From NCBI RefSeq assembly GCF_032393985.1, contig NZ_CP135918.1, positions 1,364,001 through 1,428,000 of the forward strand: DNA of 64,000 nucleotides, given 5' to 3'. Within the stretch, counting starts at the first letter, position 1. Every line of letters begins with the position of its first letter. Shown piece after piece: positions 1 to 64,000 of this stretch. Source of the stretch: Fischerella sp. JS2 (GTDB lineage Bacteria; Cyanobacteriota; Cyanobacteriia; Cyanobacteriales; Nostocaceae). A program made the translations under genes and the position numbers. Below the pieces are notes generated by a model. It had not been told where the DNA came from and ran no database searches. It worked only from the letters and a program-made list of their open reading frames with translations.

Positions 1-1292
1 TGACGCGGCGTCATGCCTTCTTGCTGAATCAAACGCGAAATATCTTCGACGACAACGATCGCATCATCGACGACCATCCCTGTTGCTAGGGTTAGACCAA
101 ACAAAGTTAAAGTGTTGATGGAAAAATTGAAGGCTTTAACAAAGGCAAATGTACCAATTAAAGCCAAGGGAATGGTGATAATGGGAATTAAGGTGGTGCG
201 CCAATCCTGCAAGAAAATAAAGATTACCAGGATGACGAGAGCGATCGCCAGCAACAAAGTGAACAACACTTCTGAGAGTGAGGCTTCCACAAAACTGGTT
301 GTATCAAAGGCAACTTGATACTCCATTCCTGGTGGAAATTTTTCAGCTAGTACTGCCATCTCGGCTTTGACTGCTTTGGCAACGTCCAGCACATTACTCC
401 CTGGAGTGGTAAATATACCAATTCCCACACCCTCTTGACCTCGAAATCGCAAGAAAGTACTGTAATTTTCTGCTCCTAGTTCTGCCCGTCCTACGTCTTT
501 GAGCTTAATGAGAGATCCATCTTGACTCGTTTTAATTACTATGTCCTCAAATTCAGATGCATCCGTTAGTCTACTGATAGCACGTAAATCTATTTGATAC
601 ATTTGTCCCGGAGGAGATGGTTGCTGACCAATTTGTCCGGCACCCACTTGCAGGTTTTGTTCATTCAGGGCATCAATTACATCTTGAGCAGTGAGGTTGC
701 GGCTTGCAAGGCGATTGGGATCAAGCCAAAGACGCATTGCATAGCGGCGTTCACCAAAAATTCTTGCCTCGCTTACACCCTTGACTCTTTTTAGGGCATC
801 TGATATGTAAAGGTCGGCGTAATTGCTTAAAAATACAGTGTCGTACTCTCCTTTCTCACTGTATAAGCCCATCGCTAACACAATGTTATTAGATTGCTTA
901 CTAACAGTGACTCCTGTTTGCGTAACTGGTTCGGGCAGTTGTGGTTCAGCTAAAGATACACGATTCTGCACATCAACGGCAGCAATATCTGCATCCCGCG
1001 ATGCATCAAATGTGACTGTAATCGTACTAGTACCATTGTTACTGCTACTAGAAGTCATGTATTTCATGCCTTCAACACCGTTAATCTGCCGTTCTAAGAT
1101 TGTCGTAACGGTGTTTTCTACTACTTCCGCACTAGCACCAACATAGTTAGCAGTAACTTGGATTTGAGTAGGACTAATTTCTGGATACTGCTCTGTCGGT
1201 AAAGTAGGAATGCTAATAGCCCCTACTATCAAAATGATGATAGCGCAGACACTGGTAAAAACAGGTCGCCTGATAAAGAAGTCAACAAACAT
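1..1292 (-). CDS. RND efflux pump inner-membrane subunit (AcrB/HAE1 family), N-terminal part
   Basis: This is the N-terminal ~430 residues of an AcrB-type proton-driven RND exporter; the remaining ~600 residues lie beyond the left edge. It opens with MFVDFFIRRPVF and a first membrane helix (about residues 9-28), followed by a porter-domain region with the family string QVTANYVGASAEVV. Near the cut edge it carries the TM4 motif GMVVDDAIVVVEDI, whose paired Asp residues are the proton-relay acids of the family. Family proteins work as trimers with a periplasmic adaptor, and the adaptor gene lies 168 bp upstream on the same strand. The exported substrate cannot be read from sequence. No outer-membrane TolC partner is visible in the window. 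Confidence 0.93.
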   Translation of the reverse strand, partial: MFVDFFIRRPVFTSVCAIIILIVGAISIPTLPTEQYPEISPTQIQVTANYVGASAEVVENTVTTILERQINGVEGMKYMTSSSSNNGTSTITVTFDASRDADIAAVDVQNRVSLAEPQLPEPVTQTGVTVSKQSNNIVLAMGLYSEKGEYDTVFLSNYADLYISDALKRVKGVSEARIFGERRYAMRLWLDPNRLASRNLTAQDVIDALNEQNLQVGAGQIGQQPSPPGQMYQIDLRAISRLTDASEFEDIVIKTSQDGSLIKLKDVGRAELGAENYSTFLRFRGQEGVGIGIFTTPGSNVLDVAKAVKAEMAVLAEKFPPGMEYQVAFDTTSFVEASLSEVLFTLLLAIALVILVIFIFLQDWRTTLIPIITIPLALIGTFAFVKAFNFSINTLTLFGLTLATGMVVDDAIVVVEDISRLIQQEGMTPR

Positions 1293-1370
1293 AGGTTCAG
1301 GGATTGGGGATCGGGGAGTATGTTTCAGTTATCAGTTATCAGCGATCAAATTCCATTGATCACTGCTGCT

Positions 1371-1412
1371 GATACTGTAGCCTGCGGCAAGCCGCTACGC
1401 GTCTACACTGAT
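1371..1412. repeat. Interspersed palindromic repeat, copy A
   Basis: This block contains a GCGGC-AA-GCCGC palindrome flanked by GTAG and a CGCGTCTAC tail. Near-identical copies occur at about 8425-8466 (inverted) and 25400-25442, and degenerate relatives at about 5258-5295 and 22158-22195. It is preceded here by TTATCAG heptamers and followed by ACTAAC/CAACAAC-type repeats, so it sits in a composite repeat tract between the pump and adaptor genes. Confidence 0.8.
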
Positions 1413-1460
1413 TTATAACCACTAACTACTAACAACCAACAACCAACAAATAACCAATTC

Positions 1461-2777
1461 TTATTGAGATTCTGGTGTTATGGGGACTCCATCTTTAAGG
1501 TTGAGTAATCCTGAAACAATAATTCTTTCTCCTGGTTCTAATCCTTCCAATACTTGATAGTTATTACCCTTGATATTGCCTAATTCAACACGCTTTTGTT
1601 TAGCTACTAGTTGGGTTTTACCTTCGGGTGATTTTTGTGTTTGCTCTACAAAGACAAAGTTTTGCCCAGCTATACGAGCCACTGCTGTGGTAGGGATAAC
1701 TACTCCTGAACGTTGGCTAAATATGACTCTGGCTCGAACATATTCATCGGCTCTAAGTAGATTTTTTTCATTGTCATATAGTGCTTTAATTTGGATCATC
1801 CGATTTTCATTCGCTTTAGGAGAGATAAAAAATACACGACTAGTACCAATAGTCCGACCTTGTGCATCAATAAGTTCTACTGGCGTTCCATTACGCAATT
1901 GAGATGCACGTTCAACTGGTACAGATATGTTAATTTCTAATGGTCGATTTTGAGTAACAGTAGCTAATTGTGTGGACGTATTGACAAAATCACCTACTTT
2001 TACAGGGATATTACCGACTGTACCAGCGAAGGGGGCTGTGACTCTGTAGTACTGGAGTTGGACTTTTTGTTGGTTGGTATTAGCTAAAGCTTGCTGTAAA
2101 GATTTTTCGGCTTCGGCTACTGCGGCTTGTTGCGCTTTAATTTTGGATTCGTTGGCGTTGAAGGCGGCTTTTGCTACAGCAAGTTGATTTGCATACTGTT
2201 CTTTGGTTAGTTGAGATACTGCTCCTTCACTTGCAAGAGCAGCGTAACGATTGTACTCCTGCTGTCTTAATTGGACATCCGCAAGAAAAGATTGCCTGTC
2301 TGCTTCTAAGGATCTCAGGGTAGCTTTAGCATTTTCCACTTGCGATCGCGCCGCTTGTGCAGCAGCGTTGACACTGCTAACTGCTGCTTGTTGCTCTCTT
2401 GCGTCTACTTGAATAATGGGGTCTCCATTTTTTACTGGATCTCCGGCTCTCACAAATATTTGAGTAACTTGACCTTGAATTCTTGGTTGCAAAGCCACTG
2501 AGCGGCGCGATTCAATATTGGCAATATATTCTGCACTGTCTTCTATTGTGCCTGATTTGACGGTAGATACTTTCACCGCTACTGCTGGGGGCTGAGCATT
2601 CATATTTGCAGGTGTTTTATTTTGGGAAGTAAACACACGCCAAACAGCAATGCCTCCTCCTGTCAATGCTAGCAGGGTCAACAATAACCAAAGCCACCGG
2701 CGTTGTTTGCGAGGTGGCTGCTTTTCTATCTGTGGAGGATTATTTTCAATTTCGGTATGAGGCTGCGGAGGTGTCAT
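1461..2777 (-). CDS. RND efflux periplasmic adaptor (membrane fusion protein, AcrA/HlyD type)
   Basis: This 438-residue protein should link the RND pump to an outer-membrane channel. It has a short proline-rich cytosolic N-terminus and one membrane anchor (about residues 26-48). A split lipoyl/beta-barrel region follows, around SRRSVALQPRIQGQV and YYRVTAPFAGTVG, separated by an Ala/Gln-rich alpha-helical hairpin (about 130-240). The C-terminal membrane-proximal domain ends in LEPGERIIVSGLLNLKDG. There is no lipobox, so it is anchored by a transmembrane helix rather than lipid. It reads in the same direction as, and lies upstream of, the pump gene; the 168-bp gap is filled with interspersed repeats, yet the two are probably co-transcribed. 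Length and domain order are typical. Confidence 0.93.
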   Translation of the reverse strand: MTPPQPHTEIENNPPQIEKQPPRKQRRWLWLLLTLLALTGGGIAVWRVFTSQNKTPANMNAQPPAVAVKVSTVKSGTIEDSAEYIANIESRRSVALQPRIQGQVTQIFVRAGDPVKNGDPIIQVDAREQQAAVSSVNAAAQAARSQVENAKATLRSLEADRQSFLADVQLRQQEYNRYAALASEGAVSQLTKEQYANQLAVAKAAFNANESKIKAQQAAVAEAEKSLQQALANTNQQKVQLQYYRVTAPFAGTVGNIPVKVGDFVNTSTQLATVTQNRPLEINISVPVERASQLRNGTPVELIDAQGRTIGTSRVFFISPKANENRMIQIKALYDNEKNLLRADEYVRARVIFSQRSGVVIPTTAVARIAGQNFVFVEQTQKSPEGKTQLVAKQKRVELGNIKGNNYQVLEGLEPGERIIVSGLLNLKDGVPITPESQ

Positions 2778-3495
2778 AATTAGCAGAGACTATAAACAAA
2801 TTAACGATGTGTAAAACAGGAATATACTTAAGTGATATTGAAATTACTGGTTTTTTTGGATGAATAATGTATCAATCCATCAATATATATGTTTTATACT
2901 TGAAATTTAATCTACCAAAAGGTAAATAAACATACTTATTTTAAAAATAAAATGATCTACTTGTCTTTCCTATTCTTGCGAAAAATGTTCTAATCTTGCT
3001 ATTGTGTAAATGGCTTTTACTTAGTAATTAAAAGTAAAAGCTCTAACTTATTAGGAATAAGTCAGTTTTTAGTCTTTGACAAGATGGGTAATGTATGATG
3101 ACTACTTATCTCAATTTATTTATTTTTTTATGGTGTGGAATTAAACAATTACACCAAACAAACTGTAAAGCCTTTGCCTGCTAAATTACATCCCTTGTCT
3201 ACTGGGAAGGAAATTAAGGAAGAGGTAGGTTTTATATTTTAGATATTGTAGATTATTTATTTTGTCATCTATCGAAAGAATAAAAAAGCAAGCATTCTGA
3301 TTTTTTATAAAAGCTAACTGTATAATTACCGGATATATTAGATAAAAAATCCGCTTTGCGTTTACAAATTTTTCGCAAAATCTAAAATCCAAAAAAGTTT
3401 GTCCTAGTTAATTGCTATTCAAAATAGCCTGTAAATTTCCAATGGTTTTGTGAATGCGATCGCTTTGATACAAGCGGTCAAAAAATTGATATTAC
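2778..3495. other. AT-rich intergenic region
   Basis: About 720 bp of strongly AT-rich sequence separates the efflux adaptor from the downstream lipoprotein gene. A 68-codon minus-strand frame at 3186-3392 has low-complexity Phe/Ile/Lys composition and no convincing ribosome-binding site, so I do not call it a gene. The promoter of the efflux operon should lie in the first ~150 bp; no operator palindrome was recognised. Confidence 0.6.
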
Positions 3496-4143
3496 TTATT
3501 TCCCAACAAATGTAAAGGTATTTACCACTTGCTCAAATACCTTTTTATAGATAGCGTCATTATTCCCGTAGTTAATTTTAGCGAATTGAATGACGATAAT
3601 ATCAGTACTTCTTGGGCTGGGAAAAACAATGTTTTCATTTTCGTATAAACCACTCGATTGGAAAGCAATGGCATTTTTTCCTGCAATTTTTGTATTTTTA
3701 AAATCGCGAGTTATGCCAAACTGATTGCTTTGTTGTACCCATTTGTGTAATGGTAATTTTTGAGGATTTCTATATACTCTCACACTGACATTAGTTGGGT
3801 ATTCTGTTCCACCTTCGTATGCACCAGAGCGAATTTTTTTGGCGTGTTGCTGAGTCCAAATATCAATTGTAGTTAAGAGATTATCCTTACTAGAGGGTTT
3901 ATTTGTTTTCTCATCCACCACAAAATCTTTAGGAGAGTAGCTAAATTGAAAACCATAGCGATCGCTCTGGTAGATAGCTTGTTGAGAGACAATTTTGGTA
4001 GCAGGAAGAGGAGTTTCTGAGGAAGTGACTTTTGGTAGAGATTGAGATTGACAGGCAATCGTTGTTGTTATTATCAAACCCAACACCACTGGATGCAAAA
4101 CCCATTTTTTCAGGCGCTGATAGTGAGCAATCATCTTGAACAT
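3496..4143 (-). CDS. Predicted lipoprotein of unknown function
   Basis: This 215-residue protein starts with a basic stretch and a hydrophobic segment ending in a lipobox-like TTTIAC, with Cys31 as the likely lipidated residue. The mature part begins with a Ser/Pro/Thr-rich linker, followed by a single globular domain opening with YQSDRYGFQFSYSP. That opening resembles the fold start of PsbP-like and related small cyanobacterial lipoproteins, but I cannot place it firmly. The frame is intact and isolated, with AT-rich sequence on both sides. It probably sits on the periplasmic face of the inner membrane or in the thylakoid lumen; its function is unknown. Confidence 0.75.
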   Translation of the reverse strand: MFKMIAHYQRLKKWVLHPVVLGLIITTTIACQSQSLPKVTSSETPLPATKIVSQQAIYQSDRYGFQFSYSPKDFVVDEKTNKPSSKDNLLTTIDIWTQQHAKKIRSGAYEGGTEYPTNVSVRVYRNPQKLPLHKWVQQSNQFGITRDFKNTKIAGKNAIAFQSSGLYENENIVFPSPRSTDIIVIQFAKINYGNNDAIYKKVFEQVVNTFTFVGK

Positions 4144-4341
4144 TTCAACTAAAATGTATGAATATATTGCTTAAATAGATTGAAAATTTGCAATGCCAGT
4201 TCCATAAATTTAAATTTGTTTATGCTTGGTTGTGTGTGGCGATCAATGGGGTAGGTGCAAGACTTCCATGAGCAAAGTTCATAATAAAGTTAGGAAAGTT
4301 TCTTTTACACATAGCTGCCCTCTGCCTTTCTTCGACACTAA

Positions 4342-5184
4342 TTATTCATATCTTTGCTCAACAATACCAACTAGGGACTGTAAATCAAATTTTTCGTCTT
4401 CACCACTCAAGCAAATTCCCGCACTCATTACAGTTAAATCTGTTTTGGATATGGCGCTAGTGTGACGTTCGCCGTCAGCAGTTGTCCACTCGACAACCCA
4501 ATGGTCTTGACGATCCAGAAACTCGTGTAGTTCTCCCCCACCCATTTGCAAAGCTTGCTGTAAAACCTTTTCATCCCGTCTTTGTTGCTGTAAAGCAGTA
4601 AATTCTTTGGCTTGTTGGGCAACAATCTCGTATACTGTCCGCATTTCTGGGGTAATGCCAGGGAAGTGGAGATTTTCTGGTGGTGTGACTTGTTTGAGGT
4701 GTTCTCGCAGTTTTTCAGTAATTAACGGATCGGCACGACGATCGCATTCATCAAACCACCAAGCAGCGCCATCAGTGCGGGCGATAATTGTTTCAAATTT
4801 GGCTCCTTCTGTTACTAAATTTACTGCTACTGGTTGACAATATCCGCAGCGTTGGCGCATATCTGCTTCATTGACTGGGTATGCTAACCAAGTTTGCGAT
4901 CGCAACGGGTGGGCGAGTCGTAAACGCAGTGGTTTGAGAAGTTGCAGATATTGAGCAATTTGGGGTAAGTTAGGTTCTTCGACTACCGCCGCGATTTTCT
5001 CATCTACTGGCTGAAAAATGCCCCAACCTTCAAAATTACGGGGTTTAGGGGTGAATGTATAAATTATTCCTACTACTCTAGTTCGTACCTTGCCACCACG
5101 TACACATGGCGCAATAAACTGGGTGGCAGGTAAGTTGTTTTCCTCGGCTGCGAGTTGGTTAATTAGCTTGCGGATGTTGGTCAT
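4342..5184 (-). CDS. Conserved cyanobacterial protein of unknown function
   Basis: This 280-residue soluble protein has no signal peptide or membrane segment. The N-terminal half contains CVRGGKVRTRV and GWGIFQP; the centre carries a CGYCQP Cys-x-x-Cys pair (about residues 114-117); the C-terminal half is helical and ends with a stretch around WVVEWTTADGERHTSAI. I recognise the type as a conserved cyanobacterial hypothetical but know of no assigned role. It lies about 200 bp beyond the tyrosine phenol-lyase gene on the same strand, separated by interspersed repeats, so membership of that cluster is possible but unproven. The Cys-x-x-Cys could bind metal or be redox active. Confidence 0.75.
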   Translation of the reverse strand: MTNIRKLINQLAAEENNLPATQFIAPCVRGGKVRTRVVGIIYTFTPKPRNFEGWGIFQPVDEKIAAVVEEPNLPQIAQYLQLLKPLRLRLAHPLRSQTWLAYPVNEADMRQRCGYCQPVAVNLVTEGAKFETIIARTDGAAWWFDECDRRADPLITEKLREHLKQVTPPENLHFPGITPEMRTVYEIVAQQAKEFTALQQQRRDEKVLQQALQMGGGELHEFLDRQDHWVVEWTTADGERHTSAISKTDLTVMSAGICLSGEDEKFDLQSLVGIVEQRYE

Positions 5185-5337
5185 ATTTTAGGAGAAGGAA
5201 GGGGGATGGGGAGGTGGGGAACTCACCGGCCTCTGGTGGGGATTAGTGGCAGTGGGGAGTGTGTAGACGCGCTCATAGGCTTCCCGCAGGTGGGGTATGA
5301 GGGGTAAGTATTAAACAACTACTAACTTCTAATGTAC

Positions 5338-5359
5338 AGACGCGAGGAACATCGCGTCT
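5338..5359. repeat. Interspersed palindrome AGACGCGA/TCGCGTCT
   Basis: Two 8-bp arms, AGACGCGA and TCGCGTCT, enclose a 6-base loop. This matches my memory of a GAGACGCGA...TCGCGTCTC palindrome widespread in Nostoc-type genomes. It lies between two minus-strand genes, next to a degenerate copy of the GTAGACGCG repeat (about 5258-5295) and ACTAAC heptamers. Confidence 0.7.
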
Positions 5360-5391
5360 CTACCCGCTAACCACTAACTACTAACAATTGA

Positions 5392-7045
<1,654 letters not shown>

Positions 7046-7060
7046 TGCTTACCTCTTTTA

Positions 7061-8392
7061 TTAATCTTGATAGGAATGCTCAAAACGAATTTTAAATTGA
7101 TCAAATATCCCTGCCAAACCAAGAGATAACAAAAAAGCTATCAAGGCTATTATTTTGTGAGATCCATATCCATCTATGGCTATTGCAAGGGTAGCAATAC
7201 CAACAGCACAACTAATTGCAGCCTGTCTTAACCGAGTTGTAATCTGATAAGCTTGATGGCAAGAACTACAAATTTGAGTATGTCTGAAAAATCTATCTTG
7301 CAGCCGGAAATCATTTGTATATCTTGTTTGTTCTGGATATTTACTAGTAGCATAACCTTGATAAAAAGGTAAGCCATCACCAATTTGATCCAGCCATTTG
7401 CGATATGCAATCACAAGTGGATCAGTTGTTTTCAGAGGTAAGTAAATTTCTTTGAGGCTTTTTCCTAACTGCTCAATTAGTTGTTGTTGTCTAGCAATCA
7501 CATAAAAATCCTGTTCCAATATTTTGTTCCATTTAAAGTGTTGGAACCAACGCGGCTGGAATTGGAGTGTGAAAGGCAAAAAATTACGATAACCTCTAAA
7601 CAATAGACGGCATCGACCCTGACCTAGAGGCACTCCATAAGAAACTAGTCCTACACACCAACCCCGTTTTCCCAAATTAATGATGTTATGAACTAGGTTA
7701 GGAGCAACAAATTCAACATCGTGCCAAACCTGATTAGGTTTTTGTGTTCCTCGCCACTTAGCACGAATTCCTCTAAGGGAATTTTCGATGATTTCTATTT
7801 CCAACGGTTGGGCATCTTTACGATTACCCTGGCTACCATGATGGATGATAGAAACATGAGCCGGATCTAAAACATTCTCTATTAAATAAGTTTGGTCATG
7901 AGGTAAATCCACCATATAATCTGTATGGATGTATCCTGGTTTATCTAAGACTGGAACGATAGGGATATGTTCAATCTCCGCAGCTTCGGGTTTACCAGGC
8001 CAAAGCCAGATTATGCCTTGTCGTTCTACAGTCACAAATGATTGGACGCAAGCTTTGGTTGGTATCTTGGCATCTGCTGGTAACTGAGGGATAAAAAGGC
8101 ATTTGCCATCTCCGCCATACTGCCAACCGTGGTACAAACATTCAATCTTACCGTCAGTGACTCTACCATCAGAAAGTTTGGCAGCCCGATGAGCGCAGCA
8201 GTCTTGCAAACAGGAGAAATTTCCCTGTTGGTCTTTGAATAATACCAGTGGTTCGTCGTAGAGAGAAAAACCGTAAGGATGATTTACTGGTATATCTTGT
8301 ACAAATGCTACAGGATACCAAAAGTTTCTCCAATTAAACTTTTGGTTGTCATCAGCTAAAGCTGAAGTCAGTAATTCGTCATGAGTAAACAT
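7061..8392 (-). CDS. Rieske non-haem iron oxygenase, pheophorbide a oxygenase/Tic55-like
   Basis: This 443-residue oxygenase has an N-terminal Rieske [2Fe-2S] site (Cys66-x-His68 and Cys85-x2-His88). A mononuclear iron site follows in ENVLDPAHVSIIHH, with Asp176, His179 and His184 fitting the family pattern N-x2-D-x2-H-x4-H. The C-terminal part carries Cys375-x-x-Cys378 and two membrane helices (about 390-432). This order, including the CxxC and C-terminal anchor, is that of the PAO/Tic55/PTC52 group, which oxygenates tetrapyrroles or related ring systems. Electrons would normally come from ferredoxin. The gene is directly upstream of a small gene and tyrosine phenol-lyase on the same strand. 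The substrate cannot be read from sequence; a phenolic or tetrapyrrole ring is possible. Confidence 0.88.
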   Translation of the reverse strand: MFTHDELLTSALADDNQKFNWRNFWYPVAFVQDIPVNHPYGFSLYDEPLVLFKDQQGNFSCLQDCCAHRAAKLSDGRVTDGKIECLYHGWQYGGDGKCLFIPQLPADAKIPTKACVQSFVTVERQGIIWLWPGKPEAAEIEHIPIVPVLDKPGYIHTDYMVDLPHDQTYLIENVLDPAHVSIIHHGSQGNRKDAQPLEIEIIENSLRGIRAKWRGTQKPNQVWHDVEFVAPNLVHNIINLGKRGWCVGLVSYGVPLGQGRCRLLFRGYRNFLPFTLQFQPRWFQHFKWNKILEQDFYVIARQQQLIEQLGKSLKEIYLPLKTTDPLVIAYRKWLDQIGDGLPFYQGYATSKYPEQTRYTNDFRLQDRFFRHTQICSSCHQAYQITTRLRQAAISCAVGIATLAIAIDGYGSHKIIALIAFLLSLGLAGIFDQFKIRFEHSYQD

Positions 8393-8424
8393 AATTTTGT
8401 GTGATTTTTAGTTAGTGGTTAGGA

Positions 8425-8506
8425 ATCAGTGTAGACGCGTAGCGGCTTGCCGCAGGCTACAGTTAACAGTGACTAATAAAATTTGATAACTGATAACTGA
8501 TAACTG
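8425..8506. repeat. Interspersed palindromic repeat, copy B, with TTATCAG heptamers
   Basis: An inverted copy of the GTAGACGCG-GCGGCTTGCCGC element (about 8425-8466) is followed by three tandem GATAACT heptamers. It separates the PAO-like gene from the upstream Rieske/His-rich gene, a 175-bp gap in an otherwise tight minus-strand run. Confidence 0.8.
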
Positions 8507-8567
8507 AACTACACCCCACCCTTACAGGAAGCCACTTGCGTGTCTACACACTCCCCATCACTCTACC

Positions 8568-10331
8568 TTAGGACTCTTCAAATAAATGATCGCCTTTATG
8601 CAACCTATCTGCCATCTGATAAGTTTGTCCTTGCGATCGCATCGTTGGTGCATGGGCTGCTAAATATCGTGTTGCGGCAATTAAGACGTGAATTCCTGCC
8701 TTGGTGTCGCGTAGCAAACTATACTGACGAAAAGCCGCTTCTATTTCTTGAATAACATGGAAACTGCGGTCTTCGCGCAATAGCATTTTACCGAGTACGG
8801 CTAACAGTCGCTCAGGATTACCACCACTGTATAAGTAACGGGCAACTAATGTACCTGCTGCATTTACCTGTTGCTGCCGATCCAGTAATTTTGGTAGTTC
8901 ATCCAGCAATTTTTCTGGGTTGTCTACAGTTTCCTTTGGTTCTGGCAGACGTGCTGGTGGTACATTCAAAAAACGGTTGAGATAGACACTCATGGCTGCG
9001 TCGAATACACCCCGCAGCAAGGATGGGGAAGCTACTCGCCGCAAGCCTTGATGCACTGCATTGGCAAAGGTAAATGTATGATGGGCTGTATCCCAATCAC
9101 CGAAGTCATTATTGGTGTGGAAGTGGGCAATTCGCAACGCCGCCGCATAGGCAACTGCACCCGCTAATTCTGCTTCGGTACAACCTGTTCGCAGTGCTTC
9201 TAAAAGAGAATCTGCGAGCGCTTGGGCATTTTCACCTAAAAGTATTGTGACTAATTCTTCCCGATTCGACCAAGTTCCCCGTTTACCCTGTCCTAACTCC
9301 AATGCTGCTGGGATTTCTGCAAAAGCACGATCTAAAATTGCAACTAAATCCACTGGGTAGCGCCAGGAATTTGACTCCTCCATACGTTCGGCACTGGCAC
9401 ACTCAGCAACTAAGCTAGTCAGAACTGATTCTGCATTTTGCCAATCTGTAGCATCAAGAGCTTCTAGGGCTTTATTGGTAAAATCAACCACATGACCGAC
9501 GTCGATATAGCGGTGATCAGTGGCAGCAGTAAATAACATTTCAGCGATTTGCTGTTTGTCTGCACCTCCATGCACCGCCGACACTAAACATCGTTCTGCA
9601 CCTTCTGCATCGCGTACTTCAATAAACTGGCGGAACCATCTTTTTAATGTATCTATGTCTGGTGTAGATGTAGGTAAGGGGTGAACTCCAAAGTGGGGTG
9701 GTTGACCTGCACAGTCACGCGCCACAGCAGCTAAACCATGATAAAGGGCGCGGGGTCGGTCTTCTGGGTCAAGGTACGGTAACAGGTTCATCAGACAGGT
9801 GTGCATCGTTAAACCTGCTCCCCAACCTGCATTACGGTAACGTACCCCAAAGTCAAGTCCAATGCGAAATGGTTCTGCCGGTTCGATACCTGCATTCAGT
9901 AAGGCAATCACCGATTTGGCAATTACCAAAGAGATACCCTGTTCTAAACCATCTTGGAGACGCTGGCGCTGGTGAGTTTGGGGGTCTGCATGGGGTGCTA
10001 AATCTACCCACACCTGATCATCACGAATCTCTACAGGAAAAGCACGTACATCATCAGCCCAAGCGTCAAATGTACCACCGCTAGCCAGATCAAAACGGGC
10101 ATGATGCCAGTGACAAGTCAAAATACAGTCTTTGACTGTACCTTGGTGTAAGGGAAAGCCCATGTGGGGACAACGGTTATCTATGGCGTAAATTTTGTTA
10201 CCGTGATTCCAGAGTGCGATCGCTTGTCCTTGGGCATAAACTACCAGACAGCCAGTAGCTTTGACATCAGCAACTTGAGCAACGCATACATAATGTTCAA
10301 TATTTCTAGTTGCTTCCAAAGCTTGAGTCAT
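8568..10331 (-). CDS. Rieske [2Fe-2S] domain protein with large helical His-rich C-terminal domain
   Basis: I start this protein at 10331 because AGGAGG precedes that ATG by 6 bases; it is then 587 residues, and the longer frame is unlikely. Residues about 12-112 form a Rieske ferredoxin-like domain with Cys54-x-His56 and Cys73-x2-His76. The remaining ~450 residues are alpha-helical with clustered His/Asp, such as IAHFHTNNDFGDWDTAHH and PPHFGVHPLP, which could form a metal site. There is no signal peptide or membrane helix. The fusion occurs as a hypothetical Rieske protein in cyanobacteria and some other bacteria; I know of no assigned reaction. It lies upstream of the PAO-like oxygenase and tyrosine phenol-lyase on the same strand, so the Rieske domain could be an electron carrier or the protein could be a self-contained oxidase. 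Confidence 0.82.
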   Translation of the reverse strand: MTQALEATRNIEHYVCVAQVADVKATGCLVVYAQGQAIALWNHGNKIYAIDNRCPHMGFPLHQGTVKDCILTCHWHHARFDLASGGTFDAWADDVRAFPVEIRDDQVWVDLAPHADPQTHQRQRLQDGLEQGISLVIAKSVIALLNAGIEPAEPFRIGLDFGVRYRNAGWGAGLTMHTCLMNLLPYLDPEDRPRALYHGLAAVARDCAGQPPHFGVHPLPTSTPDIDTLKRWFRQFIEVRDAEGAERCLVSAVHGGADKQQIAEMLFTAATDHRYIDVGHVVDFTNKALEALDATDWQNAESVLTSLVAECASAERMEESNSWRYPVDLVAILDRAFAEIPAALELGQGKRGTWSNREELVTILLGENAQALADSLLEALRTGCTEAELAGAVAYAAALRIAHFHTNNDFGDWDTAHHTFTFANAVHQGLRRVASPSLLRGVFDAAMSVYLNRFLNVPPARLPEPKETVDNPEKLLDELPKLLDRQQQVNAAGTLVARYLYSGGNPERLLAVLGKMLLREDRSFHVIQEIEAAFRQYSLLRDTKAGIHVLIAATRYLAAHAPTMRSQGQTYQMADRLHKGDHLFEES

Positions 10332-10453
10332 GTTGCACCTCCTCCCAGGAAGATGGCAAGTTCTTTCTTTTACTGTAGCTATTCTCTTGCCTAAATGTGG
10401 GAGTAGTTTTTTATTGTGGGGCGATCGCCTAGTAGAGCTACCGAGAAGCATTG

Positions 10454-10891
10454 CTATGCTTTACTGTATTTATCGATTACCTTGGCTAAATCTGGTACTG
10501 CCTCCTCCACGTGTTGCTTGGCTGAACCACGAAGCTTTTCATAAGTTCCTCGCACAATTTGACGCTTGACGTTTTTGGCTTTAGCATCAGTAACACTCAG
10601 TAGTGCGTCTGCTGTACGAGAGCGGCTTGTAACTAGGTATTCTACTGGATCGCCTTTGTCTATACCTTCGCTCCAAATGGGATCAAGCGCTTCAAAGCAC
10701 TCTGGCAGAAGCATTTCGACGACATAAGGAATGTACCCTGGCTTGACTCCCTTTAAGGCGGCGAAGGCTGTTTTCAAGGCCATACCACCTATACCTGACT
10801 TGGAAGCAAGCTGTGCTTCTATGACGTTGCAGCAATCATCTACAACCATAGCCTTTTTGTCCGGATTCGACAGTCCCTCGCTAAGTTTCAT
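10454..10891 (-). CDS. Small conserved protein, DUF6918-like
   Basis: This soluble protein of 145 residues is helical and rich in Lys and Ala. I start it at the ATG at 10891 because GAGGAG lies just upstream. Characteristic stretches are MKLSEGLSNPDKKAMVVDDC near the start and RSRTADALLSVTD in the second half. I recall similar bacterial proteins as an uncharacterised family (DUF6918); that name is from memory. It is 122 bp upstream of the Rieske/His-rich gene on the same strand and may be the first gene of that transcription unit. No catalytic motif is evident. Confidence 0.75.
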   Translation of the reverse strand: MKLSEGLSNPDKKAMVVDDCCNVIEAQLASKSGIGGMALKTAFAALKGVKPGYIPYVVEMLLPECFEALDPIWSEGIDKGDPVEYLVTSRSRTADALLSVTDAKAKNVKRQIVRGTYEKLRGSAKQHVEEAVPDLAKVIDKYSKA

Positions 10892-11277
10892 TGTACTCCT
10901 CACTTAATGTCAAACTACTTGATTTCCATTCCACTCATTTCCCTATCCAGCAGGAAGCTATAAAAAATGATATCTGAAATGCAGGATTTTCATAGATTTT
11001 AGTTATCTATGTCTTGGCAGACAAACTTTTACCAAAAAAAAGTAGAGGACAGAAGGGAAGAATTGGTTTTCTCTCTGCCAAAACGGGTCTGGTGTCCCTC
11101 AATTTATTCATAAAAAACAAGAAAAGATGTATTTTGAGACGCACAGCACAAAAACTACAACGTCAAAAGCTAAATCCCCTAAATTTATTTATAGGGATTA
11201 TTCTTCTGCCACGGCATTCTTTGTTCGCCCGCAGCTTTGCAACCCACGCCTCCTCTACCTTCTGCCCTCTGAGATTA
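10892..11277. other. Intergenic region upstream of the Rieske/tyrosine phenol-lyase cluster
   Basis: This 386-bp region should hold the promoter of the minus-strand cluster. About 100 bp before the first gene is a hairpin with 7-bp arms CATAGAT (10991-10997) and ATCTATG (11005-11011), a possible operator. The 106-codon plus frame at 11014-11334 ends in the CTTCTGCC-type tract common in the intergenic regions of this genome; it looks non-coding and is not called. Confidence 0.55.
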
Positions 11278-11541
11278 TTAACAGAAATTATCTATTCTGA
11301 TATCCCGCCAAATATCAGAAGCTTGCCATCCTGAATTACCAACAGATCGGACTATAGGATAATCACGTACTGGAATATAACTAGGTTCTTGATACCCTAG
11401 ATGCAGTACCTCCTTGGTTTCCAGAGTTTCTTCTGCAATATCAAGAGGATCGCTGGAAAAATTTTTGTGTTCTGGTTCCTCTGTTTTCTCTACTTCTTTG
11501 AGAATAGGCTTTCCGATTACTTTGATTAGTTGTATATCCAT
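11278..11541 (-). CDS. Small conserved hypothetical protein
   Basis: This 87-residue protein starts MDIQLIKVIGKP, has an acidic middle, and ends with a conserved-looking block (YQEPSYIPVRDYPIVRSVGN) followed by a WQASDIWRD segment. Composition is that of a real soluble protein, without a signal peptide or membrane segment. No strong ribosome-binding site is seen before the ATG. I do not recognise a family; it looks like the small lineage-specific proteins common in filamentous cyanobacteria. Confidence 0.55.
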   Translation of the reverse strand: MDIQLIKVIGKPILKEVEKTEEPEHKNFSSDPLDIAEETLETKEVLHLGYQEPSYIPVRDYPIVRSVGNSGWQASDIWRDIRIDNFC

Positions 11542-11865
11542 TTGAGTTTTTTGAGGTTTATACGTTAATAAAAGAACAAGAATCTGAACATTAACTTCAC
11601 AACCAGACTAATATGGGCTTTTTTTGAATCTTCAACAGAAACGGCAGAAAGCTTTATATATAGTCTGATATTGAAAAATTTTCATCAGTCAAACTAGGAT
11701 ACAATAAATTCCTAAAGAATACGAGTTTTTCTTGAGAATTTCTTTGTGAAAATGTCATTGTGCCATTTGATGAGAGTACTTCTGCCTTCTTCACACAAAA
11801 ACTCAGACGAAATTCGTGTTTTGAATATTCAAGCTTATATAGTAACTATTTAAGGATTTTGACCG
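11542..11865. other. Intergenic region, no gene seen
   Basis: About 320 bp of AT-rich sequence lies between divergent small genes at 11541 (minus) and 11866/11896 (plus). It should hold both promoters. No clear operator or RNA gene was recognised. Confidence 0.5.
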
Positions 11866-11895
11866 ATGTCGGACGTAAGTGACTAGCAACATAAG

Positions 11896-12102
11896 TTGAG
11901 TCAGAAGTATTGGCAACCATCACCACATCAGACTATCTGCAGCGACTGTGCTTTTCATGTCGAGGTCGAAGGAGTGATAGAGTGTATTCATCCTGACGAA
12001 TCGGAAATTAATTGTTCTATGGTTATGTTTTGCAATTCATTCCAAAGCGCACAGGAAGTTGAAAACCCCTGTGTGTGTTTTGATTATGATGATGAAGAGT
12101 AA
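11896..12102 (+). CDS. Small Cys-rich acidic protein; in-frame TAG upstream of a TTG start
   Basis: This 68-residue protein has seven Cys, including a CSDC pair near the N-terminus, and an acidic end (CFDYDDEE); a small metal-binding fold is possible. The frame as given starts at a TTG with no ribosome-binding site. A better initiation site is the ATG at 11866, preceded by AAGGA at 9-base spacing and in the same frame, but that frame hits TAG at 11884-11886 after six codons. Either the gene carries a nonsense mutation (CAG to TAG would give Gln), or translation restarts at the TTG. I recognise no family. Confidence 0.5.
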   Translation: MSQKYWQPSPHQTICSDCAFHVEVEGVIECIHPDESEINCSMVMFCNSFQSAQEVENPCVCFDYDDEE

Positions 12103-12430
12103 AGGTGCGATCGCCTGTTAAATCGAATTCATTGACAACTCTATAAAAAGAGCTTCCAGCATTGAAATTCGCCAGAAACTCTATGTCTTTTGAGCCTTTC
12201 ATTACGATGTTGTCTTTCTTCAATAATTACTAATTTTATTCATGATTTCTTCCATCAAAGGTGTTAATTAGCTAGTGAGAGAAATTTAAAAATATCTGAA
12301 GTCTTGAATTTCAAAAATAGGAAAAGTATAACAAGGTATAGTATCCTTTATGCTCGTCGCACTGATCTGGTGCTTTCTGAAAATTTGGGGCAAACAGAAA
12401 AGAACGACAGCAAAATTTAAAAATCTTCCG
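12103..12430. other. Intergenic region, no gene seen
   Basis: About 330 bp between the small Cys-rich gene and the 3' end of the HAD phosphatase gene. A 66-codon minus frame (12023-12223) overlaps the preceding gene, has no ribosome-binding site and is not called. No RNA gene or terminator was recognised. Confidence 0.5.
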
Positions 12431-13105
12431 TTAAACCTTAGCTATTTGTCCCAAGGGTGAATCAGCATACTGTGCTAATAAATCAGCAGGATCATTGTAG
12501 ATTGCTTTCGCCCCAGCCAAAGCTGTATCGTCAAAGCCACCACAGCGCAGTGCAATCACACCGACTCCAGCCTGATTCGCAGATTTGATATCGTAGGGCG
12601 TATCACCAAGCATCAAAACTTCCTGAGGCGGACAATTCAGCTTGCCAAGCGCTGCTTCCACAATATCTGGTGCTGGTTTGGAAACTTCGGCATCGCTGGA
12701 TGTTGTTGTTTCTTCAAGCAAGTCATCAACTTGGGCAGCTTTGAGTAAAACCTCCATTTCTTGACTTGAAGCTGAACTAGCAACAATAAGTCGTAACCCA
12801 GATTGCAGCATGTGCTGTACTAATTGCCTTGCACCATTGGCTGGTACTAATTTCGGTGCATACTCATTGAGAAACAGTTTTCTACGTTGTTGAGCGATCG
12901 CTTTGCCATCGCCTTCCTCATCCGTAAGTCCTGGTACTACTCGTGGTATTATTTGATCCCCGCCCATACCAATGAGCGATCGCACTTGCTCGAACGACAC
13001 ATCATAACCAAATTTTCTAAATGTATCAACCCAAGTTTGAGCGTGGGCATCATTGCTCAAAACCAGGGTTCCATCGATATCCAAAAGCACTGCTTGCAAT
13101 ACCAT
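12431..13105 (-). CDS. HAD-superfamily phosphatase (phosphoglycolate/sugar phosphatase type)
   Basis: This 224-residue cytosolic hydrolase has the four HAD motifs. DIDGT (Asp9 nucleophile, Asp11 acid/base) is motif I and VASSAS is motif II. The lysine of VSKPAPD is motif III, and GDTPYDI carries the acidic motif IV that binds magnesium. A helical cap between motifs I and II places it in subfamily I, with phosphoglycolate phosphatase and beta-phosphoglucomutase. The substrate is unclear; small sugar phosphates or 2-phosphoglycolate are the usual ones. Frame and length are normal. No operon partner is evident: a small membrane-protein gene lies about 100 bp upstream. Confidence 0.88.
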   Translation of the reverse strand: MVLQAVLLDIDGTLVLSNDAHAQTWVDTFRKFGYDVSFEQVRSLIGMGGDQIIPRVVPGLTDEEGDGKAIAQQRRKLFLNEYAPKLVPANGARQLVQHMLQSGLRLIVASSASSQEMEVLLKAAQVDDLLEETTTSSDAEVSKPAPDIVEAALGKLNCPPQEVLMLGDTPYDIKSANQAGVGVIALRCGGFDDTALAGAKAIYNDPADLLAQYADSPLGQIAKV

Positions 13106-13211
13106 TGCCAGATTCCCAATTGATAATTGATATAAGTTGATCTAATTATGATATTGCAACGTTCTGAAATCATCGCGCCAGAGAGGCAACTTCTTAGCTT
13201 CGTTTAACTGC

Positions 13212-13451
13212 CTACGGATTGATGATTCCATAGTAAATAGCAGCAACAAATAATAAACTTGCCACAATTAAAGTAAAACCAATAATCAATCGGGGGTCAG
13301 GTAAGTCTTGATTAATGGTTACATTCTCTGTTTGTAGCGATGTCACAGATTCAGATTCCTTTGTTTGCTCGGAATTCCTATAATTAGTTATATTCTCTGC
13401 CAGAGAAACATTGTTTCCTGTTTTTTGAGTTTGGGTTTCTTGTAATTCCAT
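13212..13451 (-). CDS. Small single-pass membrane protein
   Basis: This 79-residue protein has a hydrophilic Gln/Thr/Asn-rich N-terminal 50 residues followed by one membrane helix (about 54-75, LIIGFTLIVASLLFVAAIYYG) and a three-residue tail. The topology suggests a C-terminal anchor with a flexible N-terminal arm. A GGAGT ribosome-binding site lies upstream of the ATG. No family is recognised. It precedes the HAD phosphatase gene on the same strand by about 100 bp. Confidence 0.6.
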   Translation of the reverse strand: MELQETQTQKTGNNVSLAENITNYRNSEQTKESESVTSLQTENVTINQDLPDPRLIIGFTLIVASLLFVAAIYYGIINP

Positions 13452-13621
13452 AGATTTTTTACTCCTATGTTTTTGTCTGTTCTCCTGTCATATTTTCAAA
13501 CATTTATAAATTACTACATCGTTCTTGAGAACTAGCTGGCGTGAATTTAAATTGTGATTGTAAATACGGTAATAGACCAACAGTATGGAAAATGCGTAAT
13601 TAATTTTGTAATGGTACTTAT

Positions 13622-14695
13622 ATGATGAAATTTGAAAAAATATTTGGAAAACAACCTGAAACTGAAGCCATAGCTCCTGGTAGAGTCAACCTACTTGGTG
13701 AACATACAGATTATAATGATGGCTTCGTTCTCCCGACAGCAATTCCCCAAAAACTCACAGTACAAATTGGGTATAGTACTGATAGACAACACCACTTTTA
13801 CTCTGAAGATTTAAATGAGCAAGTCAGCATTCTAGAAAGTAGTCATACGCCATCTGGCTTTGCAAGTTATATCTTTGGCTGTATTCAAGTTTTGGAAAAA
13901 GAAGGACATACTGTACCATCACTAAATTTATACGTTAAATCTTCAGTTCCTATAGGTGCAGGTTTGTCTAGCAGTGCTGCTTTGGAAGTGGCGACATTAA
14001 GGGCTGTACGCCAGCTACTCAACCTCCCGATCAATGATGTCGAAATTGCCCAACTTGCACAGCAAGCGGAAATTCACTATGCTGGCGTGCAGTGCGGCAT
14101 TATGGATCAAATGGCTTCCAGCCTTGCTGACACTGAACACATGTTGTTTTTAGATACCCGTACTTTAGAACGTCACTTGATATCTTTCCCATCAGGAACA
14201 GAGATTGTGGTGATAGATAGCGGTATACCTCGCACGCTGGCAACGAGTGGATATAATCAGCGACGGGCTGAGTGTGAACAAGCAGTACACTTATTGGGGG
14301 TGAAGGCGTTACGAGATATTACCCAGCCAGAAGTAACAGAAGACTTACCCGAACCGTTGCGGCGTCGCGCCCGTCATGTGATTACGGAGAACAATCGTGT
14401 TTTGGAGGTTTTGCCAGGAGTATCATCTCAGCGCTTTGGAGAGTTAATGAATGCATCTCACGCCAGTTTGCGAGACGATTACGAAGTTTCTGTACCAGCG
14501 CTGGATATGCTAGTAGAGATATTGCAGAAAACTCCAGGAGTATTTGGTGCAAGACTCACGGGTGCAGGTTTTGGTGGGGCTTGCGTGGCTTTAGTTGCTA
14601 AGGATGAGGGAAGAGCGATCGCAACACAAGTTCTTGAACAATACAATGATAATGGTCATCAAGGACGAGTTTTGGTTCCTGCGACCAATACTTAA
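13622..14695 (+). CDS. galK: Galactokinase
   Basis: This 357-residue GHMP kinase should phosphorylate galactose at C1 with ATP, the first step of the Leloir pathway. It shows the galactokinase signature APGRVNLLGEHTDYNDGFVLP near the N-terminus, the GHMP ATP-binding loop PIGAGLSSSAA, and the C-terminal motif TGAGFGGA. Catalytic Arg and Asp are in GRVNLLGEHTDY and QCGIMDQ. There are two adjacent ATG codons (13622 and 13625); either could be used. No galT or galE neighbour is present. The gene is complete and slightly shorter than the E. coli protein. Confidence 0.93.
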   Translation: MMKFEKIFGKQPETEAIAPGRVNLLGEHTDYNDGFVLPTAIPQKLTVQIGYSTDRQHHFYSEDLNEQVSILESSHTPSGFASYIFGCIQVLEKEGHTVPSLNLYVKSSVPIGAGLSSSAALEVATLRAVRQLLNLPINDVEIAQLAQQAEIHYAGVQCGIMDQMASSLADTEHMLFLDTRTLERHLISFPSGTEIVVIDSGIPRTLATSGYNQRRAECEQAVHLLGVKALRDITQPEVTEDLPEPLRRRARHVITENNRVLEVLPGVSSQRFGELMNASHASLRDDYEVSVPALDMLVEILQKTPGVFGARLTGAGFGGACVALVAKDEGRAIATQVLEQYNDNGHQGRVLVPATNT

Positions 14696-14716
14696 ATAGC
14701 GCAAATTTCATTCCCG

Positions 14717-14737
14717 CTACACCGCAAAGCGGTGTAG
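14717..14737. repeat. Hairpin downstream of galK
   Basis: Perfect 9-bp arms CTACACCGC and GCGGTGTAG enclose an AAA loop, 22 bp after the galK stop. There is no T-run, so it may be an interspersed palindrome or a mRNA 3'-end stabiliser rather than a classic terminator. Confidence 0.6.
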
Positions 14738-15115
14738 TATCAATAGCCATGAGCAACTAAGCGATCGCTGATTTTTTGCTCTCTAAGTATTGCAGTAATT
14801 TAGACAATATATCAAATCAGAAAATTGAGAGATTTAAAATTTTTTACAGGTAAGTAAAAACCTGAATATAGAGGTTTGCATTTGGGTACATTACAGGGAA
14901 AAATTAACACAGATGAACACAGATGCACACCGATAAAGTGTACTTGATCTAAAGGAGAAGTACTGTCAAATATAGTAAACAATATCATCAGACTTTTGAA
15001 AAAATCTCATACGGATTTGTCAACCTATAACCTAATACTTTGTAAACTTATCTGATATAAAGGCAAAAAATTCTGCTATAGTCAGTAATTTGATTGTTGA
15101 GTAAGACTGTTCCAG
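14738..15115. other. Intergenic region with dispersed ACACAGATG repeat
   Basis: This stretch lies between galK and the HEAT-like gene. About 14905-14935 contains direct AACACAGATG/ACACAGATGC units, a string that recurs in many filamentous cyanobacterial genomes. The promoter of the downstream gene should lie in the last 100 bp. No RNA gene was recognised. Confidence 0.5.
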
Positions 15116-16426
15116 ATGAAGAATCACACCATTTATCAAGCGCCTATAGATGAACTACTGACTTTGGGTAATTGCCATACAATCACAAACGAGTATAACT
15201 ATATTGCACAATTAGGTCTGGATACAAAACATATCCCTGGTTTAATCAGCATGGCAGTCGATCAAAATTTGAATGGTGCAGATTCTACAAGTTTAGAGGC
15301 TTGGGGATCAATCCATGCGTGTCGTGCATTAGGACAATTACGCGCAGAAGCAGCAATAGAACCATTAATGCAGCTATTTCATGAACTGGAAGATAGTGAA
15401 TGGGTAAACGAAGAAATGCCTAAAGTTTATGGCATGTTTGGTGAAGTTGCTATCCCCAGATTACAAGCTTATTTAGCTGATGCATCCCACGGAATTTTTC
15501 CACGCATTACTGCTATTCATAGCTTAGAAGAAATCTGCAAACAGCATCCAGATACTCGTCAAAAATGTATTGCTGTACTTACTCAACAATTAAAGTCATT
15601 TGCTCAAAATCCTCACGAACTTAATGGTTTTATTGTTGCTTCACTGATTGAGTTGCAAGCAGTAGAATCAGCAGCAGTGATTAAAAGTGCTTTTGCAGCG
15701 CAAAGTGTGCCTGATGAAATAACAGGTACTTGGGATGATGTATGTGAAAGTTTGGGCGTTCATTCTGATAAAATAGCGCTGTTTACAGATATCAATTTAG
15801 ATGAAGTGTCTCAAGTTGAGGATATTTATACTGATGATGTAACACAAACAAAAGATGTTTCTAAAACAGAAGAGATTGCTGCTAACCAAGAATCACAACT
15901 TCAGGATATTTCTGCTGATGATCTGACACAAACACAAGAAATTGCTGATAGTGAAGAAACACAACTTGAGAATGTCATTCCTAATGACCTGACACAAACA
16001 GAAGATATTTCTCAAGCACAAGAAATTGCTGATAGCGAAGAAACACAACTTGAGAATGTCATTCCTGATGATGTGCCGCAAGTAGAAGATGTTTCTCAAA
16101 TACAAGCGATTTATGTTGAGAAAAAACAATCTGAACAAATTACCACTGAAGAAGTAGAAAAAATTTCGGCTATAACTTCAGAACATATTCAATTAATTGA
16201 AGATATGACAACTGATGTAGAACAACTAGACAAAGTAGAAAATAAAACTGATGAACAGAAGCAACCCAGTGAGATCAATAATCGCGCTATAGAAATAAAT
16301 CAGTTAAAATCTAAAGTTGACAATCAAAAAGTTACTGCATCTGTTAAGCAGCAAACAAGTAAAGGTTTTGGTGGTTTTGCAACTTCACCAAGTAAAGCTA
16401 AAACTAATAAAAAAAAGAAACGGTAA
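15116..16426 (+). CDS. HEAT-like repeat protein with acidic repetitive C-terminal tail
   Basis: This 436-residue protein has a helical N-terminal domain (about 1-220) resembling HEAT/DUF1186-type repeats, with blocks such as WGSIHACRALGQLRAEAAIEPLMQ. The following ~170 residues are low-complexity and acidic, built from degenerate units ending DxTQTxxI. One 27-residue unit (EIADSEETQLENVIP core) is duplicated nearly exactly at the DNA level, around 15935-15990 and 16016-16070. The extreme C-terminus is basic (KTNKKKKR) after KGFGGFATSPSK. It likely acts as a protein-binding scaffold in the cytosol, but its partners are unknown. The tail should be disordered and length-variable between strains. 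Confidence 0.75.
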   Translation: MKNHTIYQAPIDELLTLGNCHTITNEYNYIAQLGLDTKHIPGLISMAVDQNLNGADSTSLEAWGSIHACRALGQLRAEAAIEPLMQLFHELEDSEWVNEEMPKVYGMFGEVAIPRLQAYLADASHGIFPRITAIHSLEEICKQHPDTRQKCIAVLTQQLKSFAQNPHELNGFIVASLIELQAVESAAVIKSAFAAQSVPDEITGTWDDVCESLGVHSDKIALFTDINLDEVSQVEDIYTDDVTQTKDVSKTEEIAANQESQLQDISADDLTQTQEIADSEETQLENVIPNDLTQTEDISQAQEIADSEETQLENVIPDDVPQVEDVSQIQAIYVEKKQSEQITTEEVEKISAITSEHIQLIEDMTTDVEQLDKVENKTDEQKQPSEINNRAIEINQLKSKVDNQKVTASVKQQTSKGFGGFATSPSKAKTNKKKKR

Positions 16427-16654
16427 TATTTTAAAGGGAACAGCATCCTCATTTTCCGAAAAGCGATCGCCACCAAACATGAAAGTACTATTCATATCTA
16501 GGAGAAGAACCTTAAATTTATTGAGTAAATTCATGTGCATGTTGTTATAAAACCAGAATTTTGGGGATGCGATCGCCATGATTTTTTATACCTCTCCCTA
16601 ACCCTAAGAGCAAGCGCTTAGGGTTAGTGCGATATATGCTAGCCTAATAGCACT

Positions 16655-17398
16655 CTAAACAATGCTTTTGTGTTTCTTAGCTAATTTTTGTTGGCGTTTT
16701 TGTCGTAAACCTACACCAATCGCACCAGCAGCCAGTGAACCTAATATGGTCAGAGGTTCAGGTACAGGTTGAGATTTCTTTAAACCATACTGCAAGTGAT
16801 CTACTTCCCAGTCATTGCTGTTGGGCATACTGATTTTAATCGCAGAAATACCATCTGTATTAAAGACCCCAAAAAAGCGATCTTCTGTTGTCCCTCCATC
16901 AAGTGAACCATCGCCAAGATTAGAGGCTACAATTGTTCCTAATGAATTCTTTCCAGCATCAAAGGCTTCAAACACAACATCAGCAACAGGAAAACTATCT
17001 GTCCAAGTGATACCAGCATCGGTTGGAAGTGAACCAAGAATATTCTGATCAAAGTTGAAAATTAAGTTATTGTTAGCTAAGTAATAGCTGTATCCATTTA
17101 TGCCTTTGCCATCAACAAAGCCATCATCAGCATCAACAGAATCTCTCAATGGTTCAGGCCCTTTTACTTGTCCAGTAGAAGCCGTAACCCCTGGGGTGTT
17201 CAAAGCACCATCTTCAAAATCCTCCAAATAAAAGTAAGAATAGTCGCCTCCTTTTAAAGGACTATCATCAAAGCTTTGGTAAGGACTAGGACCAAAAAAA
17301 GTTGTAGCAGCATGAGTAGATGATGATGTAGCAATTGTTCCCAAGGTAGTTAATATCGCTCCAGCAGTCATCAGTGATAACTTGTTGAAAATCATCAT
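16655..17398 (-). CDS. PEP-CTERM sorted secreted protein
   Basis: This 247-residue exported protein has an N-terminal signal peptide (about residues 1-30, ending THA-A) and a C-terminal sorting signal: PVPEPLTILGS, a short hydrophobic helix, then a basic tail (RQKRQQKLAKKHK). PEP-CTERM signals are recognised by exosortase and lead to surface or exopolysaccharide-associated display. The central part is a beta-rich domain, with segments such as FYLEDFEDGALNTPGV and a WTDSFPVADVVFEAFDA motif, typical of PEP-CTERM beta-sandwich proteins. It stands alone, with a 14-bp inverted repeat about 90 bp upstream. Confidence 0.88.
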   Translation of the reverse strand: MMIFNKLSLMTAGAILTTLGTIATSSSTHAATTFFGPSPYQSFDDSPLKGGDYSYFYLEDFEDGALNTPGVTASTGQVKGPEPLRDSVDADDGFVDGKGINGYSYYLANNNLIFNFDQNILGSLPTDAGITWTDSFPVADVVFEAFDAGKNSLGTIVASNLGDGSLDGGTTEDRFFGVFNTDGISAIKISMPNSNDWEVDHLQYGLKKSQPVPEPLTILGSLAAGAIGVGLRQKRQQKLAKKHKSIV

Positions 17399-17778
17399 AA
17401 AACTATCTTCCTATTTAATAGGTTATTGATGTGGGATTTTGGCTTGTGCTTGGAGTGGGAAATAATACGGGGAACAGACGAAAACTCTTTTCTGAAAAAG
17501 TTATGAATACTTTTTCAGAAAATTCTCGGTTAATACACCCAACGCTAATTACATACCTTCAGCCTCTGAGGAGGCATTTTTAATAAAGTGCCAACAGAAG
17601 GTTTACTCGGAAAAATCTTATTGCTGTATTTTGCTCAAATCTGGTATTGATGCTATTGGTTAGATGCAGCTAACTTCACAGAGAAAGTTAGAATTGTTGG
17701 AGATTAATTATAACGATGGCATCTTACACCCTAATACTCAGGTAATAGTATCACATTACTTACCTGTTAAATACTGGT
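17399..17778. other. Intergenic region upstream of the PEP-CTERM gene
   Basis: This region holds a long perfect inverted repeat (listed separately) and a weaker GCCTC-TGAG-GAGGC hairpin at 17562-17575 followed by ATTTTTA. The former may be an operator for the PEP-CTERM gene; the latter could end a transcript on the plus strand, though no plus-strand gene precedes it. No other feature was seen. Confidence 0.5.
17488..17522. promoter_or_regulatory. Perfect 14-bp inverted repeat upstream of PEP-CTERM gene
   Basis: Arms TTTTCTGAAAAAGT (17488-17501) and ACTTTTTCAGAAAA (17509-17522) are perfectly complementary with a 7-base loop. It sits 90-124 bp before the PEP-CTERM start codon. It could be a dimeric repressor site or an RNA hairpin; it is not followed by a T-run on the minus strand. 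Confidence 0.5.
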
Positions 17779-19167
17779 TCATGAAACAACGGATGCAGAG
17801 ATTATACCCTTAGTCTCTAAAACTGAGGCGACTTGTAAAATTAACGCTTCATGATAAGGTGCAGCTATTAATTGCACTCCCAAAGGTAAAGCATTTGTAC
17901 GTTGAATTGGTACTGATAAAACAGGTAAACCAATAAATGATAATGGTTGAGTAAATAATCCTAAATGGGGACGAACAAGAATTTCTGCTCCATCTAAAAT
18001 CATCGTTTCTTGCCCAATTAACGGTGCAGAAATTGGCGTAGTAGGAGCAATAATTACATCTACCATTTGAAATATTTCCCGTACTCGATCGCGAAACCAA
18101 CTTCTAAAGCGCTGCGCTTGCAGATACCAATGACTAGGAATTAATGCACCAGCAAGAAAGCGATCGCGTGTGGCTGGGTCAAAATCCTGGGGACGTTGAC
18201 GCAATTTCTCTAAATGTAAATTTGCTCCCTCGCAAGCAGTAATTACAAACGCTGCGGCGCGGGCACGATGGGCTTCGGGTATAGTTACGTACTCAGTTAC
18301 ATGCAAAGCATCGGCTACTTTTTGCACTGCTGCTAAAGCCTCTGGATTAGCGCCTTTGCGGAAATAATCAGCTGCGATCGCAATTCTCATACCTTCTACA
18401 TCTTGTAACAAAAAATCTCTTGTCTCAACAGGCAGACGTTTTGTGCAAATCGGATCGCGTTCATCTTCCCCTTGCAACACATCAAAAACTGTGGCGATAT
18501 CCCTTACTGAACGTGCAAACGGGCCAATATGATCAAAACTGCTAGAAAACAAAGCTACACCAGCTCGTGACAACCTACCATAAGTTGGTTTGAAACCAAA
18601 CACACCACATAAAGCAGCAGGTACACGAATTGAACCATTAGTATCAGAACCCAATGTTAGCGGAACCAACCCACCTGCAACTGCTGCTGCTGATCCACCC
18701 GAAGAACCACCTGCAACCCGATTTAAATCATGGGGATTATGAGTAGCACCGTAATGGAAGTTTTCTGTCACAAACCCGTAGGCGTACTCATCCATATTTA
18801 ACGCGCCTACAAGTATTCCACCTGCTTGCTTCAATCGCGCCACCGCCGTTGCATCTTGTGTCGCTGGTGAATTTTCAGTATTAATTTTTGCACCTGCAAG
18901 AGTCGTGTTCCCAGCAATATCAAAAAGATTTTTGACAGCAAAAGGTACACCAGCAAGTAAACCAGGATTCTTACCCTGCGCAACTTCATGATCTATTCTC
19001 TCTGCATCCGCCAAAGCAGCATCAGCAGTCACATTGGTAAAACAATTAAGTTCATGATCTCGTGCTGCAATTCTTTGCAAAGCAGCTTGCGTAACCTCCA
19101 CCGCCTTAACTTTACCTTCACACACTGCTACAGCAATAGATACAGCATCCGCAGAATTAAAATTCAT
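17779..19167 (-). CDS. AtzE-family amidohydrolase (amidase signature family)
   Basis: This 462-residue amidase has the Ser-cisSer-Lys triad of the signature family: Lys79 (FAVKN), Ser155 (GGSSGGS) and Ser179. The stretch around the nucleophile reads GSDTNGSIRVPAALCG; the TNGSIRVP form is typical of AtzE, the 1-carboxybiuret hydrolase of cyanuric acid breakdown, rather than of GatA. The start overlaps by 4 bp (ATGA) the stop of a 62-residue DUF4089/AtzG-like gene. This matches the known AtzE-AtzG subunit pair. No cyanuric acid hydrolase or allophanate hydrolase gene is nearby, so the natural substrate may be another small amide. It is soluble and cytosolic. Confidence 0.87.
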   Translation of the reverse strand: MNFNSADAVSIAVAVCEGKVKAVEVTQAALQRIAARDHELNCFTNVTADAALADAERIDHEVAQGKNPGLLAGVPFAVKNLFDIAGNTTLAGAKINTENSPATQDATAVARLKQAGGILVGALNMDEYAYGFVTENFHYGATHNPHDLNRVAGGSSGGSAAAVAGGLVPLTLGSDTNGSIRVPAALCGVFGFKPTYGRLSRAGVALFSSSFDHIGPFARSVRDIATVFDVLQGEDERDPICTKRLPVETRDFLLQDVEGMRIAIAADYFRKGANPEALAAVQKVADALHVTEYVTIPEAHRARAAAFVITACEGANLHLEKLRQRPQDFDPATRDRFLAGALIPSHWYLQAQRFRSWFRDRVREIFQMVDVIIAPTTPISAPLIGQETMILDGAEILVRPHLGLFTQPLSFIGLPVLSVPIQRTNALPLGVQLIAAPYHEALILQVASVLETKGIISASVVS

Positions 19168-19352
19168 GGTTCAAACACTGGGGCGACTTCAATATTGTCC
19201 GGTAAAGGAAAAGAATTTACTAATTGAGCGATCGCTTCAATTCTCTCAAAATTTGCCACCACCCCATCTCTATACTCATCCTTCAACCGTAAATCCACCA
19301 ACAAAGCCATCTGATCCACATACTCACCCACATCCAAGCCTTGATTCTTCAT
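19164..19352 (-). CDS. AtzG-like small subunit (DUF4089 type)
   Basis: I take the ATG at 19352, preceded by GGGGAGAG, giving 62 residues; the longer frame adds four residues derived from an interspersed repeat. The sequence contains YVDQMALLVDL and ends with ANFERIEAIAQLVNSFPLPD, typical of the small GatC-like partner of AtzE (AtzG). It overlaps the amidase start by 4 bp, implying translational coupling. Its 5' end overlaps the repeat-extended 3' end of the DUF952 gene by about 29 bp. The family role is stabilising the amidase. Confidence 0.8.
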   Translation of the reverse strand: MKNQGLDVGEYVDQMALLVDLRLKDEYRDGVVANFERIEAIAQLVNSFPLPDNIEVAPVFEP

Positions 19353-19740
19353 CTCTCCCCTCATTCTCTGCGTCCTCTGTGCCTCTGTGGTTCATTAAAC
19401 TTCTCACCTCCTGCGGCAATTTAAATTTACCATCCTCTCCAAATTCAAAATCCACCACTTGCAAAACAGCATCAACATTCAAAGCCCCATAAATATGAGG
19501 AAATAACTCATTTTCCTCAGCAGCTTCATCACGAATTTCCGGTTTAACTTTACCAGTATCAATTAATAAAAGTACTAATCCTTTTTGACTAGCAAAAAAT
19601 CTCTCAGCTACTTGAGTAATTTGCTGTGGTGTAGAACAGTGAATAAAACCTTCCGACTCAAGACTATCAGCACAATACATTCCCACTAATTTTGCTTCTT
19701 CCCATTTTTTATATTGAGTGATGTGAAGAATAATATTCAT
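19324..19740 (-). CDS. DUF952 family protein with repeat-derived C-terminus
   Basis: This 138-residue protein has the DUF952 domain over about residues 1-112 (MNIILHITQYKKWEEA, EGFIHCSTPQQI, and ELFPHIYGALN). The biochemical role of the family is not established to my knowledge. From about residue 115 the sequence changes to NHRGTEDAENEGRDEESR, which is a translation of an interspersed repeat (AACCACAGAGGCACAGAGGACGCAGAG type) and is not part of the domain. The stop therefore falls inside the next gene, giving an overlap with the AtzG-like gene. The core domain is complete, so the protein is probably functional. Confidence 0.8.
   Translation of the reverse strand: MNIILHITQYKKWEEAKLVGMYCADSLESEGFIHCSTPQQITQVAERFFASQKGLVLLLIDTGKVKPEIRDEAAEENELFPHIYGALNVDAVLQVVDFEFGEDGKFKLPQEVRSLMNHRGTEDAENEGRDEESRLGCG
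19365..19395. repeat. Interspersed repeat of the CACAGAGG/CGCAGAG type
   Basis: On the minus strand this reads AATGAACCACAGAGGCACAG and continues with AGGACGCAGAG. I recall such strings as common in intergenic regions of Nostocales genomes. Here it is inside a reading frame: it encodes the last part of the DUF952 protein and abuts the start of the AtzG-like gene. Confidence 0.65.
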
Positions 19741-19789
19741 ATACTATTTTTCTGCTAAGAAACATTGTACTCAGTTTCATTAAATCTCA

Positions 19790-22184
19790 ATGGCTGATTC
19801 TTTTAATACTGATCAAATCTGGCAATCTCCCCCAGAACCAATCAACCAAATTCTGAATGCTTCACCTCTACCAACGATTAGAATCTCTCCCAATCGGGAA
19901 TGGATGGTAGAGTTAGAGCGACCATCGTTACTACCTATTGCTGAATTAGCACAGCCGAAAGTACCTTTAGCAGGATTACTGATCAATCCTAGAACAAATG
20001 CCCCTGCCCATCGCCATCCTTTTCGGAGGATGAAATACTGGAATATTACTAATTTTGATACTGTCAAATTCGTCACACTACCTGAAAATGCCCAAATTGG
20101 TTTTCTCAAATGGTCACTCGATAGCCAAAAACTAGCATTTACCCTTACGCAACCAACGGGACTAGAACTATGGATTTTAGAACTCACAACAGGAGTGTTG
20201 CGCCGCTTAACTGAGACAATTCTCAATGCAGCCTATGGAGAACCTTACCATTGGTTGTCAGATGATACGCTCATTTGTAAGTTTATAAGTAGCGATCACA
20301 CAGCAGCCCCAGTTGCACCGACTGTTCCTCCCGGGCCTTTAATTCAGCAAAACTTGGGTGAAAAAAATCCGGTTCGCACTTTCACCAATCTCCTGAAAAA
20401 TCCTTACGACGAAGTATTATTTGAATACCACTTAACTTCAATATTAGAGAAAGTGACATTGGATGGTCATCGTACTGTTTTAGTACCGCCAAGTCTAATT
20501 TATGAAGCGATTCCCTCTCCTGACAGCAAGTTTATTTTAATAATTACACTGCGTCGACCCTTTTCTTACCAAGTTCCTGTTGGTTACTTTCCGAAAAAAA
20601 TTCAAGTAATTGATGATACAGGCACATTAATTTATCAGGTGGCAGATGTCCCCCTTTATCAGCCTCATTCAACTAAGTTCGATCAAGTCCGTCCAGGTAG
20701 GCGGAGGATTTTTTGGCGTTGCGATCGTCCAGCAACATTATCTTGGCTAGAAGCTTTGGATGAGGGCGATCCCACCCGTGATGTCCCTTACCGAGATGCT
20801 TTATTTGAACTTGATGCCCCTTTTACCGATATACCCAAGCAACTTTGGCAATCTCAGTATCGCTTTCGCGGAATCACTTGGGGGAGAAGTGACGTAGCCC
20901 TTGTTTGGGAACGTTGGTACGATACCCGTCAAGAGCGAATTTGGCGTATTTATCCTGATACACCGGAAATCTCGCCACAGTTGTTATTTAACCGCAGTTA
21001 CGAAGATAGATATAGCGACCCAGGTTCACCAATAATGACTTTGGGAACCTATAGATACAAGGTTCTCCGGTTTGCACCAGCAGGTAACGCCATTTACTTA
21101 AGCGGTCGAGGTGTATCTCCCGATGGTGTACACCCCTTTTTGGATCGCTTGGAGTTAGAAACCGGGGAAACACAACGGCTATGGCAGTGTCAAGACCCAT
21201 ATTTTGAAGAAATTTACTGTGTACTCGATAATGAAGCAAGAAACTTGATCACATGTCGTCAGTCGCAAATTGAGCCGCCTAACTATTTTTTGTGGAGTCA
21301 TACAAACGAAGAGCCTATTACACTTACCCATTATCCAGATCCTGCCCCTCAATTCATGGGAATGCAAAAAGAGGTGGTGCAGTATAAGCGCTCAGATGGC
21401 GTGCAGCTATCAGCTACACTGTATCTACCTCCAAACTACGACATCAGTCGTGATGGCCCTTTGCCAATGCTGTTTTGGGTATATCCACAGGAATTTAAAG
21501 ACCGAGAATTTGCAGGACAGGTGACTACAGCCGAAAATGCCTTTATTCGCCCTAGTCGGGACTCAATTTTATTTCTGCTGAGCCAAGGATATGCAGTTCT
21601 TGCTAATCCCAAACTACCTATTATCGGTGAAGGGGATACTGAACCCAATGATACCTACGTAGAGCAATTAATTGCCGGAGCGCAAGCAGCAGTGGACTAT
21701 GTGGTAGAACGCGGGGTCGCAACTCCTCAAAAAAATAGGTATTGGTGGTCACTCTTATGGTGCATTTACAACAGTAAATTTACTAGTACATACAAATTTA
21801 TTTCAACTAGGAATTGCTAAAAGTGGGGCTTACAACCGTACTCTCACGCCCTTTGCCTTTCAGGGAGAACAGCGCACTTTTTGGGAAGCACAAGCTACCT
21901 ATATTCACATGTCTCCCTTCACTCATGCAGCCAAAATCAAAACCCCATTACTTTTAATTCATGGCGAAAATGATAGCAACTCTGGCACCTATCCATTACA
22001 AACAGAACGACTGTATGAAGCCCTCAAAGGATTAGGGGCTATTGTCCGTTATGTCTCACTTCCACTAGAGGGTCATGGTTATTATTCGCGTGAAGGAGTT
22101 GGCCATGTTCTTTGGGAAATGGTCAATTGGTGCGATCGCTATTTGAAGGGTGAAGGATGTAGACGCGTAAGTGGCTTCTCGTAG
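19790..22184 (+). pseudogene. S9-family (prolyl oligopeptidase type) peptidase, frameshifted before the catalytic serine
   Basis: The first frame (19790-21820) encodes a beta-propeller region and the start of the alpha/beta hydrolase domain, then runs off into KNRYWWSLLWC. At 21729-21735 there is a run of seven A; with six, the frame would continue as KIGIGGHSYGAF, the expected nucleophile elbow. The second frame (open to 22184) then holds the catalytic Asp (HGENDSNSG) and His (EGHGYYS). Corrected length is about 797 residues, normal for this group of cytosolic or periplasmic dipeptidyl/acylaminoacyl peptidases. The last nine residues come from a GTAGACGCG interspersed repeat. The shift could be a true mutation, a sequencing error in a homopolymer, or slippage at A7. 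Confidence 0.85.
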
Positions 22185-22310
22185 AGTAGGGTGTAGGGTG
22201 AAGGCTAATGACTAACTACTAACAGCACTTAAATTCATGATGATTGCGACAGATGGAAACTTGAAACACTTATCCAATAAATGTTTCACAATCCAAAATC
22301 CAAAATGGTA

Positions 22311-23588
22311 TTACTCCATCGCCTTAATTAATTTATTTGCTTGTGTTTGCGCCCGTTGCATCGCCTGTTGTAACGGTTGTTGTCCTAGCAAAGCACTGAT
22401 AAATTGATTGTCAAAGTTGTTCATAATGGCGGCGGGGTATTTACCTGCTTGCCAAGGCATAGCATAACTCACTCCTGCTAAAAATGGCGATCGCAATGGA
22501 TCTTTGTCATAACCCAATTTCTCGGCTACTGATTTACGTGTGGGTAAAGCAAAGCCTGTTGCTGTCCACTTTTGCATACCTTGTTTACCTGTGAGGTAGG
22601 AAATCAACTCCCAGGCTTCGGCTTTATGCTGTGTTTGTTTGTTCATCACATAGGCAACAGTAAATACCATTGTGCCTTTTTTGTCGTTAATTGTTGGTAC
22701 TTCTGCGGTAGCAAAATCAAGCTGAGGAAAAGTATCTTTCAGGTAGGGAATTGCCCAGTTGCCTTCAATTACCATTGCTACTTTCCCCTGACCAAACATT
22801 TCACTACCTGAGTTCGTCCCCACATCAGATTTTTGCGCGGCGGTACGGTCTTTTTGATACTGGTCTACTACTAACTGTAAACCTTTGATGCCAGCTTCCG
22901 AAGCAAAGGCAGCATAATCATTTGCATCTACAAGTTGTCCACCAAAAGCTTTAATTTTATAAGCTTGACGCGCTAACTCTGGGATGACACCATAGCCGTA
23001 TTGGTCAATCCTACCATCTTGATTTTTATCTACTGTCAATTGTTTGGAGTAGGCACGCAATTCATCCCAAGTGGCGGGAGGACTAGTCAAACCTGCGGCG
23101 GTAAAAGCTTGTTTGTTGTAAAAAAGAGTCAGCGTTGAAAAGTCTTTGGGTAAACCATAAATATGATTGTCGTAGTTGAAGCTGTTAAGTATTGTCTCCT
23201 CGAAATCAGCCAGGTTAAATTCCGGGTTAATGTAAGCATCTAATGGCTCTAGAACGTTCTGACTCATCAAAAAAGGAGCTTCAAAAGCATCTAAATAGAA
23301 GACATCAGGCGCTGCTTCGCCAATCAAGCGTGTTTTTATAACATCCATGTATTGGTCGGCTATGACCTCATACTTCACCCTGATACCTGGATGCTGGGTC
23401 TCAAAGTCTTTGAGTACTTGTTTCAATAGTTTTTGCTCAGTCGGATCTGCACCCCAACCGCTAAGTTTAATGATAACTGGAGTCGTGGCTGTGGTGGCAT
23501 GGGGTAAGGGCAAGTTCTGGCAGCCAATCACCAAAAACGCGATCACCACCATTAATACCAAAAAGCGCCAAAAATTTCTTTTGATCAC
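22311..23588 (-). CDS. ABC transporter substrate-binding lipoprotein (sugar family)
   Basis: This 425-residue protein has a lipoprotein signal (hydrophobic segment ending LVIGC, Cys23) and the family-1 solute-binding fold, with KLSGWGADPTEQKLLKQVL near the mature start and DVFYLDAFEAPFL, WDELRAYSKQLT and MVIEGNWAIPYL further on. Such proteins deliver oligosaccharides or polyols to an ABC importer from the periplasmic face. No permease or ATPase gene is adjacent, so it is an orphan binding protein here. The plus-strand MFS gene that follows is not a known partner. Length and motifs are typical. Confidence 0.88.
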   Translation of the reverse strand: MIKRNFWRFLVLMVVIAFLVIGCQNLPLPHATTATTPVIIKLSGWGADPTEQKLLKQVLKDFETQHPGIRVKYEVIADQYMDVIKTRLIGEAAPDVFYLDAFEAPFLMSQNVLEPLDAYINPEFNLADFEETILNSFNYDNHIYGLPKDFSTLTLFYNKQAFTAAGLTSPPATWDELRAYSKQLTVDKNQDGRIDQYGYGVIPELARQAYKIKAFGGQLVDANDYAAFASEAGIKGLQLVVDQYQKDRTAAQKSDVGTNSGSEMFGQGKVAMVIEGNWAIPYLKDTFPQLDFATAEVPTINDKKGTMVFTVAYVMNKQTQHKAEAWELISYLTGKQGMQKWTATGFALPTRKSVAEKLGYDKDPLRSPFLAGVSYAMPWQAGKYPAAIMNNFDNQFISALLGQQPLQQAMQRAQTQANKLIKAME

Positions 23589-23863
23589 CGCATAATCAAG
23601 ATTCTTCTATATTTTTTATAGCTTTTCTTGCTGTAGAATGAATTTAGGGGAAATTAAAATTTTATTTAGAAATGCACGGTAAAATAACTAAAAATAGTCA
23701 TTACTACTAAGTAAAAGAGAATGTCTAAAAAAAGTTTTACTTACTTTTATTTTATATGCATAAGATCGCAAATCAAAACAAAAAGTAATTTTTTCGTGTG
23801 GAAATGAGCAATAGCTAATGGCAATTAACAATTAACAACTAACCATTAACAATTTCTCAATTC

Positions 23864-25339
23864 ATGAATCCTATTCAGGTTGAATCTGCTTCCTCTTTGA
23901 TCTCAGAAATTTCTGAAATTGAAGTTATAGAAACAACTATTGCTCCTTCATTTCTACCAATATATAACCGCACGTTTTCCAAAGATGCTATTCGTACTAG
24001 CCTGCGCGCTTCAACTATAGATGGTATATTTGCAGGCATTTTTGGGATTACAAGTGGTGGTATTTTATTAAGTAATTTCTTGGTAGAATTGGACGCTACA
24101 CCAGTGGCTTTTGGAATGCTTGCTTCTATTCCCATGCTAGTGAATTTCATTCAGCCATTGGGTGCTTATATCTCAGAACGTTTTCCCAGTCGCTATCAAT
24201 ATTCTCTTTTGATTTATGCACCTTCTCGCTTGATTTGGCTGATTTTAGTAATTTGTATAGCAGCTTTTAGCCAACAATTAATTAATTCTCAGCAGTTAGT
24301 CATACTAACACTCTTGATTGTGTTCATGAGCCATCTCTGGGGTGGACTGGGTAATGCATCTTGGTTGTCGTGGATGGCGACCTTAGTCCACCGACGTTTG
24401 CGGGGGCGATATTTTGGTATACGCAGTAGTATTGCTAGCTTGACTAATTTGATTTGTGTGCCATTAGCAGGACTAGTTGTATCTCATTGGTATGGTGGTA
24501 CTATCCAAGGCTATGGGTTACTACTGTTTGTAGGTATCCTATTTGGAATGATAAGTTTGGTGTGTCAGTACTTTAAGCTGGATATCAATCCCCAAGCACA
24601 AAATGCGATCGCCACATATGTAAATAATTTTAATGACTCTGTTGATGAGCAAATTGCAGATGTTAACTCCGCGTCTCAACCAAAATTTTGGCAAAGTCTC
24701 CGCAATGATACTAATTTTTTAATATTTTTGCTCTACTTTAGTGTATGGATGTTTGCTGTTAACCTCTGTAACCCCTTCTTCAACCTTTACATGCTACATA
24801 CCCTGGACTTAGATGTTAGCTGGGTGACATTCTACAGTAGCCTGCAAGCAGGGGCTAATATGTTAATGTTGATTCTCTGGGGAAGGCTAGCAGACAAAAT
24901 CGGCAACCGTCCAGTTCTCTTTTTCATTGGAATTTTGGTAGCGATCGCACCTTTGTTATGGTTAGGTATTGGTTACACTTCCCTAGACATGTGGCTATGG
25001 TTGCCTATGTTACATATTTTCTTGGGAGGAACAGGTGCAGCTATTGATTTGTGCGGCAATAATATGCAGCTAGAAGTTGCACCAATCAGAAATCAATCCA
25101 TATATTTTGCAACGGTAGCTGCGATCGCTGGCTTATGTGGTGCGTTTGGTACAATCCTTGGTGGTTTTATAGTACAAATTAACTTTTGTGGAGGTTTACT
25201 AGGATTGTTCGTTTTCTCAACAATATTGAGGCTGGTTGCACTTTTGCCGATCATTTTTGTCCAAGAGTCACGGGGACAATCTTTTGTACAAACCCTCCAA
25301 GCTTTTTGGCCGTTTCGCAACAAGCTAGCCTCAGAGTAG
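23864..25339 (+). CDS. MFS transporter
   Basis: This 491-residue integral membrane protein has about twelve predicted helices and a hydrophilic N-terminus of ~45 residues. Between helices 2 and 3 the loop reads AYISERFPSRYQ, and between 8 and 9 there is the MFS-A-like GRLADKIGNRPVLF, which supports the major facilitator assignment. A central cytosolic loop around residues 240-280 separates the two halves. The substrate is unknown. It is divergent from the binding-protein gene, with 275 bp of AT-rich and ACTAAC-repeat sequence between them. Confidence 0.85.
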   Translation: MNPIQVESASSLISEISEIEVIETTIAPSFLPIYNRTFSKDAIRTSLRASTIDGIFAGIFGITSGGILLSNFLVELDATPVAFGMLASIPMLVNFIQPLGAYISERFPSRYQYSLLIYAPSRLIWLILVICIAAFSQQLINSQQLVILTLLIVFMSHLWGGLGNASWLSWMATLVHRRLRGRYFGIRSSIASLTNLICVPLAGLVVSHWYGGTIQGYGLLLFVGILFGMISLVCQYFKLDINPQAQNAIATYVNNFNDSVDEQIADVNSASQPKFWQSLRNDTNFLIFLLYFSVWMFAVNLCNPFFNLYMLHTLDLDVSWVTFYSSLQAGANMLMLILWGRLADKIGNRPVLFFIGILVAIAPLLWLGIGYTSLDMWLWLPMLHIFLGGTGAAIDLCGNNMQLEVAPIRNQSIYFATVAAIAGLCGAFGTILGGFIVQINFCGGLLGLFVFSTILRLVALLPIIFVQESRGQSFVQTLQAFWPFRNKLASE

Positions 25340-25362
25340 GGGACAAGGGGGTCAAATAATCA

Positions 25363-25442
25363 GTTATCAGTTATCAGTTATCAAATTATTACTTACTGTT
25401 AACTGTAGCCTGCGGCAAGCCGCTACGCGTCTACACTGATTT
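25363..25442. repeat. Interspersed palindromic repeat, copy C, with TTATCAG heptamers
   Basis: Three tandem TTATCAG heptamers (from about 25363) are followed by the GCGGCAAGCCGC palindrome and CGCGTCTAC tail (about 25400-25442). The same order (heptamers then palindrome) is found at 1327-1412 and, inverted, at 8425-8506. It lies between the convergent MFS and accD genes. Confidence 0.8.
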
Positions 25443-25466
25443 ATGCCCGATCCCCACTCCCCAATA

Positions 25467-26426
25467 TTATTCTGCAATTGTCGAACTTAAAGTCATAGTT
25501 TTCTCCCACAACACTACATTATGAGTGCTGGTTGTAGCGGGGGGCTGGTGTAATGCTATTAACTGGCTTACTGTGCTTTTGAGCTGGGTACGCGGTACAA
25601 TTTCATCAACAAAGCCGTGTTTAAGTAAATCTTCGGCAGTTTGGAAGTCATCAGGCAGTTTTTCTCGTAGAGTTTGCTCAATCACTCGCCGACCTGCAAA
25701 ACCAATCGTTGCTTTGGGTTCTGCTAGGATGATATCACCTAACATCGCAAAACTCGCAGTCACACCGCCTGTAGTAGGATTAGTTAATACTGGCACGTAC
25801 AATAAGCGTGCTTCTTTATGACGTTCTAAAGCTGCGGAAATTTTCGCCATCTGCATCAGTGAGAGCATTCCTTCTTGCATCCTTGCTCCACCAGATGTAC
25901 AGACGATGACTACAGCATAACGCCTTTGAGTAGCTTGTTCAATCAAACGGGTGAGTTTCTCGCCGACAACCGAACCCATGCTTCCACCCATGAAGCGAAA
26001 ATCCATGACTCCAAGAGCAATTGGTAAGCCATTGATCTCGCCCAAACCTGTTTTGACAGCATCTACTAAGCCGAGTTTTTCTTGTGTTTCCCGCAGGCGA
26101 TCGCTATAGGCTTTGCGATCGCGAAATCCTAAGGGATCAGCAGGACGCAACTGCTCATCTATCGGTCTCCAAGTATTAGGATCTATCAACTGGCGGATGC
26201 GCTCATCACTATCTACACGATTATGATGTCCACATTCAGTGCATACCATTAAATTAGCCCTTAGGTCTTTGGCATAACTTAATACACCACACTTTGGACA
26301 CTTGTTCCACAGTCCGTCTGCGATTTCACGTTCTTGGCGTTCTAAACTGATAGGTCCAGATTTTCGTCGGTTTGCAAACCAATCAAACAGAGATTTTAAA
26401 CCACGTGACTCTTCGTTGTTTGCCAT
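25467..26426 (-). CDS. accD: Acetyl-CoA carboxylase carboxyltransferase beta subunit
   Basis: This 319-residue subunit pairs with AccA to transfer carboxyl from biotin to acetyl-CoA, giving malonyl-CoA for fatty-acid synthesis. The N-terminal zinc ribbon is intact (Cys43, Cys46, Cys62, Cys65). The crotonase-like core shows [14 protein letters not shown] and [11 protein letters not shown], the oxyanion-hole glycines, and [18 protein letters not shown] near the end. The cyanobacterial/plastid type is evident from [22 protein letters not shown]. It stands alone here, with convergent MFS and repeat sequence downstream. Confidence 0.97.
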
Positions 26427-27088
26427 TTGTTTCTTATGCCAGTAGAGTATGTCAAAAACAGGTTAATCCTTTTGGTGGAGTCATTGTCCTTTGTCATTGG
26501 TATTGAGTTTGTACTAATGATTTATGGCTTATGACTACACAACAAACTTTGTCTTCTAAGTAATATTGAGATTTAGTTTTGCATCTTTGCTTGTCAGCTT
26601 AACGAAAATACGTAAACCAGTTCAAGTATGTTGTTCTGGATGCCAAGAAGTTTATAACTTTTCAAGTATGAAGAATATACAGTTGGTTATTTGACATGGC
26701 AGATTTGAGAGTGGTGTCAAACAATTTGCGATTTAAAATTTTGGAGCCCGCCCTTGGAGGTTTACTCCTTTGTAGGACGTGGCGTGACTTTGGATTAGTT
26801 CCACGAGATTTATCTCGTGGCTTGTACGTTGCTCGAAATTATCGATCACAAGATTAATCTTAACAGAAGTTAAAGACCATTAAGGGTAATGAAGTTTACA
26901 GTTGCAGGCTCAGAAGTCGGGGTGAGTTACAGGTGTGTCTCGCTTGGAAGATATAGCATTTATACGATCATCTTTTAGCTTTAGGAAAAGCATATAAGTA
27001 TCTACGCAAAATATTTAGCCATTTTTCAAGCCAACGGTAATCGCTGTATTCCTTGCCTGTTCCCTTTTCCCCGATCCCCTGTTTCCTT
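26427..27088. other. 660-bp intergenic region with a CCACGAGAT hairpin
   Basis: No open frame of note is present. Arms CCACGAGAT (26801-26809) and ATCTCGTGG (26812-26820) form a perfect 9-bp hairpin with a two-base loop and no T-run. The flanking 26740-26960 stretch is less AT-rich than the rest and could hide a small RNA, but I recognise none. The accD promoter should be within the first 150 bp. Confidence 0.5.
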
Positions 27089-27910
27089 TTACGTTCCATT
27101 GACAAACAACCGTAAGTAGCTGGACAAGATTATCTCACCACCAAACAGAGTCACTACTGATCCAAGAGCAAGAAACGGACCGAAAGGCATTTTGTATCCC
27201 CATCTTCGTTGCGATATGATAATCATACCGCCGCCTACGGATACTCCCAACAAGCAAGCAACAAAAGCAGCCAAGAGTAAGTACTTCCAACCTAACCAGG
27301 CTCCCATCATGGCTGCTAATTTGGCATCACCTCCACCCATTACAGTTTTACCAAAAATAATTGAACCAACTGTAGCGATCACATCAAACAGCCATAATCC
27401 TAGTGCTGCCCCCAAAATGGCTGTCATCAGGTGACTAGCTAATCCTCTCCAGTTAAAATCTGGCAAAAAACCAACTACTCCTTGAAATACTATCCCGATC
27501 ACTAATCCTGACTGAGTAAGCTGGTTTGGCAAAGTCATTGTATCTAAATCAATCAACGACAATGCTACTAACCAACTACAAAATACCCAGTAACCTAAAG
27601 TGAAAACAGAGACATCAAAACTCCAAAAAAGTAGTAAAAATACTACTCCCATTACTGCTTCTACCAGTGGATAACGCAGAGAAATTTTACCTTGGCAATA
27701 GCGACAACAACCTCTTAACCATAGCCAACCTACTACTGGCACATTATCGTAGGGCTTGAGTTGGGTTAAACAATGGGGACAGCGAGAAGGAGGAAAAAGC
27801 AGGGATAAGCCATTAGGAAGCCGATAAACTACAACATTAATAAAACTGCCAATAGAAACACCCAAGGCAAATACGATGAAATTTGCCAGGATGATTAGCA
27901 AAATATCCAT
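27089..27910 (-). CDS. pilD: Type IV prepilin peptidase/N-methyltransferase
   Basis: This 273-residue polytopic membrane enzyme cleaves the leader of type IV prepilins after Gly and methylates the new N-terminus. Near the N-terminus is GSFINVVVYRLP, then two Cys pairs of the cytosolic zinc loop (Cys44-x2-Cys47 and Cys69-x2-Cys72). The two catalytic aspartates are in DLDTMTLPNQ and GGGDAKL, the latter the signature of A24A peptidases. About eight membrane helices are predicted. It supports pili and natural competence. It lies between a small hypothetical gene upstream and accD downstream, all on the minus strand, but with wide gaps. Confidence 0.93.
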   Translation of the reverse strand: MDILLIILANFIVFALGVSIGSFINVVVYRLPNGLSLLFPPSRCPHCLTQLKPYDNVPVVGWLWLRGCCRYCQGKISLRYPLVEAVMGVVFLLLFWSFDVSVFTLGYWVFCSWLVALSLIDLDTMTLPNQLTQSGLVIGIVFQGVVGFLPDFNWRGLASHLMTAILGAALGLWLFDVIATVGSIIFGKTVMGGGDAKLAAMMGAWLGWKYLLLAAFVACLLGVSVGGGMIIISQRRWGYKMPFGPFLALGSVVTLFGGEIILSSYLRLFVNGT

Positions 27911-27980
27911 AATTCAGTCTTTTGTCATTTGTCCTTTGTCATTTGTACAACATCAATGACTAATGACCAATAACTAATGA

Positions 27981-28241
27981 CTAATACATATGTGATTCAA
28001 TTTGATTTAAAGGCACAAAACATTCTGCTGGCAAGAGAACTGGTTGACCAGTAAAAATCACCTTGCCCCGGTGTGTATCGCGATTAATTGCTACACCAGA
28101 AGCTTGGCCAGCCATTTCAGGATGTACTTCGCAGTAGGTGTAGTAAATCTTACCAGCTGCTCTGATGACGGCAGGATCAATCAGAGGGGGCTGGTTCTTG
28201 GGGTTAGTATAGTTTGCTTGTTCTTGTCGTAAAGCGTACAC
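27981..28241 (-). CDS. Small conserved cyanobacterial protein
   Basis: This 86-residue soluble protein starts at a GTG codon (28241). It contains DPAVIRAAGKIYYTYCEVHP and TGQPVLLPAECFVPLNQIE, a regular, conserved-looking sequence without membrane helices or a signal. I recognise it only as a small conserved hypothetical. It lies between leuB and pilD on the same strand, separated by about 70-90 bp on each side. The single Cys in YTYCEVHPE is not in a known motif. Confidence 0.65.
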   Translation of the reverse strand: MYALRQEQANYTNPKNQPPLIDPAVIRAAGKIYYTYCEVHPEMAGQASGVAINRDTHRGKVIFTGQPVLLPAECFVPLNQIESHMY

Positions 28242-28334
28242 GACTTATCGAGTATTGTTGTTAGGTTTTGTCTTATTAGTTTATACGAAAGTTTTAGCAA
28301 TGATTGCCAAAATTTTCGGTTCTATTGGGGAAGA

Positions 28335-29420
28335 TTATTCTTTCAGAACTTGAATTAAAGCCTCACCCATAGCACGGCAACCTAATAGTTGCATCCCTGA
28401 AGACATAATGTCTCCCGTCCGAGCGCCATTTTGTAACACTTGCAACACACCTTTTTCCAGAAAGTCTGCTGCTGCGCCTTGGTTTAAACCATAGCGGAGC
28501 ATCATTGCTGCGCTCAAAACCTGGGCTAGGGGATTAGCTTTATCTTGTCCGGCAATATCAGGGGCAGAACCATGAACAGGTTCAAACATTCCAGGACCGG
28601 AAGCTCCTAAACTAGCAGAAGGCAACATGCCGATGCTACCAGTAAGCATGGCAGCAGCATCTGAAAGAATATCGCCAAACAGATTTCCTGTGACAATAGT
28701 ATCGAACTGTTTAGGGGCACGTAGTAACTGCATAGCAGCATTATCTACATACAGATGAGTAAGTTCCACATCCGGATATTCAGCCGCTAGTTTTGTGATG
28801 CGATCGCGCCACAGTTGTGATACTTCCAAAACATTGGATTTATCTACTGAACATAGTTTGCTTTGGCGTTTGCGAGCTGTTTCAAATGCTACTCTACCAA
28901 TGCGATCAATTTCCGATTCGGTGTACGCCATTGTGTTGACACCACGCTTTTGGCCAGTTTCCGTTGCAAAAATTCCCCTGGGTTTGCCAAAGTAAATCCC
29001 GCCAGTAAGTTCGCGCACCACCATAATATCAACACCTTCGACAACTTCCCGTTTCAAAGTAGAAGCCTCAATTAACTGGGGTATAATTTTCGCTGGGCGC
29101 AAATTAGCAAATAATTCCAAACCCGCACGTAGTCCAAGTAAACCAGCTTCTGGACGTAAATGTGATGGCAGACAATCCCATTTGTAACCACCAATCGCCG
29201 CTAATAATACCGCATCACTGTTACGGCACACATCTAAAGTCGCTGCTGGTAGGGGTTCACCTGTAGCATCAATTGCTGCACCACCAATCAGCGCTTCTTG
29301 GAATTCAAACTGAAGATCAAATTTTTTTTCCACGACTTTAAGCACGTCTACCGCTACAGCCATGATTTCGGGGCCAATGCCATCGCCAGGAAGTAAGGTA
29401 ATGCGGTATTGCTGTGCCAT
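28335..29420 (-). CDS. leuB: 3-Isopropylmalate dehydrogenase
   Basis: This 361-residue cytosolic enzyme oxidatively decarboxylates 3-isopropylmalate with NAD in leucine synthesis. Diagnostic stretches are [11 protein letters not shown] at the start, the substrate-binding [15 protein letters not shown], the conserved [22 protein letters not shown] with the catalytic Lys, and [10 protein letters not shown] with the metal-binding Asp. [12 protein letters not shown] is the NAD-binding region. Length is normal and the frame intact. No leuC/leuD genes are nearby. Confidence 0.97.
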
Positions 29421-29478
29421 AGTTAAGTTTGCTTGGGTAAGTGTTTAAGCTTGCAGAAAAATATCATATCAAAACACA

Positions 29479-29510
29479 GATCCCCGACTTCTGGTGAAAA
29501 GTCGGGGATC
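29479..29510 (-). terminator. Strong hairpin downstream of the sigma-ankyrin gene
   Basis: Perfect 12-bp arms GATCCCCGACTT and AAGTCGGGGATC enclose an 8-base loop. It lies 10 bp past the stop of the sigma-ankyrin gene and about 60 bp before leuB. The T-tract after it on the minus strand is weak (TGTGTTTTG), so it may be an interspersed palindrome acting as a transcript end. Confidence 0.55.
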
Positions 29511-29519
29511 TTAATTTGG

Positions 29520-31354
29520 TTATTTCAACAAATTCATCGCTGCTTCCTGTTTAAAGTTTTCTGCCCAATCAAAGGGTGTACCCTGATGAACGCTATCTTT
29601 TAAACTTAGGTCAGCACCCTGCGCTAGTAAAAGTTTAATCATTTCTACATCGCCTTTGATTGCAGCAAGATGCAGTGGAGTAAGTTCTATATTTCCACTA
29701 GATATAGCGTTAACTTTGATACTATTATCCAGCAGGATGACAGCTACTTGATGCTGACTGTAAAGCGCTGCTACATGTAACGGAGTAAAAAGAGTTTGAT
29801 AGTCGCCGAAGAATAAATATGTGGTTTTGATGCTGGCATCTGCACCATATTTGAGAAGCATTTTTGTTGCTTCAGCTAAACCTTGTTTAGCAGTATGATG
29901 CAGCAAAAATTGATACTCACTTCCAGGCTGAATTTTGGATGGTTCGGATAAGAGCAAAGTTTCGGCTAATTGCCAATTTTGTTGTGCGATCGCAACTGAT
30001 AAATCAATGTTCACACCTTGTTCTTCAAGTAATTGCACCATAGTTTCATTTTTTTGGTCAATTGCCAAGCACAGAGGACTTATCCCCCAAGCTGTGAGAG
30101 CATTGATATCAGCGCCTCTGTCAAGAAACAAATTCACCATATCTGGCAGATTTTGAATCACTGCGTATTCACCATATCTGGCAGATTTTGAATCACTGCG
30201 TAGTGCAAAGGTTGCCATGCTTCGAGAGCAAAACCCAGACATTGTTGCAAGACACTAGGATTATTGGCAACTAGCAAACCGACATCATCAAATCTACCAA
30301 GAGCCATAGCACTGAAGATATCCAGTTTAGCCCCTTTCGCCAGAAGATATTCACAAACTTCCAAGTAGCGTTCGCCAGGAACAGAATGATCATTAGTGTA
30401 ACGTTTGATAACTGTCGCCCAACCTAGAGGAGTGAGATTGTACCAGCCGTCAATTGCATTCACATCAGCACCATTTTCTACCAAAACCTGCGATACTTCT
30501 AAATGACCGCCTGTCGCCGCCCAGTGCAGGGGTATACTGTTGCTACCATTGTCTTGGCCTGCATTAACATTTGCACCTGCGGTAATTAGAGAATGGACAA
30601 CTTCTAAGTGTCCGCGATGGGCAGCAAAATGTAGGGGAGTACTTTTGATTTCTTGACTTTTAATATTTACTAAACTTGGCTCTTGTTGCAACAGAGATTT
30701 AACTAAAATGCTGTCACCGCTAACAGAAGCTTCGAGAATTTTCAGTACCTTAGCGGCAAAATCATCGTTTCTGGATGGACGCTGGGAATGTAGATTGTTT
30801 GAAACCATATGAATCATCTTTGTTTTGAGTCGGTGACGTGCAGAATGCAAGCGATTTTTAATAGTTGAGATAGGGAGACCAAGAAAATCGCTGATTTCCT
30901 TTTGCGAGTAGCCACTGATATAGAAGAGTGTGACAACAGTGCGATCGCTTTCTGGTAGCGTTTGGATAGAGCGATGAACAATATCTTTCAGTTCGTTTTC
31001 AAGGGCGATTTGGATTGGTTCAGGATGATTTGATGCCAATTCATCGGTATCTTCCAAAGCAACGATGGTGAGGCGTTTACCCCGTGTGAATCTGTCGCAA
31101 TGCTTGAAGATAATTTTTTTCAACCAGCCGGGAAATCCTACAGGCGATCGCAGCTTGGATAAATTGAGGTAAGCTTCTATAAAAGCTTCCTGTGCTGCAT
31201 CTTCTGCCAGTTGAAAACTCCCCAGAATAGAGTAACTGTAACCAACAGCCATATCCTGAAAATTACGGACTATCTTGCTGTAGGCGTTTAAATCTCCAGC
31301 TTGAGACTGAATGACTAGTTGTGTTAACTCTTCCAGTTTCAGCTTTTTCTTCAT
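29520..31354 (-). pseudogene. ECF-type sigma factor fused to ankyrin repeats, split by a 35-bp duplication
   Basis: The first frame (31354-30158) starts with a sigma-70 family module: region 2 (about residues 20-95, AEDAAQEAFIEAYLNL) and region 4 (about 125-185, YSQKEISDFLGLPISTIKNRL). Ankyrin repeats begin near residue 210 (STPLHFAAHRGHLEVVHSLI, then SIPLHWAATGGHLEV). The frame stops after NLPDMVNTQ. A second frame (to 29520) resumes with the same NLPDMVN and carries further ankyrin repeats ending FDWAENFKQEAAMNLLK. Removing one copy of the 35-bp tandem repeat at 30133-30202 leaves exactly 1800 bp (599 residues) in one frame. The intact protein would be an RNA polymerase sigma-type regulator with a protein-interaction tail. 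A GNAT gene is divergent. Confidence 0.88.
30133..30202. repeat. 35-bp perfect tandem duplication inside the sigma-ankyrin gene
   Basis: Two exact 35-bp copies, 30133-30167 and 30168-30202, each start TTCACCATATCTGG. Because 35 is not a multiple of three, the extra copy shifts the frame and splits the gene. Confidence 0.95.
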
Positions 31355-31414
31355 GTTGGACTTATGGTTCCCTATTTCATAAGACCCAACTTGTAAAAGT
31401 AAAGTTTAAAGTTC

Positions 31415-31960
31415 ATGCTTGTTGAAGTTACCACTTGGTATTTAGAAATGCTTAATCCCAAGCAACTGCATTCAGTTTCTTCAGGGAATTATGAACTGAG
31501 AATTGAGCAGGCAAAAATTCCTTCACCTGAATTCAGTCGTTTTCTCTATACCAGTGTGGGAGGTGATTGGTATTGGATTGATCGCCTCAGTTGGAATTAC
31601 CAGCGTTGGTTATCTTATCTGAGTCGTCCAGAATTAGAAACCTGGGTTGCTTACGTTTCTGGTACACCCGCAGGATATGTCGAACTTGGAGTTCAAGCAG
31701 ATAACAATGTGGAGATTACGTATTTTGGTATTTTACGTCAATTCATCGGACAGAGATTGGGGGGACACCTGCTTAGCTTTGGGGTAGAAAGAGCATGGGC
31801 AATTGGTGCAAAAAGAGTGTGGGTACATACTTGTAGTTTAGATGGGCCTTATGCTTTAGCAAATTATCAAGCACGAGGTTTCCAAATTTACAAGCAAGCA
31901 GAACACACTCTAGAAATTCCTGACAAACCAATGGGTGCTTGGTCAGGTGCTAATGATTAG
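31415..31960 (+). CDS. GNAT-family N-acetyltransferase
   Basis: This 181-residue cytosolic protein has the acetyl-CoA-binding fold of the GNAT family. VEITYFGILRQFIGQRLGGHLL matches motif A (the R/Q-x-x-G-x-G/A loop reads RQFIGQRLGG), and the following helix and ANYQARGFQIYK correspond to motif B. The extended N-terminus with YTSVGGDWYWIDRLSW is seen in a subset of cyanobacterial members. The substrate is unknown. It is divergent from the sigma-ankyrin gene, 60 bp away, so the two share a promoter region. Confidence 0.85.
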   Translation: MLVEVTTWYLEMLNPKQLHSVSSGNYELRIEQAKIPSPEFSRFLYTSVGGDWYWIDRLSWNYQRWLSYLSRPELETWVAYVSGTPAGYVELGVQADNNVEITYFGILRQFIGQRLGGHLLSFGVERAWAIGAKRVWVHTCSLDGPYALANYQARGFQIYKQAEHTLEIPDKPMGAWSGAND

Positions 31961-32102
31961 CGTCAAACTTTAAATACTATACTTAGTAATACTTAGAGTT
32001 TAAGCTTGTAGAAAACTATAGTATTCAGCAATTACACTCATGGAATGGAAAATATATTTAGATGTCTAAGGAAATCAATCACTTGATTGATTTCCTCCCA
32101 AG

Positions 32103-32495
32103 TTATTGATGTGAATAATGCCGTCGGTTGTGAGTAATATTCTGGACTGTATTCACTAGTTTAGAGTAGCTACTTTTAGCAGCATCCTCTGTCAGAATTG
32201 TCGAGACACCAAATTGATTCTGAATTATAAGCTTTGTTGTGCGGCTTAAAGTTTGCTGCTTATTTTTCCAAGAAATACATTCGTTTTCTCCCTCTTGACA
32301 GGCAACACGGGTTCCGGAAGGGAGAACACAACCATAAACATTTCCACCTTCAAGATATCTTCCCCCTTGTTTATTGCAATTTCTTTTAACTGTATCTTTT
32401 GAAGCTGGGGGATGCACACGTGTTTCAGCTAGACCTGCTGAAGGTAATAGCAATGCAGATATTAGAAACATGAAAGAGAATGATCTGATAAACAT
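32103..32495 (-). CDS. Small secreted Cys-containing protein
   Basis: This 130-residue protein has a clear signal peptide (MFIRSFSFMFLISALLLPSA, cleavage near GLAET). The mature N-terminal half holds four Cys in VKRNCNKQGG, YGCVLPSGTRVAC and ENECISW, resembling small disulphide-stabilised inhibitor or binding domains. The C-terminal 50 residues look unstructured. It is the first of three small secreted-protein genes on the minus strand (with 32652 and 33304), just beside a LuxR regulator. No function is assigned. Confidence 0.65.
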   Translation of the reverse strand: MFIRSFSFMFLISALLLPSAGLAETRVHPPASKDTVKRNCNKQGGRYLEGGNVYGCVLPSGTRVACQEGENECISWKNKQQTLSRTTKLIIQNQFGVSTILTEDAAKSSYSKLVNTVQNITHNRRHYSHQ

Positions 32496-32651
32496 CTTTA
32501 TAACCTCAGTTTGAAACTATAATTTCGACGGAAGGAACAATTATTAATAGTTAAATTCAGTAGACCATTGTTGTATTTCGGCTTTAACTAGGAACTACTA
32601 ATGATGCAAAAAGATTCTCGGTATTTAATTTAAAACGAAAAATGCAGTAAT

Positions 32652-33197
32652 TTAGAAAATTGCACTTTCTAGTGATACACCGTTAAACTCAACGACTGAA
32701 TTACTAGGTTGAGCGCGCTTAATTACAACCTCAACCCAATAAATATTGGCATCCATATCTATAGAATCACAGACATCACTACTGACTTGCCATGAGCCTC
32801 TTTTGTTAGAAGTTACCTTACAGACTTGGGTGTTATATGCCCCGTTTGATTTTGCAAAGGACTTAAGGCTCGCTTCAACTTTAAAAGCATTATTCGCTCC
32901 ATCTGGGTCTTGGTAAAACAGTCGGAGAATGGTTCCGTCTCCACCATAGACGTTGGGATTGATACTGCTAACTGGACAAGAGAACACCAGAGGTTCCGTG
33001 CCATTACCCTTATATTTGACACGGCCTGCTCCCGTTACAGTCCAATATTGTTGGCTGTAAATGGTTTGATCAGTAGGAATACAGCCACCACCGTTGGATT
33101 GCTAATAAACAGCCCTTACTTTTTGAGCAAAAACTGTTGATGGCGTTAATAATAAAGCCAGGGTTGTACAAAACATCCAAGATCTTAACTTTTTCAC
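32652..33197 (-). pseudogene. Small secreted protein with an in-frame TAG after the signal peptide
   Basis: Translation would start at GTG 33197, preceded by AAGGAG, and gives a good signal peptide (KKLRSWMFCTTLALLLTPS, ending VFAQ). Codon 32 is TAG (33102-33104), after which the same frame runs uninterrupted for 150 more codons: QSNGGGCIPTDQTIYSQQYW and onward to 32652. The mature protein has a beta-rich look with Cys in GGCIP, FSCPV, TQVCKV and DVCDS. Apart from the one stop, the gene is intact, with ribosome-binding site, signal and normal codon use, so it is a very young pseudogene, a read-through gene or a base error. Family unknown. Confidence 0.7.
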
Positions 33198-33303
33198 AAC
33201 ACTCCTTTCAAATTTTTTATTGATTGGTTTATATGTGTGACTTACACCATATCTTGTCCTTTTTGGGCATTAAATAAAGTCTTTTTTTTCAAAGTCTATT
33301 TAC

Positions 33304-33732
33304 TCAGTTACAAGCATATACATAAACTACAAAGCTTTCGGGATTTCCATACCTATCGTAAGCACCTGTCGGATCGGCAATATATAAGGAACGTTTTCTT
33401 TTCATAGCAGTCTTACTGCCATGCCCAATATTTCTAAATTCCGTTGGATCTGTCCAAACTGATTTATCTCTTTTAATCTTGAAGCGAATGTTGTTAATAT
33501 TAGCAACACCTGGTGATGTAACACGCCAACAAAAATACCTGTAGCCATTGGGTACTGAAGAAGTAGTGAAATTTCCACTGGAACGATGCTTTTGTCCTAT
33601 ACGTGGTCGTCCTTCTGATCTGACGCTAGATACTAAAATACTAGGTCTTTGTGCTAACGCATTAGGCATTCCCATGAGTAGCTGACTTGTAAAGGTGAGT
33701 GTAGTCACAGAGAGCATAAAATATTTGTTCAT
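33304..33732 (-). CDS. Small secreted protein
   Basis: This 142-residue protein has an N-terminal signal peptide (about residues 1-27, ending ANALA-Q). The mature part is basic, with GKHRSSGNF-type turns and segments VTSPGVANINNIRFKIKRD and SFVVYVYACN, and two Cys. It looks like a beta-sandwich extracellular domain, but I recognise no family. It starts about 260 bp from the divergent LuxR-type regulator gene and is upstream of two further small secreted-protein genes on the same strand. A GGAGGC sequence precedes the ATG. Confidence 0.65.
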   Translation of the reverse strand: MNKYFMLSVTTLTFTSQLLMGMPNALAQRPSILVSSVRSEGRPRIGQKHRSSGNFTTSSVPNGYRYFCWRVTSPGVANINNIRFKIKRDKSVWTDPTEFRNIGHGSKTAMKRKRSLYIADPTGAYDRYGNPESFVVYVYACN

Positions 33733-33990
33733 TACATTGCCTCCTGTAGTAAAAATTAGCTAGTTCAGTCCCTTTTTTTAAGCAAGAAAACTCTATATAT
33801 TTTTGCGGTACAAGGGTTACAGAACAGCTAGATTTTCTTGGTAAATTCACATATATAAATATATATAGCGAGTTAATTTATCGCATTCAATACGAAAAAT
33901 TCCGTACTCAAATATTAAGAAATTGACACAATGTGCATAATTAAAGTAGATTTATTGTCAAATTAGTCTCATAGCACAAGAGGAGGAAAA

Positions 33991-35115
33991 ATGGCCACTC
34001 TGAAGCAAAGAGACGTTCAGCAAATGCAGCATTTTCTTCATGAACTGTATACACTCTCTAACTTGGAAATGCTTTCTACAAAAGCAATCTCAGCTTTGTC
34101 GCAGGTAGTTAGTTCGGATGTGACAGCTTGGTCGCCAGTAAATTTCCCTCAACACAGAATATTACCTTTAATCTCATCAAAGAATTTTGACTCTCCTTTG
34201 CTAGAAGCAATTGAACAAACTGCTTCTGGTCATTTCTATGAAAATCCACTGGTCAGACACTATCTCGAAACTAATGATGGTAGGGCTTACAAAATATCAG
34301 ATTTCTTGTGTGAACAAGAACTTCACCGCTTAGAGGGCTTTTATCATAGATGTTTGCGTTTGTTCAATGCAGAAGAGCAAATGATTGTGGTACTACCAAT
34401 CTCTTCTGCAAACTTTCCTTTACGGAATTTAGCCACAGATATTGTGATTGCCCTGCATCGATCAAAACGGAATTTTTCTGAACGCGATCGCCTGATTTTG
34501 AATTTACTACGTCCTCATCTCATCCAAGCTTATAAAAATGCCCAAGCTGTTACTCAAATGCAGCAAGAGTTAGCCCAATTGCATCAAACCATAGAACAGT
34601 TGGGGATGATTAGCTTGTCAGCCACTGGACAAGTCCAGACGATGACTAGAAAATCCTGGGAGTTGCTGAGGCAGTATTTTCAAGATTCTTTACCACAAGC
34701 TTTTCACTTACCAGAACTGTTACAAAACTGGGTAAATTATCAAATCTTTCTCATGTCTAAGGGTGATAATGTCACTCAAATCTACCCAACTTTGCGAATT
34801 GAACAAGCAAATCAGTATTTGATTGTGCGGTTAATTTATGATCACCAACAGGAACAATACATACTCATACTAGAAGAACATCCACTTAGTTCTTTTTCTC
34901 CAGAATTATTGACAATGCTGGGATTAACTAGCCGTGAAGCAGAAGTCTTGTTTTGGAGTGCTAAAAACAAAAGCACAAAGGAGATTGCCTCTCATCTTAA
35001 CTGTAGTGATAAAACTGTGGCAAAACATTTCGAGCATATATATGAAAAACTCGGTGTAGGAACTCGTGTTGCAGCGATTATGAAAGCTTTAGAAATGCTG
35101 GGAATGATTAAGTGA
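33991..35115 (+). CDS. LuxR-family transcriptional regulator
   Basis: This 374-residue DNA-binding regulator has a GAF/PAS-like N-terminal sensory region (about 1-200) and a C-terminal LuxR-type helix-turn-helix (about 310-370): LTSREAEVLFWSAKNKSTKE with the downstream recognition helix DKTVAKHFEHIYEKLGV. AGAGGAGG lies directly before the ATG. No signal peptide or receiver domain is present, so the signal is probably an internal metabolite or stress. It is divergent from three small secreted-protein genes and precedes an ABC exporter operon by about 270 bp; either could be its target. Confidence 0.85.
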   Translation: MATLKQRDVQQMQHFLHELYTLSNLEMLSTKAISALSQVVSSDVTAWSPVNFPQHRILPLISSKNFDSPLLEAIEQTASGHFYENPLVRHYLETNDGRAYKISDFLCEQELHRLEGFYHRCLRLFNAEEQMIVVLPISSANFPLRNLATDIVIALHRSKRNFSERDRLILNLLRPHLIQAYKNAQAVTQMQQELAQLHQTIEQLGMISLSATGQVQTMTRKSWELLRQYFQDSLPQAFHLPELLQNWVNYQIFLMSKGDNVTQIYPTLRIEQANQYLIVRLIYDHQQEQYILILEEHPLSSFSPELLTMLGLTSREAEVLFWSAKNKSTKEIASHLNCSDKTVAKHFEHIYEKLGVGTRVAAIMKALEMLGMIK

Positions 35116-35382
35116 CCATCTATTATTTGAGATGATATCAACTTGAGAAATGTACTTGTAAGCATCGATTTAGCTCTAGTTTTTTTAACTACTCGTGGGT
35201 TACTTCTTCCTTCAATTTCAAAAATAGGTATAAATTTATATTTAATTTCTAGTAATAATCGGCAATAGATAGCAGTAAATATCAAGTTTCATTAAAGACA
35301 GTTTCAATTTCCGAAACGAAGCTGACAAAAGCTGTAGGAAAAGGCTAGCTTATTTGATAATCGCAAGCGGCACTCAGCAGCT

Positions 35383-36333
35383 ATGGTAAAAGAATTAGCA
35401 ATTCGCACCAATGGACTGACGAAGCAATTTGACAGGCACGTTGCCGTTAATAACGTTGATTTAGAAATTTATGCAGGTGAAGTATATGGTTTAATTGGCC
35501 CTAATGGTGCAGGCAAAACCACTCTCATCCGGATGTTGGCAGCAGCAGAAGAACCAACTACGGGTGAGATTTATATTAATGGCGATCGCTTGTTACGTGA
35601 CCAAAGTAACCCTACTTTGAAGCGTCGCCTTGGTTACTTGCCTGATGACTATCCTCTGTATGAGGAACTAACAGTCTGGGATTACTTAGATTATTTCGCC
35701 CGTCTGTATCGTTTGCGAGAACCACGCCGGACAAAACGTCTACATGAGGTTTTAGAACTCATACAGTTGGGGAATAAGCGCAATAGTTTAATTTCCACTT
35801 TGTCACGGGGGATGAAGCAGCGCCTCAGTTTGGCGCGAACAATCATTCATGAACCGATTTTGCTGCTGTTGGATGAACCTGTTTCGGGACTCGATCCAAT
35901 TGCGAGGATGCAGTTTCGAGAAATCATCAAAGTCTTGCAAGAAGCGGGAATGACTATCTTAATTTCCTCCCATGTTCTCAGCGATTTAGCAGAATTATGC
36001 ACTTCGGTGGGAATCATGGAACTTGGTTATTTAGTGGAAAGTGCATCGCTACAACAACTTTATCAACGTCTTGCCCGCCAGCAAATTGTCATCTCAACTT
36101 TAGGAAAGCAAGAGGAATTATTAGCAGAACTAAAGAATAATTCTTTTGTACAAGAGTGGGAAATCATGAGTGTTAAAAACAGTGTGCGGGTGAATTTTTC
36201 TGGTAAGCAGGAAGATTGTGCTGATTTATTACGATCGCTTATCCAAGCAAACATTCCTGTTAGCGAATTTCATTGCACTCAAGAAGACTTAGAAACCATT
36301 TTCCTCAAGCTTGGTCACAAACAAGCATCTTAG
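35383..36333 (+). CDS. ABC-2 type transporter ATP-binding protein
   Basis: This 316-residue ATPase has Walker A (GPNGAGKTT, Lys45), the ABC signature as LSRGMKQR, Walker B (LLLLDEPVSGLD) and the switch His (SSHVLSDL). The LSRGMKQR variant is usual in ABC-2 exporter ATPases (drug, polysaccharide or Nat/Ycf types). It is followed, 128 bp on, by two large paralogous permease genes on the same strand, making an exporter unit. The C-terminal ~90 residues form the extra domain seen in this group. Confidence 0.93.
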   Translation: MVKELAIRTNGLTKQFDRHVAVNNVDLEIYAGEVYGLIGPNGAGKTTLIRMLAAAEEPTTGEIYINGDRLLRDQSNPTLKRRLGYLPDDYPLYEELTVWDYLDYFARLYRLREPRRTKRLHEVLELIQLGNKRNSLISTLSRGMKQRLSLARTIIHEPILLLLDEPVSGLDPIARMQFREIIKVLQEAGMTILISSHVLSDLAELCTSVGIMELGYLVESASLQQLYQRLARQQIVISTLGKQEELLAELKNNSFVQEWEIMSVKNSVRVNFSGKQEDCADLLRSLIQANIPVSEFHCTQEDLETIFLKLGHKQAS

Positions 36334-36461
36334 TTAAAAGTGAGTAGTTAGTAGTTAGTTGTTGCTTGTTTAGCATTTCCCCTTTTCCTCCTTTTCCTCC
36401 TTGTCTTCCTTGTCCCCCTTGTCCCCTCTTTCCCCAATCCCCAACTTTGGAGTTTTCACCT

Positions 36462-38378
36462 ATGATGCTCAAATTTATGGACAAAATAGGCGACTGGAAT
36501 CCGCAATTACTGCGGGAAATTAAAGGTCGTCTAAAACTTTTCCCTGTTGCGATCGCCTGTATTTCATCTTTAGTTGGTCAGTTGATATTGTTCTTGTATC
36601 AATTACGGGAAGTACCAGGCACAAAATATCAAATGTCTGGAAGTTATTGCCTCTTAGGAGAAGCTTATAAACAACAATTAAATGAGATTTACCCGCAGAT
36701 TAACAAACTGCAACAACAATTATCTATATTGGGCAAATCTAAAAACTATGATGCATCACCAGTTCAATCAGTAACACAACAAATAGATCAACTCAAGACC
36801 CAAGAAAAGAATATCAATAACATTCTGTACAATCAGTACTGCCCACTTAACCAAATCGATATGCAGGGGTGGTGGCGGGATCATTGGGAATATATATTCC
36901 TATCACTGACTGTGATTTTTATTTTCACACTGTTAGTCGCGGGCACATATCTACTGATTAATAACTTAGCTCAAGAAGAAAATCGGGGTACATTAAATTT
37001 TCTGCATCTGAGTCCCCAGTCAGAAACAACTATTTTGACTGGCAAAATGTTAGGAGTTCCAATTTTAATTTATTTTGCAGTTGCAGTTGCTATTCCTTTT
37101 CATTTGTTAGCAGGTCGTGCTGCCAACATTGCTTCTAGTCATATTTTAAGTTTTTACATTGTTTTGGCGGCTAGTTGCTTCTTTTTCTATAGCACTGCAC
37201 TATTATTTGGATTTTTGAGCCGTTTCTTTAGTGGATTTCAACCGTGGTTAGGCAGTGGTGCAGTTTTAATTTTCTTATTCATGACAATGCAATTTGCATC
37301 TTCTGGCCCATATCTAGATAATGCAGCTGCTTGGTTAAGGTTGTTCAGTCCTTTTGATATGACTGCTTATTTGTTCCCCAATTTATTATTTCACAGATAT
37401 AATTGGGAATTGCTAGAACAAATACAATTTTTCTACCTGCCTGTTGGGAAAAACCTTATTGGTTTACTGCTTTTGAATTTAGTCAATTATGGCTTGTGGA
37501 GTTACTTGGTTTGGCATGGATTAAAGCGTCGCTTTCGTAACCCAAATTCTGCGATGTTGAGTAAAGGGCAAAGTTATTTGCTTGTTGCTTATTTGCAACT
37601 TCTTCTTTGGGGATTTACTCTCCAATATTTCAGAAATACTTATCCTTTCTACCCCCGTAGTACATCTGCTCCTGCTTATTCTGATTTCAACTATCAAGTA
37701 ACACAAAACTTTGCTGTAATAGTGTTTTTTAACTTACTGTTACTGTTCGGTTTAATTGCCATTCTCTCACCCCATCGGCAAGCAGTACAAGATTGGGCTA
37801 GGTATCGACACCAGAATGTTTCTCAACGTAAAAGATTTTGGCAGAATTATTTATTACAAGATTTAATCTGGGGTGAAAAAAGTCCCGCTCTCATCACATT
37901 AGCAATTAATCTTGTAATTGTTACTATCCCGTTAGTGATTTGGATTTTAGTTGCACTTTCTTTGAAGGCAAATAATAACCATAGCTTAGACTGGCTAGTG
38001 AACGAAGTTGGACGCTTCAAAGCAATTTTAGGTGTGGTGTTGTTTATTTGTGTGATGATGATTTATGCCACTATCACACAAATCATGCTAATGATGAAAA
38101 CTTCCAAACCTTCTGTTTGGGCAATTGGAACTGTCGCCGCAGCTATGTTTTTACCGCCGATGTTTTTAGGAATGCTGAATCTTAATCCAGAAACACATTC
38201 TACATTATGGTTACTTTCTAGTTTTCCTTGGGCAGGTCTAGAATATGCGACGACTACGACAGTTTTTGTAGCTCTTTTAGGTGAGTTGAGTGTTTTGGTA
38301 TTGTTAAACTTGCAATTGAAACGTCAAATCAAAATAGCAGGAGAATCTGCTATAAAAGCTTTACTAGCAACAAACTAA
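36462..38378 (+). CDS. ABC transporter permease, first of two paralogues
   Basis: I start at the ATG at 36462 (TTGGAG upstream), giving 638 residues; the longer frame adds a Pro/Cys-rich stretch made from CCTTTTCCTCC-type intergenic sequence. The protein begins MMLKFMDKIGDWNPQLLREI, has one membrane helix, a ~100-residue loop with coiled-coil character (KLQQQLSILGKS), and then about eleven helices. It shares with the next gene the start motif GDWNPQLLREIKGRL, EE-RGTLNF-LSPQ at the first cytosolic loop, and an R(N)-LSK-QSYLL block in the centre, so the two arose by duplication. It likely forms the membrane channel with the upstream ATPase. Substrate unknown. Confidence 0.85.
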   Translation: MMLKFMDKIGDWNPQLLREIKGRLKLFPVAIACISSLVGQLILFLYQLREVPGTKYQMSGSYCLLGEAYKQQLNEIYPQINKLQQQLSILGKSKNYDASPVQSVTQQIDQLKTQEKNINNILYNQYCPLNQIDMQGWWRDHWEYIFLSLTVIFIFTLLVAGTYLLINNLAQEENRGTLNFLHLSPQSETTILTGKMLGVPILIYFAVAVAIPFHLLAGRAANIASSHILSFYIVLAASCFFFYSTALLFGFLSRFFSGFQPWLGSGAVLIFLFMTMQFASSGPYLDNAAAWLRLFSPFDMTAYLFPNLLFHRYNWELLEQIQFFYLPVGKNLIGLLLLNLVNYGLWSYLVWHGLKRRFRNPNSAMLSKGQSYLLVAYLQLLLWGFTLQYFRNTYPFYPRSTSAPAYSDFNYQVTQNFAVIVFFNLLLLFGLIAILSPHRQAVQDWARYRHQNVSQRKRFWQNYLLQDLIWGEKSPALITLAINLVIVTIPLVIWILVALSLKANNNHSLDWLVNEVGRFKAILGVVLFICVMMIYATITQIMLMMKTSKPSVWAIGTVAAAMFLPPMFLGMLNLNPETHSTLWLLSSFPWAGLEYATTTTVFVALLGELSVLVLLNLQLKRQIKIAGESAIKALLATN

Positions 38379-38469
38379 TTTGCAGAAGTTCGTAGTAAGC
38401 ACTAAAGTCCTTACTACGAACTGGTAAAACTTGACTTAACAAAATACACTTTTATTAAAGAGTGTCGCT

Positions 38470-40164
38470 ATGATACACAATTTTCTAGATCGACTAGGAG
38501 ACTGGAATCCGCAATTATTGCGTGAAATCAAAGGACGTCTGCAACTACGCAACGTTATCCTGACAACTATCATTTCCTTAAGTAGTCAATGTTTGCTATT
38601 TCTAGCTTTTCAATCTCAGTTACCAATTTCTCAGGATAGATTTCTCGATAATTCTAATCGGTATTGCACTGGAAAACTTTTATATGGATTACCTAAATGT
38701 TTATTAAATGAATTTGACGATAAAATCATCAATTGGCAGTTATGGTGGCAAGATGTCTTTACATGGCTTAATATTATTGCCTGTTTTAGTCTTTTGGTGA
38801 TCGGAACTTATCTCCTCATCAGCGATTTAGCTAATGAAGAACGTCGTGGAACCCTCAATTTTATTCGTCTGAGTCCCCAGGAATCCCAAAGCATTTTAGT
38901 TGGAAAAATGTTAGGCGTGCCAATTTTGCCTTATCTGGCGATCGCTTTGGCTATTCCTCTACATTTATTATCAGGATTGGCAGCAAATCTTTCATTAGCA
39001 AATATTTTGGGCTTTGATGCTGTTGTCGTAGCTGCTTGTTTTTTCTATTACAGTGCTGCACTGCTATTTGGCTTAGTTGGTTCTTGGTTGGGTGGCTTCC
39101 AAGCTTGGTTGGGTAGTGGAGTTATTCTCGGTTTTTTACTAATAACTAAGCAATCACTAGTTTATGGAGCAATTAATTCTCCGTTTACTTTCTTAAGATT
39201 TTTAAATCCGTTTTACTTTATTCCCAAACTACTAGCAATTCCTAATTTTAGCTCAACTGCTTTATGGAATGATTTTTACTGGTTTGGTATACCAATGGGA
39301 GCTAGTCATATTGTAATTACTGGCTTAGCACTTGTAAATTTCTTTTGTCTAGCGTATTTTACTTGGCAAGCTTTACAGCGTTGTTTTCGTAATTCTAACG
39401 CTACTATGCTAAGTAAACAGCAGAGTTATTTACTCACTTTTTACTTCACTATTGCTTCTTTAGGCTGTGCAAATTGGCAATCAATTATCTGGAGTAAAAA
39501 TTCATATACATCAGTGATGAAAGATGAACTTGCTTGTTTATTATTTTTGCATTTATGGCTATTTTTGTTTTTAATTGCGGCGATTACTCCTCATCGCCCA
39601 ACTTTACAAGACTGGGCGCGCTACCTTCATCTTTCTGTTGATAAATGTTTAAGAAATAGGTATGTAATCAAAGATTTAATGTGGGGAGAAAAAAGTCCAT
39701 CTCTTGTGGCGATCGCTTTAAATGCAATTATTGCAATAACATTTCTCAGTTCATTAATTATTCTGGCAAAGAATTTTGAAAACAAAATTAATGCTGTTTA
39801 TGCCTTAATTTTAGGTGGTAGTTTAGCTATGCTTTATGCAGCATTAGCCCAACTGATGTTATTTAATAAAAATCGACATCGGGTAATTTGGGCTGTTGGT
39901 AGCCTTGGTGCTGTAATTATTTTGCCAGTAGTCATTATGCTTATGTTTTGGTCTAATTATCCTGGCAATAGTAATTTCATTGGACTGTTTTCAGTAGCTG
40001 CGCCGCTTCTTGCTTTGTATACACCCAACGGAGATTTACTATATTCCATCGGCATGTTTTTTGTAATTCCTGTTCAGGGAATCATATTAGCACTACTAAT
40101 TTTGCAGTTGCGGCGACAATTAAAAAAAGCAGGAGAATCTGTAACCAAGATATTATTTAATTGA
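38470..40164 (+). CDS. ABC transporter permease, second paralogue
   Basis: This 564-residue polytopic protein starts MIHNFLDRLGDWNPQLLREI, then has about twelve membrane helices. It is homologous along its length to the preceding permease but lacks most of the coiled-coil loop, so it is shorter. Conserved blocks include RRGTLNFIRLSPQ, SKQQSYLL and MWGEKSPS near the cytosolic faces. The gene follows its paralogue by 91 bp with the same strand and probably the same transcript, suggesting a heterodimeric exporter with the ATPase at 35383. The transported compound is unknown. Confidence 0.85.
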   Translation: MIHNFLDRLGDWNPQLLREIKGRLQLRNVILTTIISLSSQCLLFLAFQSQLPISQDRFLDNSNRYCTGKLLYGLPKCLLNEFDDKIINWQLWWQDVFTWLNIIACFSLLVIGTYLLISDLANEERRGTLNFIRLSPQESQSILVGKMLGVPILPYLAIALAIPLHLLSGLAANLSLANILGFDAVVVAACFFYYSAALLFGLVGSWLGGFQAWLGSGVILGFLLITKQSLVYGAINSPFTFLRFLNPFYFIPKLLAIPNFSSTALWNDFYWFGIPMGASHIVITGLALVNFFCLAYFTWQALQRCFRNSNATMLSKQQSYLLTFYFTIASLGCANWQSIIWSKNSYTSVMKDELACLLFLHLWLFLFLIAAITPHRPTLQDWARYLHLSVDKCLRNRYVIKDLMWGEKSPSLVAIALNAIIAITFLSSLIILAKNFENKINAVYALILGGSLAMLYAALAQLMLFNKNRHRVIWAVGSLGAVIILPVVIMLMFWSNYPGNSNFIGLFSVAAPLLALYTPNGDLLYSIGMFFVIPVQGIILALLILQLRRQLKKAGESVTKILFN

Positions 40165-40584
40165 TAATCAATGTGTATTTGATTAACTCAAACTAGTTTT
40201 TGATTGTTGTTAATTTCAACTGAAACATGGGAATTCTAATCATGAAAGGTTAGAAACTCTTGTTATTAATAAAATTAACGATGCTCAAGTCTGTTGTTGG
40301 TCACAGTAATGATCCAGAATCCCAAACCTGGAACCATTAGTGGTTGGCATCCTCCTGATGATTGACCACTAATTCAGCGATCGCCATCTGGGAACCAGAA
40401 ACAGAAAAAGTGGGGGTTCTGTGCAATCAAGAAAGCGATCGCTCCCCAGGTCGCCTTATTGATGAGTTAGGTTTGTCATCACCTGTTGGATGTGATCGCC
40501 AACCTCGACTGAGCAACAACTTTACCGGTTATATCTCATGAGTGTCGGTAAAATTTGGGAATAGCGTTTTTCCCTAACTTAAAA
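40165..40584. other. Intergenic region before the split drug exporter
   Basis: This 420-bp stretch contains two GCGATCGC sites and a ~60-codon open stretch to a TGA at 40540 without a good start codon; I treat that as chance or as a decayed fragment. A promoter for the exporter gene is expected here. No RNA gene was recognised. Confidence 0.45.
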
Positions 40585-41561
40585 ATGGCTAACATCATTA
40601 AACAGCCATGCGATGAAGGAGTGGTTCGTTCAGCACCATGCACTGCCCCTTGCTCTAGAAATGTCGTCAAGTGGGTACTAGCGGCAACAATTCTCGGTTC
40701 AAGCATGGCAATGATTGATGGCACTGTTGTCAATGTGGCACTTCCGGTATTGCAATCACAGTTAAATGCAACCACTACTGATGTGCAATGGATTGTTGAG
40801 TCTTATGCCTTGTTTCTTGCTGCTTTGATATTAGTGGGTGGGTCACTAGGCGATCGCTTTGGACGACGACTTATTTTTGCTTGCGGTATTAGCCTGTTTG
40901 CCTTAGCTTCGATTTGGTGTGGGTTGTCGCCCAATGTGAATCAGCTAATTATTGTTAGGGCAATTCAGGGAATTGGCGGTGCTTTGTTAGTTCCGGGAAG
41001 CTTAGCAATCATCAGCGCCTCATTTGACGAAGCACAACGTGGGCAAGCAATTGGTACTTGGTCGGGTTTTACAGCCATTACCTCAGCACTTGGCCCAGTT
41101 TTGGGTGGGTGGTTAGTTGAAAATGTCTCTTGGCGCTGGATATTTTTTCTGAATGTGCCACTAGCTGGGATTGTATTGGGTATTTTGTTTTGGCGCGTGC
41201 CAGAAAGCCGTGATCAAGATTCAGCAAGGCTTGATTGGTGGGGAGCAGCTTTAGCTACTTTTGGTTTGGGAACGATAGTATACGGACTGATTGAATCGTC
41301 TCACTTAGGATTGCTCCATCCCCTGGTTCTAAGCTGCTTGGTAGTTGGCGTACTGATTCTGAGTGCGTTTATTTTTGTCGAGGCTAACAGCCGCACCCCG
41401 ATGATGCCATTATCTTTATTTAAATCGCGTACTTTTAGCGGTGCAAATTTACTCACACTGCTACTTTACTCAGCTTTGGGTGGAGTATTTTACTTTGTTC
41501 CCTTTAATTTAATTGAACGCACCCCAACTAATTGCAAGCAATATAGTTGGGGATTCTTTCG

Positions 41562-43055
41562 CTAAGAAACCCTAAGATTTCTTAGCGTATCCAGAGTTAC
41601 TGGCGTTCTCAGTGTGTCGTTGGAACTTTTGCCGACGAACACTCTAGAAAAGTGCTTATCTCCCATGATTAATGAGTACCAATATCTAGCACCAATATTG
41701 TACGCGGCCGAGAGATCAGCGTTGTACTGCTTGCCATTTTTAAATACGGCTAAAGAGTAATTAATTTTACTGCTTCTAACCTTGCCGCTCCCATCAAAAG
41801 CGTAAGCACTGGTGTATTTGGGGTTAACAAAAACTACTTTACCTCCCAACTCTCTCCATCTTTGTTGTGTCAACTCAACTATTTTACAGTGACACCACAG
41901 ATGGAATTTTTGCTTTTGTAGGGAACCTTTTTTACCTGCTTTTGCTTTCCATCCAGATAAATTCTCAAACACAATTACTTTAACATTGTGAGTTTTTGCC
42001 AACTCCACAATACCTCTCATAACCTTACGAGAGATTTCTAAATTGATATTAGCTGATTTGCGGTAAAGTCCTTGACAAAATCCATTGGGTAGTTTTTGTT
42101 TTGTGAGGCAGTCGCAGTCCTGGACGCCACTTCCTCTACTTGGGGAGACCCCAAGACCGGAGTGGCTCCGCTTTCCGTCGGTTGCGAACTGCCGAACCCG
42201 GAGGGTCAGATTAGCTGTTTGTGATGATTTCTTCTTAATCATCATTCTTCGTTGATTTCTGCGGTCTATGTCTCTGGCAGGGTTGATGAACTTCCTTGCT
42301 TTTACAGTACCGTTTTTACCAACAATTGAGACTGTAGCAGCATTGTTAATGCCCATATCAACACTGCATACAAAATCTGAATCCTCTCTATCAACCTTTT
42401 GAATTTCAATGGGCATAGAAAGTTGACATTTGTTTTTATTAGCAACTAAAGACGGTGATTGTATCTGATTACCATCAATCAAATGACGAGATAAACCATG
42501 TCTTTTAATTTTAATATTATTAAGCCATACCCAATCAGTTCCACTCCATACTTTAATGTCTATAGTTTGATAATTTAAACCATACTTCACCTGTTGACCT
42601 TTATACAAAGCAGGGTAAGTTTTACATAAAGCAGTTAGTGTTGGTGGTCTATCTGCTCTATGTTTTCTTATTCCTGACTGCCATTCATAATATCTACTTT
42701 GAAAACTAGAAACTATGCCAATAGCATCAGCTATTGCTGCACGTCTTAAATAACTGGGGAACTTTCTAAAGAACGGATATCTATCAATTGTTTTCTGAAA
42801 GTATCTATGTTTTGGATTAGGGTTATCTGCGGTTTGGTGAATCATCTTCTCAACTGCATTTACCCTCTTTTTCGAGGTCAATTCGCCAAGAGTAAACCAT
42901 TGAGCATTAACAACAATCACTAAAGTAATCAAGAATTTACGATATGTCTCTACTGTCAAAACCATTTGGCGTTTTTGCTCTTTGTCTGCTGACAATTCCC
43001 AGACATCAGTTCTAACTTCTTGTGTGGGTTTTCTTTTAGTTACTGCTTTACTCAT
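41562..43055 (-). CDS. tnpB: TnpB-related protein of the IS200/IS605 element, lacking the zinc ribbon
   Basis: This 497-residue RuvC-type protein carries the catalytic acids in CSVDMGINNA (Asp), IVFENLSGW (Glu) and YNADLSAAYNIG (Asp). TnpB is an RNA-guided DNA endonuclease in studied elements. Here the segment between the Glu and the last Asp reads KYTSAYAFDGSGKVRSSKIN and has none of the four Cys of the usual zinc ribbon, as in the TnpB-related subgroup of cyanobacterial elements. Around residues 288-325 is a block (SHSGLGVSPSRGSG) encoded by a palindromic repeat (CTTGGGG-aga-CCCCAAG at 42139-42155) and probably inserted in frame. The frame is open throughout. It is divergent from tnpA, 76 bp away. 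Confidence 0.88.
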   Translation of the reverse strand: MSKAVTKRKPTQEVRTDVWELSADKEQKRQMVLTVETYRKFLITLVIVVNAQWFTLGELTSKKRVNAVEKMIHQTADNPNPKHRYFQKTIDRYPFFRKFPSYLRRAAIADAIGIVSSFQSRYYEWQSGIRKHRADRPPTLTALCKTYPALYKGQQVKYGLNYQTIDIKVWSGTDWVWLNNIKIKRHGLSRHLIDGNQIQSPSLVANKNKCQLSMPIEIQKVDREDSDFVCSVDMGINNAATVSIVGKNGTVKARKFINPARDIDRRNQRRMMIKKKSSQTANLTLRVRQFATDGKRSHSGLGVSPSRGSGVQDCDCLTKQKLPNGFCQGLYRKSANINLEISRKVMRGIVELAKTHNVKVIVFENLSGWKAKAGKKGSLQKQKFHLWCHCKIVELTQQRWRELGGKVVFVNPKYTSAYAFDGSGKVRSSKINYSLAVFKNGKQYNADLSAAYNIGARYWYSLIMGDKHFSRVFVGKSSNDTLRTPVTLDTLRNLRVS

Positions 43056-43131
43056 TGGTTTTGTCTCGACCTTGACAGAGATATACTACCAAGCTACTGT
43101 TTTAGTTGTCAATACAGTTATTAAATTAGTT

Positions 43132-43557
43132 ATGGAAAATAGTATCAGGTTAAAAACCCGTTCCAACAGTGCTTTTAGACTCATTTATCATTTAGTTCTG
43201 GTAACTAAATTCCGTCGCAAATCCCTAACAGGAGAAATCCTTACTAGGATGAAATCAATCATTGGTGAACTATTGTTTAAGTGGGAATGTGAGTTAATTG
43301 AGTTTGGTGGAGAATCAGATCATGTGCATTTGTTGATTGAGACTCATCCCAGTGTTGACTTATCTAAATTAGTAAATAATATAAAAACCGTAACTTCTAG
43401 GAAATTACGGTCTGAATTTTCTCAGCATCTAAAAAAGTTTTATTGGGCAGAAAAACCTCTGTTTTGGTCAGGCTCTTATGCGTTAATTAGTGTTGGCGCA
43501 CAAGCACCACTGGATAAACTTATAGAATATGTGCAGAACCAAGAGAAACCAGAATAA
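43132..43557 (+). CDS. tnpA: IS200-type Y1 transposase TnpA
   Basis: This is the 141-residue single-domain HUH transposase of the element. I start at ATG 43132 (MENSIRLKTR); the longer frame overlaps the tnpB start. The metal-binding HUH motif is His64-Val-His66 (DHVHLLIE), and the catalytic tyrosine is Tyr133 in LIEYVQNQ. FRLIYHLVLVTKFRR is the typical beta-1 region. The enzyme excises and inserts single-stranded DNA at short target tetra/pentanucleotides. The frame is intact, so the element could still move. Confidence 0.93.
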   Translation: MENSIRLKTRSNSAFRLIYHLVLVTKFRRKSLTGEILTRMKSIIGELLFKWECELIEFGGESDHVHLLIETHPSVDLSKLVNNIKTVTSRKLRSEFSQHLKKFYWAEKPLFWSGSYALISVGAQAPLDKLIEYVQNQEKPE

Positions 43558-44307
43558 ATCGTTGCTACGCATTTCTATACTGGTTTCGCTAACCCTACCT
43601 ATAACGAAGTTTAGGTAGGGACTGCGCTCAACATTTTTGTTCAAGTGCAAGGCTACTCAGCGACAGCAGCTGGCGCAGTCTTCCTGCCGTTTATTTTGAT
43701 CATGTTCCTGCTTTCACGCTGGTCTGGAGGATTAGTAAGTCGCTTTGGCGCAAAACTACCATTGACAATTGGTCCTGTTATTGCTGCGTTTGGATTTGCC
43801 GCCTTTGCTGTGCCAGAAATTAACGCTAATTACTGGACAACCTTTTTCCCTGCCATTGTCGTGTTAGGTTTGGGTATGGCAATTAGCGTTGCCCCCTTGA
43901 CAACAACGGTGATGAGTGCAGTCAAACAACGCCAAGCTGGCATTGCTTCAGGAATTAACAATGCTGTTGCGCGTACGGCTGGGTTGCTTACGATCGCACT
44001 GTTTAATATCTTTGTCTTCAATGCTTTCAATCGCAGTCTTAATCATCGGATGACGGCTTTGGGTATATCGCCCGAACTGCAAAAACTACTAGATAACCAA
44101 CGCATCAAGCTAGCGGGTGCCCAAATACCTACGGGTGTGAGTGCTGAAATAAGCACAAAGCTAAAAGATGCGATTGCTTTAGCATTTGTAGATAGCTTTC
44201 GCTTGATTATGTTTATTGCTGTTGGGTTGGCACTAGCAAGTGCAATCGTTGCTTTGGTGATGATTGGAAAAAACAAAAAGCAGATAGGCGAGGCTCAAAC
44301 GGTTTAA

Positions 44308-44920
44308 ACCCATGGTTTGTATACGTTACAGTACAACGGCTGTACGTGAGCGATCGCTTCCTTATTTCAAAAAGAAGTTTAAATAAAGATAGTACGTACA
44401 TATACATTTTTTTTGAGTTGAGAAAGTTACCTAAGTTAAGAATTGGTTAGGTATTATAGGAATTCAACTTGTAATTTCAAACCTTAATGATACTAAAAGC
44501 TTTATCCAGCAAGGTTTTTTCTTAAAAATCTTTCAGTCACTAAACCGGATTGCTACATTAATAAAAATTTTCATCAAAGGAGTTAATTAATAGATTCAAT
44601 CAAATCAAGGAGATAAAAACAGGTTTCTTTATCCTTGCAGTTACTACTACTAAATGCCTCAAAAATAATCGTTCTAAGTAGAATCCGATGTATTTGATAA
44701 CCTGTTTTTAATTAAAAAAGTGAAGAATACAATCTCGTCTAACAAGAGAAATTAACTAAAAAAGTACTTTATAGCAGTATTGTTATGACGATATTATTAA
44801 ATTATTTAAGTAATTCAACACATTAATTATTTCCTAATTGCACAGAAGTGAATCAGGTAAATTTACACAATAAATATACCTGACAAAGTTAAGCTTGCAA
44901 ATTTTAAAGGAGATAAGTAA
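44308..44920. other. 610-bp AT-rich intergenic region with a long-range inverted repeat
   Basis: No gene is seen. Perfect 12-bp arms TAAAAACAGGTT (44614-44625) and AACCTGTTTTTA (44699-44710) enclose 73 bp. This could delimit a structured RNA or a small non-autonomous element. The region also contains the promoter of the downstream gene at 44921. Confidence 0.5.
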
Positions 44921-45361
44921 ATGCAAGCCATTTTAACAACAGCACTAGAAACAGTTGTAATTGTCTTTGCAATTATTGCAATCACTGATTTCATTCAAGG
45001 GCTAACTAAACTTTTTCTAACTAGTCAAAACAATATAGAGCCTAAATCTCAAGCAGAATACAAGCCCTATGTGATTCCATCGCCTTGGGAGCAACCACTG
45101 GAAAAGGAAGATATAAAAGAACTATCTCAACCAATTCAACAAAAAGTAATCTACCTCTTACCTCCGGCAAAGGAAAACAAAAAATTAGTCCAATCTAGGA
45201 GCTATCTTGAAGCCTTACCAGTATCTCAATTACGTAAACGTGCTAGTCAATTAGGATTTAGTAATGTCAACGGTTTACGTAAAAATACACTGATTGCATT
45301 TATTCAAGAGAAAGAAGCGCGACAACTAAAACTAGCCCAGCTACTTTTTACTATCGCCTAA
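44921..45361 (+). CDS. Membrane-anchored protein with a SAP/Rho-N-like C-terminal domain
   Basis: This 146-residue protein has one N-terminal membrane helix (about residues 6-32), a Pro/Gln-rich linker (about 45-95), and a C-terminal ~45-residue helical domain with YLEALPVSQLRKRASQLGF and NGLRKNTLIAFIQEKE. The latter has the helix-extended loop-helix look of SAP or Rho-N domains, which bind nucleic acids. The ribosome-binding site AAAGGAG precedes the ATG. I infer a membrane-tethered protein whose cytosolic end might touch DNA or RNA. Not in an obvious operon. Confidence 0.7.
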   Translation: MQAILTTALETVVIVFAIIAITDFIQGLTKLFLTSQNNIEPKSQAEYKPYVIPSPWEQPLEKEDIKELSQPIQQKVIYLLPPAKENKKLVQSRSYLEALPVSQLRKRASQLGFSNVNGLRKNTLIAFIQEKEARQLKLAQLLFTIA

Positions 45362-45643
45362 TAAAAAGTTTTGATTTGACTATACGCCCAGACATTTTCC
45401 CAAGTGCGATCGCACATCCTCATATCTGCGTTAATTCGGCAACTTACGCTCAAAGACAGCAGGCTCAAGTATGAGCCTTATCTAAAAATCTCTCATCAAA
45501 ACACCTTGATAGACCTATCCATTCATAACCTGTTCATAACTAGTCTTTCATCGACATCCGGTAGTCTAAATTACTAACTCCAATAGCGTGAGCAAAAGCT
45601 ACTTGTCCAAAATGCACTCACGGTTTGAAAAATAATCGAGGAT

Positions 45644-46768
45644 ATGATGAAAAAGCTTGGCTACTCGGTGCTTCGACGCGTCACTACTGCACATTTGCTG
45701 CGTAAAATGTGTTTATTATCCGTGACTTTACCGTTCCTTGTGTCTGCCACAAATCTGGTAGTTGCAACAGACAAGGAGAACGCGAACGTACCCGCACCGT
45801 ACAAGATCGGACTTTGGGGCGATTTACCCTACTCGGAGGCGCAGGAGGTTGGCGTAACAAGACTAATCGACGATATGAATTCGCAGAAACTTTCTTTTAC
45901 TGTCCATGATGGTGATCTCAAAGCCGGTTCTAACAGCCTTTGCGACAACGCGCTGTACGCTAAAGCGCTCGGCTACTTCAACACCCTAGAGGCACCAGCA
46001 GCCTTCACGCCAGGTGATAATGATTGGACAGACTGCGATCGCCCTTCAAATGGTGGATTCAACTCACTCGAACGCCTTGACTACGAGCGTCAGGTATTCT
46101 TCAGCACGAATTTCTCTCTTGGACGACGTCAGCTAGCCCAGGAAGTGCAGACAGCACCACTGTGTCTTGGTGTCAATGGTGCGGTGTCTTGTGTCGAGAA
46201 TCGTCGTTGGACATTTGGCAGAGTTACCTATGCGACACTCAACATTCAGGGTTCATGCAATAATCTATGCGACACTGCGCCTGACCCAGAGGAGTACGCG
46301 GCGCGAAACGCAGCCAATATTGCATGGATGAAAGAGACCTTTAAACTGGCAAAGGAACGCAACTCGGCGGCAGTCATGTTGATCTCCCAAGCTAATCCAG
46401 GGTGGGATCAGACCGACCCAACCAGAGCGCCTTTGCGCGATGCGAAGACCCTTGTGCAAACTGATGGGCAGCCTGATGGCTTCAAGGACTTTTTATTAGC
46501 GTTGCGCGATGAGGTGATTGCTTTCGGTAAACCCGTTGCCTACGTGCATGGCGATTCGCACTACTTCCGCATCGACAAGCCATTTCTAGATGCTCAAGGC
46601 AGACGACTTGAAAACTTCACTCGTGTTGAGACATTTGGCAACAATCAGGGGAACGGCACCAACGATGTACAGTGGATCAAGGTAAGTGTCAATCCCCGTA
46701 GCCGAGAGGTGTTTTCATATCAGCCACAGATTGTTCCTAGCAATCGAGTAGCGGTTCCGGCTCCGTAA
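45644..46768 (+). CDS. Secreted calcineurin-like metallophosphoesterase
   Basis: This 374-residue exported protein has a signal peptide (about residues 1-41, MCLLSVTLPFLVSATNLVVA). The mature part has metallophosphoesterase-type motifs: GLWGDLPY (Asp), TVHDGDLKAG (GD), TPGDNDWTDC (GDN, the GNHE equivalent) and YVHGDSHYF (the GHxH equivalent). Metal ions would be bound by these residues. Four to eight Cys suggest disulphides. Its codon choice is GC-richer than the AT-rich neighbours, a possible sign of transfer. It likely acts on phosphate esters outside the cytosol; the physiological substrate is unknown. Confidence 0.82.
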   Translation: MMKKLGYSVLRRVTTAHLLRKMCLLSVTLPFLVSATNLVVATDKENANVPAPYKIGLWGDLPYSEAQEVGVTRLIDDMNSQKLSFTVHDGDLKAGSNSLCDNALYAKALGYFNTLEAPAAFTPGDNDWTDCDRPSNGGFNSLERLDYERQVFFSTNFSLGRRQLAQEVQTAPLCLGVNGAVSCVENRRWTFGRVTYATLNIQGSCNNLCDTAPDPEEYAARNAANIAWMKETFKLAKERNSAAVMLISQANPGWDQTDPTRAPLRDAKTLVQTDGQPDGFKDFLLALRDEVIAFGKPVAYVHGDSHYFRIDKPFLDAQGRRLENFTRVETFGNNQGNGTNDVQWIKVSVNPRSREVFSYQPQIVPSNRVAVPAP

Positions 46769-47209
46769 AATCAAAAACCACCTGCCTCATGTAGGGTTAA
46801 CAATAGAATGCAGTGAAAGCCTAAGTTTCTAATACACTGATTTCCCGAACTTTTAAATATTAAGTAATGTTTCGCCAAGAGCGTCTTCGCTATATCTACA
46901 CCTTCTAAATGCTTAGGCTGGGCCACTCAACTCAATCTTAATTCGCTGATTACTAAACTCAAAAATCAGTATCCATAGGTGTATATAGTAAAGCTTAGGA
47001 TTTGACTACTCCCTAGCCTTAGATGCGATCGCCCCAAAACCAACTAAATTACTTTCCCCAATGCTGCCTCAAGGCAAGTGGTGAATTTCGAGGTGCGATC
47101 GCACTTATCTTATTCATCGATATGCTTTTGTGTAATCCCAAGGGGGTTGGTAATTCCCAGCCCACACACCTAGTCGTTTTCCTGAAGCGATCGCTTCGGC
47201 GCAGCCAAC
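46769..47209. other. Intergenic region, HIP1-rich, no gene called
   Basis: This stretch between the phosphoesterase gene and the terminator of the Psb34-like gene has several GCGATCGC sites. A plus-strand frame at 47023-47274 runs across HIP1 sites and the terminator and is not coding. No RNA gene was recognised. Confidence 0.5.
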
Positions 47210-47236
47210 AAAAAACCCCGGTGTTAAGTACCGAGG
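47210..47236 (-). terminator. Rho-independent terminator of the Psb34-like gene
   Basis: On the minus strand, arms CCTCGGT and ACCGGGG (with one G-T pair) form a hairpin that is followed immediately by TTTTTT. It lies 50 bp past the stop of the small gene at 47287-47457. Confidence 0.8.
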
Positions 47237-47286
47237 TAAGAGAGAAGTCGAAATGTGATGGGAGATACAGCTAAAAGTTGAAAATC

Positions 47287-47457
47287 TTAGCTAACACTAA
47301 AAGCAACCAGAACTAGAGTAGTGACAATTAAAGAAGCAAAAACAGCTTGGATAACGTATTTGCGTTGTTCCCAAATCGCAGGGTACTGGGCATAGTACAT
47401 CTTGGGTTCAGTTGCATAGTTGTTGAGAACGCCGTCTTCATTAACAGTGGTATACAT
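47287..47457 (-). CDS. Psb34-like small thylakoid protein
   Basis: This 56-residue single-pass membrane protein starts MYTTVNEDGVLNNYATEPKM and ends with a helix QAVFASLIVTTLVLVAFSVS. The soluble N-terminus plus one C-terminal helix resembles Psb34, a HliP-related photosystem II assembly factor that binds CP47-containing intermediates; the match is from memory, so moderate. The ribosome-binding site (AAGGAAAAAAG) is about 3-10 bases before the ATG. It has its own terminator and is not in an operon. Confidence 0.72.
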   Translation of the reverse strand: MYTTVNEDGVLNNYATEPKMYYAQYPAIWEQRKYVIQAVFASLIVTTLVLVAFSVS

Positions 47458-47598
47458 AGCTTTTTTCCTTTATTTTTTATCCTATGTAAATAAATATAAC
47501 AATATTGTTACAAAAGGTCAATGTGACTTGACAAAAAAAGCTGATAAAGTTAATAAGAGGTGCTTATAAAATACTTGGGTGGTAAGGAGAAGTAATTA

Positions 47599-48093
47599 GT
47601 GAAAACCGACAAGCTTAGAATCAATCAGCTTTCACCCAAGACCTATGAGTGGTATCTTGCCTGCTTGCAGGCTATTGACACCAAAAATGTTGAAGTATAC
47701 GGCGCTTTCCTGGCAGATGATTGTGTCATGCAATCTAACAATAATTCTCCTGTTCGGGGTAAATCTGCTATTTTGCAGGGTCTTTCTGATTACTGGACTA
47801 CCTTTGATAGCTTGGAACACGACTTACTGAACATTTATGGTAGTGATTCGTCTTTTGTCCTTGAAGCCTTAAATCATTACAAACGTAACGATGGAAGGTT
47901 CGTAACAGTTGGGGCGGTAGCCATCACTGACCGAAACGAAGCAGAAAGCGTGATTTCTATCAGGTTTTACACAGATACAACACCCCTGTTTGCAGCCACT
48001 ACCGAATCCCTCGCTAAGAGTGCGATCGCACTTCCTCAAAAAATCGACAACATCATTCTCAATTTTCCGAAATCGCCCAACGCTGCACTGTAG
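47599..48093 (+). CDS. SnoaL/NTF2-like protein
   Basis: This 164-residue soluble protein begins at a GTG codon with TAAGGAG upstream. The central part has the NTF2/SnoaL cone fold marks: a helix WYLACLQAIDTKNVEVYGAFLADDC, the following NSPVRGKSAILQGL, and beta-strands with ISIRFYTDTT. Members include small enzymes and ligand-binding proteins; catalytic residues cannot be identified. A clear terminator follows 68 bp after the stop. It is divergent from the Psb34-like gene, 141 bp away. Confidence 0.78.
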   Translation: MKTDKLRINQLSPKTYEWYLACLQAIDTKNVEVYGAFLADDCVMQSNNNSPVRGKSAILQGLSDYWTTFDSLEHDLLNIYGSDSSFVLEALNHYKRNDGRFVTVGAVAITDRNEAESVISIRFYTDTTPLFAATTESLAKSAIALPQKIDNIILNFPKSPNAAL

Positions 48094-48161
48094 TCACTAT
48101 TAGACAAGCAACTTATAACTAATCTCTATAAACAAAGCACGGGGATATACCCCAACTCCAG

Positions 48162-48184
48162 CCCAGTTACAAGACTGGGTTTTT
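48162..48184 (+). terminator. Rho-independent terminator downstream of the NTF2-like gene
   Basis: Arms CCCAGT and ACTGGG with a 6-base loop are followed by TTTTT. It is preceded by another small hairpin (GGGGATATACCCC). Confidence 0.8.
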
Positions 48185-48276
48185 GAGTTTGAGTGGAGGC
48201 GAGAGCATCTTCAACCCAACTTCGCTACGGGTGTTTGCACTCTATTACTTTTTCTTGGGTGAGATAGGTATTATGC

Positions 48277-48819
48277 TTAGGGTTTGTGTTTTTCAAATTC
48301 TTCTCTAACATAGCTGCTTAAATACCAAAGCGGTTCGCCAAATTCTTCGGATTTTGAGGCTCCTAATTCAACAAACAGTAAGGTGCGTTTGTTAATTTCT
48401 TCTGCAACTTTTTCGGCAAATTCGGCATTGTGTAGATAGCTTTTACCTGTTTGGGGATAAGCATCGTACCAAAGTATGTAGAGCGTGGAGGCTAAAGTTC
48501 TTCTTTGCCAGATATGGGTGCTAGGAGAGTCTAAAAATTCTAGCAGCAATTTTAAATTACTTGGAGTCGCAAGAATCAAATCTTCGTCTTGTTGTGAGAA
48601 ATGAAGATCGTCATTAATGGCCCAAATTTCTAATTGTTTGCTGGAGAGGGGGGGAAGCGCATGACTTCCTCCACTAAAATCTGTGGAACCGCATTTGGAA
48701 CAAGGTTCAGGCCATACACGTGTTTCTTCAAATGCTGCGGTTAATTCATCGAGAAATCGCGTTTCTTCATAACCGCATTTTGCACATGAACGGGTTTGTT
48801 CGTATTTTTGAGAGGTCAT
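48277..48819 (-). CDS. Zinc-ribbon protein of unknown function
   Basis: This 180-residue soluble protein has an N-terminal zinc-ribbon-like pair of Cys-x-x-Cys (Cys12-Ala-Lys-Cys15 and CSKC near residues 40-43), then a helical domain of ~120 residues (WQRRTLASTLYILWYDAYPQ). Such ribbon proteins often bind nucleic acids or other proteins, but no family is recognised. It is convergent with the NTF2-like gene, which has its terminator between them. Frame and composition are normal. Confidence 0.7.
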   Translation of the reverse strand: MTSQKYEQTRSCAKCGYEETRFLDELTAAFEETRVWPEPCSKCGSTDFSGGSHALPPLSSKQLEIWAINDDLHFSQQDEDLILATPSNLKLLLEFLDSPSTHIWQRRTLASTLYILWYDAYPQTGKSYLHNAEFAEKVAEEINKRTLLFVELGASKSEEFGEPLWYLSSYVREEFEKHKP

Positions 48820-49157
48820 TTACACTCTATAAAAATTGCAGCAATTAATATCTTCAATTTTGCCTGCTACGATTTCGTACTCCATCGTAATGCGAGAGCG
48901 CTATTCTGAGGTAGCGATCGCACTTCATATCATACCTACCACAAAGATAACTGTCCTATCGAAACATTAGACTTCCCGCTTTGGTGGTAAAAAAAGTGAC
49001 ACGCACTACATAGGGCAATTAGGTTTTCCGCACAATTATTTAGATGGGTTTCTGTCCCAATAATGGGTTTGTAGCGTGCGTTTCATCCTTTCGGAGCGGT
49101 GGTTGCTGAAGCTAAAAACCTGAATGACGAAATTAATCAATTACGACGCCCTCGCTA
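48820..49157. other. Intergenic region upstream of the decayed fragment
   Basis: No complete gene. Around 49098-49160 a short open stretch (VVAEAKNLNDEINQ) ends in TAG and may belong to the same decayed gene as the next entry. The rest is AT-rich with one HIP1 site. Confidence 0.4.
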
Positions 49158-49307
49158 CTAGGCAGTAACCAAGCGGCACGACTTGCGCTTGGCAAATACA
49201 TCATCAACTACTTCAAGCAGTTGGGAATTATCTTAGATTGTGGGGGCAGCGACGATTGCATCTTTGAACAAATCTTTCCGCAGGAAAGACAGGGAGAAGA
49301 TGTCTGA
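49158..49307 (+). pseudogene. Decayed coding fragment
   Basis: A 50-codon open stretch ending in TGA reads like a real protein tail (SNQAARLALGKYIINYFKQL, then LDCGGSDDCIFEQIFPQ) but has no start codon or ribosome-binding site. A preceding fragment in another frame (VVAEAKNLNDEINQLRRPRY, ending at 49160) fits the same origin. I infer the remnant of an unidentified gene next to a tnpB insertion. Confidence 0.35.
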
Positions 49308-49390
49308 GGAGTCGCCAAATATTTTCTGGATTACCTTTACTGATAACTATATATTGTAGTAAGATATAAAAACCAAAGAGGTGATCTAGA

Positions 49391-50688
49391 GTGCGACATA
49401 AAGCCGTACAAGTCCGTTTATATCCATCTGAACAACAACAAATAAAACTAGCTCAGACGTTCGGATGTGCGCGTTGGTGGTGGAATTATGCTTTAAATAA
49501 GTCGATTGAAACTTATAAAGAAACAGGTAAAGGACTTGGACAGGTAGCACTCAATGCACTGTTACCTAAGCTCAAGAAAGAGGAAGATACCTGTTGGCTG
49601 GCTGAGTGTTATAGCCAAGTTTTACAAGCTACAACACTCAATCTGACCACAGCTTATAAAAACTTTTTTGACAAACGTGCTGGTTTTCCTCGGTTCAAAT
49701 CTAAGCATGGTAAACAGTCTATTCAGTACCCTCAAAACGTCAAGATTGTAGATGGTAATGTCAAACTTCCAGGCAATATTGGAGTGGTCAAAGCCAAGAT
49801 ACATAGACCAATGGATGGGAAAATAAAGACTTGTACAGTAGTCAAAACTCCATCAGGTAAATACTTTGATCTATTCTGACTGAAGTAGAAGGAAACAACC
49901 CATCTACTAAAGAAGGCAAGATTTATGGTGTTGATTTAGGGTTGAAACATTTTGCTGTCGTCACTGACGGTGAAAAGGTTTCTAAATACGACAACCCTAA
50001 ATATATTGCCAAGCATGAAAAAAATCTCAAACGCAAGCAACAAAAATTAGCACGCCAAGAAAAGGGAAGTAACTCTCGAAATAAATATAGAAAAGTAGTT
50101 GCCAAAGTATACGAACGGGTGACTAACTCACGGCAAGATTTTCTGCATAAACTTAGTTATAAATTGGTCAGCGATAGCCAAGCTGTCATAGTAGAGAATC
50201 TTTATGTCAAGGGCATGGTTCGTAATCACAATTTGGCGAAAGCAATATCTGATTGTGGTTGGGGAACATTCACTAACTTTTTAGCCTATAAACTAGAACG
50301 CAAGGGTGGGAAGTTAGTTGAGATTGATAGATGGTTCCCTAGTTCCAAACTTTGTTCTAATTGTTTCTATCAGGTCAGCGAAATGCCATTGGACGTAAGG
50401 GAATGGACTTGTCCTCACTGCGGTACTCATCATGACAGGGATGGAAATGCAGCAATAAATATTAGAGCAGAGGGAATCAGAATGCTAAAGGCGGAAGGTT
50501 CAGCCGTCTCTGCTGTAGGAGGGGAGGTAAGACCAAAGATGGGGCGAAAGTCTCATCTGAGGCACTCGCCTGTGAGTACAGAAGCCCCATCCTCTAGCTC
50601 TGTGCTTAGTGGGGTAGTTCACAAGAGTCCTTCTGAATATGACAAAACTAAATTTTCGATAGATTTATCCCAGGAGAAAAGCTCGTGA
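49391..50688 (+). pseudogene. tnpB: Solitary TnpB (IS605/IS1341 type) with a frameshift
   Basis: The first frame (GTG at 49391, AGAGG upstream) gives the N-terminal ~160 residues, ending at a TGA after YFDLF (49877-49879). The second frame begins TEVEGN and carries the catalytic parts: GVDLGLKHFAVV (Asp), AVIVENLYVKGM (Glu) and DGNAAINI (Asp). The zinc ribbon is intact: CSNC then CPHC. A one-base loss near 49870 explains the shift. No tnpA is adjacent, so this is the IS1341-like solo form. The 3' end (GGGGCGAAAG region, 50540-50600) may correspond to the guide-RNA part of the element, as in other TnpB elements. The protein is broken as read. Confidence 0.85.
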
Positions 50689-50813
50689 TCAATTCTAAGT
50701 ATGATCTGTTGCACTCATTAAAAAAAGAAGTTAAAAGTTAAAAGCTTTACTCCCAAGCTGAAGAAAATTATTCCCAAGCATTGGAACTATCTAAAAAAGG
50801 GCTTGCCACTGAT

Positions 50814-51671
50814 TCAAAATTTATTCCAAGCATCAGCAACATAAGCAGAATCAACCACAGTACCCATTAAATTTACAGGTGTGTTCGCTGAAGCGTAATA
50901 TTTAACTTTTGGTGACAGTTCGTCAATAGCATTGATGCGTTGCTTGCCTGGTCGAATATAAACCACTAAAACTGCTTTATTGGGGAGCGCGTTAACAATC
51001 CTTTTGAGTTGTTCAGCTACTCGCTTTTCTATTAATTGAGCAATTTCTGTTTCTGGTAAACTGTTTTTTTCTGTATCGGTGATTAACTTGTAATTCACCA
51101 AATCTAGAACTACAACATCGCCAGAAATCTTGATGCGTTTGGAAGCATCTAGAATTTGTGTTGCTTTAAATCCTCGCTCAGCAAGCAACTGATACTCTTC
51201 TGGATAATCATCAGCAAGTATTGGCTGGTCTTGAGGAAGAAGGTAATCAACAGATACATCACCAAGCACTCTTTCCCTGTCTAAAATTTGTTTGAGATTG
51301 CCAACTTGTTGACCAACAACCTCACTCACAGATAATTGTAGCCGTTGTTCAACTTCGGAGCGTATCAACTGGCGTGCTTCCTTAAGACTTTGATTAAACA
51401 GGTAAACGCTGATAGCTCCAACTACTCCTAAAATGATTCCAAATACCACAAATGATAGATTAATCGCACCAACAAAACTGCCAAAACTATTATTCAGGCG
51501 TGTGTTAGCATCTTGTAAAAACTGGATTTGGCTTTTGAGTAACTCGACATCAGCACTACCGGAAGGAGATGGCTTTGGGCTGGGTGTGGGAGATGGAGTT
51601 GCTTGGGCGATAAAGACCCAAATCTGGAATAGTCAAATTTGAGACAGATTGAATAAGTGTGACCAATGCAT
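50814..51671 (-). pseudogene. Membrane-anchored protein with an in-frame TGA near the start
   Basis: From GTG 51449 there is an open 211-residue frame with a membrane helix (VVFGIILGVVGAISVYLF), a coiled coil (QSLKEARQLIRSEVEQRL) and a domain with DVSVDYLLP and KAVLVVYIRPGKQ. The same frame is open further upstream to 51635 and encodes ATPSPTPSPKPSPSGSADVE, a proline-rich linker, and a coiled coil (LLKSQIQFLQDANTRLNN). These look like native protein. An in-frame TGA at 51633-51635 separates this from a possible ATG at 51671. The native start is thus lost or lies beyond the stop. Cyanobacteria have conserved proteins of this layout with unknown function. Confidence 0.6.
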
Positions 51672-51939
51672 ATTAACACTCAAAAGGCAACTTTATAGCA
51701 ATTATTCGCTATCCAGCATAATCTAAGTAGAGTAACGTTAATTCAATATAAAACACTCAACTATGGACTAGCTAGTTCGCAACGCTTGCATTTGCGGTTT
51801 GTAAGCTAGTCACACATAAGCTTTGATAGTTTTCGGAGATGTCTATTCAAAAAATGTTTAAGAGCAGATAACTCCACCTGCCTAACACTACCCTAAGCGA
51901 TCTTGCTTAGGGTATTGATAATTGACAATTGACCATTGA

Positions 51940-52821
51940 CTATTTGATTACCTTCTTGACTAATTCTGGAATCATAGAAGGACGTTCCGCTACTGGGACT
52001 TTGACTTCTGAAAATGCAGCTAATTTGCTTTTTGCTGTCCCAAAGTCTGGATGACGTCCAATTACTGCTGCTAGTGTTCCTGTCTGACGCCAGTGTCTGG
52101 CTGGTGGTGCTTGTGTACCTGCAATATAGGCAACTACTGGTTTATCAATGGCTTCAGCAATGTAACGTGCTGCTGCTTCTTCTCGACCACCACCCGGTTG
52201 ACCAACTAGTACAATTGCCTCTGTGGAATCATCTTCGTCAAAAATTTGCAGCCATTGGATAAATGATGAACCAACGATCGCATCACTACCAATACTGACA
52301 CTGATTGATTGTCCTAAACCAGCTGTGGTTAGTTCTCTGGCTACTTCATAGGTAAGGGTAGTGCTACGACTGAGGATTCCTATATGACCAGGTGTATAAA
52401 ATTCACTTGGTTGAGTACCTAAAAGAATTCGACCAGGTACAATAATGCCGGGGCTATTGGGTCCTACTACCAATGTTTCTGTGGCTTCGGCTTTACGTAG
52501 TAGGTTTACCATGTCTAATGGTGGTACACCAGGAGAAATGATCATTATTTGGCGAATACCAGATGCGATCGCTTCTAATGCCGCATCTAAAACTTCGTAA
52601 GGGTGTACACAGATAATTGTAGTATCAATTAATCCATATCTATCTATCACTTCTTCCACTAGATCAAATACTGGTAGACCATAGATTTTTTGACCACCAC
52701 ATCCAGGATTTACCCCTGCTACTAAATTCGTACCATAAGCTATCATTTGGTCAACATGAGTAGCTGAAATAAATTCACTAAAGCCTTGGATTATAACTTT
52801 GCTGTCTGGCGTTAAGTTCAT
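51940..52821 (-). CDS. Succinyl-CoA synthetase alpha-like protein without the catalytic histidine
   Basis: This 293-residue protein aligns along its length with SucD (start MNLTPDSKVIIQGF; AYGTNLVAGVNPG; IICVHPYEVLDAALEAI; GPNSPGIIVPG; GILSRSTTLTYE). I chose the ATG at 52821 because it fits the family start. Canonical SucD uses His246, which becomes phosphorylated, and Glu208. By eye alignment with the E. coli protein, Gln is at both positions here (Gln208 in VGQPGG; Gln246 in ARHWRQTG). The CoA-binding GFTGSQGT is also replaced (GFSEFISA). The partner beta-like gene is 280 bp upstream on the same strand. The canonical phosphohistidine mechanism seems impossible; the true activity is unknown. 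Confidence 0.85.
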   Translation of the reverse strand: MNLTPDSKVIIQGFSEFISATHVDQMIAYGTNLVAGVNPGCGGQKIYGLPVFDLVEEVIDRYGLIDTTIICVHPYEVLDAALEAIASGIRQIMIISPGVPPLDMVNLLRKAEATETLVVGPNSPGIIVPGRILLGTQPSEFYTPGHIGILSRSTTLTYEVARELTTAGLGQSISVSIGSDAIVGSSFIQWLQIFDEDDSTEAIVLVGQPGGGREEAAARYIAEAIDKPVVAYIAGTQAPPARHWRQTGTLAAVIGRHPDFGTAKSKLAAFSEVKVPVAERPSMIPELVKKVIK

Positions 52822-52838
52822 AAAAAGCACGTTCATGG

Positions 52839-52887
52839 AGAAGGCAGAAGGCAGAAGGCAGAAGGCAGAAGGCAGAAGGCAGAAGGC
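52839..52887. repeat. Seven tandem copies of heptamer AGAAGGC
   Basis: Seven exact heptamers end 17 bp before the chosen start codon of the SucD-like gene (on the minus strand they read GCCTTCT). It is a short tandem repeated repetitive sequence of the type known from heterocystous cyanobacteria. Confidence 0.95.
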
Positions 52888-53103
52888 AGTCCTAAAGAAA
52901 CTAGTTTCACTGTGATACCCCTACACCCTCTTTCAAAGTAAAAGCAAACACCATGAATCAATTTAGGGGTGTAATATCAAGTCTGGCTGATCACCTACGG
53001 TCAAAATCTCTCCGTATTTTTTTCTCCGAGTCAGAGCATATCTTTAGTGATTAGACTGAATCTATTTTGCCTCACATGCTACCTAAATTTGGTGTAAAGA
53101 TGA

Positions 53104-54336
53104 TCAAAACCTTTTATGAGCAGTAGCTTTGGCAAGATTAACTGCTTGTGTTACTGCTTCATCTAAATTTTCTACTACTACTATAGATGCATCGCTAGAA
53201 ACTTTTAATGTTGTTAAATATTTTCTGGCTGCATCAAATTCAGAACCAGCAAGACGAACAACTAAGCGTGGTAAGTAGGTTTCGCGACGGCTTTTGTTTC
53301 CGTTAGAACGTAAAGTTTGTGTTTTGGATTCATTTTTATTATGCTGCACAAAATTAGCAATTACTTCGGCTACTTCTGCACCTTGAGGAACACTACCTAA
53401 AAAGTTGATCAGTATAACTTGAATACTTTTATCAACAGCTAAAATATCTAGAGTTCTATCTAAGCGATCGCGAAAAGTACTTGGTAAAGTATCTGTCGGG
53501 AAAGCGTGACGCAGATTCAAACAAATACCTGGTTTACCACCCGCATTTACTACTAAATCTAAAGTAGCCAATACCGAACCAGTTCCATTGCCTAAAATGC
53601 CGATTTTACCATGTAGTTCTACTGCATCCCATTCGCTTAATCTCTTGTTAAATTCTGCACTGCTATGACGATTAACCATTTTTCTCGCCATCTCAGCAAT
53701 ATCCGGGTGACGAGCGATCGCTCTTTCGTTGACGCTAACATTACCATTGAGAGCCATCACTTGACCAGAAGCATCCACCCCTAAAGGATTAATTTCTACC
53801 AAATCTAAATCTTTTTCTATAAATAACTGGTACATTTTCTCAACTATTTTGCTTACCGTCTGCATTAACGCACCTTGTAACCCCATTTTCAAAGCTAGGC
53901 GGCGTGCATAAAACGGGGAAAATTCCTGTTCCACCACCACGTGTTGCATTTTTTTGCCAGCAGATTCCCAATCAATATCTGCTTCTTTACAACCTAAAAG
54001 TATCGGTCGACAAACAGCAGTATCTAAAACTACCGCTAGAAAAAATTCTTGTTCGGCATTATACTTAGCTTCTGCCAACAACACTTCTGGTAATTCACCC
54101 AAAATTGGTAGATTAAAAATATTTTGTGCAGCAGCAATAGCATCTATAGTTGTTTCAGCAAATCGGACTCCGCCTGCTTTTGCTCGTTCTCCTGCATGTA
54201 CTTGAGATTTCAGTACAATTGGGTAGCGAATTTTTAATCTTTTTAAATCCGTGGGATGGTCTATTTTTTGAGAAGGCAATACAGGAATGCCTATTGTCCG
54301 AAACCACTCTTTGACTTGATACTCTAGCAATTCCAT
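53104..54336 (-). CDS. Succinyl-CoA synthetase beta-like protein (ATP-grasp)
   Basis: This 410-residue protein starts at ATG 54336 with AAGGTG upstream. The N-terminal ATP-grasp domain has the SucC-type YPIVLKSQVHAGERAKAGGV (Lys binding nucleotide) and LVEINPLGVD (metal-binding Glu). The C-terminal CoA-ligase-like domain holds GILGNGTGSVLATLDLV, but the DVGGGA motif of SucC is replaced by LNLRHAF. The pair with the downstream alpha-like gene (280 bp away) is conserved in order (beta then alpha), so a heteromeric complex is likely. Given the changed alpha subunit, it may be a divergent acyl-CoA synthetase or a non-enzymatic paralogue. Confidence 0.85.
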   Translation of the reverse strand: MELLEYQVKEWFRTIGIPVLPSQKIDHPTDLKRLKIRYPIVLKSQVHAGERAKAGGVRFAETTIDAIAAAQNIFNLPILGELPEVLLAEAKYNAEQEFFLAVVLDTAVCRPILLGCKEADIDWESAGKKMQHVVVEQEFSPFYARRLALKMGLQGALMQTVSKIVEKMYQLFIEKDLDLVEINPLGVDASGQVMALNGNVSVNERAIARHPDIAEMARKMVNRHSSAEFNKRLSEWDAVELHGKIGILGNGTGSVLATLDLVVNAGGKPGICLNLRHAFPTDTLPSTFRDRLDRTLDILAVDKSIQVILINFLGSVPQGAEVAEVIANFVQHNKNESKTQTLRSNGNKSRRETYLPRLVVRLAGSEFDAARKYLTTLKVSSDASIVVVENLDEAVTQAVNLAKATAHKRF

Positions 54337-55147
54337 TAACACACCTTGTCTCTAGCCATTTTTGGTTAGTTGCAACGCTTTATATTAAGATATAAAGCTG
54401 CACCTAGTTTGCACAAACAAACTTCACTCGTCTATTAATAATTATTTTTCTGTCATTAATTCTAACCAATTCAGTAAATCAGGTAAATTTATAGCTTTTA
54501 TTACTAGCTCTTACAATTTTAATAATAAGTAATTAACTGTATCAGTAATTTTTCTTATATTTAAGCGAACCAGCATTTTTGTCACCGAATTTTGATACAT
54601 TAGTACAAATATATTTTTCATATTAGAGAAAATTTTAATTTTAGGAATTAATAAGCTTTAGCTTTTGAATATATATCAGAGAAAATACGAATAAGCAACA
54701 GACTCTATAGAGAGATGACGCATCGTTTTTATTTGTCAATTTCATAGTAGTTATTAATCTTAATTATTACTGAATACAAGTATGTGTATAAACAATAATT
54801 AAAATTCAGAAAAATTATAACTTTAGTACATCATAATAGATAAAAAAACGAAAAAATCTAAGTTTTTATTTTGCATAACTTTGACTCTTAATTAATACTA
54901 GTGTTGATTTTTATAGCCGTCAAACAATGTTAGATTTTCGATTTATTCCATAGAGCAGTTTGATGGCTCATACCCGCTCGGAATTATTGGTGAGCAGAAA
55001 TAATTCCTCGTGAAAATATCTACTTTCTTGTACTTAGTCTCTAATCCCTAGTTGATATTTTCACCTAAACCTTAACTTTTGATGAAAGCAGAAAATTTGT
55101 GCTAAAAAAATGGTCTCTCACATTGCAAAGCTGGGGGTCATGAAACT
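54337..55147. other. 810-bp AT-rich intergenic region with two inverted repeats
   Basis: No gene is seen. Near its right end are GGAATTATT (54980-54988) / AATAATTCC (54999-55007) and GTGAAAATATC (55010-55020) / GATATTTTCAC (55054-55064), both perfect. They lie 80-210 bp before the next gene and could be regulatory or part of a structured leader RNA. The divergent promoter of the SucC-like gene is also expected here. Confidence 0.5.
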
Positions 55148-55186
55148 GTGTATCTACGTTCCAAAAATAAAATAAGTTCTTTTAAC

Positions 55187-57013
55187 ATGCTTGAAAATAA
55201 TTCAGACTATATAAAGCAGCAGGATGGCTCTATGCAAGTAGCAGTCATAGAAGAAGATTTACAGTTTATAGCGCAAATTTTGCAAGAACAGTTACGGGCC
55301 GAAATTCCCTCGGGTGAATTCTTCCAGGTAAAGTGTGCTGTTAAAAATGATCAGTTGATGATTTTAACTCAACATCCACAAGGTGTGAGTGCTGATACTG
55401 ACAACATTTTTGCAGTGCTTGAGGAAGCACTACAATTGCTACTTAACCACCACGGACAGCAAGTGGAAATCTTTCTCAGAATCGCAGGGGTGAAATTGCC
55501 TTATGCTAAATATTCTCTAATTTTGCAAGCTTCGGAAGCGAAGGTAAGCCAAGCAGCAACAGGAGTAGGGGAAGAGGAGAAGATAGATCATTCTTCCCCC
55601 TTTACCGCTTCCGATACGTTTACCGATGACCAGTCCTCTACAAATACCCCAAATCAACCAGAGGATCAGCTATTTGACCCAATGGCAGATGCGCCGGATT
55701 TGTCTTTTTATACAACAATCAAGTCAAGGCATCCTATAAAACCAATTGTATTGGGTGTAGTTGTAACAGCAATGTTAGTTTTAGGCGCTACTGCTTACTT
55801 GTTAACTCGTCCTTGTGTGATGTTTGAATGTAAAGCAATCCAAACAGCTGAGGATTTACAAAAATCATGGCAACGACTCATACAGACTGCCAAGTCTGAA
55901 TCAGAATTAACCAAAGTGCAACAGCAACTTGTAGAAGCAACCGTGGCGCTAAAAGCTATTCCTGGTTATTCACCACGTCACCAAGAAGCTGAAACACTGG
56001 CGACTAATCTATCTGGGCGTTCAGAAGCTATTAACAAAGTCGTCAAAGCCTTTGGTGCAGCTTCATTAGCGACACAAAAAAGTCAAACTCTGGCAAATAG
56101 CTTAGAAGAACTAAAAGCTAGGCAACAATTGTGGCGACAAGCGATCGCACCATTAGAAACCATCAGTGCCAATAGTGAACTTTATGGATTGGTACAGCCA
56201 AGATTAGGAATATATCGTGCCAATTTGCGGACTGTAAATCAGCAATTGCAACTAGAAGACAAATGGTTGAAAAAAATAACAGCAGCTAAAAATGTGGCAA
56301 ATGCCGCCACTAAACAAGAAACTATAGCTAAAACCTTATCAGAATTACAAAAAGTCCAATCTACTTGGCAAGTAGCAATTAATGCCTTAAGTATTATTCC
56401 CAAAACTAGCTCTGTGTATCCAGAAGCACAAAATCTCCTGATAGACTATAAACCTAAACTCGTAGCTGCACGCGATCGCGTTACTCAACAACTACTAGCA
56501 GCCAAAACCTACAAACAAGCCATTGAAAACGCAGAACAAGCTAAACGTTACGAAAAACAAAACCAATGGCAAGCTGCGGTAACATACTGGAACCAAGCTT
56601 TAAGCACCGCCAAGCAGGTCAAACAAGATAGCTTGTACTACACCCAGGCTCAAACTTTGATCCAACCTTATTCGACATCCCTCAAACAAGCAGAAGCAAA
56701 ACTCCAAATTGCTAACTCTTTACAACAAACCCACGCTGACCTAGAAAACACTTGTTCTGGAACAATTCGGGTTTGTAATTTTACCATTACTGATCGAGAA
56801 ATAATCGTTCGGATTACTCTTGAATATGAACAAGTACTCAACAGTAACTTGAATCAGGGCAATCAGAGTAGTGTAGCTAATATTACTAATCATTTACAAA
56901 GTTTACAGCAAGCCCTAGATATCATTAGTGATAATGCTAACTTGGCTGTGATTGTGTTTGATGCCCAGGGTAGTCAAATTCATGGACATGTGCCGGGGGA
57001 TGAAAACAATTAA
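55187..57013 (+). CDS. Single-pass membrane protein with a coiled-coil/TPR-like periplasmic or cytosolic region
   Basis: I take ATG 55187 (608 residues); a GTG at 55148 and an ATG at 55232 are alternatives. Residues about 15-125 form a small domain (LQFIAQILQEQLRAEI, KNDQLMILTQHPQG), then an acidic linker, one membrane helix (PIVLGVVVTAMLVLGATAYLL), and ~400 residues of helical repeats with TPR/coiled-coil character (KAIPGYSPRHQEAETLATNL, AEQAKRYEKQNQWQAAVTYW). The extreme C-terminus is a small beta domain with two Cys (CSGTIRVCNF). The layout is known in filamentous cyanobacteria without assigned function. It is downstream of two inverted repeats. Confidence 0.75.
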   Translation: MLENNSDYIKQQDGSMQVAVIEEDLQFIAQILQEQLRAEIPSGEFFQVKCAVKNDQLMILTQHPQGVSADTDNIFAVLEEALQLLLNHHGQQVEIFLRIAGVKLPYAKYSLILQASEAKVSQAATGVGEEEKIDHSSPFTASDTFTDDQSSTNTPNQPEDQLFDPMADAPDLSFYTTIKSRHPIKPIVLGVVVTAMLVLGATAYLLTRPCVMFECKAIQTAEDLQKSWQRLIQTAKSESELTKVQQQLVEATVALKAIPGYSPRHQEAETLATNLSGRSEAINKVVKAFGAASLATQKSQTLANSLEELKARQQLWRQAIAPLETISANSELYGLVQPRLGIYRANLRTVNQQLQLEDKWLKKITAAKNVANAATKQETIAKTLSELQKVQSTWQVAINALSIIPKTSSVYPEAQNLLIDYKPKLVAARDRVTQQLLAAKTYKQAIENAEQAKRYEKQNQWQAAVTYWNQALSTAKQVKQDSLYYTQAQTLIQPYSTSLKQAEAKLQIANSLQQTHADLENTCSGTIRVCNFTITDREIIVRITLEYEQVLNSNLNQGNQSSVANITNHLQSLQQALDIISDNANLAVIVFDAQGSQIHGHVPGDENN

Positions 57014-57059
57014 AAATTAGGAAGAGACTAAGGAAGTGTGAGGAGTATGAGGAAAATAA

Positions 57060-58984
57060 TTATACTAAAAATTTTAGTGAATTTACGGTAGTATTAACAC
57101 CTGTGAGTTTGCTTAACCTCTGCGGAACAAAATCCGAGTTTTTGGCGTTTTCAATCTGAGTTAAGTAACATTCATATACTGCCAACAGAAAACCTTTGAT
57201 CGCATCTTGTTTGCCTGTTTTAATTAAATCGTCAGCTTTGCGGAAGAATTGCGATCGCCATTTCTAAGTTTATTGGCTTCAATGCGGAGGGGTTTGATTA
57301 TTGTTTTATTGACCCGTCCTAATTTTTCCTCAATTCGGGAAGTAATCACTAAAGCATTGACAGGAAACTCTGGTGAATCTGGCACAATGGCTTCACGAGT
57401 AGTAGTATTTAACTCACAGAAGCGATCAACAATAACGAGTATGCGTTGTTTTCTTAACAGTCGTGACAGTAATTCTACACAAACGGCTTCTTGCTCATCA
57501 ATAAAAGCTTGCAACTGTCCCTGAATTGCTTCCAATAGCGAAGATTTACCTTCTACTACCCGAAACTCTTCTTCTAGCAACACGGGTAACATCAAATGTT
57601 CACATAGACGTTGATCTTTAGTTTCTGCGATCGCCCACCGCGCCATCTAACAAGCTAAACTAGTTTTGCCAACACCCCCTTCGCCACAAATGACTAAGCA
57701 ACTACGCTTTTTTGCAAAAGTTGGGTGTAGGTTCTCCCCAGTAAGTTGAGGAACCGTATTTCCATCCAAAATTACAGGAATTGGCACATAGGTAGCACGA
57801 GAATTGACAGTATCTTTTTTCGGAAATTGCTCTCGCACTGAATTAATGTACTTCCCCACTCAGGCATCCAAGACTCTGGGATGATAATGAAACCACCCGA
57901 CAAATAGCACATAGCGCAAAGGTACATTAATGCTAATAAAAGGTAGAGAAAAATCTGTGTAAGGTTTGAGGGCATTATTGAGTTTCAACAGCCACAAAGG
58001 CGCTACTCGCAGCAAAATCAGCCACAGAGAAGGCAGCAAGCTGATATAAGCTGCAATTCCCAACCGCAGTTTATGCTTGAGTAACCATTCCACGACCCTA
58101 TCAAATAAGCGAGTTTCTTTTTCTGCTTTTAGTGCTTCTAGGGGACGACGAATCTTAGCAGTATCTAACTCAGTAAATTTATCTTGGTTATCTTCGAGAA
58201 TTTTCAGAACTTTTTCAAAGTCAGAGATAACTTTGGTTAATTTGGTGCTGGGCAAATTATCAGCTATATCCTGGTAGCCGCCGATTATACCAGCTAACCC
58301 TTTAACTGCTCCATATCTGACGTAATATTCATTATCTTGCAACAGAGAAATTACATCCCCAACCGCAGATGTCGCTTCACTCCCTATTACACCCAAAGCA
58401 AGGGCTGCATTTTTGCGGACTCTGGGATTTTTATCTTTTAAGGCATTAATTAGGGAAGGAACAGCAACTTTTGCTTCTGTTCCCAATCGTCTCAACGCCG
58501 AAGCCGTATAAATTCGGACATATTCTTCCCGATCTTGCAAAGCTGCCATTAAGGGAGGAACTGCGGGTTTAGCTGCTTTACCAATTTCACCTAAAGCCAA
58601 AGCCGCATACATTCGCACTTGGGCATCTTCATCCTGTAAAGCTTCAGCTAAAGCATCCACCGCAGCATTAGCTTCCGAAGCCATATCACCCAACACCCAA
58701 GCTGCACGCCAGGGAATATTGCAATCGGGATTTTTCAAAACCTCTATTAGTGCTGGTACTGCTAGTGAACCAATACTTACCAAGGCATCATGTGCCTCTA
58801 AACGGACGCGGGCATTATTATCGATTAACTTTTCAATAATGGGAGCAATCTTTATGTCAGTCGGAATTTGCGCCCAACTGTTACTAGTCCACAATAACAG
58901 TAACATCAGACACAATACAGCCAGCTTGAGCGCTACCAAAGGTGTTTTGCTGGCTTGCTTGGTTAGTGAATCGGTGCAAATCAC
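57060..58984 (-). pseudogene. HEAT-repeat/NACHT (STAND) NTPase gene broken by TGA, TAG and a frameshift
   Basis: A signal-like N-terminus (LKLAVLCLMLLLLWTSNSWA) is followed by HEAT repeats (about residues 45-240) and a membrane segment (YISLLPSLWLILLRVAPLWLL). The frame then meets TGA at 57860-57862 but continues in the same frame into an NTPase start with Walker A (GEGGVGKT) and SLAC. TAG follows at 57647-57649, where CAG (Gln) would give SLACQMARWA, as in related NTPases. The frame goes on through LVIVDRF (Walker B-like) and VITSR to ANKLRNGDR, then shifts frame (57235-57245); a 60-codon tail to 57060 (KADDLIKTGKQDAIKGF) remains. The C-terminal NACHT part is deleted. STAND NTPases are signalling or defence ATPases. 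This copy is a pseudogene. Confidence 0.85.
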
Positions 58985-59120
58985 CCGATTAACATCTCCA
59001 ATTAAGAAAAATTTACTTATTTTACTCGTAGTGTTGGTTGTTGATTGTTAGTTCTCCTCACACCCCCCATTGCCCCTAATCCCCACCAGGGACCCCGAGT
59101 TCCCCACACTCTCCATCCCC

Positions 59121-59897
59121 TCACCTAACCAACTGCGCGGCGGAGTTAAAAAACAGCCGACTCAACCCCCTAGTTAACAAAATGATTGTCAACAAGTTGG
59201 CAAAGACAGTCATAAACATAATTACAATTTGGTAGGAAGCAGCATCAAGGGCATTGACACCGCTCAATAGCTGTCCAGCAACAAATCCTGGTATTGTCAC
59301 TAAACCAATAATCATCATTTGGTTAACAGTAGGAATTAAACCAGCACGAATGGCGTCTTTGCGATACTGAGCGATCGCTTGCTGGGGAGTTGCACCTAAA
59401 CTTAAATGAGTTTCGATTTCGATGTGACTATTATTGATGGTATTGACAAGACGTTCTCCAGCGATCGCAGCTGCATTCATCGCATTACCCAATATTATTC
59501 CCGCCAGAGGAATTACGTACTGTGGTTCGTACCATCTATTTGGCTGAATAATTACAAAATTAGTATAAAGTATAACCACAGTTGTACTAAATAAAATAGA
59601 ACCCCACACCAGAGGCAGAACTTGCGGTATTTTTTGAGTGATGCGATTTCTTGCGACAATCGCCGTAATTGTCAGCAATAATGCTAAAAACGCCACAACT
59701 GCCCAAGCATTGTCAAAAGCAAAGATGAAATCTAAAACGTATCCTAATACCACTAGTTGTAGGATGGTTCTCCCAGTCGCCAGAACTAAGTTGAGTTCTA
59801 GTCCGAGATTTTCCCAAACAGATAAACCAATGACTACAGCTATCAATGCTGTAGCACTAGCCAAATCAACCAAATCTAATTTCACCAGTTCTTGCAT
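59121..59897 (-). CDS. FetB-type ABC permease (UPF0014)
   Basis: This 258-residue inner-membrane protein has about seven helices and the UPF0014/FetB signature: GRTILQLVVLGYVLDFIF, GIILGNAMNAAAIAGERL and LSLGATPQQAI with the following YRKDAIRAGLIPTVNQM. In E. coli FetB pairs with the ATPase FetA in iron homeostasis; no FetA-like gene is next to it here, so the partner may be elsewhere. The frame is intact. Heptamer repeats lie directly upstream of the start. Confidence 0.88.
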   Translation of the reverse strand: MQELVKLDLVDLASATALIAVVIGLSVWENLGLELNLVLATGRTILQLVVLGYVLDFIFAFDNAWAVVAFLALLLTITAIVARNRITQKIPQVLPLVWGSILFSTTVVILYTNFVIIQPNRWYEPQYVIPLAGIILGNAMNAAAIAGERLVNTINNSHIEIETHLSLGATPQQAIAQYRKDAIRAGLIPTVNQMMIIGLVTIPGFVAGQLLSGVNALDAASYQIVIMFMTVFANLLTIILLTRGLSRLFFNSAAQLVR

Positions 59898-60308
59898 AGT
59901 TATGTAGTTAGTAGTTAGTAGTTAGTAGTTAGTAGGTAATGGGTAACTGGTAATTGTTATTAATCATCAACCACTAACCACTAACCACTATCCACCAACA
60001 ACCCACGGGAACTTTCATTACATGTATTGGCTCTTGTGTTGGTGTATATTACCTTTTACCCTAACAAATTGATGCCTTCAACAATTTTACATTCCAAATG
60101 CAAAACTCAATTCAGGGTTGAGCAAGTAACGGCAAATGTTTCAAGAGTTATACATTTTATTGGCAAGTTCTACGACACGGCAATAATTACAGTAAAAACT
60201 CTTGAATACAACGTATTATAGAGAACATATTAATAGTAATAATTAATTCATAAGTTCTCTGGATAAAAATTTAGTGACGGCATCTATATTGACATCAATT
60301 ATAAACTC
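59898..60308. other. Intergenic region with TTAGTAG heptamers
   Basis: This 411-bp divergent promoter region separates the FetB-like and aminotransferase genes. Tandem TTAGTAG heptamers occupy about 59903-59935, and ACCACTAACC repeats follow. The rest is AT-rich and no RNA gene was recognised. Confidence 0.5.
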
Positions 60309-61433
60309 ATGGTTCAAAGTCAAAATTCCATCCCTGCATTTGATATCAAACAGCAATATGCCTCCATTGCAGCAGAAGTGAGTACTGCGGTTTTAGAGGT
60401 TTTAACATCTGGTCGTTATATTGGTGGGCCAGTGGTTGAAAGCTTCGAGCGACAGTTTGCTGCCTATAATGGTGTGAATGAATGTGTAGGCTGTAATTCT
60501 GGTACAGATGCACTTTATTTAGCACTTAGGGCTTTTAATATTGGTGCAGACGATGAGGTAATTACAACACCTTTCACTTTTATTGCCACATCTGAGGTGA
60601 TCAATGCTGTAGGGGCAAAACCAGTGTTTGTTGATATCGATGCAACCACTTTTAATTTAGATTTAGAGCAACTAGCAGCAGCTATCACACCAAAAACTAA
60701 AGCCATTATCCCAGTTCACTTATTTGGACAACCTGTAGATATGACTGCATTGATGAGTATTGCCAATACTCACAATCTTATAGTCATTGAAGATTGCGCC
60801 CAATCTACAGGCGCAACTTGGAATAACCAAAGAGTAGGAAGTATAGGACATATCGGCTGTTTTAGCTTCTACCCTACCAAAAATCTCGGTGGTTGCGGTG
60901 ATGGCGGAGCGATAACGACAAATGATCCAGAAATTGCTGCTAAATTAAGGGTATTAAAAGAGCATGGTCAAAAACATCGCTACATCCACGAAGAGATAGG
61001 TGTGAACAGCCGTTTGGATGCCATCCAAGCGGCTATTTTACAAATCAAGCTGCGTTATTTGGATACTTGGAATCGAAAAAGGCAGGCGATCGCATCTCGT
61101 TATCAACAATTTCTCAATCAAGTTCCCGGTATAATTCCACCACAAGAATTAAATGGTGGCAAAGGAGTTTGGAACCAATACACCATTCGCGTACTTAACA
61201 AACAAAGAGACCGGGTACGTAACCAACTGCAAGAACGGGGCGTAAATACAATGATTTACTATCCCCGTCCTCTACATTTACAACCAGTTTACGAAAGTTT
61301 GAACTATCAACCAGGGCAGTTGCCAGTATCCGAACAAGCATCGCAAGAGGTTTTATCCTTACCCATGTTCCCAGAACTTGCCGAGGAACAACAAGATCAG
61401 GTGATTTATAGCCTTAAGGATTGTTTGGGGTAG
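60309..61433 (+). CDS. DegT/DnrJ/EryC1/StrS-family PLP aminotransferase
   Basis: This 374-residue PLP enzyme transfers an amino group to a keto-sugar nucleotide in most members. PLP contacts are clear: GCNSGTDAL, EDCAQSTGA (Asp162, Gln165) and Schiff-base Lys191 in FYPTKNLGG. The substrate-binding YYPRPLHLQPVY and NSRLDAIQAAIL are typical. Products go into surface polysaccharides or glycosides. It stands alone, with a GGGGGACAA tandem repeat just downstream (about 61442-61470). Confidence 0.92.
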   Translation: MVQSQNSIPAFDIKQQYASIAAEVSTAVLEVLTSGRYIGGPVVESFERQFAAYNGVNECVGCNSGTDALYLALRAFNIGADDEVITTPFTFIATSEVINAVGAKPVFVDIDATTFNLDLEQLAAAITPKTKAIIPVHLFGQPVDMTALMSIANTHNLIVIEDCAQSTGATWNNQRVGSIGHIGCFSFYPTKNLGGCGDGGAITTNDPEIAAKLRVLKEHGQKHRYIHEEIGVNSRLDAIQAAILQIKLRYLDTWNRKRQAIASRYQQFLNQVPGIIPPQELNGGKGVWNQYTIRVLNKQRDRVRNQLQERGVNTMIYYPRPLHLQPVYESLNYQPGQLPVSEQASQEVLSLPMFPELAEEQQDQVIYSLKDCLG

Positions 61434-61523
61434 GTGATAGGGGATCGGGGACAAGGGGGACAAGGGGGACAAGGGAGAACATCTCCACTTCCCACCCTCC
61501 TCACACCCCCATCACCCCAATTC

Positions 61524-62267
61524 CTACCCTCTCACCTCTACACTCGTTCCCAAAGCCTCAACTAAACCACGTATAGCCGCAATCATGGCAACTTCACTGT
61601 TGAGTTGGTTGATGGCAGAACCGACACCAACGCCAGCAGCACCAGCAGCGATCGCTAAGGGTACAGTAACGTTAGAAATTCCGGAAGCACACAGTACTGG
61701 TATAGATACCACACGAGCAATTTCGTAAGCTGCTGCCAATGTAGGAGCGGCTTTTTCAATCAAACCCAATGTACCAGCATGAGTAGGGTTGCTGCTAGTA
61801 CCACCTTCGGTTTGGATGATATTAGCACCAGCTTTCACCAATTCCTCAGCCAGTTGTACCTGTAAGTCCAGTGTCAGAATGTGAGGAACTGTTACAGAAA
61901 GCGTAATTTCTGGTAGCAAGGCGCGGGTTTGGCAAGTGAGTGCCAAAACTTCCTCAGCCTCAAATCTACGACCTTGAGCGTAGAAAGCATCAAAATTTCC
62001 AATTTCAATTAAATCCGCACCAGCAGCTACAGCTAACAAGAACTTTTCTGGATCTACCGCAGATACACAAATAGGTAAATCAGTCAAGCTTTTAGCTAAT
62101 TTTACTAAATTAGGATCAGCAGCGATATCAATAAAAGTAGCACCACCGTAGTGTGCTGCTCTCACAGTCGCCGCCACACGGTCAGCATCAAAATTATTTA
62201 AACCACTGATAACTTTGAGGGCGCAACGGTTAGCAAATGCACGTTGGAGAGTTGGATGCATCGTCAT
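61524..62267 (-). CDS. ycf23: Ycf23/DUF561 protein
   Basis: This 247-residue TIM-barrel-like protein (MTMHPTLQRAFANRCALKVI, GGATFIDIAADPNLVKLA, AGADLIEIGNFDAFY, TEGGTSS, AAGAAGVGVGSAIN) matches the Ycf23/DUF561 family found in cyanobacteria and algal plastids. The enzyme activity is not established, although the fold and phosphate-binding GVGVGSAI suggest a phosphorylated substrate. It is divergent from psaI. The frame is intact. Confidence 0.85.
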   Translation of the reverse strand: MTMHPTLQRAFANRCALKVISGLNNFDADRVAATVRAAHYGGATFIDIAADPNLVKLAKSLTDLPICVSAVDPEKFLLAVAAGADLIEIGNFDAFYAQGRRFEAEEVLALTCQTRALLPEITLSVTVPHILTLDLQVQLAEELVKAGANIIQTEGGTSSNPTHAGTLGLIEKAAPTLAAAYEIARVVSIPVLCASGISNVTVPLAIAAGAAGVGVGSAINQLNSEVAMIAAIRGLVEALGTSVEVRG

Positions 62268-62504
62268 GGTTTCTCTCGCAAATAATCAAAGTAGGAATAT
62301 TTTGACATTCTTTAGTGTCTTTAGGAATCTAGGATTAGCGATCGCCTTCAAGGGCAGGTTTTTAGAAGTTCACCAGTAGGGTAGTCAATATATATTTACA
62401 ATTAGCTTTTCTGTGTTAAAAATCTTTAGAATTTACAAGTTTAAGCGAAGAATTGCAGTAAGCTCATTTTGAATTGTAGTGTGCATTTTAGAGGAATCTT
62501 TACT

Positions 62505-62636
62505 ATGGCTTCACTTTTGGCTTCATACCCTGCTTCATTCTTGTCTCCTATTCTCGTCTACAGTATTGGTTGGATTGTACCAATTGTCGTATTCTCCTTG
62601 ATGCTGATCTACATTGAGCGCGAGGATATTGCGTAA
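62505..62636 (+). CDS. psaI: Photosystem I subunit VIII (PsaI)
   Basis: This 43-residue single-pass protein ends in a short hydrophilic tail IEREDIA and has the helix SPILVYSIGWIVPIVVFSLM, matching PsaI, a small photosystem I subunit that helps bind PsaL. GAGGAA lies before the ATG. It is transcribed toward the psbEFLJ operon and the two share the terminator at 62706. Confidence 0.88.
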   Translation: MASLLASYPASFLSPILVYSIGWIVPIVVFSLMLIYIEREDIA

Positions 62637-62705
62637 ATTAGTTATTGGTTATTGGTTATTGGTTAATAGTAAACAATTAACCACTAACTACTAACAAAAT
62701 TAATA

Positions 62706-62735
62706 CCGCCTATCTATTGAAGATGGGCGGTTTTT
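62706..62735 (+). terminator. Terminator between convergent psaI and psbJ
   Basis: Arms CCGCCTATCT and AGATGGGCGG (one G-T pair) are followed by TTTTT on the plus strand. It serves psaI; the A-run on the other side is short, so it may also work for psbJ. Confidence 0.85.
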
Positions 62736-62799
62736 GAATGCTGATTCCTAAACAAATTGCTAGAAAAGTCCGGCTTTTAGTACTAGGCTCATGTCAAAT

Positions 62800-62919
62800 T
62801 TAGACAGAAGAACCTAGTCCAGCGTAGGCTCCATAGAAGAAAATACCTACAACAGTAATAACACCTAATCCTGCGATTGTAGCAACAATCCACAGAGGAA
62901 TTCTCCCACTTCCAGACAC
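62800..62919 (-). CDS. psbJ: Photosystem II protein J
   Basis: This 39-residue single-pass protein (GTG start with GGAGG upstream) has the family features [20 protein letters not shown] and [10 protein letters not shown] at the end. PsbJ takes part in photosystem II assembly and electron flow at QA/QB. It is last in the psbEFLJ operon on the minus strand. Confidence 0.93.
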
Positions 62920-63033
62920 TGTTTTCTCCTCCCTAAACACAAAATCAACACAGATTAATTCAGTTATCAGTTATCAGTTATCACTTTTATATCTTTAGAT
63001 AACTATTCACTGATTAAATAGCAGCTGTTCCAG

Positions 63034-63153
63034 TTAGTTAAAGAAATAACTGGAAAACAGAATCCCTAGAACAAAAACCAGTAGGAGTCCCAGGTAAAGT
63101 GAAGTCCGGTTCAGTTCAACCGGTTGATTGTTGGGGTTGGGGCTTCTTTCCAT
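63034..63153 (-). CDS. psbL: Photosystem II protein L
   Basis: This 39-residue protein starts [20 protein letters not shown] and ends SSYFFN, the standard PsbL. It has one helix near the QA side of the dimer interface. It is 9 bp from psbF in the operon. Confidence 0.95.
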
Positions 63154-63162
63154 GATTTTCTC

Positions 63163-63303
<141 letters not shown>

Positions 63304-63552
63304 CTACTTGCCAGTAAATTCTTCAACTTGTTGTTTTGCTTCATAACGGTTATTCACAATCGGCAATTCTTGCCGTGGTTGTGGATAATACTCGTTGGGG
63401 CGAGGTGTGCCAAACACATCGTATGCCAAACCAGTGCTGACGAATAACCAACCTGCAATAAATAATGCTGGAATGGTAATACTATGAATTACCCAATAGC
63501 GAACGCTGGTAATAATATCCGAAAACGGACGTTCTCCAGTACTTCCTGACAT
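63304..63552 (-). CDS. psbE: Cytochrome b559 alpha subunit
   Basis: This 82-residue subunit begins [20 protein letters not shown] and has the haem-ligand His in [10 protein letters not shown], then a lumenal tail with [12 protein letters not shown]. It forms the b559 haem with PsbF and is needed for photosystem II assembly. First gene of psbEFLJ; about 240 bp after the ycf48 gene. Confidence 0.97.
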
Positions 63553-63794
63553 TTAGATTCCTACCTGTCTTTTCAAAGATGTTTTAACGCGTAGACTTCT
63601 TAGTCTTACCTAAGTACACTACATCTGATTCTGGATGTTTGCCCCCAGACGGGACTACTACACACTCGCCCGATTGGGTTCGTGTCTATTTAGATTTTTT
63701 ACATGAATTCATTATCCTATAAAGTTAAGAAAGAGTTACATCTTGCAACTTCTTTCTCAGAAATTAAGCAATGAATTCGTAAAGTTTTATTACA

Positions 63795-64000
63795 CTAAGC
63801 AGCATCAGATTTAGTAGCAGTGGCAATATCTGGTTGATACTTTAGTAAATAACCGCGATCGCCTATTACAAATCCCTGCTCAGGTGAAAAGAAAACAATC
63901 TTATAAAAATTAGCAGGAATTCCTTCTACATCGCGGTCTTTTTCCCAGGTTTTACCACCATCAGGACTGCGTAACAAATTACCGCTACCACCACTAACCC
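63795..64000 (-). CDS. ycf48: Ycf48/HCF136 photosystem II assembly factor, C-terminal part
   Basis: Only the last 68 residues are present; the N-terminal part lies beyond the right edge. The beta-propeller repeat VSGGSGNLLRSPDGGKTW and the closing blade (NFYKIVFFSPEQGFVIGDRG) match Ycf48, the lumenal factor that binds precursor D1. The order ycf48-psbE-F-L-J is the usual cyanobacterial one. Confidence 0.92.
   Translation of the reverse strand, partial: VSGGSGNLLRSPDGGKTWEKDRDVEGIPANFYKIVFFSPEQGFVIGDRGYLLKYQPDIATATKSDAA

What the first reader, a model, noticed from the sequence alone, without database searches (positions are those of the whole stretch)
51940..54336. SucC/SucD-like pair in which both catalytic residues of the phosphohistidine step are glutamine
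Seen: the alpha-like protein aligns end to end with SucD, with Gln208 and Gln246 at the places of Glu208 and His246 of the E. coli enzyme, and a lost CoA loop (GFTGSQGT to GFSEFISA). The beta-like protein keeps ATP-grasp motifs but has lost DVGGGA. Known: phosphorylation of His246 is essential in succinyl-CoA synthetase. Inference: a conserved but re-purposed complex, perhaps with a new acyl or phosphoryl reaction or a regulatory role.
Basis: partly seen in the sequence, partly recalled or inferred. Interest (0 to 1): 0.7.

Follow-up and report, generated by a model that had tools for sequence, protein, structure and literature searches.

The report
Succinyl-CoA synthetase relative lacking catalytic residues
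In this cyanobacterium the only gene pair resembling the TCA-cycle enzyme succinyl-CoA synthetase has lost its catalytic residues yet is still maintained by selection, as in every sampled genome of its family, so it probably no longer does the textbook reaction and has some other, untested job.

Summary
Alpha (51940-52836, -) and beta (53104-54342, -) are full-length SucD/SucC relatives with Gln at the places of Glu208 and catalytic His246. In all 43 sampled genomes of the window's family, 208 is Gln (43 of 43) and 246 is not His (Gln 40, Thr 1, Asn 1, Glu 1); beta 213 is Asn in 42 of 42. Nearest relatives outside the family keep E/H/D. It is the genome's only such pair, under purifying selection (median dN/dS 0.10 and 0.14). 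CoA-loop and DVGGGA changes began earlier, in Cyanobacteriia that keep E/H. His246 was also lost separately in a clade with Picosynechococcus and Microcystis-type sequences (four losses by parsimony, two of them single rows). A published sucCD deletion in Picosynechococcus PCC 7002, whose congeners here are His-less, has a phenotype read as loss of the synthetase. Best reading: a retired synthetase kept as a non-canonical ligand-binding complex, more likely regulatory or structural than a new ligase. The function is inferred.

The parts
51940..52836 (-). SucD-like (alpha) gene, 298 aa; likely true start ATG at 52821
   Evidence: AlphaFold2 pLDDT 89.8, best solved match Thermus SCS alpha Z 39.9, rmsd 1.7 over 284 residues
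52198..52200 (-). alpha Gln at the place of E. coli Glu208 (own residue 213), codon CAA
   Evidence: Q in 43 of 43 family genomes
52084..52086 (-). alpha Gln at the place of the E. coli phosphohistidine His246 (own residue 251), codon CAG
   Evidence: Q 40, T 1, N 1, E 1 of 43 family genomes
52762..52785 (-). GFSEFISA in place of the CoA loop GFTGSQGT
   Evidence: loss of Gly17 shared with Cyanobacteriia that keep E208/H246, loss of Gly20 nearly complete only in the window's family type
53104..54342 (-). SucC-like (beta) gene, 412 aa; likely true start ATG at 54336
   Evidence: AlphaFold2 pLDDT 85.0, pTM 0.59; best match E. coli SCS beta Z 35.2, rmsd 5.5 over 370 residues
53746..53748 (-). beta Asn at the place of E. 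coli Asp213 (Mg2+ ligand, role recalled), own residue 199, codon AAT
   Evidence: N in 42 of 42 family genomes with a beta gene found; D in 65 of 65 and 48 of 48 rows of the other Cyanobacteriia groups
53500..53517 (-). NLRHAF in place of DVGGGA in the beta CoA-ligase domain
   Evidence: motif only partly changed in E/H-bearing Cyanobacteriia
52839..52889 (.). AGAAGGC heptamer repeat, 7.3 copies, in the gap between beta and alpha genes

Best explanation
A succinyl-CoA synthetase heterodimer that has stopped doing phosphohistidine chemistry and is kept as a non-canonical complex. SHOWN by sequence: the SCS folds (predicted) and gene pairing are kept. In the window's family (Nostocaceae, name inferred from named relatives) alpha E208 and H246 became Gln and beta D213 became Asn, each reachable by one base from a usual codon. 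Much of the alpha anion site (P124, S153, T155, Y158, G210, G211, G248, K261) and the beta nucleotide residues (K46, R54, E99, E107, E197) did not change, and selection holds both proteins. INFERRED: succinyl phosphate and succinyl-CoA are not made by the usual route; the complex still binds nucleotide and a phosphate-like or acid ligand at the alpha-beta contact, and that ligand-dependent state regulates or scaffolds a partner in central carbon metabolism. The partner is unknown. The functional labels of the anion-site and nucleotide residues are recalled.
For: Fixed in 43 of 43 (208) and 42 of 42 (beta 213) family genomes while P124, S153, T155, Y158, G210, G211, G248, K261 stay 43 of 43 and K46, R54, E99, E107, E197 42 of 42. 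Alpha tree: 22 family-type rows form one clade, support 100/100, next to E/H rows. dN/dS medians alpha 0.10, beta 0.14, like the E/H group 0.12 and 0.16. All 43 family genomes listed keep the alpha gene. The genome has no other SucD, SucC or Succ_CoA_lig match; no match for 2-oxoglutarate dehydrogenase E1, HTS (MetA family), methylmalonyl-CoA mutase or DapD; PorB/KorB only below cut-off. His246 is phosphorylated in the reaction and stabilised by Glu208alpha and Glu197beta (PMC10342173, passages). Deleting sucCD in PCC 7002 prevented growth under 2% CO2 sparging and lowered succinate and malate (PMC5160925, passages); congeners identified as PCC 7117 and 7003 carry R208/D246.
Against: No assay, binding or partner data. 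Position 246 is not invariant (3 of 43 not Gln; one is Glu). Kept anion-site and nucleotide residues could equally serve catalysis. Lower succinate in the PCC 7002 mutant is what loss of a working synthetase would also give, and is how its authors read it. In the quadruple mutant that also lacks sucCD, succinate was instead 2.0-fold higher in the light, so the phenotype is not simple. PCC 7002 itself was not read here, it belongs to the other loss clade, and no complementation was seen in the passages. The active-site loop (252-260) is under pLDDT 50, and the complex was not modelled.
Confidence: 0.55

Rival explanations
1. New enzyme without phosphohistidine: the complex performs another reaction, for example carbamoyl or acyl transfer like FdrA, or direct ATP-grasp activation of an acid whose acyl phosphate is attacked by a nucleophile other than CoA.
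For: FdrA, an SCS-alpha relative (BLASTP 9e-8; profile comparison 96.4%), has Lys at the place of E208, and its alignment to this protein stops before the His position. FdrA showed no SCS activity (data not shown in the paper) and is proposed to be oxamate carbamoyltransferase (PMC8550087, passages). Much of the alpha anion site is intact.
Against: Beta D213N in 42 of 42, beta N199 replaced by His in 8 of 42, beta G129 kept in 1 and G130 in 0 of 42 argue against Mg-ATP chemistry in this family. No conserved co-transcribed partner gene was seen: apart from the pair itself the commonest neighbour is a divergent gene in 9 of 11 family-type loci.
Confidence: 0.25
2. Still a succinyl-CoA-handling enzyme with reduced or altered mechanism, for instance phosphorolysis or hydrolysis of succinyl-CoA without the His shuttle.
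For: Succinate and malate fall in the PCC 7002 sucCD deletion (PMC5160925, passages). Recalled, not seen here: an E. coli His246Asp enzyme was reported to keep a partial reaction on succinyl-CoA. E/H Cyanobacteriia keep part of the beta DVGGGA motif.
Against: In the window's family type CoA-loop Gly17 and nearly all of Gly20 and Lys42, and the beta DVGGGA glycines 290 and 291, are gone. No clear source or user of succinyl-CoA among the five families tested.
Confidence: 0.13
3. Decaying relic of a dispensable enzyme, on the way to gene loss.
For: Many genomes of the same class have no close SucD. The named control Synechococcus elongatus is not among those that ring for TIGR01019 or PF13607. 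Six distant homologues (L098-L103) are far more degraded. One family genome had no beta gene within the 18.9 kb read around alpha (L208).
Against: dN/dS about 0.1, equal to the E/H group; alpha kept in all 43 family genomes listed; 115 of 295 well-filled alpha columns invariant across the 40 family-type rows.
Confidence: 0.05
4. Alignment or sequencing artefact; His and Glu are really present.
For: None found.
Against: Two aligners agree and 43 genomes agree.
Confidence: 0.01

Closest known systems
Succinyl-CoA synthetase (SucC/SucD; TIGR01016, TIGR01019)
   Same: End-to-end homology of both subunits, same predicted folds, gene pair with beta first, beta K46, R54, E99, E107, E197 kept
   Different: No phosphohistidine, no Glu208, no beta Asp213, altered CoA loop and DVGGGA motif; below both NCBIfam cut-offs
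FdrA (putative oxamate carbamoyltransferase, SCS-alpha-like)
   Same: SCS-alpha-like region with Lys at 208 and no aligned His246, i.e. a precedent for life without the phosphohistidine
   Different: 25% identity over 159 residues only, different length and partners; 36.1 bits against a cut-off of 433
His-less SucCD of other Cyanobacteriia (Microcystis, Synechocystis salina, Picosynechococcus)
   Same: Same family of cyanobacterial homologues, Gly17 and Lys42 also mostly gone, E208 and H246 also replaced
   Different: A separate loss, mostly H246D; beta Asp213 and nearly all of the ATP-grasp site stay while the alpha anion site is largely lost, the reverse of the window's family
ATP-citrate lyase and citryl-CoA synthetase
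   Same: Same superfamily fold (alpha Z about 32-35)
   Different: Those keep the phosphohistidine (recalled). An engineered E599Q ATP-citrate lyase is seen among the fold matches by title only; that E599 corresponds to Glu208 is recalled

Membership tests
Succinyl-CoA synthetase | alpha and beta SCS folds | tested here: met
   Predicted models: Z 39.9, rmsd 1.7 and Z 35.2, rmsd 5.5; Pfam CoA_binding, Ligase_CoA, Succ_CoA_lig and ATP-grasp_2 over gathering scores
Succinyl-CoA synthetase | adjacent sucC-sucD pair, beta first | tested here: met
   32 of 32 family-type rows with both genes in the locus. Exceptions: L019, beta about 2.4 kb off; L021, none found in 18.9 kb
Succinyl-CoA synthetase | phosphorylated His246 alpha | tested here: not met
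   Gln in the window; His in 0 of 43 family genomes
Succinyl-CoA synthetase | Glu208 alpha | tested here: not met
   Gln in 43 of 43
Succinyl-CoA synthetase | Glu197 beta | tested here: met
   42 of 42
Succinyl-CoA synthetase | beta Mg2+ ligands Asn199 and Asp213 (roles recalled) | tested here: not met
   Asn199 kept in the window (34 of 42 in the family, His in 8); Asp213 is Asn in 42 of 42
Succinyl-CoA synthetase | CoA loop Gly17 and Lys42 of alpha; DVGGGA of beta | tested here: not met
   Gly17 and Lys42 are also absent from nearly all E/H Cyanobacteriia, DVGGGA is partly kept there
Succinyl-CoA synthetase | NCBIfam cut-off scores | tested here: not met
   TIGR01019 274.8 of 353.2 bits; TIGR01016 200.6 of 375.55 bits
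Succinyl-CoA synthetase | ATP-, CoA- and succinate-dependent activity | not testable with these tools
   needs purified protein
FdrA | NCBIfam NF004760 cut-off | tested here: not met
   36.1 of 433 bits
NDP-forming acyl-CoA synthetase (ACD alpha) | TIGR02717 cut-off | tested here: not met
   62.3 of 567.15 bits

The most novel reading that the evidence does not exclude
In much of the oxygenic cyanobacteria the annotated succinyl-CoA synthetase is a natural pseudoenzyme or repurposed complex. Its phosphohistidine was lost at least twice (four times by parsimony), by two opposite routes: the window's family disabled the Mg and His-Glu chemistry but kept the anion pocket, while the clade with Picosynechococcus and Microcystis-type sequences lost the alpha pocket but kept its ATP-grasp. 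The pair is now needed for something else, possibly CO2- or carbon-status control, and the published sucCD phenotype reports that role rather than succinyl-CoA metabolism.
Probability: 0.45. Interest if true: 0.8.

Novelty: new variant of a known kind. Interest (0 to 1): 0.66.

Why it matters
SucC/SucD is described in a review of Synechocystis metabolism as probably interconverting succinate and succinyl-CoA (PMC7133116, passages), and a deletion phenotype was explained that way (PMC5160925, passages). If the catalytic residues are missing in Nostocaceae and, separately, in Synechocystis-, Microcystis- and Picosynechococcus-type strains, that step should be taken out of models until assayed, and the deletion phenotype needs another cause. 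Repeated loss of the same catalytic residues with continued selection on the pair would be a clear natural case of a central-metabolism enzyme surviving the loss of its reaction.

Tried and rejected
Clade alongside a canonical SucD: rejected, the genome has one SucD and one SucC match and no other Succ_CoA_lig match.

CoA-loop and DVGGGA loss as signs specific to the Q/Q change: only partly so, since Gly17, Lys42, beta Asp288 and Ala293 are already rare in E/H Cyanobacteriia.

Loss of alpha Glu97 as a mark of this family: rejected, 28 of 72 E/H rows lack it too.

Gene neighbourhood gave little: one neighbour recurs (divergent 621-aa ORF, 9 of 11 family-type loci), with no Pfam match. Promoter scan: no better than shuffles (10 found, 11.0 expected).

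FdrA as family: precedent only, membership not met. Active-site geometry from the model: the loop is too uncertain, the beta domains are loosely placed (pTM 0.59), no complex was predicted.

Papers: (succinyl-CoA synthetase, pseudoenzyme, histidine): 0 papers; (succinyl-CoA ligase, cyanobacterial, phosphohistidine): 0; (4 of 6 related terms): 0. Searches (20 of 28 papers listed; 15 of 155 listed) gave lists whose titles and abstract starts did not describe the loss; nor did the passages opened. The library lacks most subscription journals, so an earlier report is not excluded.

Rows dropped before counts: L098-L103 (six highly degraded homologues) from the groups; these, L079 and 21 near-duplicates from the tree. 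Rows include some genomes drawn twice (nine groups of identical alpha tails between unnamed and named loci, for example L037/L156). The 57-row other-loss group holds 8 rows that keep H246 but lack E208, 4 rows with E208, and one row (L161) with a gap at 246. L055, counted as a loss, has a His a few residues further in a gapped stretch, so its loss is unsure. Named loci were not placed in the tree, though L078, which was, has the same alpha tail as Microcystis L146 and L191.
Full report
WHAT IS THERE. Two genes on the minus strand, beta (53104-54342) then alpha (51940-52836), encode full-length relatives of SucC and SucD. The best solved relatives are succinyl-CoA synthetases. The main Pfam domains are above their gathering scores, but the NCBIfam models for both subunits score well under their cut-offs (alpha 274.8 of 353.2 bits, beta 200.6 of 375.55). 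Predicted folds are those of SCS: alpha Z 39.9, rmsd 1.7 over 284 residues against Thermus SCS; beta Z 35.2, rmsd 5.5 over 370 residues against E. coli SCS. The beta model has pTM 0.59, so its domains are loosely placed.

THE RESIDUES. Glu208 and His246 of E. coli are Gln in both an HMMER and a MAFFT alignment. A review states that His246 is phosphorylated in the reaction and stabilised by Glu208alpha and Glu197beta (PMC10342173, passages read). Beta Asp213, recalled as a Mg2+ ligand of the ATP-grasp site, is Asn. The window codons are CAA, CAG and AAT; each is one base away from a Glu, His or Asp codon. Alpha Glu97 is also gone in the family (A 29, P 9, G 5 of 43), but 28 of 72 E/H rows lack it too.

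HOW WIDESPREAD. A search of 386 genomes of the phylum gave matches in 316. The listed rows include 43 genomes of the window's own family, each with a strong match. Fifty no-match genomes were not listed, but the no-match list is ordered by kinship and begins outside this family. I read the residues of all 43: position 208 is Gln in 43; position 246 is Gln in 40, Thr, Asn and Glu in one each; beta 213 is Asn in 42 of the 42 with a beta gene found. Beta 199 is Asn in 34 and His in 8. By contrast alpha P124, S153, T155, Y158, G210, G211, G248 and K261 are unchanged in 43 of 43, and beta K46, R54, E99, E107 and E197 in 42 of 42.

NAMED RELATIVES. The five whose beta gene was found in the locus have Asn213. 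Their alpha proteins are 78-80% identical to the window's; from these names I infer that the window's family is Nostocaceae. Aliterella, Chlorogloea CCALA 695, Gloeocapsopsis and Chroococcus CMT-3BRIN, 67-70% identical, keep E/H and D213, with (W)GHTGTL where the window has (W)RQTGTL.

THE TREE. On an alpha tree of 83 rows that leaves out the trait columns, the rows the tools call same family, order or class (here 'Cyanobacteriia', name inferred) form one clade on a long stem (1.01 changes per column). Rows outside it are all E/H, so E/H is ancestral. The 22 family rows form a clade with support 100/100 next to E/H rows. The fewest changes between E/H and lost is 4: this clade, a 24-row clade that holds the Picosynechococcus rows L087 and L088, and two single rows (L054, L055; in L055 a His stands a few residues on in a gapped stretch, so its loss is unsure). 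Two losses are thus firm. Named rows with a lost His include Microcystis, Synechocystis salina, Aphanothece hegewaldii and Hydrococcus rivularis; they were not placed in the tree, but L078, in the 24-row clade, has the same alpha tail as two Microcystis rows. Eight rows lost E208 alone.

TWO OPPOSITE ROUTES. In the other loss group (57 rows, mixed) position 246 is mostly Asp (35) and the alpha anion-site residues are largely lost (for example P124 kept in 12%, T155 in 16%, K261 in 33%), yet beta D213 is kept in 48 of 48 and the rest of the ATP-grasp site is nearly intact. In the window's family it is the reverse. This argues against simple decay along one path. The CoA-loop and DVGGGA changes are layered: alpha Gly17 and Lys42 and beta Asp288 and Ala293 are already rare in E/H rows, while beta Gly290 is kept in 94% of them and lost in the window's family type.

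SELECTION AND COPY NUMBER. Pairwise dN/dS (Nei-Gojobori; pairs with dS 0.1-1.5 only): alpha median 0.10 for family-type rows (376 of 561 pairs), 0.12 for E/H (33 of 351), 0.12 for other losses (10 of 378); beta 0.14 (200 of 496), 0.16 (23 of 253), 0.13 (5 of 276). The last groups rest on few pairs, and pairs are not independent. The window's genome (7.02 Mb, one contig) has one SucD match, one SucC match and no other Succ_CoA_lig match.

METABOLIC CONTEXT. The genome has no match for 2-oxoglutarate dehydrogenase E1, the HTS family to which MetA belongs, methylmalonyl-CoA mutase or DapD. PorB/KorB gives only sub-cut-off matches in long frames. So no clear maker or user of succinyl-CoA was found among the five families tested. 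Other routes were not tested.

A PHENOTYPE IN A HIS-LESS GENUS. In Synechococcus (Picosynechococcus) PCC 7002 the sucCD deletion could not be grown with 2% CO2 sparging, and succinate and malate fell to about 60% (light) and 40% (dark) of wild type; the authors took this as support for succinyl-CoA to succinate conversion (PMC5160925, passages). In a quadruple mutant that also lacks sucCD, succinate was 2.0-fold above wild type in the light, so the effect is not simple. Two genomes here, identified by 100% plasmid identity as PCC 7117 and PCC 7003, have R208/D246. PCC 7002 itself was not read, and no complementation was seen in those passages. Published qPCR primers for Synechocystis PCC 6803 sucD (PMC4295605, passages) match Synechocystis salina exactly on both sides of a stretch that encodes Asp at 246, which suggests the same for PCC 6803; a sucC primer from the same paper matched no locus.

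MECHANISM. Shown: an SCS relative without its phosphohistidine, its alpha Glu208 or its beta Asp213, under selection and single copy. Inferred: it does not make succinyl-CoA by the known route; a ligand still binds at the preserved anion site and probably nucleotide at the ATP-grasp; the complex acts as a regulator or scaffold (0.55). The main rival is a new reaction without phosphohistidine (0.25), with FdrA as precedent: FdrA, an SCS-alpha relative, showed no SCS activity and is proposed as oxamate carbamoyltransferase (PMC8550087, passages). Its sequence has Lys at the 208 place, and the alignment ends before 246.

VERDICT. It is a new variant of a known kind, not found in print in the searches made. 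A library without most subscription journals cannot exclude an earlier report.

Noticed in passing
window 49391-50688 (+): An IS605-type OrfB/TnpB gene lies in two separate ORFs (HTH_OrfB_IS605 in the first; OrfB_IS605 and a Cas12f1-like TNB domain in the second), so it is interrupted.
   Followed up: partly
window 52839-52889: Perfect AGAAGGC heptamer array, 7.3 copies, between the beta and alpha genes, and an imperfect ATTGACA array at 51914-51944 overlapping the end of alpha.
   Followed up: no
window 55148-57013 (+): 621-aa ORF divergent from sucCD, without a Pfam match; its relatives lie near the pair in 9 of 11 family-type loci and in 15 of 39 loci compared.
   Followed up: partly
L098-L103: Six far more degraded SucD homologues in other genomes of the phylum, 24-31% identical to the window's protein; no SucC match was found in those loci.
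   Followed up: no
L118, L129, L130, L139, L144, L151, L171, L174: SucD homologues that keep His246 but have Lys, Ser or Gln at 208, i.e. Glu208 lost alone.
   Followed up: no
L113: A contig labelled 'Candidatus Gracilibacteria' carries a cyanobacterial-type SucD/SucC pair with Q208/D246; perhaps a mislabelled or mixed assembly.
   Followed up: no
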